NCBI GenBank assembly: GCA_021801795.1
Contig: JAJYXR010000006.1
Location: forward strand, 1-64,000
Reading direction: 5' to 3'
Length of the DNA stretch: 64,000 nucleotides
Source: Actinomycetes bacterium
GTDB taxonomy: Bacteria > Actinomycetota > Acidimicrobiia > Acidimicrobiales > JAJYXR01
Shown here: positions 1 to 64,000 of the stretch, one piece after another
Numbering within the stretch: the stretch's first letter is position 1
Layout of the letters: every line of letters begins with the position of its first letter
Notes under the pieces: model-generated
Databases searched by the model: none
The model's input: the letters and a program-made list of their open reading frames with translations, nothing else
Told to the model about the DNA's origin: nothing
Made by a program: the position numbers and the translations under genes

Positions 1-210
1 CTTGGCTCGCCCTTGGACGAGCGCCGCCTTGAGGAGCATCTCGAACGCGTGCTGAAGATGGAGAAGTACGACGGTAGGTCGGCCGTCATCGCGGGGGCTG
101 TTGAAGGCGGTCATCGCCGTGCGCATGGAGGACAGCGCCTTGCCTTGCAGCATCTTGGCGGTGGATCTCATGCCCACCATGATGCGCCACGCGGGCCGTT
201 CCATGCTCAT
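1..210 (-). CDS. DUF3644 protein, N-terminal fragment (runs off left edge)
   Basis: The first 70 codons of a gene read leftwards out of the window. The start ATG at 208-210 is preceded by GGCGGAG, a plausible ribosome site. The stretch RPTVVLLHLQHAFEMLLKAA and the preceding FNSPRDDG resemble the N-terminus of DUF3644 proteins (helical, HEPN-like, often found in accessory or defence-associated loci); this is recognition from memory of the family. Function is unknown. Only the start is visible, so length, C-terminal domain and integrity cannot be judged. Its neighbours, an atypical trpS and a SIR2-like gene, fit an accessory block. Confidence 0.6.
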   Translation of the reverse strand, partial: MSMERPAWRIMVGMRSTAKMLQGKALSSMRTAMTAFNSPRDDGRPTVVLLHLQHAFEMLLKAALVQGRAK

Positions 211-731
211 CACTCCGCCAGACCTGCTGCGCATGTTCGGGGATCTCGCCCCATTCCTTTACCAGCACCTATGAGATTCCCAATCCCGTGCACCCGCCCA
301 CACCCAGAAAGCCGGCCCCATCGGGGCCTCCGACTGGTCCGGCCAGTCCCTTGCTCGGTCACGACGGCAGGCACAAACGTCACGCACACCCATGTCTCCA
401 GCGGGGTCATCCACGTGTACGAACTCGCCGCCTGATACTTCACCCCCGTCTGCCCTCACGACAAGGCCATCTGGAATGAGCACCACAGTTGAGTACCACA
501 GTGCTGCAGCGCTGGTGGCACAGCGTATTCCGTTGAAGGATGTGCACTCGCGACGTTCGTACCAGTGTGATGCACCCATTCCTCTCACACCGCGAGACTC
601 TGGCGCCGAGGCCAACGCGTGAATACTTGGCCCTGTGGCCTTGCCGCTTCGATCGTTGCTTGTCAAGCTGGCGCTCGGGCAGTTGGACCCTTCGAACGCC
701 AGTGGTAGTTTCGGGGCGATGATCCGAACGA
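211..731. other. Intergenic stretch, no supported gene
   Basis: About 520 bases between the DUF3644 start and the trpS leader. Open frames exist on both strands, including a 159-codon minus-strand frame at 259-738, but none has a convincing ribosome site or recognisable domain, and base use is more even than in the real genes of the window. It may hold decayed coding sequence. Confidence 0.4.
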
Positions 732-807
732 GTTGCACGTGCTGGTGGCGGCCGCGCTAGGGCGGCCGTCTGCTTGTCGTGCAACGGACCGCCTCCGGGC
801 GGTCCGT
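732..807 (+). promoter_or_regulatory. Structured trpS leader, two competing hairpins
   Basis: A composite stem is visible: GTTGCACG (732-739) pairs with CGTGCAAC (778-785), enclosing an inner stem GCGGCCGC (748-755) with GCGGCCG (762-768). It is followed by a perfect 10-bp hairpin, ACGGACCGCC (784-793), loop TCCG, GGCGGTCCGT (798-807). The two structures share bases 784-785, so the full forms cannot coexist. CCTCC at 792-796, spanning the 3' end of the second stem and its loop, could pair with the AGGAGG ribosome site at 849-854. I see no T-box core sequence. A role in controlling trpS translation is inference. Confidence 0.45.
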
Positions 808-862
808 CTCGCGTCGAAGCGCACGTCCCGCTTGGAGGCCCGAGCTCCAGGAGGTACCTGCG

Positions 863-1936
863 TTGTCCACTCCCGCCACCACCACGCCGTCGCATGTCAC
901 TGGAGCCGAGCGAAGCGCCCACCTCGAACGGGCGATCGAAGCGTCTCCTGGTGCGTTTCGGGCCCTGACCGGCGACCGACCTACGGGGCCGCTGCACGTC
1001 GGTCACCTCTTCGGCACGCTCGCGAACCGGGTCCGTCTCCAGAACCTCGGTGTCGAGGTGCTGGTCCTCATCGCGGACTACCAGACCATCACCGACCGCG
1101 ACGCGCCTGGCAGCCTGCGCGCTGACGTGCTCGGCCAGGTCGCCGACTACTTGGCGGTGGGCATCGACCCGGAGCGCTCCACCATGTTCGCCCACAGCCA
1201 GGTCGAGGCTCTCAACCAGCTCCTTTTGCCGTTTCTCAGCCTGGTGAGCGTGGCCGAGCTGTCACGCAACCCGACGGTCAAAGACGAGTTCGCCACGAGC
1301 GGCGCCTCCTCGATGCGCGCGCTGATGTTCACCTACCCGGTGCACCAAGCCGCCGACATCCTCTTCTGCCACGCCAACGTCGTGCCCGTCGGCAAGGACC
1401 AACTGCCCCACCTGGAGCTGACCAGGACTATCGCCCGGCGCTTCAACGACCGGTACTCACCCGAAGGGAGCTACTTCTGCGAACCCGACGCCCTGTTGAG
1501 TGCAGCACCGCTGCTGCTCGGCGTCGACGGCACCAAGATGTCCAAGAGCCGGGGCAACGCCATCCCGCTCTGCGCCACCGAGGACGACACCGCCCGGCTC
1601 ATCCGTGGAGCCAAGACCGATCCGGAGCGCCGGATCACCTACGAGCCGGACCGGCGCCCCGAAGTCGCCAACCTGGTGCTCCTCGCCGCCCTGTGCACCG
1701 GCGAGGACCCGGTCACAGTTGCCGAGCAGGTGGGCGACGGCGGTGCTGGCGGACTCAAGCGGCTCGTCACCGACGCTCTCAACGAGCGACTTCGACCGAT
1801 CCGGCTGGCCCGAGCCGAGCTCGTCAAGGACCAGCGCTACCTCGGAGAGGTCCTCTCCGCCGGAACCGATCGTGCCCGGGAGATCGCCGAGCGCACCCTG
1901 GACGAGGTGCGCCGGCTCATGCACAACGTCTACTGA
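863..1936 (+). CDS. trpS: Tryptophanyl-tRNA synthetase, atypical class
   Basis: A class I aminoacyl-tRNA synthetase charging tRNA-Trp, 357 aa. The start chosen is TTG at 863, with a perfect AGGAGG eight bases upstream; the frame is open further 5' but without a ribosome site. Visible are the first signature TGDRPTGPLHVGHLFG, VPVGKDQLPHLELTR, and the second signature GTKMSKSRGN. Housekeeping bacterial TrpRS usually carries an IGN-type version of the first signature; here it is HVGH with the TGDRPTG lead-in, as in the auxiliary TrpRS group that in some actinomycetes accompanies resistance to Trp-analogue antibiotics (family knowledge). Whether this is the only TrpRS of the cell cannot be seen here. 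It lies between DUF3644 and SIR2-like genes. Confidence 0.9.
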   Translation: MSTPATTTPSHVTGAERSAHLERAIEASPGAFRALTGDRPTGPLHVGHLFGTLANRVRLQNLGVEVLVLIADYQTITDRDAPGSLRADVLGQVADYLAVGIDPERSTMFAHSQVEALNQLLLPFLSLVSVAELSRNPTVKDEFATSGASSMRALMFTYPVHQAADILFCHANVVPVGKDQLPHLELTRTIARRFNDRYSPEGSYFCEPDALLSAAPLLLGVDGTKMSKSRGNAIPLCATEDDTARLIRGAKTDPERRITYEPDRRPEVANLVLLAALCTGEDPVTVAEQVGDGGAGGLKRLVTDALNERLRPIRLARAELVKDQRYLGEVLSAGTDRAREIAERTLDEVRRLMHNVY

Positions 1937-2188
1937 GCCGTCCCCAACGAGTCGCCAACCAGCAAAGGCCAGTGCAGCTCAACGCAGGTGCGCCACCGCA
2001 TGTCGTGCCGTAACCGTGCGGCACTGACCGCCACGCTCGAACGATGCCCCCGGATTGCAACGCCACCTGCTTCGAGCGGCACCAGGAGCGTCGAATGCAC
2101 GCCCAGAGCGCCCGACGCGATGCCGCGGCAGCGCCCCGAGGATCACTTTCGGGCGCGGTCCCGTCGAGATTTTGTTGATCAGTGCAGT

Positions 2189-2321
2189 GCATACGCATGC
2201 CCTGTGCATGCACACGCAGCGGCGCCACGGCGGCCCACCTCCAACCAGCCCGCCAGCTCGAACCCGCAGCTCACCGGCCACATCTCGCCGTGCACGCCCT
2301 GCATACGCATGCGTACGCAGG
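2189..2321. repeat. GCATACGCATG repeats and 24-bp palindrome
   Basis: GCATACGCATG occurs at 2189-2199 and 2301-2311. The second copy is the centre of a 24-bp near-perfect palindrome (2298-2321), arms CCTGCATACGCA and TGCGTACGCAGG, one mismatched pair. This could be a protein-binding site; no function can be assigned. Confidence 0.5.
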
Positions 2322-2384
2322 ACTGATAAGGCCCCGAGAAATCCACCCGAGAAACTCGCATCTCCGACGAGCCTGAGAACGAGA

Positions 2385-2439
2385 AACCGCTGGTCAGGCG
2401 CCTTCACCCCTGCACGAGGTGCGCGCCTAACCAGCGGTT
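2385..2439. terminator. Long inverted repeat between convergent genes
   Basis: AACCGCTGGTCAGGCGC (2385-2401) and GCGCCTAACCAGCGGTT (2423-2439) are inverted copies with one mismatch and a 21-base loop. The position between trpS and the opposing SIR2-like gene suits a bidirectional terminator, but there is no T-run. A recombination or integration relic is an alternative. Confidence 0.35.
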
Positions 2440-2544
2440 CGATGGTGGCGGGGGTGCCAACTGAACTTCCGACTGCGGAGTTACGAGCCGGATAACTGCC
2501 CAGGGCCCTCGCCAGCTTGCTGGTTCAAGCGGACGTCATCGTCA

Positions 2545-3516
2545 TCACGCGCACCCAGACGGCTCACTCCCGGCGCTTTGCAACCCGTCGCAGAAGTGGT
2601 CAAGCGAGTCGATCCACTCGACGTCGATGTCCGCGCCGGCAAGTGCTCGAAACCGTTCGCCGACGATCTCGTTGGGATCCACAATGCGAATCCTCCGAAG
2701 TGCCCCTGCGGCTGACGTCGACAGCAGACCTGCGATTGCCGTGTCATAAGGCGGTGCGCTGTACCCGACGACTACCCACTCCTCCGCCGTCGTGAGAAGC
2801 GATCGCGCCTCGCTCCATACCGCGCTCAGTGCGGTCGGTATCGCCTTCTCAGGTGCAGGAGCGACGATGTAGCTGACATCGTGCGAGCGATACGCCGGGC
2901 GACAATCAGCGAGCACCATGACGCCCGATGCTGACAGATACCAGTTCAGCGATCCATGCAGTTTGCAGAGTGGGACGCTTCCGGTGATATCGATCCACTT
3001 GCGTCGTACCGAGAAGGTGGACGCTCCTAGAACGCGGCCGCCACCGATACCGGCGTAGAAGAACCCTGGCCTCGTTGGACGCTTCATCAGCCGATGTCGA
3101 AGCGTTCGCTCGGCGAGGAGGTCGTAGTTCGTCGTAACGACGCCGACGAGTTCGTACTTGTGCAAGACCGCCCCGATGAACCGGTGATGCATCGCAGCCG
3201 GCGACGGCTTGTCGAGCCGTTCCCCATACCGCAGCTCGTTGGCGAGCCGCACCTGATCGGGCTCAGCAAGACGGGCCCCGACGTACCGGACGACGTACGG
3301 CCAGAGGGAGGTGCCCACCATGGCGGACAGGAACTCCTCGGCAAACGCGCTGGTGTTCTGACCGCGCCACCGCCGCCACTCTTCGTGAACCCGAGCATGA
3401 AGCCGCTCGGCTTCTGCGGAGGCTGCAAACGGCACGTCCTCAAACAGTTCGCCGACGAGTGGTCGGCCCGCCACCCGTGACCAACCAGCACCGAGCATCA
3501 CCACCGCCTTCGTCAC
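2545..3516 (-). CDS. SIR2-like domain protein
   Basis: A 323-aa protein with the sirtuin-like Rossmann signatures in order: MLGAGWSR (7-14, NAD-binding GAG), VVTTNYDLL (126-134) and CKLHGSLNWY (184-193). Homologues of this SIR2_2-like type in bacteria frequently serve as NAD-consuming effectors of anti-phage systems (established for the wider family, not shown for this protein). The start is GTG at 3514-3516; no strong ribosome site is seen. No partner effector or sensor gene is adjacent, though the DUF3644 gene lies 2.3 kb away and GTAGGGC boxes sit directly upstream. A housekeeping deacylase is less likely, since the zinc-ribbon cysteines of true sirtuins are not visible. Confidence 0.75.
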   Translation of the reverse strand: MTKAVVMLGAGWSRVAGRPLVGELFEDVPFAASAEAERLHARVHEEWRRWRGQNTSAFAEEFLSAMVGTSLWPYVVRYVGARLAEPDQVRLANELRYGERLDKPSPAAMHHRFIGAVLHKYELVGVVTTNYDLLAERTLRHRLMKRPTRPGFFYAGIGGGRVLGASTFSVRRKWIDITGSVPLCKLHGSLNWYLSASGVMVLADCRPAYRSHDVSYIVAPAPEKAIPTALSAVWSEARSLLTTAEEWVVVGYSAPPYDTAIAGLLSTSAAGALRRIRIVDPNEIVGERFRALAGADIDVEWIDSLDHFCDGLQSAGSEPSGCA

Positions 3517-3846
3517 CTGGCGAACCGCCCGTGCCGACGGGGCTCCGGAGTCTGTCCGGCGCCGGCCTCGGGCGCCTTCGTTGAGTAGGGCACTGCCCTA
3601 CGCTGCGGTAGGGCTGCGTAGGGCAAACCGGGCCACAAGACGCGCCTTCGAGACCGCCCGTCGCGAACCCCCAGCGTGCGGCCGGTGTGGCGGCCGCATC
3701 TCGTGCGTAGGGCTGCGTAGGGCAGGGTGATCATTCACCCCTAATCAGGTCGACAAACCCTGTGGACAACCCCGTGGGAATACCACGGAACAGCATGAAA
3801 GCCCAGGACAGTCAGCCCGAAAGGCGCGAAGATCCAAAACACAGGG
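3517..3846. other. Intergenic stretch upstream of SIR2-like gene
   Basis: About 330 bases between the SIR2-like start and the 3' end of tRNA-Ala. They hold the GTAGGGC array and, at 3772-3788, a short hairpin CCGTGG/CCACGG that could end the tRNA transcript. No coding sequence is supported. Confidence 0.45.
3585..3740. promoter_or_regulatory. GTAGGGC iterons upstream of SIR2-like gene
   Basis: GTAGGGC(A) occurs at 3585-3592, inverted at 3594-3601 (together a 17-base palindrome), then at 3608-3614, 3618-3625, 3707-3713 and 3717-3724. The pairs at 3608-3625 and 3707-3724 are an exact 18-bp direct repeat 99 bases apart. A separate 6-bp inverted repeat GGGTGA/TCACCC (3725-3740) follows. The cluster lies 70-220 bases upstream of the SIR2-like start, where a promoter is expected. 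An operator or replication-like iteron array are both possible. Confidence 0.5.
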
Positions 3847-3919
3847 TGGAGGTGAGCGGACTCGAACCGCCGACTTCTACGTTGCGAACGTAGCGCTCTA
3901 CCAGCTGAGCTACACCCCC
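3847..3919 (-). tRNA. tRNA-Ala (anticodon CGC)
   Basis: A 73-nt cloverleaf read on the minus strand: acceptor GGGGGTG pairs with CACCTCC including the G3-U70 wobble that marks alanine tRNAs; D arm GCTC..GAGC; anticodon stem CTACG/CGTAG around loop TTCGCAA, giving anticodon CGC for codon GCG; T arm with loop TTCGAGT. The discriminator is A. CCA is not encoded; the genome continues CCC. The island-like region lies on the 3' side of this tRNA, the usual side for integration. Confidence 0.95.
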
Positions 3920-3961
3920 GGCAGCCCCAACGATAGCGCCACGCCAACGGCGTCCGCGCGC

Positions 3962-4666
3962 TCAGCGCACGGCGACTCGCTGCTCGCCATCCGCGTCAAA
4001 CGCGTCGTCGGCGAGCTCGTCGTCACTCCAGGCGGGTATGTAGCGGAGCTTCGTCTGGCGATCCTGGGCAACGCTGCGCATGTAGACGAGAAGCCCGACA
4101 TATCCGACCAGCGCGATCCCAGAGATGTAGGTAATGACGAGCAAGGCCCCGAGCGGCGGTATCAGGCCGAGCAGCCCGCTGGCACCGAAGGTGACCAGGA
4201 TGCCGAGGAGCAGGTTCCTCCGGTTCCTGCAGGCCTCCGGACGGAAGTAGGGATCCGGGCGCCGAGTCCGCACAGCCCGCAGTGAGGGACGGTCTGGGTG
4301 GGAGGCGGCTGCCACGAATGGCCTACGGGCGCCAGAGGGGCTTACCAGGGTGAGTCCGCTCCGGGGTGGCAGGAGAGGCTCGCCGCTGCCCCCAGACCGC
4401 TCCCCGGTAACCACGGAGCCGTCGGCGGCGGCCGGACCACCTGGGACACCACTGCCCCCAGACCTGTCGAGGCTGAAGGGGCGCGACCGGAGGCTGTGGG
4501 CGGGCGCTACCACCATGGGACCCGTGCGCTGGAGGATGCGCAGCTGGCGGTGGAAGGCGCCGATGGAGTCCCCGGCTCTCCGCTCCGCCCGCCGCCGGAG
4601 AATCCCCGGCCCCAGTACCGCTGCCCATACCAGTGCGAGAATCAGCAGAATCACGATCGTAAGCAC
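3962..4666 (-). CDS. Membrane protein of unknown function
   Basis: A 234-aa protein with one N-terminal membrane helix (about 2-20, ending in the basic GILRRRAERR), a long low-complexity Gly/Pro/Ser-rich cytoplasmic-type middle, two adjacent helices near 152-194, and an acidic tail. I recognise no family. GTG at 4664-4666 has GAGGA immediately in front, too close; an in-frame GTG four codons in (4654) sits at better spacing and may be the true start. It lies immediately upstream of the tRNA-Ala on the same strand. Confidence 0.65.
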   Translation of the reverse strand: MLTIVILLILALVWAAVLGPGILRRRAERRAGDSIGAFHRQLRILQRTGPMVVAPAHSLRSRPFSLDRSGGSGVPGGPAAADGSVVTGERSGGSGEPLLPPRSGLTLVSPSGARRPFVAAASHPDRPSLRAVRTRRPDPYFRPEACRNRRNLLLGILVTFGASGLLGLIPPLGALLVITYISGIALVGYVGLLVYMRSVAQDRQTKLRYIPAWSDDELADDAFDADGEQRVAVR

Positions 4667-5003
4667 TCCTCGACCTACCTTCCGATGCCATGGACCCTAC
4701 CTAAGAGTCCGTCACGATTGGTGGATGGTCGGGAACCGTCCGTGCCCCCGTTGTTCCCTGGGTTGCCCTAGGTGTCTAGCCAAACGCACCGCCTCGTGCA
4801 AACGGCTTAGCTGTCCCAGGTGAGAGCCTCGCGGGATCAGTCAGGCTCGCGCTCGGTCGGGAGCAATGCACACAGGGGCCCCGACAGGCCGCGGCCTCAG
4901 CGTTCCTTACCCCCGGCTCGAGTGGCGAGCGCGCCGGGGACACATGGGCAGGATCGCATGCCTGGCACCACCGGCCCGGTGACGGGCGCTCGAGCGTGCC
5001 GGC
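4667..5003. other. Intergenic stretch, nothing recognised
   Basis: About 340 bases between the ABC ATPase gene's end and the membrane protein's start. It must contain that protein's promoter if it is not transcribed from upstream, but I see no clear -35/-10 pair, and none of the small RNAs I looked for (SRP RNA, riboswitch cores) is recognisable. Confidence 0.4.
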
Positions 5004-5837
5004 TCACCGGCTGGTAGCGACCGCCGACCAGCGCCCCTGGTGGCGTCCTACCCTCAGGGGGATCCCGAAGCACTCCGAAAGGCCATCGCTGGTAAGGACA
5101 TCCTGGATAGGACCGCTTCTCAGGATGCGGCCATGCCCCATGAGCAGGGCATGGCTGATGCCGAGAGGTATCTCCTCGAGGTGATGGGTGACCATGACCA
5201 GCGGGGGGGCCCCGGGGTCGGCTGCGATAGCGCCGATGCCTTCGAGGAAGCGCTCACGCGCCCCCAGATCCAACCCGCCAGCCGGCTCGTCGAGCAGCAC
5301 GAGCTCGGGGTCGCCCATAAGCGATCGCGCCAGGAGCACCTGCTGGCGCTCGCCTTCGGAGAGAACCCCGAAGGCATGTCCAGAACGGGTCCCCAGGCCA
5401 ACGCGTTCGAGCAGCGCTGCGGCGCGCTGGTGGTCCTCGTCGCCATAGCTGTGCCAGCAGGGCTCCAGCGCCGCGTTCAGCCCCGTCACCACCACGTCGT
5501 GGGCACTGAGAGTCGGGCGCAGCTCCCTCGCCACGGACTGGCTGACCAGCGGGACGCGCCGCCTCAGCTCGCGGGCATCGACGGCCCCGTAGCGCTCGCC
5601 CAGGACCTCCACGAGGCCACGGGTCGGGAACAGCCTCATGCCGAGCACTCTGAGCAGTGTCGTCTTGCCCGATCCGTTGGGTCCGAGCACCACCCAGCGC
5701 TCGCTGGGGTGGATCACCCAGTGAACACCGTCTAGGACAGCGGTGTCCCCACGCTGCACGCCCAGCCCCTCGAGGCGCGCCACGGCGGGGTCGCCCGCTG
5801 CAGTCCCCTGCTCGACGCCGGGTGTTGCCTCACTCAC
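5004..5837 (-). CDS. ABC transporter ATP-binding protein
   Basis: A 277-aa ABC ATPase: Walker A GPNGSGKTT, signature LSEGERQQ (variant of LSGGQ), Walker B LVLLDEPAGGLDL, switch His in VTHHLEE. The start is the GTG at 5835-5837, which overlaps the stop of the upstream DUF4328 gene (GTGA), implying translational coupling; the frame is open further 5' but that extension lies inside the neighbour. The permease is not obvious: the coupled DUF2510/DUF4328 membrane protein could be a partner, but this is inference. Substrate unknown; single-gene ATPases of this shape also act with distant permeases. Confidence 0.85.
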   Translation of the reverse strand: MSEATPGVEQGTAAGDPAVARLEGLGVQRGDTAVLDGVHWVIHPSERWVVLGPNGSGKTTLLRVLGMRLFPTRGLVEVLGERYGAVDARELRRRVPLVSQSVARELRPTLSAHDVVVTGLNAALEPCWHSYGDEDHQRAAALLERVGLGTRSGHAFGVLSEGERQQVLLARSLMGDPELVLLDEPAGGLDLGARERFLEGIGAIAADPGAPPLVMVTHHLEEIPLGISHALLMGHGRILRSGPIQDVLTSDGLSECFGIPLRVGRHQGRWSAVATSR

Positions 5838-6658
5838 GGACGCCCGCCACCGGTAATCGCCGCGGTAGCGACCTCGTGGCATTCGGCCACACCGGCCACC
5901 ACCCTTGCTCCGAGCACACCTTCGATCACTGCCGGCGGCAGGGCGACCATCACCAGCACCATACCCAGCGGCCACATGAGCCCTGCGATCGCGCCCACCA
6001 TTCCGGCGCCGACGCCGCCGAGAACGTAGAGGATCCACCACCCGAGCACGGGATGTCTGGCACCCTCCCCCGGTGGCAGGCAGTCACGTATCACCCAGTA
6101 GGGAAACCAGATGCTCACTACCGGGACCAGCCAGCCTGCCACGGCCCACACTGGGGACAGCCGTGCCGGGTAACCCAGGTTGCGCGCGTGCTCCGCCGCG
6201 GCGTGGCTCCACATGATCAGCACGACCAGGACCGCCAGCATCACGAGGCCCAGAAGGTCACTGGCGAGCCCGGCATAGAAGAACATACGCGAGGCTGATC
6301 CGGAAAGGTCGGGGAGGCCGTAGGTGCCGTGAGGGCCTGGCCGGTGGTGGAGGACCCGCAGCACCACGTGCCCGAAGTCCTGGACCATCACATGCACCAT
6401 CAGGGCGAAGACCACCAGCGCGAGGACCTGGACCATGGGAGACACCCATACCGCAGCGCGGGCCCATGGGACGAGCCTGCGCTCCCGCTGCATGGCCACC
6501 AGCGGATCGAGCCGCGCCGGGAGGCCGACGGGGACGCCTGGAGGAAACCCGGAGGTCCCCGAGAGCTCGGGACGCCACCCATAGCCGTCCCACCAGCACC
6601 ACTCGCCTGGCCTCCGGGGATCCGCGTACCATCCAGCCGGAGGCTGGACACCGCTCAC
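5834..6658 (-). CDS. DUF2510-DUF4328 membrane protein
   Basis: A 274-aa protein starting at GTG 6656-6658. Residues 5-32 (PPAGWYADPRRPGEWCWWDG and following) form the short tryptophan-rich DUF2510 motif found at the N-termini of many actinobacterial membrane proteins. The rest has about five hydrophobic helices (around 70-95, 130-150, 175-200, 215-250), matching DUF4328. Function is unknown. Its stop overlaps the start of the downstream ABC ATPase gene, so the two are probably made together. Confidence 0.75.
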   Translation of the reverse strand: MSGVQPPAGWYADPRRPGEWCWWDGYGWRPELSGTSGFPPGVPVGLPARLDPLVAMQRERRLVPWARAAVWVSPMVQVLALVVFALMVHVMVQDFGHVVLRVLHHRPGPHGTYGLPDLSGSASRMFFYAGLASDLLGLVMLAVLVVLIMWSHAAAEHARNLGYPARLSPVWAVAGWLVPVVSIWFPYWVIRDCLPPGEGARHPVLGWWILYVLGGVGAGMVGAIAGLMWPLGMVLVMVALPPAVIEGVLGARVVAGVAECHEVATAAITGGGRP

Positions 6659-6704
6659 GCCAAATGGCTACCACACCTGAGGCGCCTGGCGGCGCACGGA
6701 GAGC

Positions 6705-7454
6705 TCAGAGGTGCAGACCGCACTCGAGCTTGCCGGTGCCGGCCCACCGACCGGACCTGGGGTCTTCCCCCGGGGCGACCGGCCGGGTAGTCGGAGCACA
6801 GCCGATCGAGCGATACCCGAGTGCCATGAGCGGATGGGTGGGCAGGTGATGGTCGCGCTCGTAACAGGCCACGTCCTCGTCGGTCCAGGTGGCCATGGGG
6901 TTCAGCTTGATCATCCCGCGAGCCTCGTCGAAGGAGATCACGGGAGCCTGAGCGCGCGTCGGCGCGTCGACCCGCTTCAGACCGGTGAGCCACGCCTGCC
7001 TGCCGACCAGTGCCCTGCCCAGAGGCTCCACCTTTCGCAGCTCGCAGCATCTGTCGCTGCCACAGGGCCAGCCGTCGGCCTCTTCGGAGGGCTCCACTAC
7101 CCTGAGGGCCAGGTCGTAACGAGCTCTCACGGTCTCCACATAGGCGAGGGTCTCGGGAAAGTGTGCCCCGGTGTCGAGGAAGACGACGTCTATGCCGGGG
7201 TCCACCTTGGTGGCGATGTCTATGAGGACGCAGTCCTGGAAGGAGCAGGCCAGTGACACTCCCGGGCCGAAGCGATCCACGGCCCAGCCGACCACCTTCC
7301 CAGCCGGGGCGTGCTCGAGCTCCCCTGCCAGGGTCCCCATCTCCTCGAGCGTCGTAGCCAGCACATCAGCAACCAGGGGCTCCTCTGCTCTTCCAGGGGA
7401 CGGCACCGTCGTGCCCGGCACCGCCAGGTCTCGGTCGCGTTCGCTCTTGGCCAT
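6705..7454 (-). CDS. cysH: Phospho/adenylyl-sulfate reductase
   Basis: Reduces activated sulfate (APS or PAPS) to sulfite in assimilatory sulfate reduction; 249 aa. The start ATG at 7452-7454 has GGGAGGA nine bases upstream; an open 5' extension lacks that. Visible: the substrate-binding region SLACSFQDC (67-75), the CC pair at 136-137 in CCELRKVEPL, GCAPTTRPV (218-226) and the catalytic cysteine in ECGLH (C245). The Cys-Cys pair normally goes with a 4Fe-4S cluster held by CC plus a later CxxC; here the second motif reads C219-A-P-T222, so the fourth ligand is threonine. Divergent from cysDN, so part of one sulfur locus. Confidence 0.9.
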   Translation of the reverse strand: MAKSERDRDLAVPGTTVPSPGRAEEPLVADVLATTLEEMGTLAGELEHAPAGKVVGWAVDRFGPGVSLACSFQDCVLIDIATKVDPGIDVVFLDTGAHFPETLAYVETVRARYDLALRVVEPSEEADGWPCGSDRCCELRKVEPLGRALVGRQAWLTGLKRVDAPTRAQAPVISFDEARGMIKLNPMATWTDEDVACYERDHHLPTHPLMALGYRSIGCAPTTRPVAPGEDPRSGRWAGTGKLECGLHL

Positions 7455-7526
7455 GCCTGCAAGTCCTCCCATCGACCCGGCCGCCAGTCGAGGAAACCCC
7501 GCAGGTTGGCAGCTGACTCTGATATA

Positions 7527-7552
7527 GTTTAGTATTCCGATCAGGTTTAGTA
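7527..7552. promoter_or_regulatory. Direct repeats in cysH/cysD divergent promoter region
   Basis: The 130-base gap between the divergent cysH and cysD is locally AT-rich and holds GTTTAGTA twice, at 7527-7534 and 7545-7552, 18 bases start to start. Such a site could let one regulator control both directions of the sulfate-assimilation locus. The regulator is not in the window; no riboswitch is seen. Confidence 0.45.
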
Positions 7553-7584
7553 ACTATTCTAGCAACGCAGCCAGGAGACGCCAG

Positions 7585-8526
7585 ATGACGGCCATAGCCA
7601 CTGCACCTACCGACACACGCTCTGCTGCCAGCCACACCGACCACCTCGACGTTCTCGAGGCCCACGCGGTCTTCGTCATGCGCGAGGTGGCAGCCGAGTG
7701 CGAGCGACCCGTCCTGCTCTTCAGCGGCGGGAAGGACTCCGCGGTGCTGCTGAGGATCGCCGAGAAGGCATTCCGGCCCGGGCACTTCCCGTTCCCGGTC
7801 ATGCATGTCGACACCGGCCATAACTTCGCGGAGGTGATCGACTTCCGCGACCGCCGGGTGCAGGAACTGGGCGAGGAGCTATTGGTCGCTTCGGTGCAGG
7901 ACTCGATCGACGCAGGCAGGGTGCCAGACCCCGGACCTGGAGGATCGCGTAACCGGCTGCAGAGCGTGACCCTGCTCGACGCCATCAGGGCACATTCCTT
8001 CGATGCCTGCATAGGCGGCGCGCGTCGCGACGAGGACAAGGCGCGCGCCAAGGAGCGGATCCTCTCCTTTCGCGACCCGCTCGGCCGGTGGGATCCCCGG
8101 AACCAGCGCCCTGAGCTGTGGTATCTCTACCAGGGGCGGGTGCTTCCAGGCGAGCACCTGAGGGCATTTCCTCTCTCGGACTGGACGGAGCTCGACATCT
8201 GGGAGTACGTGCGTCGGGAGCACATAGAGCTGCCGTCGATCTACTTCGCCCACGACCGAACCGTTCTCCAGAGGTCCGGCATGCTGCTGGCGACGAGCCA
8301 GTGGATAGTGCCTGCCGAGGGCGAGATGCCGGAGGTGGCGAGGGTCCGTTTTCGCACCGTCGGTGACGCGACCTGCACCGGTGCCGTCAGATCCACGGCA
8401 TCCACCCTGGATGAGATAATCGACGAGGTGGCCCGCGCCACCGTGAGCGAGCGTGGAGCCACCAGAGCCGACGACCGTTTCTCGGAGAGCTCGATGGAAG
8501 ACAGGAAGCGGGAGGGCTACTTCTGA
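7585..8526 (+). CDS. cysD: Sulfate adenylyltransferase subunit 2
   Basis: The catalytic ATP-sulfurylase subunit (ATP + sulfate to APS), 313 aa, of the PP-loop ATP pyrophosphatase family. It shows the PP-loop LLFSGGKDSAVLLR (about 48-61), the Arg-rich CIGGARRDEDKARAKER, and LSDWTELDIWEY near 200. ATG at 7585 follows CAGGAGACGCCAG. The C-terminus ends in the typical SMEDRKREGYF. It forms a complex with the GTPase CysN, encoded 52 bases downstream. Confidence 0.95.
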   Translation: MTAIATAPTDTRSAASHTDHLDVLEAHAVFVMREVAAECERPVLLFSGGKDSAVLLRIAEKAFRPGHFPFPVMHVDTGHNFAEVIDFRDRRVQELGEELLVASVQDSIDAGRVPDPGPGGSRNRLQSVTLLDAIRAHSFDACIGGARRDEDKARAKERILSFRDPLGRWDPRNQRPELWYLYQGRVLPGEHLRAFPLSDWTELDIWEYVRREHIELPSIYFAHDRTVLQRSGMLLATSQWIVPAEGEMPEVARVRFRTVGDATCTGAVRSTASTLDEIIDEVARATVSERGATRADDRFSESSMEDRKREGYF

Positions 8527-8578
8527 TGGCCACTGCCGGCGCGCCGGGTGGATCCGGCGACAGCCCGAGGCATGCCTG

Positions 8579-10006
8579 ATGGCTGGCCTGATACGCCTCA
8601 CGACCATTGGCTCGGTAGACGACGGCAAGTCCACCCTCATCGGCCGCCTCCTCCACGATACCGACCAGCTGCTCGCCGACCAGCTGTCGGCACTGACCAC
8701 TGCGAGCAGGCGCAGAGGCGTGCGGGGCGTGGACCTCTCCTTTGCCACCGACGGCCTTCGTGCCGAGCGCGAGCAGGGGATCACCATCGACGTCGCGTAC
8801 CGCTACGCGAAGACCCCGAACCGCCGCCTGGTCATCGCCGACTGCCCCGGACACCTTCGCTACACGCGCAACATGGCCACCGGATCTTCCACCGCAGACC
8901 TCGCGCTGGTCCTGGTGGACAGCACGAAGGGCCTGCGCGACCAGACACGTCGGCACTGCGCGATCGCTTCCCTGCTGGGCGTGTCATCGATGATCTTCGC
9001 TCTGAACAAGCTGGATCTGATGGGCTGGGACGAGGAGGTCTTCGAGGAGATCAGCGCCGAGGTGCGCCGCCTGGCCACTCGCCTCGGGCTCATCTCTCCG
9101 GTGGTCATACCCATGTCGGCCCTGCACGGCGACAATGTGGCCGAGCGATCCGCGAATACCCCCTACTACGGTGGTCCCACGCTCGTCGAGGCCCTCGACC
9201 GGGCGACTCCCAGGAGCTGGGCCACGAGCGGCTCGTCGGGCATGCGCTTCCCGGTCCAGTGGGTGATCCGCCACCCCGGCGGGGGGCGCAGCTACGGCGG
9301 CATGGTGGCAGGCGGGACTCTTCGGGAGGGCGACGAGGTGGTGGTGCAGCCCTCCGGCGAGCAGACGGTGGTGCGCAGCGTGTCCACCTTCGACGGCCGG
9401 CTCCCGGAGGCGTCTGCTCCACTGTCGGTGAACCTGGAGGTCTTCGACGACATAGACATAGGTCGCGGCGACATGATCGCTGCTGCCAGCGACCCACCGA
9501 GCCTCACCAGCAGCCTCCATGCGACCGTCTGCTGGTTCTCCGACGCGCCGCTCTCGACGTCGAGTCGATACCTCGTGAAGCACACCACCAGGACCGTCGG
9601 GGCCAGCGTGCTGGAGGTCCTCGACCGGCTCGACTTCTCCACGCTGGCAAAGAGCGCTTCAGGGGAGCTGGTGAGCAACGACGTGGGCTCGGTCCGCTTC
9701 GAGCTCCACCAGCCCTTGAGCGTCGATCCATACAGCGAGAACCACCATACGGGCAGCTTCGTCATCATCGACCCGGCTACCAACGCCACCGTCGGGGCTG
9801 GTCTGGTCGGAGCTCCCGAAGAGCCCCCTACCGCTGCCGGTGCTCCGGCAGACCATGCCGGGCAGGATGCCGGTTCCAGGCCGGCTGGCCTCCTGGCCGG
9901 TTCCAGGCCGGCTGGCCTCCTGGCCGGTTCCAGGCCGGCTGGCCTCCTGGCCGGTTCCAGGCCGGCTGGCCTCCTGGCCGGTTCCAGCACCGAGGCCGCC
10001 AGGTGA
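8579..10006 (+). CDS. cysN: Sulfate adenylyltransferase subunit 1 (GTPase)
   Basis: The GTPase that drives APS synthesis by CysD; 475 aa. G motifs: GSVDDGKSTLIGRLL (P-loop), DCPGH, and NKLD. ATG 8579 is chosen because it gives the standard start just before LIRLTTIGSVDDGKS, with CCGAGG upstream; the frame is open further 5' but overlaps cysD. After the EF-Tu-like beta-barrel domains, the protein carries an unusual tail with four copies of a nine-residue unit containing SRPAGLLAG, encoded by a 27-bp tandem repeat. No APS kinase is fused at the C-terminus. The stop overlaps the next start (GTGA). Confidence 0.93.
   Translation: MAGLIRLTTIGSVDDGKSTLIGRLLHDTDQLLADQLSALTTASRRRGVRGVDLSFATDGLRAEREQGITIDVAYRYAKTPNRRLVIADCPGHLRYTRNMATGSSTADLALVLVDSTKGLRDQTRRHCAIASLLGVSSMIFALNKLDLMGWDEEVFEEISAEVRRLATRLGLISPVVIPMSALHGDNVAERSANTPYYGGPTLVEALDRATPRSWATSGSSGMRFPVQWVIRHPGGGRSYGGMVAGGTLREGDEVVVQPSGEQTVVRSVSTFDGRLPEASAPLSVNLEVFDDIDIGRGDMIAAASDPPSLTSSLHATVCWFSDAPLSTSSRYLVKHTTRTVGASVLEVLDRLDFSTLAKSASGELVSNDVGSVRFELHQPLSVDPYSENHHTGSFVIIDPATNATVGAGLVGAPEEPPTAAGAPADHAGQDAGSRPAGLLAGSRPAGLLAGSRPAGLLAGSRPAGLLAGSSTEAAR
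9870..9986 (+). repeat. 27-bp tandem repeat in cysN 3' end
   Basis: Four full copies plus a partial one of a 27-bp unit starting CCGGTTCCAGGCCGGC, beginning at 9870, 9897, 9924, 9951 and 9978, virtually identical. The unit is in frame and encodes a repeating Gly-Ser-Arg-Pro-Ala-Gly-Leu-Leu-Ala tail. Near-identity at DNA level indicates recent expansion. Confidence 0.95.
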
Positions 10007-10758
10007 GCGAACCCGGTCCTGACGGAGGCGAGCCTCACCCCCTTGGAAGCCCCCCTCGTCTCTACCCCGTCGGGCTCGTGCTCGAAGGTCGTAGATGCCT
10101 GGTGGTGGGAGGCGGAAGCGTGGCTGCCAGGAAGGTGGCGGCGCTGCTCGACTGCGGGGCGTGGGTGACGGTGGTAGCACCGGAGCTGAGCGCGGAGCTC
10201 GGCTCGCTCCTGGACAACAGGGAGCTGGCCGACCCCGCCGGCGCGCGCCTCGAGGTCGAGCTGCGCCCCTACAGGCGCGGCGAGGCGGCCGGCTATCGGC
10301 TGGTGATCGCTGCTACCGGTGACCGGGAGGTAGACGCCTCTGTCTTCGAGGACGCCGAGGAGGCAGGGGTGTGGGTGAACTGCGCGGACGACCCGGATCA
10401 CTGCAGCGCGCTCTTGCCGGCAGTCCACCGGGACGGCCCGGTGGTGCTGAGCGTCGCGACCTCCGGCACCAGCCCCGCGCTCGCCAGGTGGCTGCGAGAC
10501 AGGCTGGCGGCTGCACTGCCCGAGGGGATCGGGGAGATGGCGACGCTGGTGGACGAGTCACGCTCGAAGATCCGGGCAGCGGCCGGTGACACCGGCAGTG
10601 TCGCCTGGCGGGAGCTGTTCGACGGCGAGCTCCCATCCCTGGTGGCCGCTCACCACAGGGAGGCGGCGAGGAGGCTGCTGGCAAGTGCCGCCGGCTCAGC
10701 CCCTCTCGACGGTCCTCACGGCGGTCTTCAGGACGCTCAGCTCCCTGATCCCCTCTGA
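10003..10758 (+). CDS. Precorrin-2 dehydrogenase / siroheme synthase (Met8-like)
   Basis: A 251-aa NAD-dependent enzyme of the CysG N-terminal/Met8 type, oxidising precorrin-2 to sirohydrochlorin and possibly inserting iron for siroheme, the cofactor of sulfite reductase. The Rossmann motif VVGGGSVAARKVAALLDCGA is near residues 31-50, followed by VTVVAPELS and the NCADDPDHCSALLPA segment; SGTSPALARWLRDRL is the typical helical region. No methyltransferase domain is fused. The GTG start overlaps the cysN stop, so it is translationally coupled to cysDN, and the sulfur role is well supported by context. The 3' 63 bases overlap the convergent aldehyde dehydrogenase gene. Confidence 0.85.
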   Translation: MSEPGPDGGEPHPLGSPPRLYPVGLVLEGRRCLVVGGGSVAARKVAALLDCGAWVTVVAPELSAELGSLLDNRELADPAGARLEVELRPYRRGEAAGYRLVIAATGDREVDASVFEDAEEAGVWVNCADDPDHCSALLPAVHRDGPVVLSVATSGTSPALARWLRDRLAAALPEGIGEMATLVDESRSKIRAAAGDTGSVAWRELFDGELPSLVAAHHREAARRLLASAAGSAPLDGPHGGLQDAQLPDPL

Positions 10759-12069
10759 GCCGAGCTCACGGCCATACCCGGAGCGCCCGACCCCGCCGAA
10801 TGGCAGCTCTGGCATGGAGGACACCATGGAGTTAACGAACACCATCCCCGCCCGCAGACCTCTGACGAACCTCTCCTGCTCGGCTCCATCATCGCTCCAG
10901 ACGCTCGCGCCCAACCCGAAGGGGCTGTCGTTCGCGATCCTCATGGCCTCGTCGGCATCCTCCGCGCGTACCAGGAGGGCGACGGGACCGAATACCTCCT
11001 CGTGCCACACCCTCATACCCGGGGTGACACCGGCGAGGACGCCGGGGGTGAAGTAGTAGCCCGCGCCGCCGACAGCCTCGCCACCCACCAGCAGACTCGC
11101 CCCCTTCTCGCGGGCGTCCTTTAGCTGGGACACCAGGAGGTCCCTGGCCCTCGCAGACACCAGAGGTCCTATGTCGGTAGAGGGGTCCATCGGGTCGCCT
11201 ACCCGCAGACCCCTGACAGCATCCACGTAGGCGGACTCGAAGGCGTCGTAGACGTCGGTGACGACCACGAAACGCTTGGCCGCGATGCAGCTCTGGCCGT
11301 TGTTCTGCATCCGGGCCTCTACCCCCACCGAGACGGCCCGCCCCAGGTCGGCCGATGCGAGGACCACGAAGGGGTCACTGCCGCCGAGCTCGAGCACCGA
11401 CTTCTTCACGTACCGACCTGCGTGAGACGCCACCGCGGAGCCTGCTGCCTGCGAACCGGTCAGGGTGACCGCCTTTACACGGGGGTCCGCGATCAGACCC
11501 TCTACTCTCGGCGTCTCGACCAGAAGGCTCTGGAAGACACCTTCGGGAAAGCCTGCGCGTCGGAACAGACCCTCGATCCCGAGCGCGGTGGCGGGGACGT
11601 TCGGGGCGTGCTTGAGCAGCCCCACGTTCCCTGCCATGAGAGCGGGCGCCGCGAAACGGACCACCTGCCAGAGGGGGAAGTTCCAGGGCATGATCGCGAG
11701 CACCGGTCCGATCGGCTCGTAACAGACCTCTCCAGTCCCAGAGGCGGTCGTGACCGCGCGACCTCTCAACATCTCCTCGGCGTGCTGAGCAAAGTACCGC
11801 ATGGCCCTCGCGCTCTTCGCCACCTCACCCTTTGCCGAGGCGAAGGTCTTCCCCATCTCCGTCGTTATCGTCGAAGCCCAGTCGGGAAGCTCGCCCTCCA
11901 GGAGCTCTGCGGCGCTCAGCATCCAGCGGGACCGGTCGACGAAGGAGGAATGCCTGTAATCCTCGAAAGCCTCGGCTGCCAGCCCCAGGCTCGCCTCCAC
12001 CATCGCATCGTCGTGCTCGTCGTATGTGGCGACCACCTCGCCGGTGGCCGGGTTCTGGGTAGCTATCAC
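10696..12069 (-). CDS. NAD(P)-dependent aldehyde dehydrogenase, SSDH-like
   Basis: A 457-aa aldehyde dehydrogenase resembling succinate-semialdehyde dehydrogenase GabD1. Visible: [20 protein letters not shown], the NAD-binding [13 protein letters not shown], catalytic Glu in [11 protein letters not shown], catalytic Cys in [12 protein letters not shown], and [15 protein letters not shown] near the end. GTG 12067-12069 gives the expected start [11 protein letters not shown]; the longer open frame covers a separate small gene. A 37-aa membrane protein is encoded 29 bases upstream on the same strand. Exact substrate is not certain. Its 3' end overlaps the convergent siroheme gene. Confidence 0.87.
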
Positions 12070-12098
12070 ACCGACTGCCGGTGATCCACGACCGGCGA

Positions 12099-12212
12099 TC
12101 AGCCCTTGGACCGGCGGGGCTTCAGGGCGAACCACCAGATCCCCGCCACCGTGCCCGCGAGGGTCCCGAGGGCGACGACTGGCTTCACGAACTTCCTGAC
12201 GCGACGACTCAC
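12099..12212 (-). CDS. 37-aa membrane miniprotein
   Basis: A short frame reading VSRRVRKFVKPVV then ALGTLAGTVAGIWWFALKP and RRSKG, stop TGA at 12099-12101. It has a basic N-terminus, one hydrophobic segment of about 20 residues, and a basic C-terminus: a classic single-span small membrane protein. GTG 12210-12212 has only a weak GGAG nearby. It sits between the acetyltransferase gene and the aldehyde dehydrogenase gene on the same strand. I recognise no family. The clean amphiphilic layout and tight fit between genes argue that it is real. Confidence 0.55.
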   Translation of the reverse strand: MSRRVRKFVKPVVALGTLAGTVAGIWWFALKPRRSKG

Positions 12213-12239
12213 GCTCCGACCCTAGCCCGACAGTGGCCT

Positions 12240-12914
12240 CTAGTGCTCCCCGCGATCCCGGCCGAGGTCCTGGACCATCACCTGGGAATGGTGGCGACGG
12301 CCATCTGGGGTACGCCATCCCGGGATCGGGAGGTTCCTGCCTGCGGGCCTGAAACCGACCGCCTCGAAGAAGGCGACAGCAGCGGTGTTCTCGAGAATGG
12401 TCTCCAGATGGCATCCTGGAACGCCCTTCGCCGTCAGCTCCTCCAGCCACCGCCTCACCAGCCGGGCTCCCACGCCCATTCCCCTGGCGACGGGCAGCAG
12501 GTCGATATGGAGGTGGGCTGGATAGCGCTCGTCCTCGAAGGGAGCCAGGGTGCCCTGCCCCGAGAGCAGGTCGTGTACCAGGTCCGTGATGGATCGCCAG
12601 TAGATCCGGGCGGTAGATGGCCTGAAGGCCAGGCCGCGCCTCAGCGCATGCCTGGCAGCGACCACGCCCGGATTCCAGGCACGCCTGCTGTCGACGCAGC
12701 CGAGCAGGTAGCCGGAGACCTCCCCTCCGACCTCCACCACCAGAGCCGACTCGGGCTCCAGGTCGGTGTAGTAGCCACTGAACATGTCGGCGAAGCTCTC
12801 CTGGTCGCGCCAGAACCAGTCGGCAGGATCACCCAGGTAGCCGGTCAGGTAACAGATCCTGCGGACCTGCTCCCGGTCCGAGCTGTGGTAAGGGCGGATG
12901 ACGGGCTCGCTCAC
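12240..12914 (-). CDS. GNAT-family N-acetyltransferase
   Basis: A 224-aa GNAT protein. The N-terminal IRPYHSSDREQVRRIC fits strand 1 and helix 1. The acetyl-CoA pyrophosphate-binding motif is at LPVARGMGVGARLVRRWLEE (about 142-161). The C-terminal ENTAAVAFFEAVGFRPAG is the usual motif B end. GTG start. Between the core strands a 40-residue insertion contains YWRSITDLVHDLL. Substrate unknown. The next gene upstream (an SDR) ends seven bases before, so the two are probably co-transcribed. Confidence 0.8.
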   Translation of the reverse strand: MSEPVIRPYHSSDREQVRRICYLTGYLGDPADWFWRDQESFADMFSGYYTDLEPESALVVEVGGEVSGYLLGCVDSRRAWNPGVVAARHALRRGLAFRPSTARIYWRSITDLVHDLLSGQGTLAPFEDERYPAHLHIDLLPVARGMGVGARLVRRWLEELTAKGVPGCHLETILENTAAVAFFEAVGFRPAGRNLPIPGWRTPDGRRHHSQVMVQDLGRDRGEH

Positions 12915-12921
12915 CGGATCA

Positions 12922-13815
12922 TCATCCCAGAGGCTCCCCGACCTCGTCGGCTACGCGCAGGACCACCGATCCAGGGGGATTCTCTCCGAAGGCCACCGAG
13001 AGCAGCGAGTCAGCTATCCAGCGGATGGAGTTGAACCGGCGGTGCTCGAAGATATCCACGAAACGAGCCACGTCCGGGAACGCGTCTGGGGGACTCGCAC
13101 GAACGAGTGCCTGCATCGGGGTGTCGACCACCCCAGGTGAGAGTGCATACGCACGCAGCCCGCCATCTGCCTCCTCCAGCGCGATCACCCTGGTCATCTG
13201 GTCCACTGCAGCCTTCGAGGCCGAGTACGCGGCCCATCCGCTGTAGGGACGCGAGGCCGCGCCAGAGGTGATGTTCACCAGGACGCCGCCTCCACCACGC
13301 TCTCTGACGTGGCTGGCGAACACCGAGCTTCCATATGCCACGCCCAGGACATTCACCTCTATGTTCGACCGCAGATCGGCGAAGGCACACCTTCTGAGCG
13401 GGCCGACCGGTGGGAGAACACCGGCGTTGTTCACCCAGAGGTCCACCCTCCCGAAGCGTTCGACTGCGCTGTCGGCGAACTCCCTGAGAGCGACCGCGTC
13501 CCTCACGTCGACAGAGGCGGGCACGAGCTCGCCGGGTTCATCCCCATCCCCGGGCGGTCGACCAGGTGAGTTCCCGGGCGGTCGACCAGGTGAGCTCCCG
13601 GGCGGCTGTATGAGAACCGGCAGCTCCCTCGCACAGGCCGCCACATTCATGCCTAGCTCGACGAACCTGGCCACCAGCCCCGCGCCGAGGCCCCTGCTCG
13701 CACCGGTGACCACAGCCACCTTCCCGGCCGACCAGGAGCGGTCGAAACCGGCCGCTGGGCTCACCAGCCATGTGCCTCCAGGCGCGCGCCGGGTCGAGTC
13801 CTCAGGCATTGGCAT
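12922..13815 (-). CDS. Short-chain dehydrogenase/reductase with repeat insertion
   Basis: A 297-aa NAD(P)-dependent SDR. Cofactor motif VVTGASRGLGAGLVARF near 35-50, NNAG, catalytic Ser in NITSGAAS and the YSASK catalytic pair; SPGVVDTPM follows as in classical SDRs. Between the first alpha/beta unit and the D-V motif there is a Pro/Gly-rich insertion (PPGSSPGRPPGNSPGRPPG), encoded by a 24-bp tandem repeat and absent from usual SDRs; it should lie on a surface loop. Substrate unknown. Followed on the same strand by the GNAT gene. Confidence 0.85.
   Translation of the reverse strand: MPMPEDSTRRAPGGTWLVSPAAGFDRSWSAGKVAVVTGASRGLGAGLVARFVELGMNVAACARELPVLIQPPGSSPGRPPGNSPGRPPGDGDEPGELVPASVDVRDAVALREFADSAVERFGRVDLWVNNAGVLPPVGPLRRCAFADLRSNIEVNVLGVAYGSSVFASHVRERGGGGVLVNITSGAASRPYSGWAAYSASKAAVDQMTRVIALEEADGGLRAYALSPGVVDTPMQALVRASPPDAFPDVARFVDIFEHRRFNSIRWIADSLLSVAFGENPPGSVVLRVADEVGEPLG
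13549..13608. repeat. 24-bp tandem repeat inside SDR gene
   Basis: Two copies of a 24-bp unit beginning CCCGGGCGGTCGACCAGGTG at 13549 and 13573, plus a partial third at 13597, one base different between full copies. It encodes the in-frame insertion with repeated Ser-Pro-Gly-Arg-Pro-Pro-Gly. Confidence 0.9.
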
Positions 13816-13842
13816 GGCCCTCTATCAGATCTGCCACGCCGC

Positions 13843-14415
13843 TCAGCCTCCGCCAATGCCACTGTGGGCGAAGCGAAGCGGCCGGTGGTCGAAGATGAAT
13901 GTCGCGAGCACGCGGTTGCCGGGCCTGGAGACCACCACCACCGCTATGGACCCGGCTCCTCCAGGTGGCTTGGCACCGAGAAACCTCTCCACGCCGGCCG
14001 GGGTGAACTTCCCACGGTAGGCAGCCAGGCAGACCTCGCGAACCTCGGCGCCGGCCCGGAGGGAGAGGAATGCCCTGAGGCGCCGGTGGCTCGGGGACTC
14101 CAGGAGTGACGACGGCAGGAGCCTTATGCCGAGAAAACGGCCCTGGTGGTGAACAGCCTCGGCAGCCTGGGGAAGGGCCTGGTAACACACGCTGGAGGTG
14201 GTGCCGAGCGTGTTACGTGCTGAGGTGCAGGACGACAGGGACAGCCCTGTGGCGATGAGCGCCGCCAGCACGCCTGGGTACCACGCCCTCGCCCTAATGG
14301 GGTTTCTCCTGGCCATCGGGCGCGACCGGCCACCAACCTGGCGTGATATGCCGCGAGACTGGCTAGCCCCCGAGCTGAGGACGATTCCACCCGGCGCGGA
14401 TCGGGATGCGGTCAT
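13843..14415 (-). CDS. Putative lipoprotein
   Basis: A 190-aa protein with a hydrophobic segment (GVLAALIATGLSLSSC, about 48-63) ending in a lipobox-like LSLSSC, so a lipid-anchored exported protein is likely. The start ATG at 14413-14415 has GGAGGTGG at good spacing and overlaps the stop of the upstream flippase-like gene (ATGA), which leaves a 33-residue pre-signal extension; an internal ATG at 14314-14316 would give a conventional signal peptide but has no ribosome site. The mature part shows no domain I recognise. Confidence 0.65.
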   Translation of the reverse strand: MTASRSAPGGIVLSSGASQSRGISRQVGGRSRPMARRNPIRARAWYPGVLAALIATGLSLSSCTSARNTLGTTSSVCYQALPQAAEAVHHQGRFLGIRLLPSSLLESPSHRRLRAFLSLRAGAEVREVCLAAYRGKFTPAGVERFLGAKPPGGAGSIAVVVVSRPGNRVLATFIFDHRPLRFAHSGIGGG

Positions 14416-15524
14416 AGAACCACCTCCATGTCGTTGGCACTTTCCAGGCGCTCCGAGGAAGGCTCCGCTCTACGCGACCGCCATGCCATGGAGCCCCATG
14501 TCCCCCAGCCGACCGGCAGCTCGATCCAGAAGCTGAGGACCCTGTAGAGGAGCACCGCGGCCACCGTGGACACCTCCACCCCACCGTAGGCGACAAGCGC
14601 GATCGTCAGGCTGCCTTCCACCACGCCGAGTCCACCAGGCGTGATCGGGAGGTTGGCTGCGAGCTGGCCGGCCCCGTAGGCGAGCATCAACCCCTTCCAG
14701 GGCACCGCCACGTGCAGGGCGCTGAAGGAGAGCGCCAGGCATCCGCAGTCGAGCACCCAGTTACCGAAGGCCCAGCCCACGATCGCCACTACCTGGGATG
14801 CCGAGAGCCTCACCGCTGCTATCCGGCTCACCAGTGCCTCGACCTGTGCGGCGTGGTCTCCCCGGGGGCGACCCACGATCTTCCTGGAGACCCTGATGGC
14901 GGCCGATACCACCTTCACCAGTGCCCTGCGCTGGAGGAAGACCGTGCCCATCACCAGCGAAGCCACGAAGACCCCGAGGACGACCCCCACCAGGCCCAGG
15001 CTGCCTCCTTCGGCTCCTGCTATGGCCACCCCGATGGTCGCGAAGAGTGCCAGGCTGACCGAGGTGGCGACGAACACGCCGGCGATCACCCAACCCGAGA
15101 GGACGTCATCGGCTCCGAGGCGACGGTAGCGCCTGAAGGAGTAGACCGAGGCGACCGCTGGGCCGGCAGGCATCGAGTTCGCGATGGCAGTCGCAGCCAG
15201 CGTTATGCCCGTCATGGTCCCCACGCCTGAGTAGACGCCTCCTGCGTCGAGCAACCGGCGCTGCATCGACGCGAAGGCCACGTAGGAGCCTGCTTCCGAA
15301 ACAGCGGCCACGAGCACCCAGAGCCAGTCGACATGGGTCAGGTAGGTGGTCGCGCCCGACAGCTCTCCGCGTCTGGAGAGGAGCGCGTCTATAGCGAGGG
15401 CACCGAGACCGAGACCCACGAAGTAGCGAAGCACGCGCCACATGCGGATAACTGTCGCCCGCCTCGAGGGAGTACCGGCTGTGGAGCCCCTGCCGGAGGC
15501 CGCGGGATCTTCAGCCTGGATCAA
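14412..15524 (-). CDS. UPF0104/AglD-like integral membrane protein
   Basis: A 370-aa polytopic protein with about eight hydrophobic helices and the family hallmark NLPITPGGLGVVEGSLT near 303-319, typical of the lysylphosphatidylglycerol synthase transmembrane/UPF0104 (YbhN) family, whose members act in lipid or polyprenyl-linked sugar handling at the membrane. No soluble acyltransferase domain follows, so it is not a full MprF. TTG 15522-15524 is the nominal start; ATG 15441-15443 just before WRVLRYFVG is an alternative. Coupled to the downstream lipoprotein gene by an ATGA overlap. Confidence 0.8.
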   Translation of the reverse strand: MIQAEDPAASGRGSTAGTPSRRATVIRMWRVLRYFVGLGLGALAIDALLSRRGELSGATTYLTHVDWLWVLVAAVSEAGSYVAFASMQRRLLDAGGVYSGVGTMTGITLAATAIANSMPAGPAVASVYSFRRYRRLGADDVLSGWVIAGVFVATSVSLALFATIGVAIAGAEGGSLGLVGVVLGVFVASLVMGTVFLQRRALVKVVSAAIRVSRKIVGRPRGDHAAQVEALVSRIAAVRLSASQVVAIVGWAFGNWVLDCGCLALSFSALHVAVPWKGLMLAYGAGQLAANLPITPGGLGVVEGSLTIALVAYGGVEVSTVAAVLLYRVLSFWIELPVGWGTWGSMAWRSRRAEPSSERLESANDMEVVL

Positions 15525-15577
15525 CGTGGCTCGACCTCGCTGCCTCTGGATGGACCTCGCTCATCGACCGACCTGGA

Positions 15578-16627
15578 TCAGACGGGCTCGACCAGGATCT
15601 TCACCTGACGTTCCGGGTTTGCCAGCTCCTCGAAGGCTGCCGGTGCCCCCTCCAGGCCCACCGTGCCGGTGATCATCGGCGCGACATCCACCTTCTGGCC
15701 GGCGATCGCCGCCAGGGCAGCCGCGAACTCGGACGGATCGTATGCGAGCGCGAAACGCAGCTCCAGCTCCTTGGCGATGGCGAAGAAGGGCCGGAAGGCA
15801 TCGGGATCCATGCAGACGCCTACCACTAACAGGCGTGTCCTCGGCGGAACGTCGTGCATCAGGCTCTCGATCATGCCGGGTACCCCCACCGCCTCGAAGG
15901 CCACCAGAGACCGGCGGCCGTCTATGCGCCTCCATGCCTCCACCAGCGGCTCCTCGCGCGGATCCACCGCCTCGGTGGCGCCCATCGATTCGGCCAGCCG
16001 GCGGCGCAGCGGGGAGGGGTCCGACGCCACCACCGACTCGACTCCCTTCATCCGCAGCGCTGCTATCACGGCCAGACCCACCGGACCGCAGCCGGCTACC
16101 ACTGCCGATTCCCTGGCGTCTATGCCTGCGCGCTCTACGGCATGGATCCCCACGGCCAGAGGCTCGGTCATGGCAGCCGAGCGGGTGTCTACCTCGTCGG
16201 GTACCTCCAGGAGCATCGGAGCCGATAGAAGCATCTTCTCCGCGAAGCCTCCCGGGAAACGGTTGTTATAGGCCAGCTGGTGTATGCCATCCATCCCGAC
16301 CAGCACCGGCACCGACACCACCCGAGTCCCTGGCTGAGGGGCCCTGGTGTCAGGGCCGGCCGCGATCACCTCCGAGCAGAACTCATGACCCATGACGATG
16401 TCCTGGCCGACATCCAGCCTCGAAGCACCCATCGGGGCCAGATCCCCGAGTGAACCGAGCAGCTCGTCTGTCATCTCGGCCATCTTCTGGCCACTTTTCA
16501 GGAAGTGCAGATCCGATCCGCAGATCCCGCACGCCAGGGTGCGGACGAGGACCTGACCGAACTCCGGCACCGGGTCTGCCACCTCGTCGACCACCAGCTC
16601 CCCATGGCGCATCACGCAAGCTCTCAT
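15578..16627 (-). CDS. Zinc-dependent MDR-family dehydrogenase
   Basis: A 349-aa medium-chain dehydrogenase. Catalytic zinc ligands are visible in CGICGSDLH and GHEF; the NAD(P)-binding motif is AGCGPVGLAVIAALRMKG. The segment that normally holds four structural-zinc cysteines is replaced by a Cys-free stretch (GQKMAEMTDELLGSLGD and following), so only the catalytic zinc is expected. Start ATG 16625-16627 (MRACVMRHGELVVDEV) matches family starts; the frame is open 17 codons further to an ATG at 16676-16678. Substrate not predictable. Divergent from the carboxyltransferase gene, 131 bases apart. Confidence 0.82.
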   Translation of the reverse strand: MRACVMRHGELVVDEVADPVPEFGQVLVRTLACGICGSDLHFLKSGQKMAEMTDELLGSLGDLAPMGASRLDVGQDIVMGHEFCSEVIAAGPDTRAPQPGTRVVSVPVLVGMDGIHQLAYNNRFPGGFAEKMLLSAPMLLEVPDEVDTRSAAMTEPLAVGIHAVERAGIDARESAVVAGCGPVGLAVIAALRMKGVESVVASDPSPLRRRLAESMGATEAVDPREEPLVEAWRRIDGRRSLVAFEAVGVPGMIESLMHDVPPRTRLLVVGVCMDPDAFRPFFAIAKELELRFALAYDPSEFAAALAAIAGQKVDVAPMITGTVGLEGAPAAFEELANPERQVKILVEPV

Positions 16628-16758
16628 CGCGAAATGCTCGCACACCACCGCCATCTCTGCAGCTCCCGGTCCCGCCATCTGGTGGGCGTGGCCGCGAGCC
16701 AGGGCAGCGTTATCTGCCGGCTCGCAGCGGGCCGGCCTGGTGGCGCCCGGCCTCTAAC

Positions 16759-18288
16759 ATGATGCCGATGGCAACCAGGCGCTTGAGGGGTAGGCGGGCA
16801 AGGGCGCTACCGGACCATGGGGTGCCGGATTCCGACGCCCAGGCCGCCAGGAACCGCCGCTGGACTGCGTCGGAGGAATTCCCGGCCGACCAGGCAGGGG
16901 CCGGCCCAGCGTCGCCGGAGCTACTGCCGGGGGTGCTGGCGGGGGGATCCACTGTGCCGATCATGGGCTTGGCGGGAAGGAGCGTACGAGCGTCCAGCGC
17001 CATGCTGGGGGGGCGTCGCGTGATCCTGGCCCGCTCGGTTTCCGGGGAGCGTCGGGGAGCACTGCGCCGCGAGGACGGGGCGAACATCGCTGCCGCAGCC
17101 AGGATGGCCCTTGCCAGCCGCCTACCGCTCGTGCTGCTGGTGGCGTCCTCGGGCTCGGACGTGACCGAGGGAATCGACGCCCTGCATGGCTGGGGCGAAG
17201 CTGCCGCGGCGGTGGCCGCGTGCTCTGGCTGCATACCGGTGCTGGCCGCTGTGAGCGGTCCTGCTGTATCGGGTCCAGCCCTCCTTCTCGGGCTGTCCGA
17301 TGTGGTGGTGATGACACCTGACTCATTCGCCTTCGTCTCGGGTCCGGAGATGGTCGTCGAGTTCACCGGGATGCGGGTCGGCATCGCAGACCTCGGGGGC
17401 AGCTCGGTCCATGCGTCCAGGAGCGGCCTCGCCAGCCTGCTGGCTGCCGACCCCCAGGTCGCGCTCAGCCTCCTCGGAAACCTCCTCTCCTACCTGCCCG
17501 ACCATGGAGACTCCCTCGCCGGCACCCTCGTCTCCGACGACCCTCCGGACCGTCCGACGCCGGAGCTGGCCAGCCTGGTGCCAGCATCGTCAACCGAGTC
17601 CTACGACGTCCGCCAGGTGATCCGCTCCATAGCCGACGAGGGCGAGATGCTCGAGCTTCACCCGGCTTGGGCTCCACAGCTGGTCACGGCGCTCTGTCAT
17701 GTGGGTGGGATCGCGGTGGGGGTGGTCGCGAACCAGCCACGCTCACTGGCGGGAACGCTCGACATACCCGCTTCACAGAAGGGGGCTGGCTTCGTCCGGT
17801 TCTGCGACAGCTTCAACCTTCCCATCGTCACCCTGGTGGACACCCCTGGCTTTCTCCCGGGAAAGGACCTCGAATGGCGGGGCATGATCCGCCATGGGGC
17901 GGAGCTGGCCTTCGCATACGCGGAGGCCACCGTCCCCAGGGTATGCCTGGTGCTGAGGAAGGCATACGGCGGTGCCTACATCGTGATGGACTCGAAGGGA
18001 CTGGGCAACGACCTCTGCCTCGCGTGGCCCACAGCCGAGATCGCCGTCATGGGTGCTCAGGGCGCGGTGCAGATCCTCCATCGAAACGCCTCGCCGGAGG
18101 AGCGGCTGGCCCTCGAGGCCGAGTACGCCGACGAGCTTCTCGGCCCGTGGGTGGCAGCAGAGCGAGGATACGTCGACGCCATCATCGACCCTGCCGATAC
18201 CAGGGCGACGCTCACCAGCTACCTGGGAATGCTCTCCACCCGGCGCGAACGGCTCCCGAGGCGAAAGCACGACAACGGTCCGCTCTGA
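16759..18288 (+). CDS. Acyl-CoA carboxylase carboxyltransferase subunit
   Basis: A 509-aa protein of the crotonase-fold carboxyltransferase family (propionyl/acetyl-CoA carboxylase beta). The C-terminal half is canonical: ASQKGAGFVRFCDSFNLPIV, LVDTPGFLPG, MIRHGAELAFAYAEATVPR, RKAYGGAYIVMDSK, WPTAEIAVMGAQGAVQIL. The N-terminal half is divergent: the usual start region and the glycine-rich SGGARIQEG-type segment are replaced by ASSGSDVTEGIDAL. No biotin carboxylase or BCCP gene is adjacent. The ATG cluster at 16759-16770 is taken as start; no good ribosome site is seen and the frame is open well upstream over the divergent neighbour. Confidence 0.82.
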   Translation: MMPMATRRLRGRRARALPDHGVPDSDAQAARNRRWTASEEFPADQAGAGPASPELLPGVLAGGSTVPIMGLAGRSVRASSAMLGGRRVILARSVSGERRGALRREDGANIAAAARMALASRLPLVLLVASSGSDVTEGIDALHGWGEAAAAVAACSGCIPVLAAVSGPAVSGPALLLGLSDVVVMTPDSFAFVSGPEMVVEFTGMRVGIADLGGSSVHASRSGLASLLAADPQVALSLLGNLLSYLPDHGDSLAGTLVSDDPPDRPTPELASLVPASSTESYDVRQVIRSIADEGEMLELHPAWAPQLVTALCHVGGIAVGVVANQPRSLAGTLDIPASQKGAGFVRFCDSFNLPIVTLVDTPGFLPGKDLEWRGMIRHGAELAFAYAEATVPRVCLVLRKAYGGAYIVMDSKGLGNDLCLAWPTAEIAVMGAQGAVQILHRNASPEERLALEAEYADELLGPWVAAERGYVDAIIDPADTRATLTSYLGMLSTRRERLPRRKHDNGPL

Positions 18289-18348
18289 GGCCGGTGGCGG
18301 CGGCGCAGGGCACTGGATCGGCGGCGGCCTCCTGGAGACGCCATCCGG

Positions 18349-19206
18349 TCAGAGCTCCTCCAGCAGCTTCGCCCGCTTGGCCGCATACTCCTGCTCGGTC
18401 ACCAGACCTCTAGTGAAGAGGTCCTGGAGCGTAAGGAGCCGCTCCTCGACACCACGAGTGCCTCGGGGCGAGATGGCGTCCTCTCCCCTGGATCCCCCGG
18501 TCCCGGTCCGGGCATCGGCTCCCCCCCCTGCATCGACATCGACCCCGGTCCGGGCATCGACCCCGGTCCGGGCATCGACATCGGCATGGCGTGCCTGGCG
18601 GTCCAATGGCGAGCCGACTGCTGGAGTCCCAGCAGGTGGGGTGGCGACGTGCTGCCCCATGCCATAGGAGATGCCAGGTGCGCCCGCTCCATATCGAGGC
18701 TGGGGTGCCGATCCCATGGCATCCCGGCGTCTCATGGCCTTCATCTGCTCGACCAGGAGCCCGTGGAGGGCTCCGGGTTTGGGGACGTGGGCGAGGTCGA
18801 TCACCCCCGTGTCCCCACCGACCTCCACCATCAGGTGCCCCTCGCCGAGTATGCGCCCGGGTATCGTCTGGCTGTGGGACAGCTCGTTGATCCGCTCCAA
18901 CCGGACATCCTCTGCACGACGGATCAGAACCCCTGAGCTCAGGATGAGCCGGTCGGTGGTGACCACGAGCAGGTCGGAGCGCCACCGGAGCAGGCGGGCG
19001 AGGAACCACAGTCCTGGCACCACAGCTATGGCGGCCAGCACGTATACGAACCAGACCGGAAGGCTGGAGAACTCTGCTCCGAGGGCGACTGCCAGTGCGA
19101 CCGCTGCGGCGAGCACCAGCGCCGGCTTCGCCAGCACGATCCAGTGCCTCCGAAGCTCGACTACCACCTCCTCGCCTTCGCTGAGCAGCCGTCGCGGATA
19201 GGGCAT
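18349..19206 (-). CDS. PH-domain membrane protein with SHOCT tail
   Basis: A 285-aa protein: after MPYPRRLLSEGEEVVVELRR come two membrane helices (about 24-65), then a bacterial PH-like (bPH2) domain with VVTTDRLILSSGVLIRRAEDV and EGHLMVEVGGDTGVIDL. A disordered linker carries repeated Asp-Ala-Arg-Thr-Gly-Val units, encoded by an 18-bp repeat. A C-terminal SHOCT motif closes the protein (LQDLFTRGLVTEQEYAAKRA). ATG 19204-19206 matches the conserved family start. Function unknown; it is divergent from murF with only 60 bases between. Confidence 0.8.
   Translation of the reverse strand: MPYPRRLLSEGEEVVVELRRHWIVLAKPALVLAAAVALAVALGAEFSSLPVWFVYVLAAIAVVPGLWFLARLLRWRSDLLVVTTDRLILSSGVLIRRAEDVRLERINELSHSQTIPGRILGEGHLMVEVGGDTGVIDLAHVPKPGALHGLLVEQMKAMRRRDAMGSAPQPRYGAGAPGISYGMGQHVATPPAGTPAVGSPLDRQARHADVDARTGVDARTGVDVDAGGGADARTGTGGSRGEDAISPRGTRGVEERLLTLQDLFTRGLVTEQEYAAKRAKLLEEL
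18541..18576. repeat. 18-bp tandem repeat in PH-domain gene
   Basis: GACCCCGGTCCGGGCATC occurs at 18541-18558 and 18559-18576, with a related copy of its core at 18501-18515. It is in frame and encodes repeated Asp-Ala-Arg-Thr-Gly-Val in the linker before SHOCT. Confidence 0.85.
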
Positions 19207-19266
19207 ATATCGAGCGTACAGCCATAGGGTCGCGTCGCGGGGTCCCATCGGTTAGCCTTCGCATCC

Positions 19267-21004
19267 GTGCCCGGTGGCCTAGTGGGATGGCTGGAAGTCG
19301 GAGCGTGTTCCGTGGCTTTCGTGCTGGCCGGGCTGCGCTGGTTACGGGTGGCCCAGCGCGAGCACTACACGGCAGACGGGGCCTCGCGCTTCGCGATGCG
19401 CTGGTGGGCTTCGAGCCTGGCGAACGCCGCTCTGGTCCTCATCGCCGGAGTGGGTCTGGTGCTGGCAGTGCGCTGGCCTGCGACCGGCTTCGCCACCGCC
19501 TTCGCTGCGGGAGTCGGACCGCTGGGCCTGGGACTTCGAGGCCGTAGCGCTCCACTGGCGTGGACAAGGAGGCTCCGGACGCTCGCCGGGGTGTACCTGG
19601 CTCTCGGCGCAGCCGTCGTCGCAGGCGTCGGCCTGGCGGGCCACGCCACCACCGCGGCAGCAGCGGTCGCCATCGGCTCGCCCGCCCTGGTGGACATAGC
19701 CTGCCGCCTCACCGCGCCCTTCGAACGGATCTGGGCAGGCAGGTACGTGAGCGCAGCACGGCGCAGGCTCTCAGATGTGGGACCGACCGTCGTTGCCATC
19801 ACCGGCTCCTATGGCAAGACCAGCACGAAGGCTGCTCTAGCGCAGCTCGCCGCGGGGTCCTTTGACGTGATGGCCAGCCCCGCCAGCTTCAACAACCGTG
19901 CGGGCCTCGCGCGCGCCATAAACGAGAACCTGACCGACAGCACGGAGGTCTTCGTCGCAGAGATGGGAACCTACGGTCCGGGTGAGATCGCCGAGCTCTG
20001 CTCCTGGATACGACCGGACATCGCCACCATCACTGCCATCGGTCCCGTCCACCTGGAGAGGTTCCGCAGCGAGGACCGGATCCTGAAGGCGAAGTCGGAG
20101 ATCCTCGAGCATGCCAGCACGGTGGTCATGCCGATCGACGACCCGCGCCTGGCCGCAGTGGCGACCTCCTGCGCCGAGAATGGAAAACGGGTGATCACCT
20201 GCTCTGCGCGCCCCGCAGATGGCGAAGGCTCCGAGGGCAGCCCGGACCAGGGGAATGATCCACCCGGATCAGCCGACGTCACCGTCATCCCTTCGGGCGG
20301 CACCTGGCAGGTCCAGGCCGGCGAACAGGTCATCTGGTCTGGGCCCGAGCTGGCCGTGCAGCCACTGAACGTCGCCTGTGCCGTAGCCATCGCCAGGGCA
20401 CTGAACGTCCCGGACGAAGCGATCTCCGAACGCCTCGGAAAACTGGCCCCGGTGTCCCACAGGCTCGAAGCCCTGGAGTCCCCGACCGGGGTGCAGGTGA
20501 TCGACGACACCTATAACTCGAACCCTGCCGGCGCCCGTGCTGCCCTGGAAGCTCTCGGGCGCCTGGGCGGCGGGGGGACTGGCGAGGTGAGGACGGGCGG
20601 GGGGGCTGGCGTGGTGAGGACGGGCGGGGGGGCTGGCGAGGTGAGGACGGGCGGGGGGGCTGGGCGAGGAGGCGCGGGGCAAGGTAGTGGTGGTCACCCC
20701 CGGCATGGTCGAGCTCGGACGGCGCCAGGCCGCCGAGAACGCCGATTTCGCTGCCAGAGCAGCCACGGTCGCCACCCACCTGGTGGTGGTGGGCCGCACG
20801 AACCGCAGGGCCCTCCTGGCAGGGGCCAGCGCCGCAGAGCCCGCGCCGCCAGGGGCCTCCGACGGTGCCTCCGATGGGACGGCCCGACTAGCCGAGGTGG
20901 TGGTCGTGCCGAACCGTGAGGCTGCCGTGGCATGGGTGCGGGAGAACACGGCTGGCGGTGACGCGGTCCTCTACGAGAACGACCTGCCGGACCACTACCC
21001 CTGA
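19267..21004 (+). pseudogene. murF: Membrane-anchored MurF ligase, frameshifted as read
   Basis: UDP-N-acetylmuramoyl-tripeptide:D-Ala-D-Ala ligase. An N-terminal region with several membrane helices (about 10-145) precedes the Mur ligase core: ATP loop VVAITGSYGKTSTK (175-188), SFNNRAGLARAINENL, MGTYGPGEIAELC, HLERFRSEDRILKAKSEI and DDTYNSNPAGARAALEAL. Then a 27-bp tandem repeat with 7-G runs begins, and after it the frame is wrong: the expected C-terminal domain (VVVVTPGMVELGRRQAAE to the end at 21004) lies in another frame. One extra G, for example at 20662-20664 compared with the repeat unit, restores it if removed. MurF is normally essential, so sequencing error, slippage or programmed frameshifting are all possible. 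Followed by ddl. Confidence 0.8.
20581..20661 (+). repeat. 27-bp G-rich tandem repeat in murF
   Basis: Three copies of a 27-bp unit at 20581, 20608 and 20635, each GGCGAGGTGAGGACGGGC (second copy GGCGTGG) followed by a run of Gs and CT. Each has seven consecutive Gs. The next unit start reads GGGCGAGG instead of GGCGAGG. It encodes repeated Gly-Glu-Val-Arg-Thr-Gly-Gly-Gly-Ala. Confidence 0.93.
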
Positions 21005-21159
21005 GAGCGCACGGCGGCAGCCTCGCGGAGTGCATCGGGGAGAGTGGGGGCGGCCTGTAGGACTATCGTCTATCCGGTCAGGGCCACTTCCTACGCCGGG
21101 TAGGGGCAGTAGGCCAGGAGGCCCAGGGACCCGATACAGAGGACTGTCAGGACTGCCAA

Positions 21160-22317
21160 TTGCCACCGCCATCGAAGACACCCGAGGAAACCCTGAAGGC
21201 ACTCGGCCGGCGAGCGGTCGCGGTGGTGTTCGGTGGTCCCTCCCCCGAGCACGACGTGAGCATCCTGACCGGGCTCCAGGCAGCCAGAGAGCTGGGGAGC
21301 CGCGGCAGGCGAACCATCGCCATCTACTGGACCAGATCCGGGGAGTGGCGTTCGGTGGACCCGTCGCTGGAAGCCTCGGCATTCGCTGACGGGGTCCCGC
21401 GGGGGGCCAGGAGCCTCCAGCTGATCGCGGGCCCAGGCGGTGGATTCGTGGAGACGGGAGGGATCACCGGCCGGTCCAAGGGCCTCGAGATCGGATGCGT
21501 CCTGAACTGCTGCCATGGAGGACCAGGTGAGGACGGCACCCTCCAGGGAACTCTGGACCTGGCCGGGCTCGCCTACACGGGACCGACGGCATCGGGGGCC
21601 TCACTCGGCATGGACAAGCTGGCCTTTGCCGGGGTGGTATCGGCGGCCGGGCTGCCCTGCCTGCCCCGTGTGGCACTGACCGCTGGCAGCGAGAAGGTGG
21701 GTTTCGAGGGGCCCTACATACTGAAGCCGCGTTACGGTGGATCGTCCATCGGGATCGACGTGGTGGAAGACATGGCCACCGCACTGGATCGCCTGGCGGC
21801 GAATACCCACCTGCGCCGCGGTGCGGTAGTGGAGCCCTACCGGAAGGATCTCTTCGACCTGAACGTCGCGGTCAGGACCTGGCCGGAGATGTCGACCAGC
21901 GCCGTCGAGCGCCCCCTGCGTACCGAGAGGTCCGCCGAGATACTGGGGTACGCAGACAAGTACGTCGGCGGGGAGGGCATGGCCGGGGCGCCTCGTGAGC
22001 TACCTGCCCGCATAGCTGAAGAGCTGACCGGGGCCCTCATCAGCGCTGCGCGCGAGGTGGCATCGCTCACGAACGCACGGGGCACCGCACGCATCGACTT
22101 CCTCTCCGACGGGGAGTCCTTCTACGTGAACGAGGTGAACACCATCCCGGGCTCCCTCGGCCGCTACCTGTGGATAGACCCGCCACTTGCCTTCGGGGAT
22201 CTGCTGGACGCGCTCCTGGCCGAGGCGATGGCGATGCCCGCTGCACAGCACAGCGCCACAGGAGCTGACGGCACCGTGCTGCGCTCAGCCGGTTCCATCG
22301 CATCGAAGCTGGCCTGA
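21160..22317 (+). CDS. ddl: D-alanine--D-alanine ligase
   Basis: Joins two D-alanines, the substrate MurF adds to the peptidoglycan precursor; 385 aa. ATP-grasp features: VVFGGPSPEHDVSI at the N-terminus, LNCCHGGPGEDGTLQGTLDL, GPTASGASLGMDK, YILKPRYGGSSIGI, and the metal-binding NEVNTIPGSLGRYLW near 325-340. Nominal start TTG 21160 with a weak site. Longer C-terminus than usual, ending in an Ala-rich tail. It follows murF by 155 bases, so D-Ala-D-Ala supply and use are genetically linked. Confidence 0.92.
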   Translation: MPPPSKTPEETLKALGRRAVAVVFGGPSPEHDVSILTGLQAARELGSRGRRTIAIYWTRSGEWRSVDPSLEASAFADGVPRGARSLQLIAGPGGGFVETGGITGRSKGLEIGCVLNCCHGGPGEDGTLQGTLDLAGLAYTGPTASGASLGMDKLAFAGVVSAAGLPCLPRVALTAGSEKVGFEGPYILKPRYGGSSIGIDVVEDMATALDRLAANTHLRRGAVVEPYRKDLFDLNVAVRTWPEMSTSAVERPLRTERSAEILGYADKYVGGEGMAGAPRELPARIAEELTGALISAAREVASLTNARGTARIDFLSDGESFYVNEVNTIPGSLGRYLWIDPPLAFGDLLDALLAEAMAMPAAQHSATGADGTVLRSAGSIASKLA

Positions 22318-22363
22318 TTACCCACCGGGCCGCTGCCTTGCTGAGCAGGCTCCAGGAGCTGCC

Positions 22364-23209
22364 TCAGGATCCAGTGGCCTCCAGCATCCTGAGCACGGCC
22401 TCCCGTAGCTCACGGGGTGCCTCGGTGGGGACGAGATGGCCCACACCTTGGATGACCTCGAGTGAAGCGCTTCGCGCGAGGTGCGTTATGGCTTCGGCCA
22501 CCGGTACCGGCGAGGTGGCATCGGCACTCCCCCAGACCAGATCTACAGGGCAGCCGAGCCCCTCGATCCAGCTCTCGTAGCGCTCGGCGAGCAGCCTCAC
22601 CAGGATCTCGCGCACCACGCCGTCGGCAGCACGGTAGTCATCGGATCCGTGGCGCTTTCTCGCACGCTCCATACGCTCCTCACCCACCAGGCCGGCGCGG
22701 TGCAGGAAGCGAACCGCCCTGAAGGCCGCCTTCGGCCTAGGAGCCCTACCGGGAGCCCGCACCAGCGGGGCACCGGTCAGAACGAGGCCAGCCACCATCT
22801 CAGGGTGACCATGCGCCAGGCCGACCGCGACCCTGGCTCCCAAGGAGTGGCCGAGCACCACCATTCTCCCCTCCGCCCCCGGCTCGCTTACATCCGCGAT
22901 CGCCCTGGCCACTACCTCTGCATAGCCGAGCGAGCCGTATGGCTCCCCAGGTGGCGGCGTGGCGCCGAAGCCAGGCAGGTCCAGCGCCAGGGTGGAGAAC
23001 CCTGTCCGATCGGCTCCTGGACCCAGCACCCCCGCGAAGTCCAGGTGACTGCGACGCCATCCGTGAAGTGCCACCACCCTCACGGGGCCATCCCCCCATA
23101 CCTCCCCGAACACCGCACCGCTGCCAAACGACCTGAGCACCTCCGGCAGGCTAGCTGCCCCATCGCAGCCGAGAGATCCGTGCCGCCAGGGCCGGGTGCG
23201 GGTCCGCAT
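22364..23209 (-). CDS. Alpha/beta hydrolase
   Basis: A 281-aa alpha/beta-hydrolase. LHGWRRSHLDF carries the oxyanion region, VVLGHSLGARVA the nucleophile Ser, WGSADATSPV the acid Asp and GVGHLVP the His. ATG 23207-23209 is preferred because the longer frame to 23302 overlaps the divergent helicase gene; the start lies in a 27-bp sequence that is duplicated upstream at 23221-23247. Substrate unknown. Convergent with ddl, 46 bases apart. Confidence 0.78.
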   Translation of the reverse strand: MRTRTRPWRHGSLGCDGAASLPEVLRSFGSGAVFGEVWGDGPVRVVALHGWRRSHLDFAGVLGPGADRTGFSTLALDLPGFGATPPPGEPYGSLGYAEVVARAIADVSEPGAEGRMVVLGHSLGARVAVGLAHGHPEMVAGLVLTGAPLVRAPGRAPRPKAAFRAVRFLHRAGLVGEERMERARKRHGSDDYRAADGVVREILVRLLAERYESWIEGLGCPVDLVWGSADATSPVPVAEAITHLARSASLEVIQGVGHLVPTEAPRELREAVLRMLEATGS

Positions 23210-23247
23210 AGGGCCGGGGGCCGCCAGGGCCGGGTGGGGGTCCGCAT
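23183..23247. repeat. 27-bp direct repeat covering a start codon
   Basis: A 27-bp sequence beginning CCGCCAGGGCCGGGTGCGGG lies at 23183-23209 and again, with one mismatch, at 23221-23247. On the minus strand each copy begins with ATGCGGACCC, so the hydrolase start codon is duplicated; the copies are 38 bases apart and therefore in different frames. Confidence 0.85.
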
Positions 23248-23277
23248 GGAGAAGCGGCTCTCCCGATACGGTGTCCT

Positions 23278-24939
23278 GTGATGGAAGGAGCAGGTGGTCC
23301 ACCTAGGGACCTCGAGCGAGTGGGTCCGGAGCACGGGCTCGGCGGGATGGAGCCGGAGCTCGCTCACCTGCTGGTCGGGCTGACTCGTGCCCAGAGCCGA
23401 GCGGTCACCACCGACGCGGATTCGCTCTGCCTGATGGCGCCGGCTGGATCGGGAAAGACGCGGGTGCTGACCAGGCGTGTCGCGCGCCGTGTGCTCGATG
23501 GGACGGCCGACGCCGATCGGGTTTTGGTGGTCACCTTCACCCGCAAGGCCGCCTGGGAGGTCCGGTCGCGTGTGGCGAAGCTCGGGTTGGCCCGTTCGGT
23601 GCGCGCAGGCACCTTCCACTCGATCGCATTGGGAGAGGTCCGAAGGTGGCACGAGGAGACCGGCCGCCAGGGGATAAGGATCCTGCCCTCCCCTGCCGCG
23701 CTCTTACGCGAGATGGCCTGCTCGACCCGTGGACCCGGAGGTGCCGCACGCGACGTGCTGGGGCATTCTGGCTCGTCTGCCTACCTGACGATCGGGGCTG
23801 AGATCGACTGGGCGAAGGCTCTCCTCGTCGATCCCGCTGCCTACGCAGCCAGGGCCGAAGCGCATGGGAGGCTGCCCGGCCTGGGGCTAGACGACGTGGC
23901 TGGCGCCTTCGGGGCCTACGAACGCGAGAAGTCCGCCCGGGGGCTCCTCGACTTCCACGACATCCTTAGCCACTGCGCCGAGCTGATGACCGAAGAGCCC
24001 CGCTTCGCGCAGTCCTGGGCGTGGCGGGTCCGCCACCTGTTCGTCGACGAGGTGCAGGACATGAACCCGCTGCAGTGGCAGCTGCTCGAAGCCTGGCGCG
24101 CTGGACGTGACGACCTGTTCGTGGTCGGGGATCCGGACCAGTCGATCTACGAGTGGAACGGAGCGGACCCCACCATCCTGGCGCGCATCACCGATCTCGT
24201 AGAGGGAATCGAGATCATCCGGCTGGACTCGAACCATCGCTCCACACCTCAGATCCTCGCCTGCGCCCGGGCGGTGCTCGGAACCGCTGCTGGCAGCAGA
24301 CCCGGGGAGGCCACCCGGCCAGAGGGACGGCTTCCGCGAATCGGGTCCTTCGCGGACGTCCAGGGAGAGGCGACCGAGGTGGCCCGCTGGATCCGCCTCG
24401 CACACGACGGCGGGCGGGCATGGTCGCATATCGCCGTCCTGGCTCGCACGAATCGTCGCCTGCTGCCGGTGGCACGGGCGCTGGAGAGGATGCAGATACC
24501 CTTCAGGCTGCCGGGGCCAGATGGGGTAAGTCGGGAGGGTCCAGCCGTGGAGCTTTCCACCTTCCACAGAGCCAAGGGCCTGGAATGGCCCCTGGTGGCG
24601 ATCATCGGTCTGGAGGATGCCACCGTGCCTCCCATGGGGGGACGCACGGGCTCCCTGGCCGAGGAGCAGCGGCTGCTCTACGTGGCCATCACCCGCTGCG
24701 GGGACGAGCTGTGGTGCTCCTGGAGCGAGACGCTGCCCAGGGACCTGGAGGCCGCAGAAGGCCTGAGCCGGCCCTGCGGGCCGTCGGAGCTGATTTCGGG
24801 CCTGCGGGAGCAGGTCGCGGAGCTGGAATCCATGGATGCCAGCGACCTGGAGACATCCAGGCGCCAGCTGGCCAGGCTCCGGGCGACGCTCTCCCAGGGC
24901 GGCGGGGATCAGCCCAGCATCACCAGCACCGGCGCGTGA
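23278..24939 (+). CDS. UvrD/Rep-family DNA helicase, short form
   Basis: A 553-aa superfamily 1A helicase, shorter than UvrD/PcrA (about 700-750). Motifs in order: LMAPAGSGKTRVLTRRV (I), VVTFTRKAAWEVRSRV (Ia), GTFHSIAL, LFVDEVQDMNPLQW (II), VVGDPDQSIYEWNGAD (III), LDSNHRSTPQIL (IV), STFHRAKGLEWPLV (V) and EEQRLLYVAITRC (VI). All ATPase motifs are intact, so it is probably active; the accessory subdomains are reduced. GTG 23278 or the adjacent ATG 23281 starts it. Likely role is DNA repair. The 3' end overlaps the convergent xthA by 31 bases. Confidence 0.85.
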   Translation: MMEGAGGPPRDLERVGPEHGLGGMEPELAHLLVGLTRAQSRAVTTDADSLCLMAPAGSGKTRVLTRRVARRVLDGTADADRVLVVTFTRKAAWEVRSRVAKLGLARSVRAGTFHSIALGEVRRWHEETGRQGIRILPSPAALLREMACSTRGPGGAARDVLGHSGSSAYLTIGAEIDWAKALLVDPAAYAARAEAHGRLPGLGLDDVAGAFGAYEREKSARGLLDFHDILSHCAELMTEEPRFAQSWAWRVRHLFVDEVQDMNPLQWQLLEAWRAGRDDLFVVGDPDQSIYEWNGADPTILARITDLVEGIEIIRLDSNHRSTPQILACARAVLGTAAGSRPGEATRPEGRLPRIGSFADVQGEATEVARWIRLAHDGGRAWSHIAVLARTNRRLLPVARALERMQIPFRLPGPDGVSREGPAVELSTFHRAKGLEWPLVAIIGLEDATVPPMGGRTGSLAEEQRLLYVAITRCGDELWCSWSETLPRDLEAAEGLSRPCGPSELISGLREQVAELESMDASDLETSRRQLARLRATLSQGGGDQPSITSTGA

Positions 24940-25715
24940 TCGGAAGGCTTGGCCTCGCCAAGTGCCTTTCTGGCGTTACGGTCCACCATGGAGAAGGTGC
25001 ACCTGGATGCCAGAGACCTGGTCAGCAGGACCAGGTCTATCCGCATGCCGTGATGCTTGTGGAAGGCACCGTTACGGTAGTCCCACCACGAGTAGAGACC
25101 TGGCTCGGGATGGTGCTCACGGAAGATGTCCACCAGACCCCAGTCGAGAAGCTGCTGAAGAGCCCTTCTCTCGGGACCGCTCACGTGGGTGGAGCCTGAT
25201 AGGGCCTTTGGATCCCAGACGTCGATGTCCTCGGGGGCGACATTGAAATCACCGCAGACCGCTACATCGGCCGAGGGATCGCAGGTCCGGGACAGCAGAT
25301 CAGCCAGCCCGGCCAGCCAGGCGAGCTTCGCGCCGTAGTGCTCGCTGTCGAGCGACCGTCCGTTCGGGACGTAGACGCTGTGGACTCTGACCCCTCCACA
25401 GGTAGCCGCGATGAGGCGGCAACCCTGCTCGTCGACCCCATCTCCCAGGCCGACTGCCCCGTCTTCTATCCCTACCCGGCTAAGTATTGCCACACCGTTC
25501 CACCGGCCGTCCCCATGGTGGATGGAGTCATATCCGAGTGCTCTGAAGGCCTCCGCAGGGAACGCCTCGTCGGAGAGCTTCGTCTCCTGAAGGCACATCA
25601 CGTCAGGCTCCGCGTATGAGATCCAGGTCTCCACCCAGGGCATGCGGGCCTTCAGGGAGTTTACGTTCCAGGTGGCCAGGCGCAGCGGGGCGACGCGCAC
25701 TGGCTGGTCAGGCAT
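24909..25715 (-). CDS. xthA: Exodeoxyribonuclease III
   Basis: A base-excision-repair AP endonuclease/3'-exonuclease, 268 aa. Endonuclease/exonuclease/phosphatase motifs: LATWNVNSLKAR, CLQETKLSDE (metal Glu), SVYVPNGR, CGDFNVAPED (catalytic Asp/Asn), MRIDLVLLT and PSDHAPV. ATG 25713-25715 overlaps the stop of fabZ; the open frame extends further but lies inside fabZ. It follows fabZ in the same transcript direction. Confidence 0.9.
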   Translation of the reverse strand: MPDQPVRVAPLRLATWNVNSLKARMPWVETWISYAEPDVMCLQETKLSDEAFPAEAFRALGYDSIHHGDGRWNGVAILSRVGIEDGAVGLGDGVDEQGCRLIAATCGGVRVHSVYVPNGRSLDSEHYGAKLAWLAGLADLLSRTCDPSADVAVCGDFNVAPEDIDVWDPKALSGSTHVSGPERRALQQLLDWGLVDIFREHHPEPGLYSWWDYRNGAFHKHHGMRIDLVLLTRSLASRCTFSMVDRNARKALGEAKPSDHAPVLVMLG

Positions 25716-26136
25716 CGACGATGACGAAGAGGAGCTCGGCCTCGCAGGCGAGCTCCCCGCCCACGGTCGCCCGTCCACGCCCCCTCCCTGCCCTGGACGA
25801 GAGGCGGGATATCTCGACATCCAGGTCGAGGACCTCTCCAGGCACTACCTGGCGGCGAAAGCGTGCGGAGTCGATCCCTCCGAAGAGCACCAGGCGCCCG
25901 CTGTACCTGGGATCGGCCAGGACCGCTATGCCCCCGAGCTGGGCCATCGACTCGACCATCAACACGCCAGGCAAGGTCGGCCTGCCGGGAAAGTGCCCCC
26001 GGAAGAACTCCTCCTCTCCGGTGAGGCGCCAGGAGCCGCTCGCGCTCGTGGCGGGCACCAGGCGGCTCACCTCGTCGACCAGGAGGAACGGTGGGCGGTG
26101 CGGGAGGATATCTGCAGGCTGCGGTAGTGCGTCCAC
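25708..26136 (-). CDS. fabZ: FabZ-type hydroxyacyl-ACP dehydratase
   Basis: A 142-aa hotdog-fold protein of fatty acid synthesis dehydrating 3-hydroxyacyl-ACP. The ILPHRPPFLLVDEV start, the catalytic His in FFRGHFPGRPTLPGV and the Glu in MVESMAQLGGIAVL are all present. GTG start. Its stop overlaps the xthA start. A related role on other hydroxyacyl thioesters cannot be excluded. Confidence 0.88.
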   Translation of the reverse strand: MDALPQPADILPHRPPFLLVDEVSRLVPATSASGSWRLTGEEEFFRGHFPGRPTLPGVLMVESMAQLGGIAVLADPRYSGRLVLFGGIDSARFRRQVVPGEVLDLDVEISRLSSRAGRGRGRATVGGELACEAELLFVIVDA

Positions 26137-26258
26137 GCCAGGAGGCTACATGCCCGAGGAGAACGAGGTGGGAACCGGCTGGCTCGAGACGAGGCAGACC
26201 GGCTGGCTCGCCTGACCCCCTACCCGAGCATGGAGCGGAGTGCTGAGAAGCGGGCTGG

Positions 26259-27503
26259 TCAGTCGGAGAAGCTGGAGGGAGGCACCCAGACGAAGTTGCT
26301 GACGACCCAGCTCGACTGGACCAGCTCGTTCATCCGCTCGTCGTAGTTGACGGTGAGGTTCGGGTTCCCGTTGACGGTGAACTGGTTCAGCACGAAGGCC
26401 CCCGTCCACTCGAGCTGGCCGCCATCCAGCGTGATCGAGCATCCCGGTGCGTAGAGGTAGCCATTGAACACCGTGCCGTGGTCGGCCTGGATTCCCGAGC
26501 AGGACCCGGCCACGTAGAGCTGAAGATCCACCGGGTTCCCGACCACCGGCGGAGTCGCAGACTGGTCCTCCCACTGGTTCACGAGCGAGCCTGCCATGGA
26601 GATGTCGGGCTGGGTCCCGCTGGATGGGAAGTCGAAGATCTGCACCTGCCCGCCATTGACGCTCGAGGAGTAGTCCACGTTCACGGTGCTGCCGAAGGTT
26701 ATGTTCCCGGTGCACTCGTAGACGCCGGGCTCCAGCACGAAGGGCGTGGAGCTCCCGGTGGAGAAGTCCCCGCCGTTCGGGCACGGCTGGGGATCCGCCG
26801 GCATGCAAGGCGTAGCCGGAGTGGTGGCGACCGGCGGCGGGCAGCTCGACACTGGCTGGGGTGGATCGTAGGTGGCGGTGTTCGTTAGCCAGGCGGGACA
26901 GTTCGAGGTTCCACCGTCGAAGGTCACCTGGTTGGTGCCGTACTCACCGCTGCCGTTGCATGTGATGGTGCCGTCGCTGCCTACGTCAGCAGGGGCGTTC
27001 ATGGACTGCCCGTACTGGTTCGTCGAGTGAATGGTGATCGCCGTGCCCGCTCCGTTAAAGGTGACCGACGAACCTGCGAAGACGGCGAAGGGGTAGTCGG
27101 TGACCCGGGTGACATCCGCGTCCGCGGCCACGGTGGCGCCGTCCACGGTGGCCTTTATCTGCACTGCATAGGTGGTGTCACTGGTAGCGGTCGCCACATA
27201 GGAGATGTCCGCGCCGTCGATGATCGAGGACTGGGTGCAGCCCGACGTGCTAGATCCAGGCGGCACCACGCAGAAGCTGCTCAGCGAACCTGGCTCCTGG
27301 CTCATCTGGAAGAGGGCATTCGAGAGAGCCGCGTGTGCCTCGCTTCGCGCGGCAGCCAGGTCCTGCACCTGGCGGGCGCTGGACAGCTCGCCGACAGCCC
27401 TGGTGACGAGGGCGAGGCCGGTGAGGCCTATGACCATGGCGAGGATGATCACCACAACGAGCGACCCCTGCTCGTCAGCCCTTCGCCTGGGTGTCATCCG
27501 CAT
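26259..27503 (-). CDS. PilX-like pilus assembly protein
   Basis: A 414-aa exported protein with an N-terminal hydrophobic helix (QGSLVVVIILAMVIGLTGLA, 12-31) followed by an amphipathic heptad-like stretch, as in PilX-type minor pilins. There is no canonical prepilin Gly-Phe-Thr-Leu site. The rest is beta-rich, Ser/Thr/Gly-rich and contains several Cys (pattern CPPPVATTPATPCMPADPQPC) that could form disulfides outside the cell, including a region of adhesin-like VYECTGNITFGSTVNVDYSS. Its ATG overlaps the stop of the pilW-like gene by 10 bases. Third prepilin-like gene of the operon. Confidence 0.68.
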   Translation of the reverse strand: MRMTPRRRADEQGSLVVVIILAMVIGLTGLALVTRAVGELSSARQVQDLAAARSEAHAALSNALFQMSQEPGSLSSFCVVPPGSSTSGCTQSSIIDGADISYVATATSDTTYAVQIKATVDGATVAADADVTRVTDYPFAVFAGSSVTFNGAGTAITIHSTNQYGQSMNAPADVGSDGTITCNGSGEYGTNQVTFDGGTSNCPAWLTNTATYDPPQPVSSCPPPVATTPATPCMPADPQPCPNGGDFSTGSSTPFVLEPGVYECTGNITFGSTVNVDYSSSVNGGQVQIFDFPSSGTQPDISMAGSLVNQWEDQSATPPVVGNPVDLQLYVAGSCSGIQADHGTVFNGYLYAPGCSITLDGGQLEWTGAFVLNQFTVNGNPNLTVNYDERMNELVQSSWVVSNFVWVPPSSFSD

Positions 27504-28276
27504 GGCATGCTTCCCGGTTCGGTGTTCGAGAGCGCTGTCTCGCTGCGCTCCGTGAAGGGGTCGGCACCCCGGCTGGGGTCGACCACCAGGGTCACGCCCA
27601 CCCGCACGCTGCAGCTCGCCGTCTGGTCCGCCGCTGCGCCGTTGACGACCAGGTTCTCCCCGCCCTGGCCGTAGTAGTCGAATACAGGTATTCCCTCAGC
27701 CATGTTCGCCACCTGGGTAACCTCGGGGTAGGAGGACAGCACCGTCGCCGACGATCCGGTACCGGACATGACCTGGCGATAAAGGGTCCCGTATGCCGAG
27801 CCCGGTACCGGCTGGAGAACCCAGCGAACCACCTGCTGGCTGCCAGAAGGACCCAGCGCCATCTCCACCGAGTCCGCATAAGAGGAGCTGCTGGAGAGAT
27901 CGACGAGGGGGTTCGCCTCGGAGATGTCCTGCGAGAGCTGCGCCATCGTCAACCGCACCCCCGCGGTGGCGTTCTGTCCTGCTATGGACTGCGCGGTAGC
28001 CGAGGCGAGATAAGAAAAGGTGAGGGCGAACGAGGTGGTCATGAGCAGGCCTACCGCCATGACCACCAGCAGCTCTATGAGGGTGAAACCACCCTCGCGT
28101 CCAGGGCTCGCGGATGTCTGCTGGTCATGCAGGTCGCCTGGCGACCACCTGGCTGGGCTCCTCGCTGGGACCACACCAGGGAGGCCGCGGCTGGCGTGGA
28201 GGCGACCTCCCTGGGTGGCGCATACCGCCGGGGGGGTATCCGACGGGCTCTTTTGCATGGGGAAGAAGGTTCTCAT
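27494..28276 (-). CDS. PilW/PulJ-like prepilin
   Basis: A type IV pilin-like minor subunit: GREGGFTLIELLVVMAVGLL is a textbook prepilin peptidase site and helix (cleavage before Phe). With ATG 28274-28276 the protein is 260 aa and has a leader of about 70 residues, far longer than the usual 6-30; a downstream GTG or similar may be the real start. The mature part ends with a Cys pair region typical of PilW. It sits eight bases after the stop of the pilV-like gene and overlaps the pilX-like start. Confidence 0.75.
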   Translation of the reverse strand: MRTFFPMQKSPSDTPPAVCATQGGRLHASRGLPGVVPARSPARWSPGDLHDQQTSASPGREGGFTLIELLVVMAVGLLMTTSFALTFSYLASATAQSIAGQNATAGVRLTMAQLSQDISEANPLVDLSSSSSYADSVEMALGPSGSQQVVRWVLQPVPGSAYGTLYRQVMSGTGSSATVLSSYPEVTQVANMAEGIPVFDYYGQGGENLVVNGAAADQTASCSVRVGVTLVVDPSRGADPFTERSETALSNTEPGSMPCG

Positions 28277-28283
28277 GGCTTCA

Positions 28284-29579
28284 TCAGCACTGGTTCTGGG
28301 AGCTCGACTGCTCCGAGGGTGGAAGGTACGCACACACGAGGAAGGTCTGCCCTACAGGAGGCGAGACCGGCGATCCGTCGAACATCACGACGAAGCTGTG
28401 CTCGCCCAGCGCCCAGCCAGTCTCGCCTGCCGAGGGAACCGTCCCTATCCACTGGCCCGAGGATGCCGTCGGCAACACGTAGGGCGCACCGGGGTCCGCG
28501 GTGGTGGTGCCCGATGGCTCGGCCATCACCGAGTAGGGACCCGGGCACGAACCTGTGGTATCGAGCGCGAGGGTCAGGTCCTCGGACATGGTCCCGTCGG
28601 GGTTCAGGTAGGTCTTGCCCGTGTTGCCCGAGGTCTGGCCCATCACGGTGAACGATCCGAGGCTGCACGTAGAGCTGCTCGACGAGTCGGTGGTCGCCTC
28701 TACCTGGTTGGATGCCATGGTCGCGGAGCCACCAGCCTGGTAGGCGACGACCTCGAAGAAGTACGTGCTCCCTGCCGAGAGTCCCTGGACCGTGTAGCTG
28801 GTCACGCTGGAGGACTCGTGTGGGCTCGCCTGGAGCGAGCTCGATGGCATGGCAGGGTCCGTGGACCACTCCACCACGAAGTACCCTGCCGAGGTGCCCG
28901 GCGGCATCGACCAGGTGAGCCCGACCTCGCTCTCACCTGCCGGGGACGCCGGAACCTGAGCCGCGGCGAGCTGCGGTGCGCCGAGCATCCCGCCACCTGA
29001 GCCGGACCCGGTGGCATCCGACCCCGGGCCGCTGTAGGCACCCAGCGCACCGGAGTAGATGATCGTCTGCTCGGTCACCGACTTGGGTGTGCTGGCGCTG
29101 CCCCAGGAGACCGTCGCCATGGCCTCCTTGTATGCCTGAGAGTAAGAAGTAGGCGATCCCGGCAACGCCCCCGAGGCTGCTGCCCAGACGATCTCGGTGC
29201 TCACCTCGAAGGTGATAGTGCCCACCTTCGAGGTGCTCACGGGGACGATCTGGGGAACGTAGCCCGCGGGTGTGGTGCTTCCGAGGGTAACGGTGGTCAT
29301 CGAGCCCACCGATGGCTCGTAGCCGTTCTGGTCGGCATAGAAGCCAACCTTCGAGTAAGGCAGCGACCTCACCAGCGCGAGATCAGAGGTGGCGAGCGCT
29401 ACAGCGTCGGTGCGTTGGCTCGCGTCGGCAGCCGCCGTGAAACCACTGTTGAACACCCCGGCCAGAGGGGTGGTGAGCACCCCGAGGATCATGACCGTAA
29501 CCAGGGCCTCGGCCATGGAGAAGCCAGCCTCGGAGTCCCCGGATGACCTCCTCCTGGCTTTCGCTCTCGCTCCGTCCAT
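28284..29579 (-). CDS. PilV-like prepilin with fibronectin type III domain
   Basis: A 431-aa prepilin with a short leader and site SEAGFSMAEALVTVMILGVL (16-35). After the helix comes a pilin-type region, then a fibronectin type III-like domain (about 205-300: PQLAAAQVPASPAGESEVGL, TSYTVQGLSAGSTYFFEVVA). A C-terminal beta-rich domain with three Cys follows. FN3 on a minor pilin suggests surface display and binding of polymers or other cells (inference). First certain gene of the pilin cluster. Confidence 0.75.
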   Translation of the reverse strand: MDGARAKARRRSSGDSEAGFSMAEALVTVMILGVLTTPLAGVFNSGFTAAADASQRTDAVALATSDLALVRSLPYSKVGFYADQNGYEPSVGSMTTVTLGSTTPAGYVPQIVPVSTSKVGTITFEVSTEIVWAAASGALPGSPTSYSQAYKEAMATVSWGSASTPKSVTEQTIIYSGALGAYSGPGSDATGSGSGGGMLGAPQLAAAQVPASPAGESEVGLTWSMPPGTSAGYFVVEWSTDPAMPSSSLQASPHESSSVTSYTVQGLSAGSTYFFEVVAYQAGGSATMASNQVEATTDSSSSSTCSLGSFTVMGQTSGNTGKTYLNPDGTMSEDLTLALDTTGSCPGPYSVMAEPSGTTTADPGAPYVLPTASSGQWIGTVPSAGETGWALGEHSFVVMFDGSPVSPPVGQTFLVCAYLPPSEQSSSQNQC

Positions 29580-29684
29580 AGCCCTTCGCCCTTTTACCTG
29601 CCTCGTCGATCGCTCCCCGATCGCTCCCTCTGGTTACCAGCTGGTTACCAGCGCGGCACCCCTGGCCGCCCTGGCTTCATGACC

Positions 29685-29885
29685 TCACCGGCTCGGCCAG
29701 GGATCCTTGTAGCCGACGCTCTGCCAGCGGCTCGAACCCGGGTCCTCCCATGCACGCACGGAGGCCGCCGCGCTACGCCCACTCTCCGGACGCGGAGCTT
29801 CCATGATCAGCACTCGCTTGCCCCGCCTCAGTCCCTTGCGGGACCTGCGCCCACCGATGTGATGTATTGCCCTGGCTACTCGCAC
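29685..29885 (-). CDS. Small basic protein upstream of pilins
   Basis: A 66-aa frame starting at GTG 29883-29885 with an excellent GGAGGTG ribosome site seven bases upstream. It is Arg-rich (MRVARAIHHIGGRRSRKGLR) and has no signal or membrane segment. I recognise no family. It lies between the AT-rich promoter and the pilV-like gene in the same direction, so it could be a small regulator or simply a spurious frame; the ribosome site is the main argument. Confidence 0.42.
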   Translation of the reverse strand: MRVARAIHHIGGRRSRKGLRRGKRVLIMEAPRPESGRSAAASVRAWEDPGSSRWQSVGYKDPWPSR

Positions 29886-29954
29886 TCCGGCACCTCCACC
29901 TTGCCTAACCCACTACTGCGGACCCTGCACGAGCCTGATACGCTGTAGTCGTTA

Positions 29955-30014
29955 ACTACTCGCAGCGTTCGGTCTCACTACTCATTGTAGCAGTATCACT
30001 ACTCTAGGTGTCAA
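29955..30014 (-). promoter_or_regulatory. Pilin operon promoter with three phased repeats
   Basis: In a strikingly AT-rich stretch, the minus strand reads TTGACA (30009-30014) and TACAAT (29984-29989) with a 19-base spacer, pointing at the pilin operon. ACTACTC (plus-strand reading) occurs at 29955, 29977 and 29998, spaced 22 and 21 bases, i.e. two helical turns, across and downstream of the -10. This layout suits a repressor or activator binding one face of the DNA. Confidence 0.55.
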
Positions 30015-30227
30015 TACCTAATGAGTATTTTTACCTGTGCCGCTAAAGATGCAGGTGAAGGTAGGTTCTACAGCTAGCCAGTGGCTGGAATCTGACGCAG
30101 AATCCGAATTGCATTGGCCACTTCACCACTATAAGTGATGATACTGGTCTGCCGACCTGGCTGGTCCGGGGAGCGGTGATGCGAAGCTGTGGGGACAGAG
30201 GAGCAGGTGCCGTGAGGCAGGCCGGGT

Positions 30228-33200
30228 TCAGGCGAAGGCGCGCGCCAGGAGGTCCTGTTGCTCCAGATGGTGCATGGCAGCGCTCCCGGTGGCCGGGCTG
30301 GAGGACTCTGCCCTGCTCACATGGGTCAGCTGGTAGCTATCCCTGAGCAGCCTGTGCAGGCGGCCATGGGCAAAGTTCCACGCCCCCATGTTCTCCGGCT
30401 CCTCCTGCACCCACACCACCTCGCGTGCGGCGGGATAGGCACCGAGCGTCTCCACCAGGGACTCCTCGGGCCAGGGATAGATCTGCTCGATCCGCACGAT
30501 CGCCACCTCGCCAGCAGGTATGCCACCCTCCTGACTCCCGGACGCGCCGGCATCACCCGAAGCAGGCGGCTGGTCGCCTGCGATCAGGCTCGCCCGGCGA
30601 TCCATCAGCTCGTATGCCACCTTCCCCGAGCACAGCAGCACCCTGCGGACGCGGCTCGGATCTATGGTCGTGGGGCCATCTGTCGGGCCATCGGTCGGGC
30701 CATCGGTCGGGCCATCGGTCGGGCCATCGGTCGGGCCATCGGTCGGGCCATCGGTCGGGCCATCGGTCGCTGGACCCCTATGGGGATCGTCGAGGACCTC
30801 GTAGAACCTCCCGTTCTCCAGGTCCGCGAAGGCAGACCTGGCCTGGCGTGCCCGCAGCAGGGACTTCGGGGTGAGGACCACCAGGGGGATCCGGTCAGGG
30901 CGGCGTACCTGGGCGCGGAGGAGATGGAAGTACTGGGCAGCGCTGGTCGGCTGCGCCACCCGCATGGAGTTACGCGCACAGAGGGTGAGGAAGCGCTCGA
31001 GCCGTGCCGAGGAGTGCTCGGGACCCTGCCCTTCGTAGCCATGGGGCAGCAGGAGCACCAGCCCAGAACGCTGCCCCCACTTGTCGTAGGCGGCGGCTAT
31101 GAAGTTGTCGATCACCACCTGGGCGCCGTTGGCGAAGTCTCCGAACTGGGCCTCCCAGGCCACCAGGGCGTCTGGGGCCTCCACGGAGTAGCCGTACTCG
31201 AAGCCGAGCGCCGCGTACTCCGAGAGCAGGGAGTCATGTACCGAGAACCTACCCATGCCCTCGCCGGCAGTTGTTGGGACCGGGGAACCGAACACCTCGC
31301 CAGGACCGCCCGCGCCAGACACGACCGGGGAAGGTGCCGAGGCGTAGTCGGGACGCAGGTGGGCGAGCGGGACCCATTCGGCACCACTGTGATGGTCGAC
31401 CAGCACCGCGTGGCGCTGGCTGAAGGTGCCTCTTCGCGTATCCTGACCGGCCAGCCTCACGTCCGTGCCTTCCAGCACCAGGGAGCCGATGGCCATCGCC
31501 TCGCCGAGGGCCCAGTCCACCTCGCCCAGCGCGACCAGCTGAGAGCGCTGGGCGAACTGCCTGGCGAGCTTGGGATGCAATGTGAAGTCCTCGGGAACTG
31601 CGGTGGCTGCGCTGGCCAGGTAGTCCAGGCGCTCCCGTCCCACTCCCGTAGGCGGTGAAGACGGCGCCGGGGGTGTCTCGGTGCGCCGCGGAAGCGTGGC
31701 CGGGGGCAAGACGGCAGTCTGGCGCGTCTCGTCGAGCGCTGCCTGCAGGCGGGCCTGGAAGTCGTCGAGAGCCTTCTCGGCCTCCTCGATGCTTATGTCG
31801 CCGCGCCGCACCAGGGACTCGGTGTAGAGCTTGCGGACTGATCTCCTGGCGTCGATGATCGCGTACATCCGCGGCTGGGTGTAGCTGGGGTCGTCGCCTT
31901 CGTTATGGCCGTGGCGCCTGTAGCAGACCATGTCGATGACGACGTCCTTGTGGAAGGCCTGGCGGAAGGCGAAGGCGAGACGCGCTGCCCGCAGGCATGC
32001 CTCGGGATCGTCGCCGTTCACGTGGAGTATCGGTGCCTGGATCGTCTTGGCGACATCGGTGGGGTAAACCGACGAGCGGGCAGACTCCGGGGCAGTGGTG
32101 AAGCCGAGCTGGTTGTTCACTACCAGGTGAATGGTCCCACCTGTCCTGTAGCCATGCAGCTGCGACATCTCCAGTGTCTCGGCCACCACCCCCTGGCCGG
32201 CGAAGGCCGCGTCACCGTGGACGAGGAGCGACAGCACGGCAAAGGGTTGTCCTGAGCCGTCTCGCTCTTGCTTGGCGCGGGCCATGCCCTCGACCACCGG
32301 GTCGACAGCCTCGAGATGGGAGGGATTCGACGCGAGCGTCACCGGGATCTCCCTACCGGAGCGGCCGACGAACTTCCCCGAGGCTCCCTTGTGGTACTTC
32401 ACATCTCCCGAACCCTGCACTGACTCCGGATCGAGGTCCCCTTCGAACTCGCGGAATATCTCCCCGTAGGACTTGCCGACGATGTTCGCGAGGACGTTCA
32501 GGCGGCCTCTGTGAGACATTCCCATGACTGCCCCGCTCAGCCCCGCGGAGCAGGCCTCGTCGAGGATGGTGTCGAGGATCACGATCGCCGACTCCCCTCC
32601 TTCGAGCCCGAAGCGCTTCTGACCCACGTAGCGGGTGTGCAGGAAGCGCTCGAAGACCTCGGCGGCGTTCAGGCGGTCGAGGACGTGGCGCTGCTCTTCG
32701 ATGGCCAGCACCGGCGGCACCCCCTCGACGTGCTGCTGGATCCACCGCTTCTGGTCGGGGTGCTGGATGTGCATGTACTCGACTCCGAGGGTCCGACAAT
32801 AGGCGTCCCGCAGGATGTCGAGCGCCTCCCCGAGGGTCATCCGCTCCCGACCCGCGAGGCCGTCCACCAGGAACTCCCTGTCGAGGTCCCAGACGGTGAG
32901 CCCGTAGGTGAGCGGGTCGAGCTCCGGGTGCATCGGCGGAGCCTCGGCAGCCAGTGGATCCAGGTCGGCGATCAGATGACCGCGCACCCGGTACATGTTC
33001 ACCAGCGTCTGGACATGGGTCTGCTTCACCAGGCGCTGTTGGCCGTCTCCGAGGTCGTTATGGTCCGGATGCCACCGAGCCGGCTCCGAGGGTACGTCCA
33101 TCGCCTTGAATATCTCGTCATAGAATCCCTCCTCGCCCATCAGGTATTTGGCGACGTCCGCGAGGAACAGCCCTGATTCTGCGCCCTGGATGATCCGGTG

Positions 33201-34160
33201 GTCATAGGTAGAGGTGAGGGTCACCACCTTTCCCACGCCGAGAGCTGCGAGACTGCGGTGGTCTGCTGCCTGGAGCTCTGCCGGGAAACCGACCGATCCG
33301 ACGCCGACTATGAGACCCTGGCCCGGCATCAGCCTCGGTACCGACTGCACCGTTCCGAGCGTCCCGGGGTTCGTAAGGGTAACGGTGGCCCCCGAGAAGT
33401 CGTCGGGGGAGATCTTGCCGGTGTGGACCTTTCGGACCAGGTCCTCGTACGCGACCACGAACTCCCTGAAGCCGAGGGACTCCGCGGAGCGGATTACGGG
33501 GACCATGAGAGACCTCTCGCCGCCGGCACGCTCGAGGTCGACCGCCAGACCCAACCCGATCGAGCGGTGCCTGACCACCCCAGGCGAACCACCTTCGCCG
33601 GGGGGAGGCACGTAGGCGGCGTTCATCGAGGGGTGCGCCTGGAGGGCCTTCACGACGGCGTAGGCGATCAGGTGGGTGAAGCTCACCTTCGCACCGGAGA
33701 TGCGTATCAGGTGGCTGTTCATCACCGAGCGGTTGACCTCCAGAAGCTTCGCCGGCACGCTGCGGACACTCGTCGCTGTCGGGATGGTGAGAGAGGCCTC
33801 CATGTTCGCGGCCAGGCGAGCCGGGGCACCTCTGAGGGGAACCACCTCCTCTTCATCTGCGCCCGCCGCGTCAGGGGCGGCCTGGGTATCAGGGGCAGTC
33901 TGGGCGTCAGGGGCAGTCTGGGCGTCAGGGGCAGTCTGGGCGTCAGGGGCAGTCTGGGTCACGTCTCGGCGCACGCCCTGGCCCCCCGCCTGGAGGCCAG
34001 GGCGGCTCTCGCCCTGGCTGGTGGAGAAGAAGTCCTGCCAGCTCTGGCTGACAGAAGACGGATCCCTCCTGTACTGCTCGGCCATGTCGTCCACGAGCCA
34101 GGCGTTCGGTCCGAAGGCACCCATGAAACCACCGTCGCGCTGGGTAGATCCTGTAGCCAT
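30228..34160 (-). CDS. kgd: Multifunctional 2-oxoglutarate decarboxylase/dehydrogenase E1-E2 (KGD)
   Basis: A TCA-cycle enzyme of actinobacterial type, 1310 aa: a thiamine-diphosphate E1 fused to an E2-like acyltransferase core. The start region FGPNAWLVDDMAEQYRRDPS is the E1 N-terminal helix. A Pro/Ala linker follows, with QTAPDA repeated. The acyltransferase domain (about 110-340) begins at RLAANMEASLTIPTATSVRS and ends with STYDHRIIQGAESG. The E1 core has MGMSHRGRLNVLANIVGKSY, HGDAAFAGQGVVAETLEMSQ and the Gly-Asp-Asp-Pro-Ser motif, then the transketolase-like region and C-terminal domain. A (TDGP)-type repeat of about eight units is inserted before the C-terminal domain. ATG 34158-34160 is taken as start; the frame is open further upstream. 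No lipoyl domain is present, as in mycobacterial KGD. Confidence 0.93.
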   Translation of the reverse strand: MATGSTQRDGGFMGAFGPNAWLVDDMAEQYRRDPSSVSQSWQDFFSTSQGESRPGLQAGGQGVRRDVTQTAPDAQTAPDAQTAPDAQTAPDTQAAPDAAGADEEEVVPLRGAPARLAANMEASLTIPTATSVRSVPAKLLEVNRSVMNSHLIRISGAKVSFTHLIAYAVVKALQAHPSMNAAYVPPPGEGGSPGVVRHRSIGLGLAVDLERAGGERSLMVPVIRSAESLGFREFVVAYEDLVRKVHTGKISPDDFSGATVTLTNPGTLGTVQSVPRLMPGQGLIVGVGSVGFPAELQAADHRSLAALGVGKVVTLTSTYDHRIIQGAESGLFLADVAKYLMGEEGFYDEIFKAMDVPSEPARWHPDHNDLGDGQQRLVKQTHVQTLVNMYRVRGHLIADLDPLAAEAPPMHPELDPLTYGLTVWDLDREFLVDGLAGRERMTLGEALDILRDAYCRTLGVEYMHIQHPDQKRWIQQHVEGVPPVLAIEEQRHVLDRLNAAEVFERFLHTRYVGQKRFGLEGGESAIVILDTILDEACSAGLSGAVMGMSHRGRLNVLANIVGKSYGEIFREFEGDLDPESVQGSGDVKYHKGASGKFVGRSGREIPVTLASNPSHLEAVDPVVEGMARAKQERDGSGQPFAVLSLLVHGDAAFAGQGVVAETLEMSQLHGYRTGGTIHLVVNNQLGFTTAPESARSSVYPTDVAKTIQAPILHVNGDDPEACLRAARLAFAFRQAFHKDVVIDMVCYRRHGHNEGDDPSYTQPRMYAIIDARRSVRKLYTESLVRRGDISIEEAEKALDDFQARLQAALDETRQTAVLPPATLPRRTETPPAPSSPPTGVGRERLDYLASAATAVPEDFTLHPKLARQFAQRSQLVALGEVDWALGEAMAIGSLVLEGTDVRLAGQDTRRGTFSQRHAVLVDHHSGAEWVPLAHLRPDYASAPSPVVSGAGGPGEVFGSPVPTTAGEGMGRFSVHDSLLSEYAALGFEYGYSVEAPDALVAWEAQFGDFANGAQVVIDNFIAAAYDKWGQRSGLVLLLPHGYEGQGPEHSSARLERFLTLCARNSMRVAQPTSAAQYFHLLRAQVRRPDRIPLVVLTPKSLLRARQARSAFADLENGRFYEVLDDPHRGPATDGPTDGPTDGPTDGPTDGPTDGPTDGPTDGPTTIDPSRVRRVLLCSGKVAYELMDRRASLIAGDQPPASGDAGASGSQEGGIPAGEVAIVRIEQIYPWPEESLVETLGAYPAAREVVWVQEEPENMGAWNFAHGRLHRLLRDSYQLTHVSRAESSSPATGSAAMHHLEQQDLLARAFA
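30673..30768. repeat. 12-bp tandem repeat in kgd 3' part
   Basis: Eight perfect or near-perfect copies of GGGCCATCGGTC (first copy GGGCCATCTGTC). In frame on the minus strand, it encodes repeated Thr-Asp-Gly-Pro between the pyrimidine-binding and C-terminal domains of KGD. Confidence 0.97.
33865..33960. repeat. 18-bp tandem repeat in kgd 5' part
   Basis: CTGGGCGTCAGGGGCAGT repeats perfectly at 33901, 33919 and 33937, with variant copies on each side (33883 unit reads CTGGGTATC). It encodes Gln-Thr-Ala-Pro-Asp-Ala units in the linker between the E1 N-terminal helix and the acyltransferase domain. Confidence 0.95.
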
Positions 34161-34309
34161 ACCATGGAGCCTACCGGGCACGCCGCGACCGCAGACTCGG
34201 CCACCAGCCACGGCGGCCATCGCCCTGGCACTCCCCTGGCCCTCGGGCGCTCCAGGGTACGGGGACCTCGGCAGGTGGCGGGATAGCCGAGGCGCGCTAG
34301 CCTCGCTCC

Positions 34310-35158
34310 GTGCCGGGCAACGAGGCCTCAGAAGGGATCGACCTAGAACCATCGGGCGGTCTGTTCGTGATCGAGCACCGGCCTGTAGCCAGACTGGATC
34401 CTGGGGGGACCACCCCGCCGGGAGAAGCCGCCGGTTCACGAGAGTGGCCGCTCGTGGTGCTGGTGCACGGCTCGCTGGACAGGGCTACGAGCTTCAGCCG
34501 GGTAATGCGCCGCCTGGAGGATCTCCACGTGCTCGCCTACGACAGGCGTGGATACCACCGCTCACGCGATGTCAGGCCCGTAGCCACGAGCCTAGGCGAG
34601 CACGTGGCGGATCTCCTCGAGCTGGTGGACGGGCGCCGGTGCGTGGTGATCGGCCATTCCTACGGCGGGGACGTGGCCATCGGGGCCGCCATCGAGTCAC
34701 CCGAGTCGGTTGTGGGCCTGGCTGCCTACGAACCGCCGCTCCCCTGGCTCGAATGGTGGCCGCGCCACGGTGGCAGGTCCGCGCTCGAGGGTATGGATCC
34801 GTCCGACTTCGCCGAGGGCTTCTTCAGACGCATGGTCGGGGACGAGTCATGGGAGCGCATGGCAGAGGGTGACCGGGACGAGAGGCGCGCCGACGGTCCG
34901 GCCTTGCTCGCAGAGCTGGCGGCCATCCGAGACACGAGGCCCCAGTTCGATCCGAACGAGATCCGGGTCCCGGCCGTGTTCGGCCGCGGTAGCCGTTCAG
35001 TTCCACACCACCTGCGCTCCGCGGAGACCCTCGCCGGGGCTGCACCGCGGGGCGAGCTCTTCGAGATATCCGGTGCGGCCCACGGAGCTCACCTCACCCA
35101 TCCCGAGGCATTCGCGGCGATGGTGAGACGCGTCCTCGATCGGGTCGGATCCGGGTGA
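34310..35158 (+). CDS. Alpha/beta hydrolase
   Basis: A 282-aa hydrolase: VVLVHGSLDRATSF (oxyanion region, about 48-61), YDRRGYHRS, nucleophile motif VVIGHSYGGDVAIGAA and the C-terminal His in GAAHGAHLTHPEAF. The acid is less clear (RVPAVFGRGSRS lacks the usual GxxD). GTG start at 34310. It diverges from kgd, 149 bases apart, and converges with the acyl-CoA dehydrogenase gene. Substrate unknown. Confidence 0.8.
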   Translation: MPGNEASEGIDLEPSGGLFVIEHRPVARLDPGGTTPPGEAAGSREWPLVVLVHGSLDRATSFSRVMRRLEDLHVLAYDRRGYHRSRDVRPVATSLGEHVADLLELVDGRRCVVIGHSYGGDVAIGAAIESPESVVGLAAYEPPLPWLEWWPRHGGRSALEGMDPSDFAEGFFRRMVGDESWERMAEGDRDERRADGPALLAELAAIRDTRPQFDPNEIRVPAVFGRGSRSVPHHLRSAETLAGAAPRGELFEISGAAHGAHLTHPEAFAAMVRRVLDRVGSG

Positions 35159-35201
35159 GGGAACCCGAAGGCTGCCGGAACCCGCAGGCTGATGGGGCGC
35201 T

Positions 35202-36377
35202 TCAGGCGGCTGGGTCGTGCGGGAGACCGAGGACTCTCTCGGCAACGATGTTTCGCTGGACCTCGGCAGTGCCCCCGCCAATGGTGAGCGCCGGCGAGAA
35301 GAGGAACCCTTTTGCCCAGAAGGCCGATGGCCACGCTGCGCCACCCTCGCCCGGCATCATCCCGGCTCCGTGCTTCCCAGCCAGGCCGTCCATGGGGCCG
35401 GAGTCGGAGAGGAGGCCGTAGGGGCCGGCTAGGTCACGGGCAAGATCCATCACAAGCCCTCCGTGACGATCGGCGAGGGCCTTCCTGACGGAGGCTTCCG
35501 GACCCGGCTCGCGGCCTGCTATGCGGGCACTCAGGGTCCTCATCCTCACCCACCTGAGTATCTCCCCTTCGGACCACACCCTCACCAGCCTCTCTCTCAG
35601 GACGGCACCGGGATCGGTGCCGGATCGGCGGACGAGATCCACGAGGTCGGCCGCGGTGGGACCGTTGCCCCACAGCGCACCCTCCCCGGAGAGCGATACG
35701 CGCTCGTTGCCTAGGGTCACCTTGGCCAGCCGCCAGCCGTCGTTCACCTGGCCGACCAGGTTTTCCACGGGGATGCGGACGTCATCGAGGAACACCTCGT
35801 TGAACGCGTGGTCCCCGGTCATGTCCACTATGGGCCTTACGGTCACGCCCTTGGCATCCATGGGGCACACGAAATAGGAGATTCCCTCGTGCTTGGGGGC
35901 GTCGGGATCGGTACGCGCGAGCAGGATCCCGTAGCGGGAGATGTGGGCGAGGGTGGTCCAGACCTTCTGACCCTGGACCACCCATTCGTCACCGTCACGG
36001 ACTGCCCTGGTGGTGAGCGAGGCCAGGTCGGAGCCGGCCCCGGGCTCGCTGAAGAGCTGGCACCAGACCTCCTCACCGGAGAGGATGCCAGGCAGGTACC
36101 TATCCTGCTGCTCAGCCGATCCGGCGTGGAGCAGCGTGGGGCCCGCCCAGCCAATCCCTATCGGGTTCAGCGGCCTGTGAAGCCCTGCCTTGCGCATCTC
36201 GTCGTCGATGACGAGTTGGGTGATCGGATCGGCATCGAGACCCCAGGGCTTTGGCCAGTGGGGGGCCACGTAGCCGGCCTCTGCCAGCTGGCGGCCGCTC
36301 GGCTGGGGATTAGCGGCCAGCCAGGCCCGGAAGGCGGTGCGAACGGGGTGGTCATCCTGGGGAAGGGCGAAGTCCAT
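35202..36377 (-). CDS. Acyl-CoA dehydrogenase
   Basis: A 391-aa flavin-dependent dehydrogenase of fatty-acid or related CoA-ester catabolism. N-terminal MDFALPQDDHPVRTAFRAWL, FAD/substrate motif CQLFSEPGAGSDLASLTTRA and VVQGQKVWTTLAHISRYGIL; the C-terminal helical domain ends IGGGTAEVQRNIVAERVLGL. The catalytic Glu position is plausibly in the GGGTAE region as in the short-chain families, but this is not certain. Only 23 bases separate its ATG from the divergent acyl-CoA ligase gene. Confidence 0.88.
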   Translation of the reverse strand: MDFALPQDDHPVRTAFRAWLAANPQPSGRQLAEAGYVAPHWPKPWGLDADPITQLVIDDEMRKAGLHRPLNPIGIGWAGPTLLHAGSAEQQDRYLPGILSGEEVWCQLFSEPGAGSDLASLTTRAVRDGDEWVVQGQKVWTTLAHISRYGILLARTDPDAPKHEGISYFVCPMDAKGVTVRPIVDMTGDHAFNEVFLDDVRIPVENLVGQVNDGWRLAKVTLGNERVSLSGEGALWGNGPTAADLVDLVRRSGTDPGAVLRERLVRVWSEGEILRWVRMRTLSARIAGREPGPEASVRKALADRHGGLVMDLARDLAGPYGLLSDSGPMDGLAGKHGAGMMPGEGGAAWPSAFWAKGFLFSPALTIGGGTAEVQRNIVAERVLGLPHDPAA

Positions 36378-36400
36378 GCGGTTCAGCGTAGAGTGCCAAC

Positions 36401-38017
36401 GTGACCGAATGGAATTTCGCAGACATCTGGGAGACCCTTGCCGAGCGCATACCTCAGGCCCCTGCCCTCATACACGGGGACAGGAAGCTCACCTGGGAAG
36501 CCATGGACCAACGCGCGAACGGCATCGCGCGGACGCTCATAGACCTAGGGGTGGAGCACCAGGACAAGGTCGCCCACTACTTATATAACTGCCCGGAGTA
36601 CCTGGAGTCGACCTTCGGGATCCTGAAGGCCGGGCTCGCTCCGGTGAACACGAACTACCGCTACGGCGACGAGGAGATCGTCTACCTGTGGGATAACGCC
36701 GACGCGGTCGCAGTGGTCTTCCACGGGACCTTCGCCGAAAGGATCGAGGGGCTCCGTTCCAGGGTGCCGAAGGTCAAGGGCTGGCTCTGGGTGGACGACG
36801 GCTCGGGTCCTTGCCCAGCCTGGGCCGATCCCTACGAGGACGCTGCGAAGTCGGCCACCGAACGGGTCCGGGGGCCCTGGGGTCGAAGTGGCGACGACCT
36901 GATCCTTCTCTACACCGGTGGCACCACCGGCATGCCAAAGGGCGTGATGTGGCGCCAGGACGACCTCTTTCTCCGCCTGAACGAGGGCAACATCATGAAG
37001 CTCCCCGAGGACGAGGGGCTAGAGGGCGTTCGCAGGACCATCTCGGGACCCGGCCCGGTGCACCTCCCGGCGTGCCCCCTCATGCACGGAACCGGCCTGT
37101 TCACCGCGCTGGGGATGATGGACGTGGGGGGCTCCATAGTCACCCTGACGAACCGGAGGTTCGACCCGGTGGAGCTGCTCGACACCGTGGATCGCGATCA
37201 GGTGAACACTATGGCCATCGTCGGGGATGCCTTCGCCAAGCCCATCTTGCGGGAGCTGGATGCGAACCCCGATCGCTGGAAGATGTCCACCCTGCTCGCG
37301 ATCATCTCCTCGGGCGTCATATGGAGCGAACCCACCAAGGCTGGTCTGCTCCGCCACAGGCCGAGCCTGATACTCATAGACGCCTTCTCCTCCTCCGAGG
37401 CGCTCGGCATGGGCGTATCGGTCTCCAGCGGAAATGCTGCCGAGCACACCGGGCACTTCTCCCTCGGTCGCGGTGTGCGGGTGGTGAACCCCGACACAGG
37501 AGCGGATGTGGTTGCCGGATCAGGAGAGGTGGGTGTGCTGGCCCTCGGCGGGCGGAACCCACTCGGCTACTACCGGGATCCCGAGAAGACCGCATCCACC
37601 TTCAAGGTGATCGACGGCGTTCGGTACTCGATACCAGGAGACTTCGCGACGGTGGAGGCCGACGGCTCCATCACCCTGCTGGGTCGCGGGTCGGTGTGCA
37701 TAAACACTGGTGGTGAGAAGGTGTTCCCCGAAGAGGTGGAGGAGGTGTTGAAGCTGCACCCTGGAGTGCGAGACGCGGTGGCCGTGGGGTTCGCTGACGA
37801 GCGCTTCGGGGAGGTGGTGACGGCAGCCGTCGAGCTGAACCCCGGCGCGACTGTCAGCGAGGAGGAGCTCATAGAGCACGTGAAGAGCCAGCTGGCAGGC
37901 TACAAGGCCCCGAAGAGGATCCGCTTCGTCGACTCCATAGGCAGGGCACCGACCGGCAAGGTCGACTATGCACGTCACCGGGCCGAGATGGCCGAGTGGG
38001 CTGCCGGCTCTGCCTAG
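36401..38017 (+). CDS. Acyl-CoA synthetase (AMP-forming)
   Basis: A 538-aa ANL-superfamily ligase activating a carboxylic acid to its CoA ester. MTEWNFADIWETLAERIPQA at the start; phosphate loop LLYTGGTTGMPKGVMW (about 168-183); IDAFSSSEALGMG; the hinge GRGSVCINTGGEKVFPEEVE; and the C-terminal catalytic Lys in RAPTGKVDY. Paired divergently with an acyl-CoA dehydrogenase, so the two probably act consecutively on one acid. GTG start at 36401; no leader can fit between the two starts other than within the coding regions. Confidence 0.9.
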   Translation: MTEWNFADIWETLAERIPQAPALIHGDRKLTWEAMDQRANGIARTLIDLGVEHQDKVAHYLYNCPEYLESTFGILKAGLAPVNTNYRYGDEEIVYLWDNADAVAVVFHGTFAERIEGLRSRVPKVKGWLWVDDGSGPCPAWADPYEDAAKSATERVRGPWGRSGDDLILLYTGGTTGMPKGVMWRQDDLFLRLNEGNIMKLPEDEGLEGVRRTISGPGPVHLPACPLMHGTGLFTALGMMDVGGSIVTLTNRRFDPVELLDTVDRDQVNTMAIVGDAFAKPILRELDANPDRWKMSTLLAIISSGVIWSEPTKAGLLRHRPSLILIDAFSSSEALGMGVSVSSGNAAEHTGHFSLGRGVRVVNPDTGADVVAGSGEVGVLALGGRNPLGYYRDPEKTASTFKVIDGVRYSIPGDFATVEADGSITLLGRGSVCINTGGEKVFPEEVEEVLKLHPGVRDAVAVGFADERFGEVVTAAVELNPGATVSEEELIEHVKSQLAGYKAPKRIRFVDSIGRAPTGKVDYARHRAEMAEWAAGSA

Positions 38018-38044
38018 CCCCTGAGCAGGCACCCAGAGGCGCCC

Positions 38045-38791
38045 TCAGCCCTTGTTCGCCCCGTTGGCACGGACGAAGTCGTTGACCGCGTAGTAGGCGT
38101 CTATGGACTCACCCGCGTCACCCCAGAAGCCCTCCAGCACGTCGTACTCCATCTCGGAGCGGGCCACGTAGGCATTGTTGACGTCGGTGATCTCCAACTC
38201 CCCCCGTCCGGAGGGCTCCAGGGTGGAGATCACCTGGAAGACCGATGGGTCGTAGCAGTAGATGCCGGTTACCGCGTACCCGCTGGGCGGGTTCTCGGGC
38301 TTCTCGACTATCCGGACTATGGCGCCTGACTCGTCCATCTCGGGAACGCCGAGGCTGCGCAGATGCGTCTGATCCTGACCTGCGGTCAACACGATGCGCG
38401 CGCCCTTCTCCTGCTCAATGAAGCGTTCGACGGTAGGCCTGAAGGTGTGCTCGACGATGTTGTCAGCGAGCATCACCAGGACCGGGTCGTCACCCACGAA
38501 CCGCTCCGCGAGCCCCAGGGCCTCTGCGATCCCTCCCGGGCGATCCTGGTAGGCATAGAGGAGACGGTCGAGGCCGTCGTCGTGGCCGTTGCCGAGAAGG
38601 CGCAGGAACTCGCCTGCGTGGGTGCCGCCGGTAACCAGCATCACCTCGCCTATGCCGGCCTGCACCAAGGCCTCGATGGCATAGGAGATCATCGGCCTGT
38701 CGTAGATCGGCAGGAGATGCTTGTTCGTGATTCGGGTGAGGGGATGCAGCCGCGTCCCACTCCCACCGGCGAGTATGACTCCCTTGACCAC
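38045..38791 (-). CDS. Sugar-1-phosphate nucleotidyltransferase (RmlA-like)
   Basis: A 248-aa nucleotidyltransferase, probably a glucose-1-phosphate thymidylyltransferase. VILAGGSGTRLHPLT (nucleotide-binding), NKHLLPIYDRPMISYAIEAL, MLADNIVEHT (metal Asp), VEKPENPPSGYAVTGIYCYD and GFWGDAGESIDAYYAVNDFV. It is shorter than full RmlA (about 290), so it lacks the allosteric C-terminal helices. GTG 38789-38791 is chosen as the start of the canonical VVKGVILAGG; the open frame continues upstream over the divergent ABC gene. Product would feed surface polysaccharide synthesis. Confidence 0.82.
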   Translation of the reverse strand: MVKGVILAGGSGTRLHPLTRITNKHLLPIYDRPMISYAIEALVQAGIGEVMLVTGGTHAGEFLRLLGNGHDDGLDRLLYAYQDRPGGIAEALGLAERFVGDDPVLVMLADNIVEHTFRPTVERFIEQEKGARIVLTAGQDQTHLRSLGVPEMDESGAIVRIVEKPENPPSGYAVTGIYCYDPSVFQVISTLEPSGRGELEITDVNNAYVARSEMEYDVLEGFWGDAGESIDAYYAVNDFVRANGANKG

Positions 38792-38813
38792 GCCAGGAGC
38801 ATAGTGGACCAAT

Positions 38814-39770
38814 GTGCCGCCGCAGCGCGTAGCCTTCGATCTCGTGACCACAGACCAGGCCCAGGGGGTTCCACCTGTGGAGCTCCTAGGGCTCACCAAG
38901 CGCTTCCGCAACGGCGTGACGGCCGTGGACCGGCTGGACCTTCGGGTGGAGACAGGGCAGGTATTCGGGTTGCTCGGCCTGAACGGCGCCGGCAAGACGA
39001 CGACCCTGAGGATGCTCATAGGCCTGGCCAGGCCGACCGCGGGGGTGATCCGGATCTTCGGCGAGGCTGCCCGCCCGGGAGCCCGGGTCCTGCATAGGGT
39101 TGGATCGATGGTCGACACCCCAGGGTTCGCGAACCACCTCTCTGGTCGGGCAAACCTCGAACAGCACTGGGTCGCGGGCGGCGGGGACCCCGCTTCGGGC
39201 GATGTGCTGGAGGCCCTTCGGATCGCGGACCTCCACGAGGCCGCGGAGAGGCCGGTGAAGGAATACTCCTTCGGGATGCGCCAGCGCCTGGGTCTTGCGC
39301 GGGCGATAATGGGCCGTCCACCGCTACTGGTCCTCGATGAGCCGACCACCGGCCTGGATCCCCAGCAGGTCCGCCACGTACGCTCCATCATCCGCCAGCT
39401 CGCGGAGCGCTCCACGACCATCCTGCTCTCCTCCCACCTTCTCGCGGAGGTGGAGCAGATGTGCAGCCACGTAGCGGTGATCGACGCGGGCCACGTCGTC
39501 GCGGCGGGCACGGTAGCCGACCTCACCGGATCAGCGTCGACGCTCTACGTGGAGGTAGACGACGTCCCGGCAGCTCTCCTCGTCCTCGGGAGCATGCCGG
39601 GCGTGGCAGGATTTCACCTAGAAGGCAGGGGCATCGTCGTCGAGCTGGCAGGAGCGGAGCGAAGGAGCGTGGCTGGAGCGCTCGTAAGGGCGGGGATCGG
39701 GCTGGAGACGATCATGTCACGCCATCGCCTGGAGGACGCCTTCCTCGGGCTGCTGGCCGAGGGGCGCTGA
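38814..39770 (+). CDS. ABC-2 type transporter ATP-binding protein
   Basis: A 318-aa ATPase: LLGLNGAGKTTTLRMLIGLA (Walker A), EYSFGMRQRLGLARAIMGRP (signature YSFGMRQR), LLVLDEPTTGLDPQQV (Walker B), LLSSHLLAEVEQM (switch). The C-terminal domain is of the DUF4162-like type common to exporters of drugs or lipids. Start at 38814 or GTG 38844. TGATG overlap with the downstream permease gene shows coupling. Confidence 0.88.
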   Translation: MPPQRVAFDLVTTDQAQGVPPVELLGLTKRFRNGVTAVDRLDLRVETGQVFGLLGLNGAGKTTTLRMLIGLARPTAGVIRIFGEAARPGARVLHRVGSMVDTPGFANHLSGRANLEQHWVAGGGDPASGDVLEALRIADLHEAAERPVKEYSFGMRQRLGLARAIMGRPPLLVLDEPTTGLDPQQVRHVRSIIRQLAERSTTILLSSHLLAEVEQMCSHVAVIDAGHVVAAGTVADLTGSASTLYVEVDDVPAALLVLGSMPGVAGFHLEGRGIVVELAGAERRSVAGALVRAGIGLETIMSRHRLEDAFLGLLAEGR

Positions 39771-40675
39771 TGAGCGAATCTGGCTGGTATTCGCACAAGC
39801 CTCCAGGGCCGCTGCTGATGCGACCTGTGCCGAGCAGCCAGAGCCGTCTGGCAGAGCTCAGGCGCCTGGTGGCTCTGGAGCTGCGCACCCAGCTACCCCG
39901 TCCACGCACATGGCTCACCCTCGGATTCGCCGCATTGGTACCCCTCCTCATAACCGCTGCATTCGCGGTCGGTGGTGCTCCTACTGCAGCCCAGGGAGCC
40001 AGCGAGACCGATTTCCTACTGGTCGCGACCCGCTCCGGTCTCGACATGCCGCTGGCAGCCTTGAGCGCCATGGCCCCCTTCCTCCTGGTGGTCCTCGTCA
40101 GCATCTTCGCCGGGGAGACCCTCAGTGGAGAGGCCTCCTCGGGGAGGCTCCGGGCGCTCCTGGCACGCCCCGTGTCCAGGTCGTCGCTTCTGGCCTCGAA
40201 GGCCCTGGTCGCGACCGGGCTGTCGGTGGTGGCGTGCATCGAGGTGACCGTCGCGGGGCTGGCCTCGGGGGTAGCGGCCTTCGGATGGCACCGGGTAGTC
40301 ACCCCCGAGCTGGTCAGCTACTCCCAGGGTGCATCTCTCGAGCGCATAGTGCTGTCGACTGGCTACGTGGCTGTCGCTTTAGGAGGGGTAGGGGCATTCG
40401 CCCTCTTCGTCTCGACTGTTACCGACTCGGTGATCGGTGCCGTCGGCGCCGGGATCGGGTTTGCCCTGCTGTCGGAGATCCTGGACAGCATCCCGGCCCT
40501 CGGCAGCCTGCGCGACGGCCTGCCCACCCATTACCTGCTCGCCTGGGGTGGGCTCTTCCTCCAGCCTGCCCAGCTCCACCCGATGCTCGCGGGGCTGCTG
40601 GTCCAGGTCCCCTACATAGGTCTCTTCTCAGCTGGCGCGTGGTGGTGGTTCACCCGCAAGGACGTGCTCAGCTGA
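39770..40675 (+). CDS. ABC-2 type transporter permease
   Basis: A 301-aa membrane protein with about six helices. A large extracellular-type loop follows the first helix (AALVPLLITAAFAVGG, about 54-69), and LLVVLVSIFAGETLSGEASS plus GRLRALLARPVSRSSLLASK form the ABC-2 signature region. ATG 39770 overlaps the ATPase stop by one base. The C-terminal WWWFTRKDVLS fits an exporter half. Substrate unknown. Confidence 0.85.
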   Translation: MSESGWYSHKPPGPLLMRPVPSSQSRLAELRRLVALELRTQLPRPRTWLTLGFAALVPLLITAAFAVGGAPTAAQGASETDFLLVATRSGLDMPLAALSAMAPFLLVVLVSIFAGETLSGEASSGRLRALLARPVSRSSLLASKALVATGLSVVACIEVTVAGLASGVAAFGWHRVVTPELVSYSQGASLERIVLSTGYVAVALGGVGAFALFVSTVTDSVIGAVGAGIGFALLSEILDSIPALGSLRDGLPTHYLLAWGGLFLQPAQLHPMLAGLLVQVPYIGLFSAGAWWWFTRKDVLS

Positions 40676-40793
40676 TCACCGGCCCCGAACCCCTAACCCA
40701 GATCCCGAACCCCGAGCCCCAGACCCCGGGCCAGCTGGCTCCGGGCCTGGCGGGTTGACAGGCAGGGGGCTCCGGACCGTGGCGCTGGTGGAC

Positions 40794-41699
40794 CTAGATG
40801 CCGACTCGGTCAGCCGCCAGGAAGCGCCGGATCGCTAGAGCCGAGCCGACGGAGCCCACCAGGATGCCCACCAGGAGGACTGCGATGGTGGTTACGGCTA
40901 CCTCTCCGCCTGACATGGCCATCTGATGCCATACGCTGGTCTGATCCGCGGCAGCCAGGGCATCGAGCCTCCAGTGCAACAGCAGCACTGCCAGGACCGC
41001 CACCAGGGCGCCCATCAGCCCCTGGAGGAGGCCCTCGAATATGAAGGGGATCCGGATGAACCAGTTGGTGGCTCCGACGAGCTTCATCACGGACACCTCC
41101 CTTCGCCTGGCGAAGATCGCGAGCCGGATGGTGTTCACGATGAGGACGGACGCCGAGACGAGAAGCACGAGCGCGACGACCAGGAAGACCCACTGGAGCA
41201 CATGGGTTACGTCCTCCATGTTCCGTATTGCCTGACCGGGGTAGAAGACGCTCTGCACGCCGGGCTGGGTATGGAACTGCTGGAATACCGCCTGGGCCTC
41301 GTCGGGGTTGGTGAGGACGCAGCGTTCGGATGCAGGGGTGGTGCCGACGGTGAGAGCCTGGGCCTCGTCAGCCGCGAGAACCCTGTGGGCCTCCGCGAAG
41401 TCATACTGCTGGGTGCGGTAGAGGCAGGAGCGAACGTAGGGCAGGCTGAGGAGTTCCCTGGCGATGGCATGCTGGGCTGGCTGGGGGGCCCCGGTCGGCT
41501 GGGGATCGAACCAGACGATGACGTCGACGCCGTGCTGCCACTGGACGGTGGCATTCGCTACGCCCTGGCGCAGCAGCATGGCGGCACCGACGAGCGAGAG
41601 GGAGACCGCTACGGTGAGGATGGCCGCAAAGGTGATGAGCCGGTTCCTCCAGAGATTCGTCGCGGTCTCGCGGGCGACGTACTCGACCGACAGTGCCAA
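40794..41699 (-). CDS. ftsX: Cell division protein FtsX
   Basis: The membrane half of FtsEX, which activates peptidoglycan hydrolases at division; 301 aa. One N-terminal helix (RLITFAAILTVAVSLSLVGA, about 20-39), an extracellular domain of about 130 residues with Cys at 95 and 130, then three helices with the FtsX hallmark RREVSVMKLVGATNWFIRIP. TTG start 41697-41699 lies 14 bases after the ftsE stop. Confidence 0.92.
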   Translation of the reverse strand: MALSVEYVARETATNLWRNRLITFAAILTVAVSLSLVGAAMLLRQGVANATVQWQHGVDVIVWFDPQPTGAPQPAQHAIARELLSLPYVRSCLYRTQQYDFAEAHRVLAADEAQALTVGTTPASERCVLTNPDEAQAVFQQFHTQPGVQSVFYPGQAIRNMEDVTHVLQWVFLVVALVLLVSASVLIVNTIRLAIFARRREVSVMKLVGATNWFIRIPFIFEGLLQGLMGALVAVLAVLLLHWRLDALAAADQTSVWHQMAMSGGEVAVTTIAVLLVGILVGSVGSALAIRRFLAADRVGI

Positions 41700-41712
41700 T
41701 CAGCCCACCACC

Positions 41713-42399
41713 TCAGGTGCCGATCGCGTAGAGCCCGCGCTCCTGGTCACGCACCAGGCTCCCCTGGTCGAGCTCCACCACTCGGCGACGCATCTGGTCG
41801 ACTATCCCGGCGTCATGCGTGGCTACCACCACGGTGGTACCGGTGCGGTTGATCCTGTCGAGAAGCCGCATGATCCCCTGGCTGGTGGCCGGGTCGAGGT
41901 TCCCGGTGGGCTCGTCCGCCAGCAGCACCAGTGGCCTGTTCACGAAGGCGCGGGCCACCGCCACACGCTGCTGCTCCCCGCCGGACAGCTCTCCGGGTAA
42001 GCTCCCGCTCTTCTTCGCGAGGCCCACGAGGTCGAGCACCTGGGGGACCTGAGCCGCTATAACATGCCTGGGACGCCCGATGACCTCGAGGGCGAAGGCC
42101 ACGTTCTCGAACACCGTCTTGTTGGGCAGGAGGCGGAAGTCCTGGAAGACGCAGCCGACGTTGCGCCTGAGGTACGGGATGCGCCAGTGGCTGAGACGCC
42201 CGATCTCCCTACCGGCGACCCAGATCTTCCCTTCGTCGGGCATCTCCTCGCGCAGCAGCAGACGGAGGAAGGTCGTCTTTCCTGACCCGGACGGTCCTAC
42301 CAGGAAGACGAACTCCCCCTTGTCGATCTCCACGCTGAGATCGTGGAGCGCGACCATGCCAGCCTTATAGCTCTTAGTGACGTTCTCGAAACGGATCAT
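41713..42399 (-). CDS. ftsE: Cell division ATP-binding protein FtsE
   Basis: A 228-aa ABC ATPase starting [20 protein letters not shown]. Walker [16 protein letters not shown], signature [19 protein letters not shown], Walker [13 protein letters not shown], switch VVVATHDAG. It partners FtsX encoded just downstream. It follows prfB in the same direction, 146 bases away. Confidence 0.93.
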
Positions 42400-42545
42400 C
42401 GAACCAATCGTGCTCAGCGTTAGCTACGGGCCGAGACACACCAGTAACCCTGATGTGAGGTCCCGACCAGGCTATCACTCCTGGCAGCCGGGGAGCGGGA
42501 CTGCCTCTAAAGGAGCCCCACCTGGGCCGATGCCACCTGGGTGAC

Positions 42546-43691
42546 TCAGGAAACCGAGCGCCTGTGCCGCAGCTCGGCCTCGATGAAGCTGTCGATGTCA
42601 CCGTCGAGAACCGCGTCCACGTTCCCGGTCTCGAACTGGCTCCTCAGATCCTTCACCAGCTGGAAGGGGGCGAGCACGTAGGAACGGATCTGGCTGCCCC
42701 AGGCGACCTTCGCCTTCGGACCGGAGAGCGACTGCATCTGCGCATCCCGCTCTGCCCGCTGGACGTCGAGCAGCTTGGCCCCGAGGATCTGCATTGCCCG
42801 TGCCCGATTCTGGTGCTGGCTGCGCTCGTTCTGGCAGGACACCACTATCCCTGTCGGTATGTGGGTGAGGCGGACCGCGGAGTCGGTCTTGTTCACGTGC
42901 TGGCCACCTGCGCCCGAGGAGCGATAGGTGTCGACCCTCAGGTCCTTCTCGTCGATCTCGACCTCGCTCGCGAGGTCGTCGAGGAAAGGGGTCACGTCCA
43001 GGGATGCGAAGCTGGTCTGGCGCCTGTGCTGCGCGTCGAAGGGGGACATCCTCACCAGACGGTGGACGCCGCGCTCGGCTGAGAGGAGTCCGTAGGCGAA
43101 GCGTCCCTTCACTATGAAGGTAGCCGACAGGAGCCCGGCTTCCTGGCCGGGAGTGGTCTCGTCCACCTCGACGTCGAAGCCCCGGCGCTCCGCCCATCTC
43201 ATGTACATCCTCAGCATCATCTCGCACCAGTCCTGGGCGTCGGTGCCCCCGGTGCCGGCATGCAGCTCGACGATGGCATCCCTATCGTCGTACTCGCCGG
43301 TGAAGAGAGACCTGAGCTCCAGGTCCGACAGGCGCCGCTCCAGATCGTCTATGCCTGCCACCAGCTCGGCCTGGACCGAGTCGTCGCCCTCCTCCACCAT
43401 GAGCTCGTGGAGCACCTCGGCATCCGAGAGCCGCTTGGCAAGGTCCTCGAGCACATCGATGTCGTCTCCCACGCGACCGAACTCCGAGGTGAGGGCCCGC
43501 GCTCGATCGGGGTCGTCCCATAGGTCCGGTGCAGACACCTCCCTCTCCAGGGCCTCCCGCCGCTCGCGCAGGGCGGCTAGGCCCAGGTAGCCTTCGGCTT
43601 CCCTCAGCCGGGAGCTCAGCTCGGAAAGCTCCGAGCGGAGGTCTCGGGGTTCACCCGCGGAGGCCTGGGCGCCCCCCGAGGAGGCACTCAC
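42546..43691 (-). CDS. prfB: Peptide chain release factor 2
   Basis: Terminates translation at UGA and UAA; 381 aa. The stop-codon-reading tripeptide SPF is in [18 protein letters not shown] and the GGQ catalytic loop in [20 protein letters not shown]. The frame is continuous with no internal UGA, so the +1 frameshift autoregulation of many bacterial prfB genes is absent. GTG 43689-43691 overlaps the secA stop (GTGA). Confidence 0.94.
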
Positions 43692-46603
43692 GCTGCGCCA
43701 TGGCAGAGCTTGAACTTCTTGCCGCTGCCACACCAGCAGGGGTCGTTCCGGCCCAGGCGCTCACGGTCCGACTTCACGATCGGCGCCTGGCTGCCCTCGT
43801 CGGCTGGGGGCGCGACACGACGCCTCCGTTCCCCAGATCCTGCCGCTGCAGCTCCCGTAGAGCCAGATCCCGGGGAAGCCGACAGGGCTGCCGAGCGGCC
43901 ATGCCCGGCGGCAGATCCGCCAGCTCGGAGCTCACCGGCTCCAGATGCGCCATCAGGTCCGACCCCTGCGGCGGCAGCCCCCACCAGCGCACCATGGGAG
44001 GCCTGCTCACCACCCAGCAGGGAGCCCTGGTCCAGCAGGGAGAGCGCCGCGGCCAGCTCACCCGCGCTCTGCGCGGGGTCCTCTGCCGCCTGGTAGCTGG
44101 CCTTGGTGAAGTCGAGCTCGGAGGCGGCCTGCTCTACCACTTCCACGTGGAGCACGTAACGCAGGTAGTCGTCGTCTATGGCCTCCATGAGGCGGCCGAA
44201 CATCTCGTATCCCTCCCGCTGCCAGGCCACGAGGGGATCCTGCTGACCCATGGCCCGCAGGTTTATCCCCTCCCGGAGGTAGTCCATCTCCGAGAGGTGC
44301 TCCTGCCAGCGCTGGTCGATGATCTGGAGCATCACCTCGCGCTCGACCTGACGGGCCTCCTCGGACCCGCCGGCGAACACCGAGTCCCGGCCGTGGTAGT
44401 ACTCGAGGGCCTCCGCGAGGACGCTCTCGATGATGTGGGCCACGCTGCCGGCTTCGGCCAGATCCTCGCTGGTGAACTCGGTCGGGTAGTACTGGGACAG
44501 CTCCGAGACGAGCCCGTCTAGATCCCACTCCTCGGCGAACTCGCTCGGGCAGGCTGCGCGCACCAGCAGGTCCAGAGTCTCCTCCAGGAGCTCCTCGGTG
44601 CGCTGCATCAGGTCCTCGCCGTCGATGACCTGCCTGCGCCTCGCGTAGATGACCTTTCTCTGCTCGTTCAGCACCTCGTCGTACTTCAGCACGTCCTTCC
44701 TGATCTCGGCGTTCCGTGCCTCCACGGTGTTCTGCGCACGCTCTATGGCCTTGGTCACCATCCTGGCCTCGATGGGCACGTCGTCGGGGAGGGTGCGGCT
44801 CATGACCCACTGCATGGCACCTGTGGCGAACAGGCGCATCAGGTCGTCCTCCAGAGACAGGTAGAAGCGGCTCTCTCCGGGATCCCCCTGCCTGCCACTG
44901 CGGCCGCGCAGCTGGTTGTCTATGCGCCGGCTCTCGTGACGCTCGCTGCCGAGAACGTAGAGACCCCCGAGCTCACGCACCGCGTCTCCCTCCAGAGCGC
45001 ATCTCTCCGCCATCTGCGCCTCTAGCGTCTGGAGGGCCGCCTGGCCCTCGTCAGAATCAGGGTCGATGCCCCTCGCGAGCACCTCGTGGCGGGCCAGCCC
45101 CTCGGGATTCCCACCTAGGAGGATGTCGACGCCTCTACCGGCCATGTTCGTCGCGACAGTGACCGCGTGGAGACGGCCGGCCTGTACCACCACCTCGGCC
45201 TCCCTGGCGTGCTGCTTCGCGTTAAGCACCTGGTGTGGTATCCCCCGGCGCTCCAGCAGCTTCGAGAGCTGCTCCGACTTCGCTACCGACGCGGTGCCGA
45301 CCAGCACCGGCTGGCCCTTCTCGTAGCGCTCCGCGATGTCGTCGACGACTGCTGCGAACTTCGCATCCTCGGACTTGTAGACGAGGTCGGGCTGGTCGAC
45401 CCTCACCATGGGCTGGTTGGTCGGTATGGGGACGACCGGCATGTTATAGGTGCTCGCGAACTCCGATGCCTCGGTCTCTGCCGTGCCGGTCATGCCGGCC
45501 AGCTTCTCGTAGAGGCGGAAGAAGTTCTGGAGCGTCACGGTGGCCCAGGTGTGGTTCTCCTCCTTTATCCGCACCCGCTCCTTGGCCTCTACTGCCTGGT
45601 GGAGGCCATCGGACCACCGGCGCCCTTCGAGGGTCCGGCCGGTGAACTCGTCGACGATCTTCACCTCGCCATCTGCCACCAGGTAGTCCTTGTCGCGCTG
45701 GTAGAGCTCCTTCGCGCGCAGAGCCTGGGTCAGCTGGTGGACGTAGTTAGTCGACACCGCGTCGTAGAGGTTGTCGGTGCCCAGCTGGCGCTCCACCTTC
45801 TCGATGCCGGCCTCGGTGGGGACCACTATGCGCTTTTCCTCGTCCACCTCGTAGTCGACATCGCGCTTCAACGTCCTGGCTATCCCGGCGAACTGGTAGT
45901 AGAGCTTGGCCGACTCCGTGGCCGGCCCGGAGATGATGAGCGGCGTGCGGGCCTCGTCGATCAGTATGGAGTCCACCTCGTCGACGATCGCGAAGTTATG
46001 GCCCCGCTGGACCATCCCGTCACGAGAGCGGGCCATGTTGTCCCGCAGGTAGTCGAAGCCGAACTCGGTGTTCGTCCCGTAGGTGACGTCGCAGGCATAC
46101 GCGGCTGCCTTCTCTGTGGGGTCTGGGATGTCGGGGCTCACCCTGCCTACGGTCAGCCCCAGGAAACGGTGGACCTGCCCCATCCACTCGGCGTCGCGCC
46201 TGGCCAGGTAGTCGTTCACGGTGACCACGTGGACACCCTTGCCCCCGAGCGCGTTCAGGTAGACCGGCAGCGTCGACACCAGCGTCTTGCCTTCGCCGGT
46301 CTTCATCTCGGCAATCCACCCGAAGTGGAGCGCCATGCCGCCCATGAGCTGTACGTCGAAGTGGCGCTGACCAAGCACGCGCCAGGCAGCTTCACGCACC
46401 ACGGCGAAGGCCTCCACGAGCATGTCGTCGAGAACCTCCCCGGCAGCCAGCCGCTCCCGGAAGACCACCGTCTGCCTCGCGAGCTCCTCGTCGGAGAGCG
46501 CCTCCATCTCGGGCTCCAGCGCGTTCACATGAGGCACCAGCTCCGCCAGGCGCCTGACCTTCTTGCCCTCTCCGGCGCGCAGAACCTGAGTGAGAATGCT
46601 CAT
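43688..46603 (-). CDS. secA: Preprotein translocase ATPase SecA
   Basis: A 971-aa motor of the Sec secretion system. Walker A region [85 protein letters not shown] and [19 protein letters not shown] are all present. A long low-complexity Gly/Ala/Ser linker (about 850-940) leads to a C-terminal SEC-C zinc motif [15 protein letters not shown]. Full-length, so the housekeeping SecA1 type. Coupled to prfB. Confidence 0.96.
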
Positions 46604-46663
46604 AGATACTCGAGCCTACTGCCGACCGGCCCTCGGATCGCTCCGCTCCGGGACCGGCACCAC

Positions 46664-47002
46664 TCATGCCCTGGTGGCTGCCCTGCGCCTTCTGCTAGAA
46701 CGCGACCTGGCGAGGAGCTTTCCCTTCATCCGCTCCACCTGGTGAGCCACCTTGGAGACCGCGAGGTCGACGGCGGAGGACGCATCCGAGGCGCAGCCCT
46801 TCGCTCGCAGGACGCGGCCGTGCCCTCTGAGTACTACCTCGCATGCGGCACGCTCTGCAGGTGGAGCAGTGGGCGACTCACGCAGCCTTACCTCTGCTGT
46901 CTCGATCATCGTGGCGTGACTCGCGACCTTGGCCACCTTCTCCTCGGCCTTCTCACGCAGATCCTCCGGCACCTCCGAGTTACAACGTAGGGCGACGTCC
47001 AC
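46664..47002 (-). CDS. hpf: Short ribosome hibernation factor (HPF/YfiA-like)
   Basis: A 112-aa protein with the sigma-54 modulation/S30EA fold: MDVALRCNSEVPEDLREKAE, a beta strand with ETAEVRLRE, and DASSAVDLAVSKVAHQVERM followed by a basic tail. It lacks the C-terminal dimerisation domain of long HPF, so it would resemble short HPF or YfiA. The GTG start has a strong GAGGAGG eight bases upstream. secA starts 60 bases downstream. Confidence 0.82.
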   Translation of the reverse strand: MDVALRCNSEVPEDLREKAEEKVAKVASHATMIETAEVRLRESPTAPPAERAACEVVLRGHGRVLRAKGCASDASSAVDLAVSKVAHQVERMKGKLLARSRSSRRRRAATRA

Positions 47003-47446
47003 CTCAGTACCTCCTCTGATCGGCCTGGCGAGATGTCCTGGACTCTGCTACCTGCTCGGGGCACCCCGCTCTTTGGAACACGCCTGATGGCAATGGGCAA
47101 CGCTCGGCTGACCTGGTCTTTGACCCCACACTCGCCTGCAGAGGAGATGGAGGCTCCCCGAGGGCGACCTACCGGAAGATCCCGGTGGTCCGGCGACGGG
47201 CGAATGAGCCGGCTTCCCTCCTTCTCCATCCCGCGTCGACTGCCGACGCCAGGACGGGCAGGGCTTACCTCTAAGCCGCACCATGCTCAGCAACCACGAG
47301 TCGCCTTACGTGGGTCGTTTCGCCTGCGACTGGCTTCGACTTGCAACCACAGACCCGAGCGTTGCCCACAGTGGAAGTCTAAACCTGCAGGGGGCACATG
47401 TCACCGCCTCCTCGGGTAGTTGTCACCAGCTTGTCACGCGGGCAGC
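47003..47446. other. Intergenic stretch upstream of hpf
   Basis: About 440 bases before the GC-rich array. Minus-strand frames of 80-107 codons (47048-47293; 46906-47229) lack ribosome sites and domains. I looked for cobalamin, c-di-AMP and 6S-like cores and saw none. It probably contains the hpf-secA promoter, but no clear boxes stand out. Confidence 0.4.
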
Positions 47447-47552
47447 GGGCTGGGCCGGGCTTGGCCCGGCTGGGCCCGGCTGGGCTGGGCCGGGCTGGGC
47501 CGGGCTTGGCCCGGCTGGGCTGGGCTTGGCCCGGCTGGGCTGGGCCGGGCCG
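47447..47552. repeat. GC-rich array of GGGCT/GGGCC/GGCTT units
   Basis: About 105 bases built almost entirely from five-base units GGGCT, GGGCC and the variant TTGGC, with longer internal repeats (for example GGGCTGGGCCGGGCTTGGCC recurs). It lies 45 bases past the ahcY stop. The regular triplets of G could fold into G-quadruplexes on the plus strand. Confidence 0.9.
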
Positions 47553-47595
47553 GATATCGGGTGCCCTGGGCGCGGGTTGGCGAGGAAGCTCCTGG

Positions 47596-49047
<1,452 letters not shown>

Positions 49048-49077
49048 CGGCCTTTCTGGTGGGGTGGTGGTCGGCGG

Positions 49078-50139
49078 TCACGCCTTGCCAAGACGCATCT
49101 TAAGGTCGGCGAGGACGGGGACCGGACCGGGGTCCACGCCGGCCATGGCAGCCATGTGGAGCGACACGAAGTCACCTATCATCACCAGGTCCAGGAGCTG
49201 GGCCAGATCCCCCTCCCCCTCGGCCCGCACCTCGAGCACATCGGCAACCACCTCGCGCATGAGCTCCGCCACCAGCGTGAAGCGCTGCTCCACCTGGGGA
49301 TGCTCTGCAGAGTGACGGAGGTTCACCAATGTGAGGACCTGCCTGGTGATGTCCCCGTGGATCCCCCATCCGGCCAGCTCGTTATGGCAGAGCTCCGGCT
49401 GGACGGAGAAGAAGGCCGGTGATTTCGCGTTCTCGTTCACCTGGGTCTTCCATCTGAGAGCTGCCGCAGCACCCAGGGCCTGGGCGCCGTGGACCAGCGG
49501 GATGGTACGCCCTATGCGCTCCGCCAGCTCCTCGGCCAGGCTGCCGGTGCCCAGCAGGTGGTCCCTGCGGCGTGCCAGCTGGTCGACCGCCTGCTCTACC
49601 CAGCGGGAGGCTCCGGGGAAGAGCCCCACCTGCTCCAGGACGGCCAGGGGTGGTATGGCCATGGCCCCGAGAGCTGCTCTCGGCTGGGGTATCCCGCCAG
49701 GAACCCCTACTACCGGGGCTCCGATCTCCTCGGCCATTTTTCCGAGGGCACCGCCGGAGGTGACGGCCACCAGGCTCGCGCCGGCCTCGACAGCCTCCCC
49801 GGCTGCCTCGATGGTCTCCTCGGTGTCACCCGAGAAGGACACCGCGAAGACTAGGGTTCCCCGACCGACGAAGTCCGGTATGTCGTAGGACTTCACAACC
49901 GTTACAGGCACCGCCAGGAAGGGACCCGCCACGGCCACCATCACGTCACCTGCTATGCCGCTGCCACCCATGCCGACCACCACCACGTTCTCTATGTCGT
50001 CGTGGCGTGGCAGGCCCTCCAGCTTCCTGGATGCCTGGAGGGCACGGCTGACCTGCTCGGGCAGCGATGCGGCAGCCTCGAACATGCCGAGGGAGTCGAG
50101 GACGCCCGCCGCAGGGGTGCCCCTGACTACGCTTGTCAC
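49078..50139 (-). CDS. SIS-domain phosphoglucose/phosphomannose isomerase
   Basis: A 353-aa bifunctional-type sugar-phosphate isomerase with two SIS domains. VVVVGMGGSGIAGDVMVAVA (about 51-70), VFAVSFSGDTEETIEAA, and the C-terminal NENAKSPAFFSVQPELCHNE with active-site Glu/His. It interconverts fructose-6-phosphate with glucose- or mannose-6-phosphate, supplying the phosphomannomutase encoded upstream. GTG start overlaps the Trm112-like stop (GTGA). Confidence 0.88.
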   Translation of the reverse strand: MTSVVRGTPAAGVLDSLGMFEAAASLPEQVSRALQASRKLEGLPRHDDIENVVVVGMGGSGIAGDVMVAVAGPFLAVPVTVVKSYDIPDFVGRGTLVFAVSFSGDTEETIEAAGEAVEAGASLVAVTSGGALGKMAEEIGAPVVGVPGGIPQPRAALGAMAIPPLAVLEQVGLFPGASRWVEQAVDQLARRRDHLLGTGSLAEELAERIGRTIPLVHGAQALGAAAALRWKTQVNENAKSPAFFSVQPELCHNELAGWGIHGDITRQVLTLVNLRHSAEHPQVEQRFTLVAELMREVVADVLEVRAEGEGDLAQLLDLVMIGDFVSLHMAAMAGVDPGPVPVLADLKMRLGKA

Positions 50140-50384
50140 CGGGGCCGACCGTCCGACATGGTCATGGGGGCGGACTCCGCCTCTGCCTTTGCCATGATCC
50201 GGTCGTGCTCCTCCTGGTCTGCCTCCGAAGCCTCGCCTGGGAGCATCACGGGTATGCCCTCCCGGATCGGGTACCGGCGGCGAAGCCTGGGGTTATAGAG
50301 GATCTCCTCGCTCTCCAGGTACACCAGTGGCCCCTTGTCCTCCGGGCAGGCGAGCACCTCGATCAACAGTCGGTCAAGTGGCAT
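50136..50384 (-). CDS. Trm112-like small protein
   Basis: An 82-aa Trm112/UPF0434-type protein: LLIEVLACPEDKGPLVYLES, YNPRLRRRYPIREGIPVMLP. The usual zinc knuckle is reduced to a single Cys (ACPEDKG). ATG 50384 has AGGAAG upstream. Homologues in this conserved cluster activate methyltransferases in other organisms; here the role is unproven. An acidic C-terminal extension follows the domain. Confidence 0.8.
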   Translation of the reverse strand: MPLDRLLIEVLACPEDKGPLVYLESEEILYNPRLRRRYPIREGIPVMLPGEASEADQEEHDRIMAKAEAESAPMTMSDGRPR

Positions 50385-50467
50385 CCAAATCTTCCTTTCG
50401 CATCATTCGCGGGCTTCGCACCTGGCGCGGGATTCGCACCTCTGACAGGTCTCGCCCATTCGCAGGC

Positions 50468-51856
50468 TCATCCGGCCTCTCCGGTAGAGCCTGCTCTACG
50501 GACCAGGGCCAGCACCTCGGCAACCCTCTGGTCACACTCTTCACGGTTCAGGGCCTCGACGTTCAGGCGAAGCAACGGCTCGGTGTTCGAGGGACGGAGG
50601 TTGAACCACCAGCTCTCGAACTCGACCGTGAGGCCGTCTGTCGTGTCGAATGTTACCCCCTCTGCGGCCAGCAGCCCCGCCACCGCCTCGACTGCCGCTG
50701 AGGGATCATCCACCTCGGTGTTCAGCTCTCCTGAGGCCGCATACTTCTGTAACGGTTCGACGAGTGCCGACAGCGGGGCACCTGATTCGGACATGACCTC
50801 CAGCACGACCAGGGCCGCGATCAGTCCCGAGTCGGCCCGGTAGTTATCCCGGAAGTAGTAGTGGCCGGAGTGCTCGCCACCGAACACCGCCCCGGTGTCG
50901 GACATGACCTGCTTTATGAACGAATGACCCACCCTGGTGCGGATGGGTCGGCCTCCCTGCTCGATGATGGTCTCCGGTACGGCCTTCGAGCAGATGAGGT
51001 TATGGAGGATCACCGCTCCGGGATACTTCCTCAGCATCGCCTTGGCCACCAGCGCGGTGGTGACGGACCCCGACACCGGCTCTGCCCGCTCGTCTACCAG
51101 GAACACCCTGTCGGCGTCGCCGTCGAAGGCCAGGCCTACGTCTGCGTGAAGCTCCAGCACCCTGGCCTTCAGGTCCAGAAGGTTCGCCGGCTGTATCGGA
51201 TCGGCCGGATGGTTCGGAAAGGTGCCGTCCAGCTCCGGGAAGAGGATGTCGAGCTCGAAGGGCAGACCCGAGAACACTGCGGGCACCACGAGGCCACCCA
51301 TCCCGTTGGCCACGTCAGCCACCACCCGGAGGGGACGCAGCCGGTCGAGGTCCACGAAGGAGCGAACATGCTCTGCGTAGTCGGCCAGCATGTCTCGCGA
51401 CACGGTCCCGCCCACCGGTTCTGCCTCCGAGCTACCGTCGGCCAGGGCCTTCTCGGCGAGCGAGCGGATCTCTGACAGTCCCGTGTCCTCGCCCACCGGC
51501 TTGGCTCCGGCCAGGCAGAACTTGATCCCGTTGTACTGGGCAGGGTTATGCGAGGCCGTGAACATGGCTGCAGGGGCATCCAGGCGACCCGAGGCGAAGT
51601 ACAGAAGGTCTGTCGACGCCAGACCCAGATCCACCACCTCCGAGCCCGCTGCCCTCGCTCCGGCTGCAAAGGCCCCGGAGAGCTCCTCGCCCGACTTCCT
51701 CATGTCTCGGGCTACCAGAACCTTCGGCGATCCCGAGAACCGGGCAAAGGCCCACCCTATGGCACGGCAGTTCACGGCATCGAGCTGCTCGGGCACGATC
51801 CCCCGAACGTCGTAGGCCTTGAACACCGATTCAAGCGACCTCTGCTGGTTTCCCAT
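50468..51856 (-). CDS. manB: Phosphomannomutase/phosphoglucomutase
   Basis: A 462-aa alpha-D-phosphohexomutase. Active-site Ser loop FTASHNPAQYNGIKFC (phosphoserine), metal loop FDGDADRVFLVDE, sugar-binding GGEHSGHYYFRDN and phosphate loop LRPSNTEPLLRLN. It makes mannose-1-phosphate for GDP-mannose and cell-surface glycans. It fits the isomerase two genes downstream. A 20-bp minisatellite separates it from the large membrane protein gene upstream. Confidence 0.92.
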   Translation of the reverse strand: MGNQQRSLESVFKAYDVRGIVPEQLDAVNCRAIGWAFARFSGSPKVLVARDMRKSGEELSGAFAAGARAAGSEVVDLGLASTDLLYFASGRLDAPAAMFTASHNPAQYNGIKFCLAGAKPVGEDTGLSEIRSLAEKALADGSSEAEPVGGTVSRDMLADYAEHVRSFVDLDRLRPLRVVADVANGMGGLVVPAVFSGLPFELDILFPELDGTFPNHPADPIQPANLLDLKARVLELHADVGLAFDGDADRVFLVDERAEPVSGSVTTALVAKAMLRKYPGAVILHNLICSKAVPETIIEQGGRPIRTRVGHSFIKQVMSDTGAVFGGEHSGHYYFRDNYRADSGLIAALVVLEVMSESGAPLSALVEPLQKYAASGELNTEVDDPSAAVEAVAGLLAAEGVTFDTTDGLTVEFESWWFNLRPSNTEPLLRLNVEALNREECDQRVAEVLALVRRAGSTGEAG

Positions 51857-51888
51857 GGCGACCTCGAGCCTACTGCCGGGGCAAGCCC

Positions 51889-52000
51889 CAGTCCCGTTAG
51901 ACCTGGCCCAGCACCGTTAGACCTGGCCCAGTCCCGTTAGACCTGGCCCAGTCCCGTTAGACCTGGCCCAGTCCCGTTAGACCTGGCCCAGCACCGTGAG
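51889..52000. repeat. 20-bp minisatellite at the 3' end of a membrane protein gene
   Basis: A 20-bp unit, ACCTGGCCCAGTCCCGTTAG, starts at 51901 (variant GCACC), 51921, 51941, 51961 and 51981 (variant), with a partial copy from 51889. The copy at 51977-51996 encodes the last residues and TAA stop of the membrane protein; the other copies repeat that stop-containing end downstream. Confidence 0.95.
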
Positions 52001-54205
52001 AGCCCTTCGCCTGCGTATGAGCAGGACTACCGCCACGAGGCCTATTGCCGACAGCACCGAGCCCGCGACCCCCGACGGGACCGAGCCGTAGCTGAGGGTG
52101 ACCTCGTGACTGGTCGGCACCACCACCATGAGGTTCGGAACCGAGCGCCACGGCCCCTCTGCTCCGGTGGCATGCCAGTTAGGGAAGTAGGAGACCCTGA
52201 CCACGACAGGAACACCCACCCTGCTCACGTGGAAGCTCAGGCTGCTGGTCCTCACATGCACCCGGCTTATCCGCACCTCGGGCAGTGGCTTCGGATCAGG
52301 AGCCACCGACGGGCGGACCCGCTGCCATGTGGAGGGTCCGCCGGCCGTCAGGTAGGTGCCCCAGTCTGCCGGGTCGTCGTACCAGCGCTCGGACATGGGC
52401 AGCCAGGAGCTCTGGCCCGCACCTACCCCGGTGACGACGGCTGGCTGGTTCACCAGTGGAGCCACGATGTGCGAGTCAGAGACCAGGTAGATCTTCCATG
52501 TGGTGCTGAGAAGCTGGCCCTGGTAGGGCGTCCGCCATGGGCCAGTGGAAGCGACCAGGCGCAGCGACGGGTCGGCAGCGGCCTCGGCCTGGACGATCGA
52601 GGAGGATGCCATGAAGTAGCGGACACCGAGCATCTGCAGGTGCTCGACACCGAGGGGTACGTCGAGGGGGCCGTAGTCGAGACCGACCATCGCCTCGGAG
52701 GGCTGTGCCGAGAGCTCGGCCTGGTTCAAGAAGTGGTAGGGGGTGGTCGCCGAAGATTCGAACAGGAGCCCCTCCATGGAGTCCACGCACCCGCCGGTCC
52801 AGTAGGGCAGCAGCATGAGAGCCATGGGCGTGCCGAAGCGGTTCAGGCTCGGGCTGTACTCCCACATGGCCCTTCCACAGCCGTAGCGACGGGAGACCCC
52901 TTTCATCGTGTCGATGACCGCTTGGTACTCGGGCCATCCGGTTTTCCTCTGGTAACCGGAGTAGTTCCACTGGACCCAGTCGGGCACCGCGCTTGCACGC
53001 ACGTGGACAGGACCGAGGTCGATGCCCGGAGACCCGTAGGGGATGAGCACCGGTGGCAGCACCACCAGGCAGGCACCGGCAAGGCCGATGAGGGGCATGG
53101 ACAGGGCACCTGGCGCGACCCTGTGCACCACCGAGGGGTCCGAACCAGGCCGGTGGCGCCACCAGCGGGCCGCCAGGACCCCCACCTCTGCCACTCCGTA
53201 CCCCGCTAGCAGGTATGCACATAGCCACCACAGGGGGAGGAAGCGCGCGTTGTAGAGCTTCCACTGGGGATCCACCACGAACACGACCCCCGATATGACC
53301 CCCAGTATCGCGATGGCCAGCGCGCCACGGTCCAGACGGCGGGCGGCGAAGGCCAGCCCTACGACAGCCAGCCCCAGGGCCCAGCGATCCGCGACCGGGG
53401 CCAGCGAGGCGGCATAGGTGGTCAGGTTCTGCCAACCCATGTTCGTCGTGTAGGACTGCTCGAAGCTGAAGGGCAGGCCCCACCAGGAGCTGAGCAGACC
53501 GGCGGTGCCCACGGTGGTCACCATCCACCAGGTACGACGCTTGGTCGGACCTGCCAAGAGGTAAATCACCAGGGCTCCTACCAGGGCAAATGCCATAGCG
53601 ACTATATGGGACAGGACTACGGCGGTCAGGACCAGGGACGCTATGGCCCTGTAACGACCCGTCCTCATCCCCCGGATGGTGAGCCCGAGGAAGATGACCG
53701 CGAGAGCCAGACCGAAGGAGAAGGCGTACTCGCCTGCGAGGGTGGAGTAGAGATTGCCGCCGTAGATGGTAAAGGTCTGGTCGAAGAGGAACGGCAGGGT
53801 GGCTACAGCCAGGAGCGCCGGCCGCGGCCTCTCCATGCCCGCCAGACGCCCGAAGCCCCACGCGGCTACCGGCAGCATCAGCGAACCGGCAGCAGTCGCG
53901 AGCTTGAAGGAGATGTCGAACGGGATCAGGTACCCGCCGAGGGCGGCGAACAGGTCGGGAAGCGGGAAGTAGAAGGTGTACAGGGGAAAACCCGCGTACC
54001 ACCCCGGATCCCACCCGGTGAGGTGCCCGCTCGGCAGCAGCGTCGTCCGCAGGAAAGCTGCCGTGGCCACGTGGGCTCCGGTATCCCCGCCGTCGACGGT
54101 GGTCCTCGCCAGCAACAGCGCGGGGTCCAGCTGCCAGAACACCACCAGCACGGCTCCCGCGACCGCGACGAGGGTCACCACCGAGGCTGGGGTCAGGCGG
54201 CGCAT
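51977..54205 (-). CDS. Large polytopic membrane protein (PTPS-related domain)
   Basis: A 742-aa membrane protein resembling the 6-pyruvoyl-tetrahydropterin-synthase-related membrane family (PF10131-like), a glycosyltransferase-C-like group. N-terminal helix, then GGDTGAHVATAAFLRTTLLP and WDPGWYAGFPLYTFYFPLPD, with acidic and aromatic residues in the first large loop as in GT-C enzymes, followed by about ten helices, a large extracellular domain (about 390-700) and a final helix before the RRRRALTVLGQV end. Predicted to transfer sugars from lipid-linked donors. Upstream of manB on the same strand, supporting a glycan role. Confidence 0.72.
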   Translation of the reverse strand: MRRLTPASVVTLVAVAGAVLVVFWQLDPALLLARTTVDGGDTGAHVATAAFLRTTLLPSGHLTGWDPGWYAGFPLYTFYFPLPDLFAALGGYLIPFDISFKLATAAGSLMLPVAAWGFGRLAGMERPRPALLAVATLPFLFDQTFTIYGGNLYSTLAGEYAFSFGLALAVIFLGLTIRGMRTGRYRAIASLVLTAVVLSHIVAMAFALVGALVIYLLAGPTKRRTWWMVTTVGTAGLLSSWWGLPFSFEQSYTTNMGWQNLTTYAASLAPVADRWALGLAVVGLAFAARRLDRGALAIAILGVISGVVFVVDPQWKLYNARFLPLWWLCAYLLAGYGVAEVGVLAARWWRHRPGSDPSVVHRVAPGALSMPLIGLAGACLVVLPPVLIPYGSPGIDLGPVHVRASAVPDWVQWNYSGYQRKTGWPEYQAVIDTMKGVSRRYGCGRAMWEYSPSLNRFGTPMALMLLPYWTGGCVDSMEGLLFESSATTPYHFLNQAELSAQPSEAMVGLDYGPLDVPLGVEHLQMLGVRYFMASSSIVQAEAAADPSLRLVASTGPWRTPYQGQLLSTTWKIYLVSDSHIVAPLVNQPAVVTGVGAGQSSWLPMSERWYDDPADWGTYLTAGGPSTWQRVRPSVAPDPKPLPEVRISRVHVRTSSLSFHVSRVGVPVVVRVSYFPNWHATGAEGPWRSVPNLMVVVPTSHEVTLSYGSVPSGVAGSVLSAIGLVAVVLLIRRRRALTVLGQV

Positions 54206-54239
54206 TGGCCCACTATCGTGCCCGAAGCTCGTCCGCCGC

Positions 54240-54293
54240 GCAGGTCGGCGCTCCCGACCCCAGCACGCAGGTCGGCGCTCCCGACCCCACCAC
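54240..54293. repeat. 27-bp tandem repeat between genes
   Basis: Two 27-bp copies beginning GCAGGTCGGCGCTCCCGACC at 54240 and 54267, one mismatch, plus the start of a third at 54294. They lie in the 150-base gap between the CPBP protease gene and the start of the large membrane protein. Confidence 0.9.
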
Positions 54294-54354
54294 GCAGGGG
54301 CTGGATGCCACTGATGCAGCTCCGGTTGGTCTGCCCACTGCCGGCACTGGTTAT

Positions 54355-55167
54355 TCAGTGCCCGGTGCTGCGGGCGGCCAGAGCGAGGACCGCGACCAGA
54401 TTGAACCCACCGTGCGCGAAGATCCCAGGTCCCAACCGGTCGAACTTGTAAGCCATGGCCGACAGCACGATACCGAAGCCTGCCAGCCCGAGCAGCTGGA
54501 GCGTCTCCGCGTGTGCCAGCCCGAAGAGCACCCCGGTCAGCGTGACCGCGAGTACGGGCCCGAGGGCCTTCCCGGCTGGTCCGCAGATCCTCACTAGGGA
54601 TCTGAGCAGCAGGCCCCTGAAGAAGAGCTCCTCGATCACCGGCACCACCGCCACGGTAAGGACGGCGATGACGGCGAAATCCGCGCCCGGGAATCCCCCG
54701 GTGAGCCGCTCGGCGGGCCCACCGAGCCGCTTGTCCAGGTTAGGGATGAGGGGCTGTAGGGGCAGGTAGAGGAGTGGCACCAGTATGAGCTGCCCGGCCA
54801 CACCCACCGCCAGGCCCACCAGTGGGTCCCAGGGCCTCACGCGCAGCCCCATGTCACTGACTATGCTGCCCGACCCCCGTACCTTCGAGGCGATCAGCAG
54901 AGCCAGGGCGAACCCAGCCCAGAGGCCTACCAGACCGGTCACCACGAACCAGGCAGGCGGGATGCTCGAGCGCGCCAGCGCAGAGACCCGCGATCCCTGG
55001 CCTATCCCGACCGCCACTGCCACCACCAGGACGCTCGAGAATATCTGCCCCCCGAAGAAGCCGAGCGCAGCCATGAGAGCCCACGACCAGGCGTCGCGTA
55101 CGGTCCTCGGGGGACGCCCGACCGGGTATGCAGGTTCACTGCCACCCAGGGGCTGCAGCCCGTTCAT
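54355..55167 (-). CDS. CPBP (CAAX-like) intramembrane protease
   Basis: A 270-aa polytopic protein of the CPBP/Abi family. The catalytic pair EELFFRG (motif 1, Glu-Glu), the FGLAHAE His motif and the final FAHGGFNLVAVLAL His/Asn motif are all present. ATG 55165-55167 is preferred because GGAGG sits seven bases upstream; the frame is open 16 codons further to a GTG. Such proteases process or immunise against peptides, or act on membrane proteins. Divergent from ftsH. Confidence 0.85.
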   Translation of the reverse strand: MNGLQPLGGSEPAYPVGRPPRTVRDAWSWALMAALGFFGGQIFSSVLVVAVAVGIGQGSRVSALARSSIPPAWFVVTGLVGLWAGFALALLIASKVRGSGSIVSDMGLRVRPWDPLVGLAVGVAGQLILVPLLYLPLQPLIPNLDKRLGGPAERLTGGFPGADFAVIAVLTVAVVPVIEELFFRGLLLRSLVRICGPAGKALGPVLAVTLTGVLFGLAHAETLQLLGLAGFGIVLSAMAYKFDRLGPGIFAHGGFNLVAVLALAARSTGH

Positions 55168-55326
55168 CGGGGGACCTCCAGCCACCGCGGCGCTCACCGG
55201 CGCGACATTAGCCACCAGCGCACCTCACCTGGTCGCGTGGCCACTTCGATCCGCCTGCTGCCCCCGGGAACATGCCAGAGCGCCCCCTGGCACACCCCCA
55301 CCGGGTAGGGCGCGTACCATAGGACG

Positions 55327-57297
<1,971 letters not shown>

Positions 57298-57404
57298 GCG
57301 GCCGTCGCCGACCGCCTGGCTGATCGGAAAACCCTGAACGGCTGGGTCGAACGCTGGGAGCTGCTGGGAGCTGGGTTCCCGATCCTGGGTTCCCAGCGCA
57401 ACGG

Positions 57405-58820
57405 TCACCCAGACCTCGGGAATGTCGGCAGCATCACCAACCCCGGTAGGGCTCCCGGCAGCGCATCCATGCTCACTCCAACGGCTCCAGAGGCAGCCAG
57501 CTCCAGCGGTAGGCCTCCGACCGGCCGACCGGGTGCCTGAGCGATGTAGATGGTGGCCCGCGGTCCCAACACCACCTCCCGCAGGCCTCTCAGCGGCCTC
57601 GGCCCGCCAGCAGACACCGCGCTCACCGTCAGCCTGACCGTCCTGCCGGCGAGGTTCTCGACGCCGAGGTCGCCCGCGCCGGCTCCGGGAAATGGCACAG
57701 CGGGCACCAGCCACCTACTGGCACCCAGCGCTGCTCCGAAGGAGACCCCGTATCGCGGGACGCCCGGTGGTGAAGGTGCAGAGACCGTACGTTCCACTAC
57801 TACCCCCACGCCGTTGGTGGAGACGATGCTCATGGAGTAAGGGACACCGGCGGGTAGCCGTCGCTCCGAAGTGGCCTCGAGGCTTACTACCGAGTTTCCT
57901 GGCACCACACGGCGGAATGCAGCCTTCACCCCACCTGGCATCACGGCTACGAGGCGCAGCCGGGCCGGTGTCTGCGAAGGATCGTAGAGGTGGAACCCGA
58001 CGCTGGAGCCGGCTGCGTCGATGCTGAGAGGGAAGGACCAGGAGGTGGACGGCTCCGGGTCGCCCAGTCGCAGCCCGATCCCAGGCGGCCCGCCCGGCCC
58101 CGGTTGCTCGAGCTCCGTCGCCACCACGCTGCCCGACAGTGCATCGACGATGCCAGCCGCCACCGGGTCGCTCGGCAGGGCCGCCCCCACGTCGATCACC
58201 TGCAGCGCACCGGGAGCCAGCACCACGCCCTCCAGGGCCGACGGCTGCACCACCCCGGTGGGGGTGACGAAGGACAGGTCGACCACAGCGGGGGTGGCTC
58301 CCGGGTCCATGAGAGCCAGGTTCAGCGTGGCCCCATGGGCAGTGGAGCCTTCCGCGAAGTACCACTGCGACGACGCGCTCGACGCGCACGGGGTCGTGCC
58401 CCAGCGCCCCGGACCGCCCAGCACCTCGCTCACCGCCGCGCCCCCTCCGCCGAACAGCACCGTCGCCCCGACCCAAGGGCCCATGACCAGGTTCGCCGGC
58501 ACCGCCGAGATCTGACCTCCTGCGGGAACGCTCAGCGTCGTGCTCCGGTGCTCGCCCGTGGAGCTGACAGCCGTCAGTGTCGCCGGTAGCGTCTGGTCAC
58601 TCCAGTTAGTGAGCACCACCCTCGCAGGAAGGGGCCCGGCGGAACCCGTGCCCCCAGGGCAGGTCCACTGGGAAGACTGGGCTGCAGCTGAGGCCACCAC
58701 GTCAGCTACCGCGGGTTGGTAGCCCGTGTGTGCGGCCGCTCCCCTGCTCACCACCGAATCCACTACTGGGATCCCGACGATCACCACCAGGATCACCACC
58801 ACTACTGCCAGCCGCCTCAT
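57405..58820 (-). CDS. DUF5719-like exported protein
   Basis: A 471-aa protein with an N-terminal membrane helix (VVVVILVVIVGIPVVDSVVS, about 5-24) and a long beta-rich extracytoplasmic part. WTCPGGTGSAG and SQWYFAEGSTAHGATLNLAL match what I recall of DUF5719 proteins, which are encoded next to large glycosyltransferases in actinobacteria. ATG 58818-58820 overlaps the stop of the upstream glycosyltransferase gene (ATGA), so the two are made together. Function unknown; a partner for the glycosyltransferase is likely. Confidence 0.72.
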   Translation of the reverse strand: MRRLAVVVVILVVIVGIPVVDSVVSRGAAAHTGYQPAVADVVASAAAQSSQWTCPGGTGSAGPLPARVVLTNWSDQTLPATLTAVSSTGEHRSTTLSVPAGGQISAVPANLVMGPWVGATVLFGGGGAAVSEVLGGPGRWGTTPCASSASSQWYFAEGSTAHGATLNLALMDPGATPAVVDLSFVTPTGVVQPSALEGVVLAPGALQVIDVGAALPSDPVAAGIVDALSGSVVATELEQPGPGGPPGIGLRLGDPEPSTSWSFPLSIDAAGSSVGFHLYDPSQTPARLRLVAVMPGGVKAAFRRVVPGNSVVSLEATSERRLPAGVPYSMSIVSTNGVGVVVERTVSAPSPPGVPRYGVSFGAALGASRWLVPAVPFPGAGAGDLGVENLAGRTVRLTVSAVSAGGPRPLRGLREVVLGPRATIYIAQAPGRPVGGLPLELAASGAVGVSMDALPGALPGLVMLPTFPRSG

Positions 58821-61810
58821 GGCACGCGCCGTGTGTCTGCATCGGGCCGGGCCCGGCGGAGGACCAGGAGCGCGGCCAGCAGGGCAGCCCATGCGAGGAT
58901 CTCCAGTGAGGACTCCAGGGCCGTCGAGACAGACGCTCCAGCGTCGCTCGCGCCCGAGACCACGAGCGGCGGGGATGTGGGGTCCGCGAAGACCACGTAT
59001 CCACCTTCGCCTACCAGCTCCCTCAGGTCGCTCTGGGCTCGGAGCGCCTGCACCGTGGTGCTCTCTGACGCGAAAACCTGAGGTTGCTGCAGACCGGGGA
59101 TCGCGGGAGCAGCCGACTGGACCACCACCACGTAGCGAATCTGGTAAGGCGCCATCAGGGCGCCCAGGCGGACCGTCGAGCCGCTCTCGGCCAGCCCTAT
59201 GTCATCTACCAGCGCGCTCGAGGTACCGGGCGAGGATCCAGGCCACAGGGAACCCGGCCCCGGCATACCGCCCCCGCTCAGGGAATATGCGAGCCCGGGG
59301 CGGATCGGCCAGCTCTCTCCGAGAAGCACACGCGGATCGCCCAGCCATAGCACCCGCCCTGAGGAAGCCGGGGGTCTGTCCAGCCAGGAGAGTGCCTGAC
59401 GGTACCCGACACTGGGAAGGTCGAATCTGCCCGTCTCCATGCTTGCCAACGACGGCAGGATGCCAAGGACGAGGAAGAGCCCCGCCACCGCCGTAGCCGC
59501 CTGACGCCACCCGAAGCGATACGCGCTCAGATCCTTTTCGAAGGAAGCCACGCCGAGGCCGACGCTGAATGCCAGTGCGGCCGCGGCAATGGCGACCATC
59601 ACGCTCTGCGAGGCCGCGAAGCCACCTAGCCAGCCGCGGCCCGAGAGCCAGGCGATCCCGAACGCCAGAAGCGCCACAGTCCAGGCCCGCGTAGCCCAGC
59701 TGAAGCGCCAACCGGTGGCTATCAGGATAGCCAGGGCAGCCGCGATCGGAATACCCCAGGCAAGCGGGGTGTCGCCGAGCGGCCCTATCCCCAGGTGGAG
59801 CAGGCTCCCCCAGCTGGGTGCGCTGGCCGGCTCCAGCGCCGCAGTCCCCAGCTCAGCCAACCGGTACTGGCCTGCTATCAGGTGAATGGACCAGGGAGCC
59901 AGCAGTAGAACGGTGGTCACCGTGGCCAGCGCCCCCACCCAGGCCAGTCGCCTGGAGCTCATGATCGCCCCAGGCCCTCCCCCGAGCAGTCCCCCCAGAG
60001 CCAGACCGGCGGTCGCGACCGGGATCATGAGGAGGGTGGCCGGTGCCAGGGCACCGGCCAATGCTCCGACCAAACCCAGCCAGAGGACTTGGCGGGCCAC
60101 TGCCAGACGGGTGGGAGCCACCTCATCTTCATCTCCGGACCCCGCATCCCGGTCGTCCTCGCGGCGCAGCCGCCCGAAGGGAACTGCTCCGCTAGCTCGT
60201 GCGAGCCCCGCGAGAATCCAGGGGGCAGCAGCGTATCCGATCAGCCCTTCCATCCTGCCCGTGGCTAGGGCGTCGTAAGGGAGGGGAACAAGCAGGTACA
60301 CGATTCCTGCCACGAGGCGTCCTCGCTGGGACCCGATGCTCCTCACCAGCCGGGCGGCCCCGATTGCCCCCAGGGGGATGCAGCCGAGCAGCACGACCTT
60401 GGCCGCGAGTCCCATACCGCCCACCAGCAGCATCCCGAGGAGACCCAGGATCGCCGCCCCTGGGGGCCCCGGTGCCGGTATGCCTACACCCACGTTCGGC
60501 CATCCCGCGAAAAAGCCCTTTACGAGGCCGGTCCAAGAGCCCAGGGGCAGCCAGTCCCCCACTACCGGCAGCGGGCCAGCTATCAGCTGGCGAGCGCCCA
60601 CCAGGACGATCAGCCCGGCGACGATCCAGACGGTGGTTCGCAGCCACACGTCCTTTGACTGACCCGGTCCATCAGGCTCTGCCATCCTGAGCGGCGAGAG
60701 CTCGCCTCGGTGCGCGACATGCAGACCATGGGTGACCGCCCGGCGCAGGTACACGGTAAGGCGCGCGCTTCCATGGAGCTGCATATGCCTGATATCGGCG
60801 TCGCTGCGATGGCGCGTCGCTGCCACCCTGGCCCGCTCCGCACGGATGTCACCGAGCATCACGAGGTTCCACCACCAGGCCCCTATGACCGCCCGTGCCC
60901 GGTCGCCGTGGCCGGCCAGCAGGGCCACCAGCACCTCTCCTATGGCCAGCAGGACTGCCTGTGGCAGTACACGAAGGAGCCTGAGGCGGCCGTAGGACTT
61001 CAGCATCGCCCTCAGCTCATGGCGGCGCTGCAGGTACTGGAGGCTGGCACCTCCGGCGACCTCCCGGCGCCCCGATGCCGTCAGCTCCATATGTCGAACC
61101 CGGGCCTCTGGAGCCACTACCACGCGAGCGCCGAGCACCTGGGCGCGCCATGACAGATCCAGGTCCTCGCCCAGAGCGACGATCTTCGGGTCGAACCCGC
61201 CCAGCTCGCCGAAGAGATCCGCTCTTACCAACATGCACCCTCCAGGTGCCACGAACACGTCCCTCACGGTGTCGTGCTGACCCCTGTCCATCTCCCCAGG
61301 CTCCACCCGGTCGACGACTGCGCCAGTCTTGTCGGCAGCCATACCTACATGCAGGAGCATCTCGGGATGCTCGTACGCCACCATCTTCGGCGTCACGATC
61401 CCCGCGTTCGATCTATAGGCCTCCTCGACCATCACGTGGAGAGCCGAGGGATCGGGGGCGATGTCGTCATGGCAGATCCAGAGAAAGTCAGCCCCCTCCA
61501 CCATCCCTATGGCCGCGTTCGCGCTCGCTCCGAAGCCCAGGTTCTCCTCGAGGCGTCTCACGTAGGCGTTCGGAAGGACCCTCGCAATACGCTCCGACGG
61601 GTCCTCCGCACTGGCGGCATCGAGGACGAGCACGGCGAACTGCGGGTAATCCTGGCCTCCTATCGCCCTGAGTGCCTCCTCCAGCCAGGGTCCCGGGTCG
61701 TGCGTTACCACCACCGCCAGCACCACGGGAACCGGCGTCTCGGCCTCCTCTGCGGGGTCGAGCGGCTCTGCGGGGTCGAGCGGCTCTGCGGGGTCGAGCG
61801 GCTGGCTCAC
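58817..61810 (-). CDS. Giant membrane-bound family 2 glycosyltransferase
   Basis: A 997-aa protein. The N-terminal third is a GT2 domain: VLAVVVTHDPGPWLEEALRA, ENLGFGASANAAIG, WICHDDIAPDPSAL (DxD-like), FGELGGFDPKIVALGEDLDL. About a dozen hydrophobic helices follow (from about residue 370), then an extracytoplasmic segment and a last helix near the end. The architecture suits synthesis and export of a cell-envelope polysaccharide. The N-terminus has three PLDPAE repeats from an 18-bp DNA repeat. GTG start. Confidence 0.85.
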   Translation of the reverse strand: MSQPLDPAEPLDPAEPLDPAEEAETPVPVVLAVVVTHDPGPWLEEALRAIGGQDYPQFAVLVLDAASAEDPSERIARVLPNAYVRRLEENLGFGASANAAIGMVEGADFLWICHDDIAPDPSALHVMVEEAYRSNAGIVTPKMVAYEHPEMLLHVGMAADKTGAVVDRVEPGEMDRGQHDTVRDVFVAPGGCMLVRADLFGELGGFDPKIVALGEDLDLSWRAQVLGARVVVAPEARVRHMELTASGRREVAGGASLQYLQRRHELRAMLKSYGRLRLLRVLPQAVLLAIGEVLVALLAGHGDRARAVIGAWWWNLVMLGDIRAERARVAATRHRSDADIRHMQLHGSARLTVYLRRAVTHGLHVAHRGELSPLRMAEPDGPGQSKDVWLRTTVWIVAGLIVLVGARQLIAGPLPVVGDWLPLGSWTGLVKGFFAGWPNVGVGIPAPGPPGAAILGLLGMLLVGGMGLAAKVVLLGCIPLGAIGAARLVRSIGSQRGRLVAGIVYLLVPLPYDALATGRMEGLIGYAAAPWILAGLARASGAVPFGRLRREDDRDAGSGDEDEVAPTRLAVARQVLWLGLVGALAGALAPATLLMIPVATAGLALGGLLGGGPGAIMSSRRLAWVGALATVTTVLLLAPWSIHLIAGQYRLAELGTAALEPASAPSWGSLLHLGIGPLGDTPLAWGIPIAAALAILIATGWRFSWATRAWTVALLAFGIAWLSGRGWLGGFAASQSVMVAIAAAALAFSVGLGVASFEKDLSAYRFGWRQAATAVAGLFLVLGILPSLASMETGRFDLPSVGYRQALSWLDRPPASSGRVLWLGDPRVLLGESWPIRPGLAYSLSGGGMPGPGSLWPGSSPGTSSALVDDIGLAESGSTVRLGALMAPYQIRYVVVVQSAAPAIPGLQQPQVFASESTTVQALRAQSDLRELVGEGGYVVFADPTSPPLVVSGASDAGASVSTALESSLEILAWAALLAALLVLRRARPDADTRRVP
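61748..61801. repeat. 18-bp tandem repeat at glycosyltransferase start
   Basis: CTCTGCGGGGTCGAGCGG three times perfectly, at 61748, 61766 and 61784. It encodes Pro-Leu-Asp-Pro-Ala-Glu units directly after the start codon region of the GT2 protein. Confidence 0.95.
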
Positions 61811-61914
61811 GACAAAGCTCGGCGGGGGCTGGCGGCGTTCGCCATCGGAGAGGTCACCAGGCGAACGAGGCTACCTCCTGGGTCGAGCCATTCCCACCCA
61901 CTCGCGAAAAGTGC

Positions 61915-61951
61915 TTGCAATCGTTAGCACCATCGGATACAATAGTTAGCA
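61915..61951 (+). promoter_or_regulatory. Promoter of the coiled-coil protein gene
   Basis: TTGCAA (61915-61920), a 17-base spacer and TACAAT (61938-61943) form a near-consensus housekeeping promoter, in locally AT-rich DNA. GTTAGCA occurs at 61923-61929 inside the spacer and 61945-61951 just past the -10, 22 bases apart, a possible repressor site. Confidence 0.65.
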
Positions 61952-62029
61952 GTTCGGTTCCGCTCCGGAGGAGGGGCGCCGCTGCCGAGGCCGGTCAGAG
62001 GGTCGGCCTCTACGACAAGGAGATAAGAG

Positions 62030-62398
62030 ATGCCCGAGTTCAAGGACGTCACCGACGAGATCACTAAGACAGCCCGGGACGCGGCCTACGTAGCGGTAGG
62101 CCTCGGTGTGCTGGGATTCCAGCGCGCCCAGGTGCGGCGTCAGGAGCTGCTGAAGCGCCTGTCGGAGCCTCGTGGACGCATCGAGGACCGGATCACCGAG
62201 GTGCGCGCCGAGGTGGCGAAGCGAGCGAAGACCGTAGACGGGAAGGTCGAGACCGCCATTGACCGCCTGGAGGCCACCCTGGAGCCCATCGAGGAGCGCC
62301 TTCCCGCCCAGGCTCGTGAGCTGGTGAAGCAGGCCCACGTCCAGGCTCGTGAGGTACGCCAGCAGATCTGGAACCTCCTCGCCAGCGACGCCGCCTGA
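62030..62398 (+). CDS. Small coiled-coil protein
   Basis: A 122-aa protein, largely alpha-helical and charged, with long heptad-like stretches (EDRITEVRAEVAKRAKTVDG, VETAIDRLEATLEPIEERLP) resembling apolipoprotein- or phasin-like helices. A short hydrophobic segment AAYVAVGLGVLGF is near residues 18-30. AAGGAG sits ten bases before the ATG. I recognise no named family. Own strong promoter upstream and a strong hairpin downstream suggest a monocistronic, well-expressed gene. Confidence 0.75.
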   Translation: MPEFKDVTDEITKTARDAAYVAVGLGVLGFQRAQVRRQELLKRLSEPRGRIEDRITEVRAEVAKRAKTVDGKVETAIDRLEATLEPIEERLPAQARELVKQAHVQAREVRQQIWNLLASDAA

Positions 62399-62501
62399 TC
62401 AAAGCCGCCGGCTGTCGGTCCCCCTACCGGTAGCCGTGCCGGACCGTCCAAGCCCCCGCAGGGCGGTCCCGGACCGGTCCCCCCTGGCCGGTCCACCCCA
62501 C

Positions 62502-62536
62502 CGGACAACCTGCCGCGCACCGGCAGGTTGTCCGGC
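62502..62536. terminator. Perfect 15-bp hairpin between convergent genes
   Basis: CCGGACAACCTGCCG (62502-62516), loop CGCAC, CGGCAGGTTGTCCGG (62522-62536): a perfect stem between the convergent coiled-coil and epimerase genes. No T-run, as usual in high-GC actinobacteria; a bidirectional terminator is likely. Confidence 0.75.
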
Positions 62537-62547
62537 TCTATGGGGTG

Positions 62548-63453
62548 TCATAGGGCTGCATCAGACTTCTCACGCCAGTAGCCGAGGACGTCGGCGAGCG
62601 TCTCGTCGAGCGTCTTTCGTGGCTCCCACCCTGTAGTGGAGACGAGCAGGCTGGGATCTCCGCGCAGGACCGGGAGATCCACGGGCCTGACGAGCGCAGG
62701 ATCCACCTCGAGGGACAAACCGCCTCCGGCCAGATCGACCAGGCGTTCGGCTATCTTCGAGATGGCCACGTCCCGGCCGGAGCAGACGTTATAGACGGCC
62801 CCGGGTGATCCCTGCAGGACCAGCAGCCGGTATGCGCGAACGACGTCGCGAACGTCGGTCAGGTCGCGCCTCGCGGAGAGATTACCCACGGGGATGGTCC
62901 GCTGTCCCGAGCGCTGGGCAGCGACCACCCTCGAGGCAAGTGCGCTGACGGCGAAGTCGGCTGACTGACCGGGACCCACATGGTTGAAGGGGCGCACCCG
63001 GATCACCTTCAGACCGCTGCCGAGATAGGCCTGAACACCCAGGTACTCGGCTGCGACCTTGCTGGCGGCATAGGGGGTTGCCGGCCGGAGCTGCGCCTCC
63101 TCCCCGAGGGGAAGCTCCTCCTCGCTGACGGGGCCATAGACCTCAGCGGAGCTGGTGAGCAGGACAATGGGTGGCCTCTCGCAGGATATGGCCGCCTGGA
63201 GAAGGTTCAGGGTGCCCACCGCGTTCACCTCGAAGACCCTGGCGGGATCGTCCCACGATCTGCCCACATGGCTGAAGGCCGCCATGTGGTAGACCACGTC
63301 GGGTGCTTTCGCCACGAGCACTCGACGTAGGCTCTCACCGTCTCGGACATCGGTCTCCCGATCTATCAGGATTACCTCGTCACCCGCCTCGGTCAGGTAA
63401 GCGGCCAGCCAGGTGCCCACGAAGCCGTTGCCGCCGGTTATCAGCGCTCGCAC
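62548..63453 (-). CDS. NAD-dependent sugar epimerase/reductase (GMD/Rmd-like)
   Basis: A 301-aa extended SDR acting on nucleotide sugars. ALITGGNGFVGTWLAAYL (Gly-rich NAD loop), VVYHMAAFSHVGRSW, LLTSSAEVYG (catalytic Ser), TPYAASKVAAEYLG (Tyr-Lys pair), RPFNHVGPGQ, LSARRDLTDVRDVVRAYRLL. The last two motifs are typical of GDP-mannose dehydratase and GDP-6-deoxy-lyxo-hexulose reductase. Followed by the next gene in the glycan cluster (glycosyltransferase) on the same strand. Exact substrate is not proven. Confidence 0.85.
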   Translation of the reverse strand: MRALITGGNGFVGTWLAAYLTEAGDEVILIDRETDVRDGESLRRVLVAKAPDVVYHMAAFSHVGRSWDDPARVFEVNAVGTLNLLQAAISCERPPIVLLTSSAEVYGPVSEEELPLGEEAQLRPATPYAASKVAAEYLGVQAYLGSGLKVIRVRPFNHVGPGQSADFAVSALASRVVAAQRSGQRTIPVGNLSARRDLTDVRDVVRAYRLLVLQGSPGAVYNVCSGRDVAISKIAERLVDLAGGGLSLEVDPALVRPVDLPVLRGDPSLLVSTTGWEPRKTLDETLADVLGYWREKSDAAL

Positions 63454-63507
63454 GGCTCGACCTTAGTGTGTTCAGGCGCTGACCCACCCTGTGTGCAGGT
63501 GGCTTCC

Positions 63508-64000
63508 TCAACCGACACTGCCACCCCTGGCGCTGGGGCGATCCCCGGCGGCGGCAAGCGCCGCCCGGTAAGCCGATATGTGGCCAGCCGCGCTCGCCTC
63601 CCAGGTGTAGGACGCCGCTGTATCGAGCCCCAACTCGCGCTTCGCACTGGCTTCGCTCCCACCTGCGAGGGCGCCTTCGATGGCTTCGGCCAGCGAGGTC
63701 GCGGAGCCAGCTTCTGCCAGCCATGCGGCACCACCGGCTAACTCTGCCATAGCAGTTGCACGGGTGGTCACCAGCTGCGTGCCGCAGGCAAGTGCCTCGA
63801 GCGCGGGAAGCCCGAAGCCCTCCTCCATTGCCGGATAGACCACCGCAGATGCACCTCGTAGGAGCGCTGGTACATCGTCTCGTGGAACGTAACCCAGGCG
63901 TATCACCCGCTCAGCATGACGGGCAGCCCTGATGGCCGCGTCGACCTCCTGGGATCCCCAGCCCGGCGCTCCAGCGAGCACGAGTACCAGCTCCGGCCTG
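63508..64000 (-). CDS. Group 1 glycosyltransferase, C-terminal part (runs off right edge)
   Basis: The last 163 codons of a GT4-type glycosyltransferase. RPELVLVLAGAPGWGS, RHAERVIRLGYVPRDDVPAL, GASAVVYPAMEEGFGLPALE (the E-x7-E donor-sugar motif EEGFGLPALE) and TTRATAMAELAGGAAWLAEA are characteristic of the nucleotide-sugar-binding domain. The start and acceptor domain lie beyond the window. With the epimerase it probably builds a surface polysaccharide. Confidence 0.85.
   Translation of the reverse strand, partial: RPELVLVLAGAPGWGSQEVDAAIRAARHAERVIRLGYVPRDDVPALLRGASAVVYPAMEEGFGLPALEALACGTQLVTTRATAMAELAGGAAWLAEAGSATSLAEAIEGALAGGSEASAKRELGLDTAASYTWEASAAGHISAYRAALAAAGDRPSARGGSVG

Follow-up and report, generated by a model that had tools for sequence, protein, structure and literature searches.

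The window, which is the whole stretch of 64,000 nucleotides analysed here, belongs to contig C4 of a 2.5-Mb genome that comprises 43 contigs and is 92% complete. Judged by its MurF-like gene, its nearest relatives are metagenome-assembled genomes (MAGs) of the Acidimicrobiales. On the forward strand, a membrane-type MurF gene spans positions 19267–21004 and is split over two reading frames. Its N part (19267–20568, forward strand) encodes an N-terminal helical bundle, the Mur ligase central domain and the start of the C-terminal domain, and is read in the frame whose codon starts leave a remainder of 1 on division by three, a frame that stays open from 19267 to a stop at 20917–20919. Family alignment placed a P-loop (TGSYGKTSTK) in the central domain and the motif DDTYNSNPAG at the start of the C-terminal domain, and profile searches with this part matched TIGR01143 over profile positions 63–322 (E 4.6e-48) and Mur_ligase_M (E 4.2e-26). 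The C part (20675–21004, forward strand; RGKVVVVTPGMVELG to ENDLPDHYP) is read in the frame with remainder 2, which does not open before 20645 and ends at the stop at 21002–21004, and it matched positions 46–122 of the Mur_ligase_C profile (E 5e-5). The C-terminal domain of this MurF accordingly lies in two reading frames rather than one. Behind it, on the same strand, an intact ddl-like D-alanine--D-alanine ligase gene occupies positions 21160–22317 (TIGR01205, E 1.3e-48), and ddl was directly downstream of the MurF gene in 73 of the 74 relatives with a Ddl match.

Between the two parts lies a G-rich minisatellite (20569–20669, forward strand), for which TRF gave a score of 179, a period of 27 bp, 3.7 copies and 94% matches. 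Its units start at 20569, 20596, 20623 and 20650 (the last being partial) and hold G runs of 6, 7, 7 and 7 nucleotides (20572–20577, 20599–20605, 20626–20632 and 20653–20659), the first unit carrying G6A instead of G7. No other 100 bp of the window are as rich in G as the array, which also ranks in the top 0.08% for G+C. Two copies of a 7-bp direct repeat, CTGGGCG, were found on the forward strand at 20563–20569 and 20660–20666; the right copy starts 97 bp (3n+1) from the left one and holds the GGG at 20662–20664. Within the frame of the C part, each of units 1–3 contains a TGA stop (20588, 20615 and 20642, together spanning 20588–20644 on the forward strand), and the sole interval in which a change of frame yields a full-length protein is 20645–20685, which holds the last G7 run, the GGG at 20662–20664 and a GGGG. 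A strict G-quadruplex motif, the only one in the MurF gene, is also present on the coding strand at 20649–20664, and it is this same GGG that completes it.

The preliminary description had named the gene murF, and MurF structures indeed ranked first in both profile and fold comparisons (PDB 4cvm, 4qf5 and 3zl8). However, it is not a canonical murF, as the UDP-binding domain is absent: the TIGR01143 profile was matched only from position ~63 onward, with 164 bits against a curated cut-off of 288.6. The nearest relative's AlphaFold2 model has a mean pLDDT of 92; in it, the N-terminal bundle takes up ~170 residues (helices 5–31, 38–49, 51–66, 71–83, 101–123, 127–136 and 138–171) and is followed by the central and C-terminal Mur domains. 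Because the helices of the bundle are hydrophobic, it is predicted to reside in the membrane. Compared with canonical MurF (UDP-N-acetylmuramoyl-tripeptide--D-alanyl-D-alanine ligase; TIGR01143), the membrane type thus shares the central and C-terminal domains, the ddl neighbour and the status of sole candidate in its genomes, but differs in that a helical bundle takes the place of the UDP-binding domain, that it is located outside the dcw cluster and that it scores below the curated cut-off. The site of the array corresponds to the turn between helix 424–437 and strand 443–447 of the model, so that an in-frame insert should be easily tolerated there, whereas an out-of-frame insert would destroy half of the domain. 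Searching the literature for murF in Acidimicrobiia, membrane MurF and murF phase variation returned nothing on point among the papers found.

A search of the genome for a second murF, which had been proposed beforehand, was carried out with the murF profile and found none in the 92%-complete genome. The matches consisted of the MurF-like gene, followed by murE, murC, murD and a weaker match on contig C37, which we take to be a folC-like gene. One match on contig C3, considered as a canonical murF, turned out to be murE, directly upstream of mraY. Specifically, the dcw cluster (C3:14000–33999) is ordered ftsI-murE-mraY-murD-ftsW-murG-murC, so that murE directly adjoins mraY and murF is missing, and five relatives with a membrane-type MurF (L136, L137, L138, L140 and L141) showed the same order, again without murF between murE and mraY. 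The earlier expectation that the cell should need this gene as its MurF was strengthened by these results.

The distribution of the two MurF types was examined in 59 genomes of the order and, separately, in 150 genomes of the phylum. Within the order, 26 genomes carried the membrane type, 29 carried a canonical MurF and one a partial canonical MurF, and none carried both; the three with neither type were 63–84% complete. Within the phylum, the membrane type was present in 11 genomes, none of which had a canonical MurF. Ten further bearers of the membrane type, including the two named isolates Actinotalea sp. M2MS4P-6 and Aciditerrimonas ferrireducens MV1, likewise had no canonical MurF, and G033, a 99%-complete genome in a single contig, depends on the membrane type. 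Because no canonical MurF occurs alongside it, the membrane type is, by exclusion, the predicted MurF of its bearers. By the same reasoning, the MurF-like gene of the window should be the only MurF of this organism, and it should be essential. A distant membrane-type branch was also seen in the phylum (family f62; genomes G069, G085, G099, G114, G138, G148, G180 and G201), in which the profile was matched mostly from position ~63–91 on and no canonical MurF scored above the cut-off.

Mismatch repair genes were surveyed in this genome and 58 relatives of the order. Neither NucS nor MutS was found in the genome of the window. In the order, NucS was present in 26 of the 30 genomes with a canonical (or partial canonical) MurF versus 4 of the 26 with the membrane type, an association that is confounded by phylogeny, and MutS1 above the cut-off was found in no genome of the order examined. 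These counts point to an apparently mismatch-repair-free clade; species without both the NucS and MutS systems have been reported (PMC5290159).

The position of the frame break was located independently with a codon-model Viterbi scan, in which the cost of a frameshift was set below that of the intergenic route. Without being supplied with a position, the scan switched frame at 20650. The preliminary description, with its loss of frame at a G-run repeat and its three runs of seven Gs in 27-bp units, was confirmed. A full-length product requires a shift of +1 (or –2). The usual direction of slippage at a slippery G run is –1, and a –1 slip would lead into the third frame, where a stop follows at 20685. 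As each of units 1–3 holds a TGA, no one-base change in G runs 1–3 can give a full-length protein, and as the unit of 27 bp is a multiple of three, the gain or loss of whole units never alters the frame, which excludes restoration of the frame through a change in repeat number.

Two parses fit the offset. The break had been ascribed to one extra G at 20662–20664, in the last unit, and this remains a valid parse, but a 97-bp insert (3n+1) between the CTGGGCG copies is equally simple. Joining the sequence at these copies yields ...ALGRLGEEARGKVVVVTPGM, with a loop of 28 residues, which is the usual length in the family (26–29 residues in most relatives, up to 59). Moreover, the GGG at 20662–20664 matches the left flank and would be original flank under the insert parse, which makes a miscalled base at just this place slightly less likely. 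The units of the array resemble the right flank, which suggests a local duplication, although the high G content keeps the succession of events from being proven.

The accuracy of the frame elsewhere was assessed in 250 kb of the genome, made up of stretches from contigs C3, C4 and C37. Apart from the MurF break, the Viterbi scan revealed no interior frame switch flanked by coding sequence on both sides in these 250 kb, and the 29 other intragenic arrays all kept frame. Pervasive indel errors in the assembly were thereby ruled out; the assembly is generally good, with the MurF array as the exception. A candidate break at C4:71028 simply marked the boundary between one gene and the sugar nucleotidyltransferase gene that follows, and the arrays flagged at C4:103808, C4:130852, C3:18541 and C3:22496 were located at gene ends. 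Short-unit tandem arrays are abundant in this genome, with 63 in 250 kb, 52 of which have a period divisible by three. They are often found in coding ends and loops, such as the DDAR repeats of murB and the TGRTGR repeats of ftsI, and an 18-bp array at C3:30824–30978 encodes RTPDHP repeats. In the window itself, a tRNA-Trp called by ARAGORN at 9865–9948 coincides with a 27-bp tandem array (9869–9987) and is probably a false call.

Membrane-type genes from 80 relatives were compared at the C-terminal loop, and none had a break there. An automatic frame check was passed by 74 of them, five had a variant motif but were full-length, and in the remaining one (L054, from MAG_BO157) an in-frame TAG near 3239–3241 interrupts a degraded P-loop (GYFG*KF), making it a broken or miscalled copy. 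A conserved frameshift was consequently rejected, and the array itself was seen in no relative. The C part of the window gene showed a median identity of 64% to the relatives, compared with 55% for the core, and is judged from its sequence to be without decay. No second lesion was found in the MurF gene.

Taken together, we favour as the probable explanation that this is an indispensable membrane-type MurF bearing a G-rich minisatellite in a tolerant loop, and that the offset by one base reflects a faulty consensus or a minor variant, not any regulated device. The minisatellite of 27-bp units would have expanded in this lineage at the helix-to-strand turn of the C-terminal domain, where the loop tolerates inserts, and the insert as assembled, being 97 bp (3n+1) long, would place the rest of the domain out of frame. 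Given that the protein should be essential and that the C part is undecayed, an in-frame allele is most likely what the cells have, or at least what prevails in them. The offset would then stem from an error in the consensus or assembly, or from a minor out-of-frame variant caught in it, at an array prone to both sequencing error and replication slippage. The extreme G content of the array fits this reading, as does the failure to find NucS or MutS, owing to which the repeat may be unstable. An assembly error had been put first among the explanations in the preliminary description, and rightly so in our reading. What counts against an error is that the rest of the assembly looks frame-accurate, so that the error has to be attributed to the local difficulty of the array.

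Alternatively, the break might be real and fixed, with +1 slippage of the ribosome or RNA polymerase within 20645–20685 (at the G7 run and then GGG-CGA) producing the full-length enzyme at a reduced level. This reading, which we consider unlikely, would account for a sole MurF with an undecayed C part in an otherwise accurate assembly, and a +1 shift at GGG CGA after the G-rich stretch would be conceivable. A G-rich Shine-Dalgarno-like sequence directly precedes GGG CGA, and the strict G-quadruplex motif lies in the permitted interval. The shift needed is nevertheless +1 or –2 instead of the common –1, a –1 slip on the G7 heptamer leading to the wrong frame; the 0 frame lacks a nearby stop (the next being at 20917), unlike prfB-type +1 sites; and CGA, at 8.9 per thousand codons, is not very rare. 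Moreover, neither break nor shift site is conserved, with none of the 80 relatives broken at the loop, which also speaks against the programmed frameshifting suggested earlier. There are precedents for such rescue. In herpesvirus thymidine kinase, compensatory frameshifting occurs at a G7 run carrying an indel (PMC5009743), and the window gene likewise has an indel beside a G7 run, past which the intact frame goes on, but the viral case is drug-selected, whereas the window gene is presumed essential and is known from sequence alone. In Blochmannia, homopolymer frameshifts in conserved genes are possibly corrected by transcriptional slippage (PMC3017870); there too, one indel is the only sign of decay in a conserved gene, but the tracts are poly-A/T in AT-rich symbionts, whereas the G7 run here sits within a 27-bp minisatellite. 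Less probable still is that the gene has been inactivated in this lineage, its function being supplied from the unassembled 8% of the genome or by another ligase, or that the MAG mixes strains. The genome is indeed only 92% complete, and the in-frame stop in the P-loop region of L054 puts broken membrane-type copies on record. Yet the two MurF types never occurred together in the 59 or the 150 genomes, the C part is undecayed in a gene free of a second lesion, and ddl is intact behind it.

The preliminary description had further raised the idea of a phase-variable cell-wall gene, in which changes in G-run length would turn MurF on or off among the cells of a population. G7 runs are present, no mismatch repair was found, and frameshift switching at a homopolymer tract, with documented variation in length, is known for glpK of the actinobacterium Mycobacterium tuberculosis (PMC12817950). 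The likeness to glpK extends to a homopolymer tract in a coding gene of an actinobacterium, but the window gene is the sole MurF, three of its four runs cannot switch the protein, and it is known from one assembled allele. Slippage at the G runs is not supported as a switch, as the TGA in each of units 1–3 blocks these runs, the 27-bp units are neutral for the frame and a –1 slip enters the wrong frame; only run 4 could toggle the full-length product through its length. Furthermore, the off state should be lethal for a sole MurF, and no relative has the array, so that phase variation appears very improbable. We give hardly any credence to a fifth reading, in which a separately started C-terminal fragment (e.g. 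from the GTG at 20687) complements the N part. An AGGAGG at 20667–20672 does sit 14 nt before this GTG, but that spacing is long, a start there would lose the beginning of a conserved strand, the protein would be cut within the Mur C-terminal domain (between helix 424–437 and strand 443–447 of the model) and not between domains, and the gene is split in no relative.

Irrespective of the frame, the absence of a UDP-binding domain recalls MurT, the Mur ligase homologue of the MurT/GatD pair that amidates lipid II, a membrane-anchored substrate with no uridine that would have to be bound (PMC6085368). MurT, however, pairs with GatD, whereas the window gene matches MurF by profile and fold and has ddl as its neighbour. 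By analogy with MurT, the membrane-type MurF may use a lipid-linked substrate. A broader scenario, which we put forward tentatively, is that, in some of the Actinomycetota, a membrane-embedded MurF lineage has taken over from the cytosolic enzyme and, acting after MraY, attaches D-Ala-D-Ala to a lipid-linked precursor and not to UDP-MurNAc-tripeptide, the frame break being a separate accident of an unstable loop repeat.

For MAGs, the case indicates that calls of a broken essential gene need read support across G-rich minisatellites. If the break were real and rescued, a presumed-essential cell-wall gene would depend on slippage. Otherwise, many actinobacterial genomes, those of cultured isolates among them, still have a membrane-type MurF instead of the textbook enzyme; this type has been little noticed and scores under the curated murF cut-off. 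This in turn raises the question whether, in the bearers of the membrane type, the last cytoplasmic peptide step takes place on the UDP-linked or on a lipid-linked precursor.
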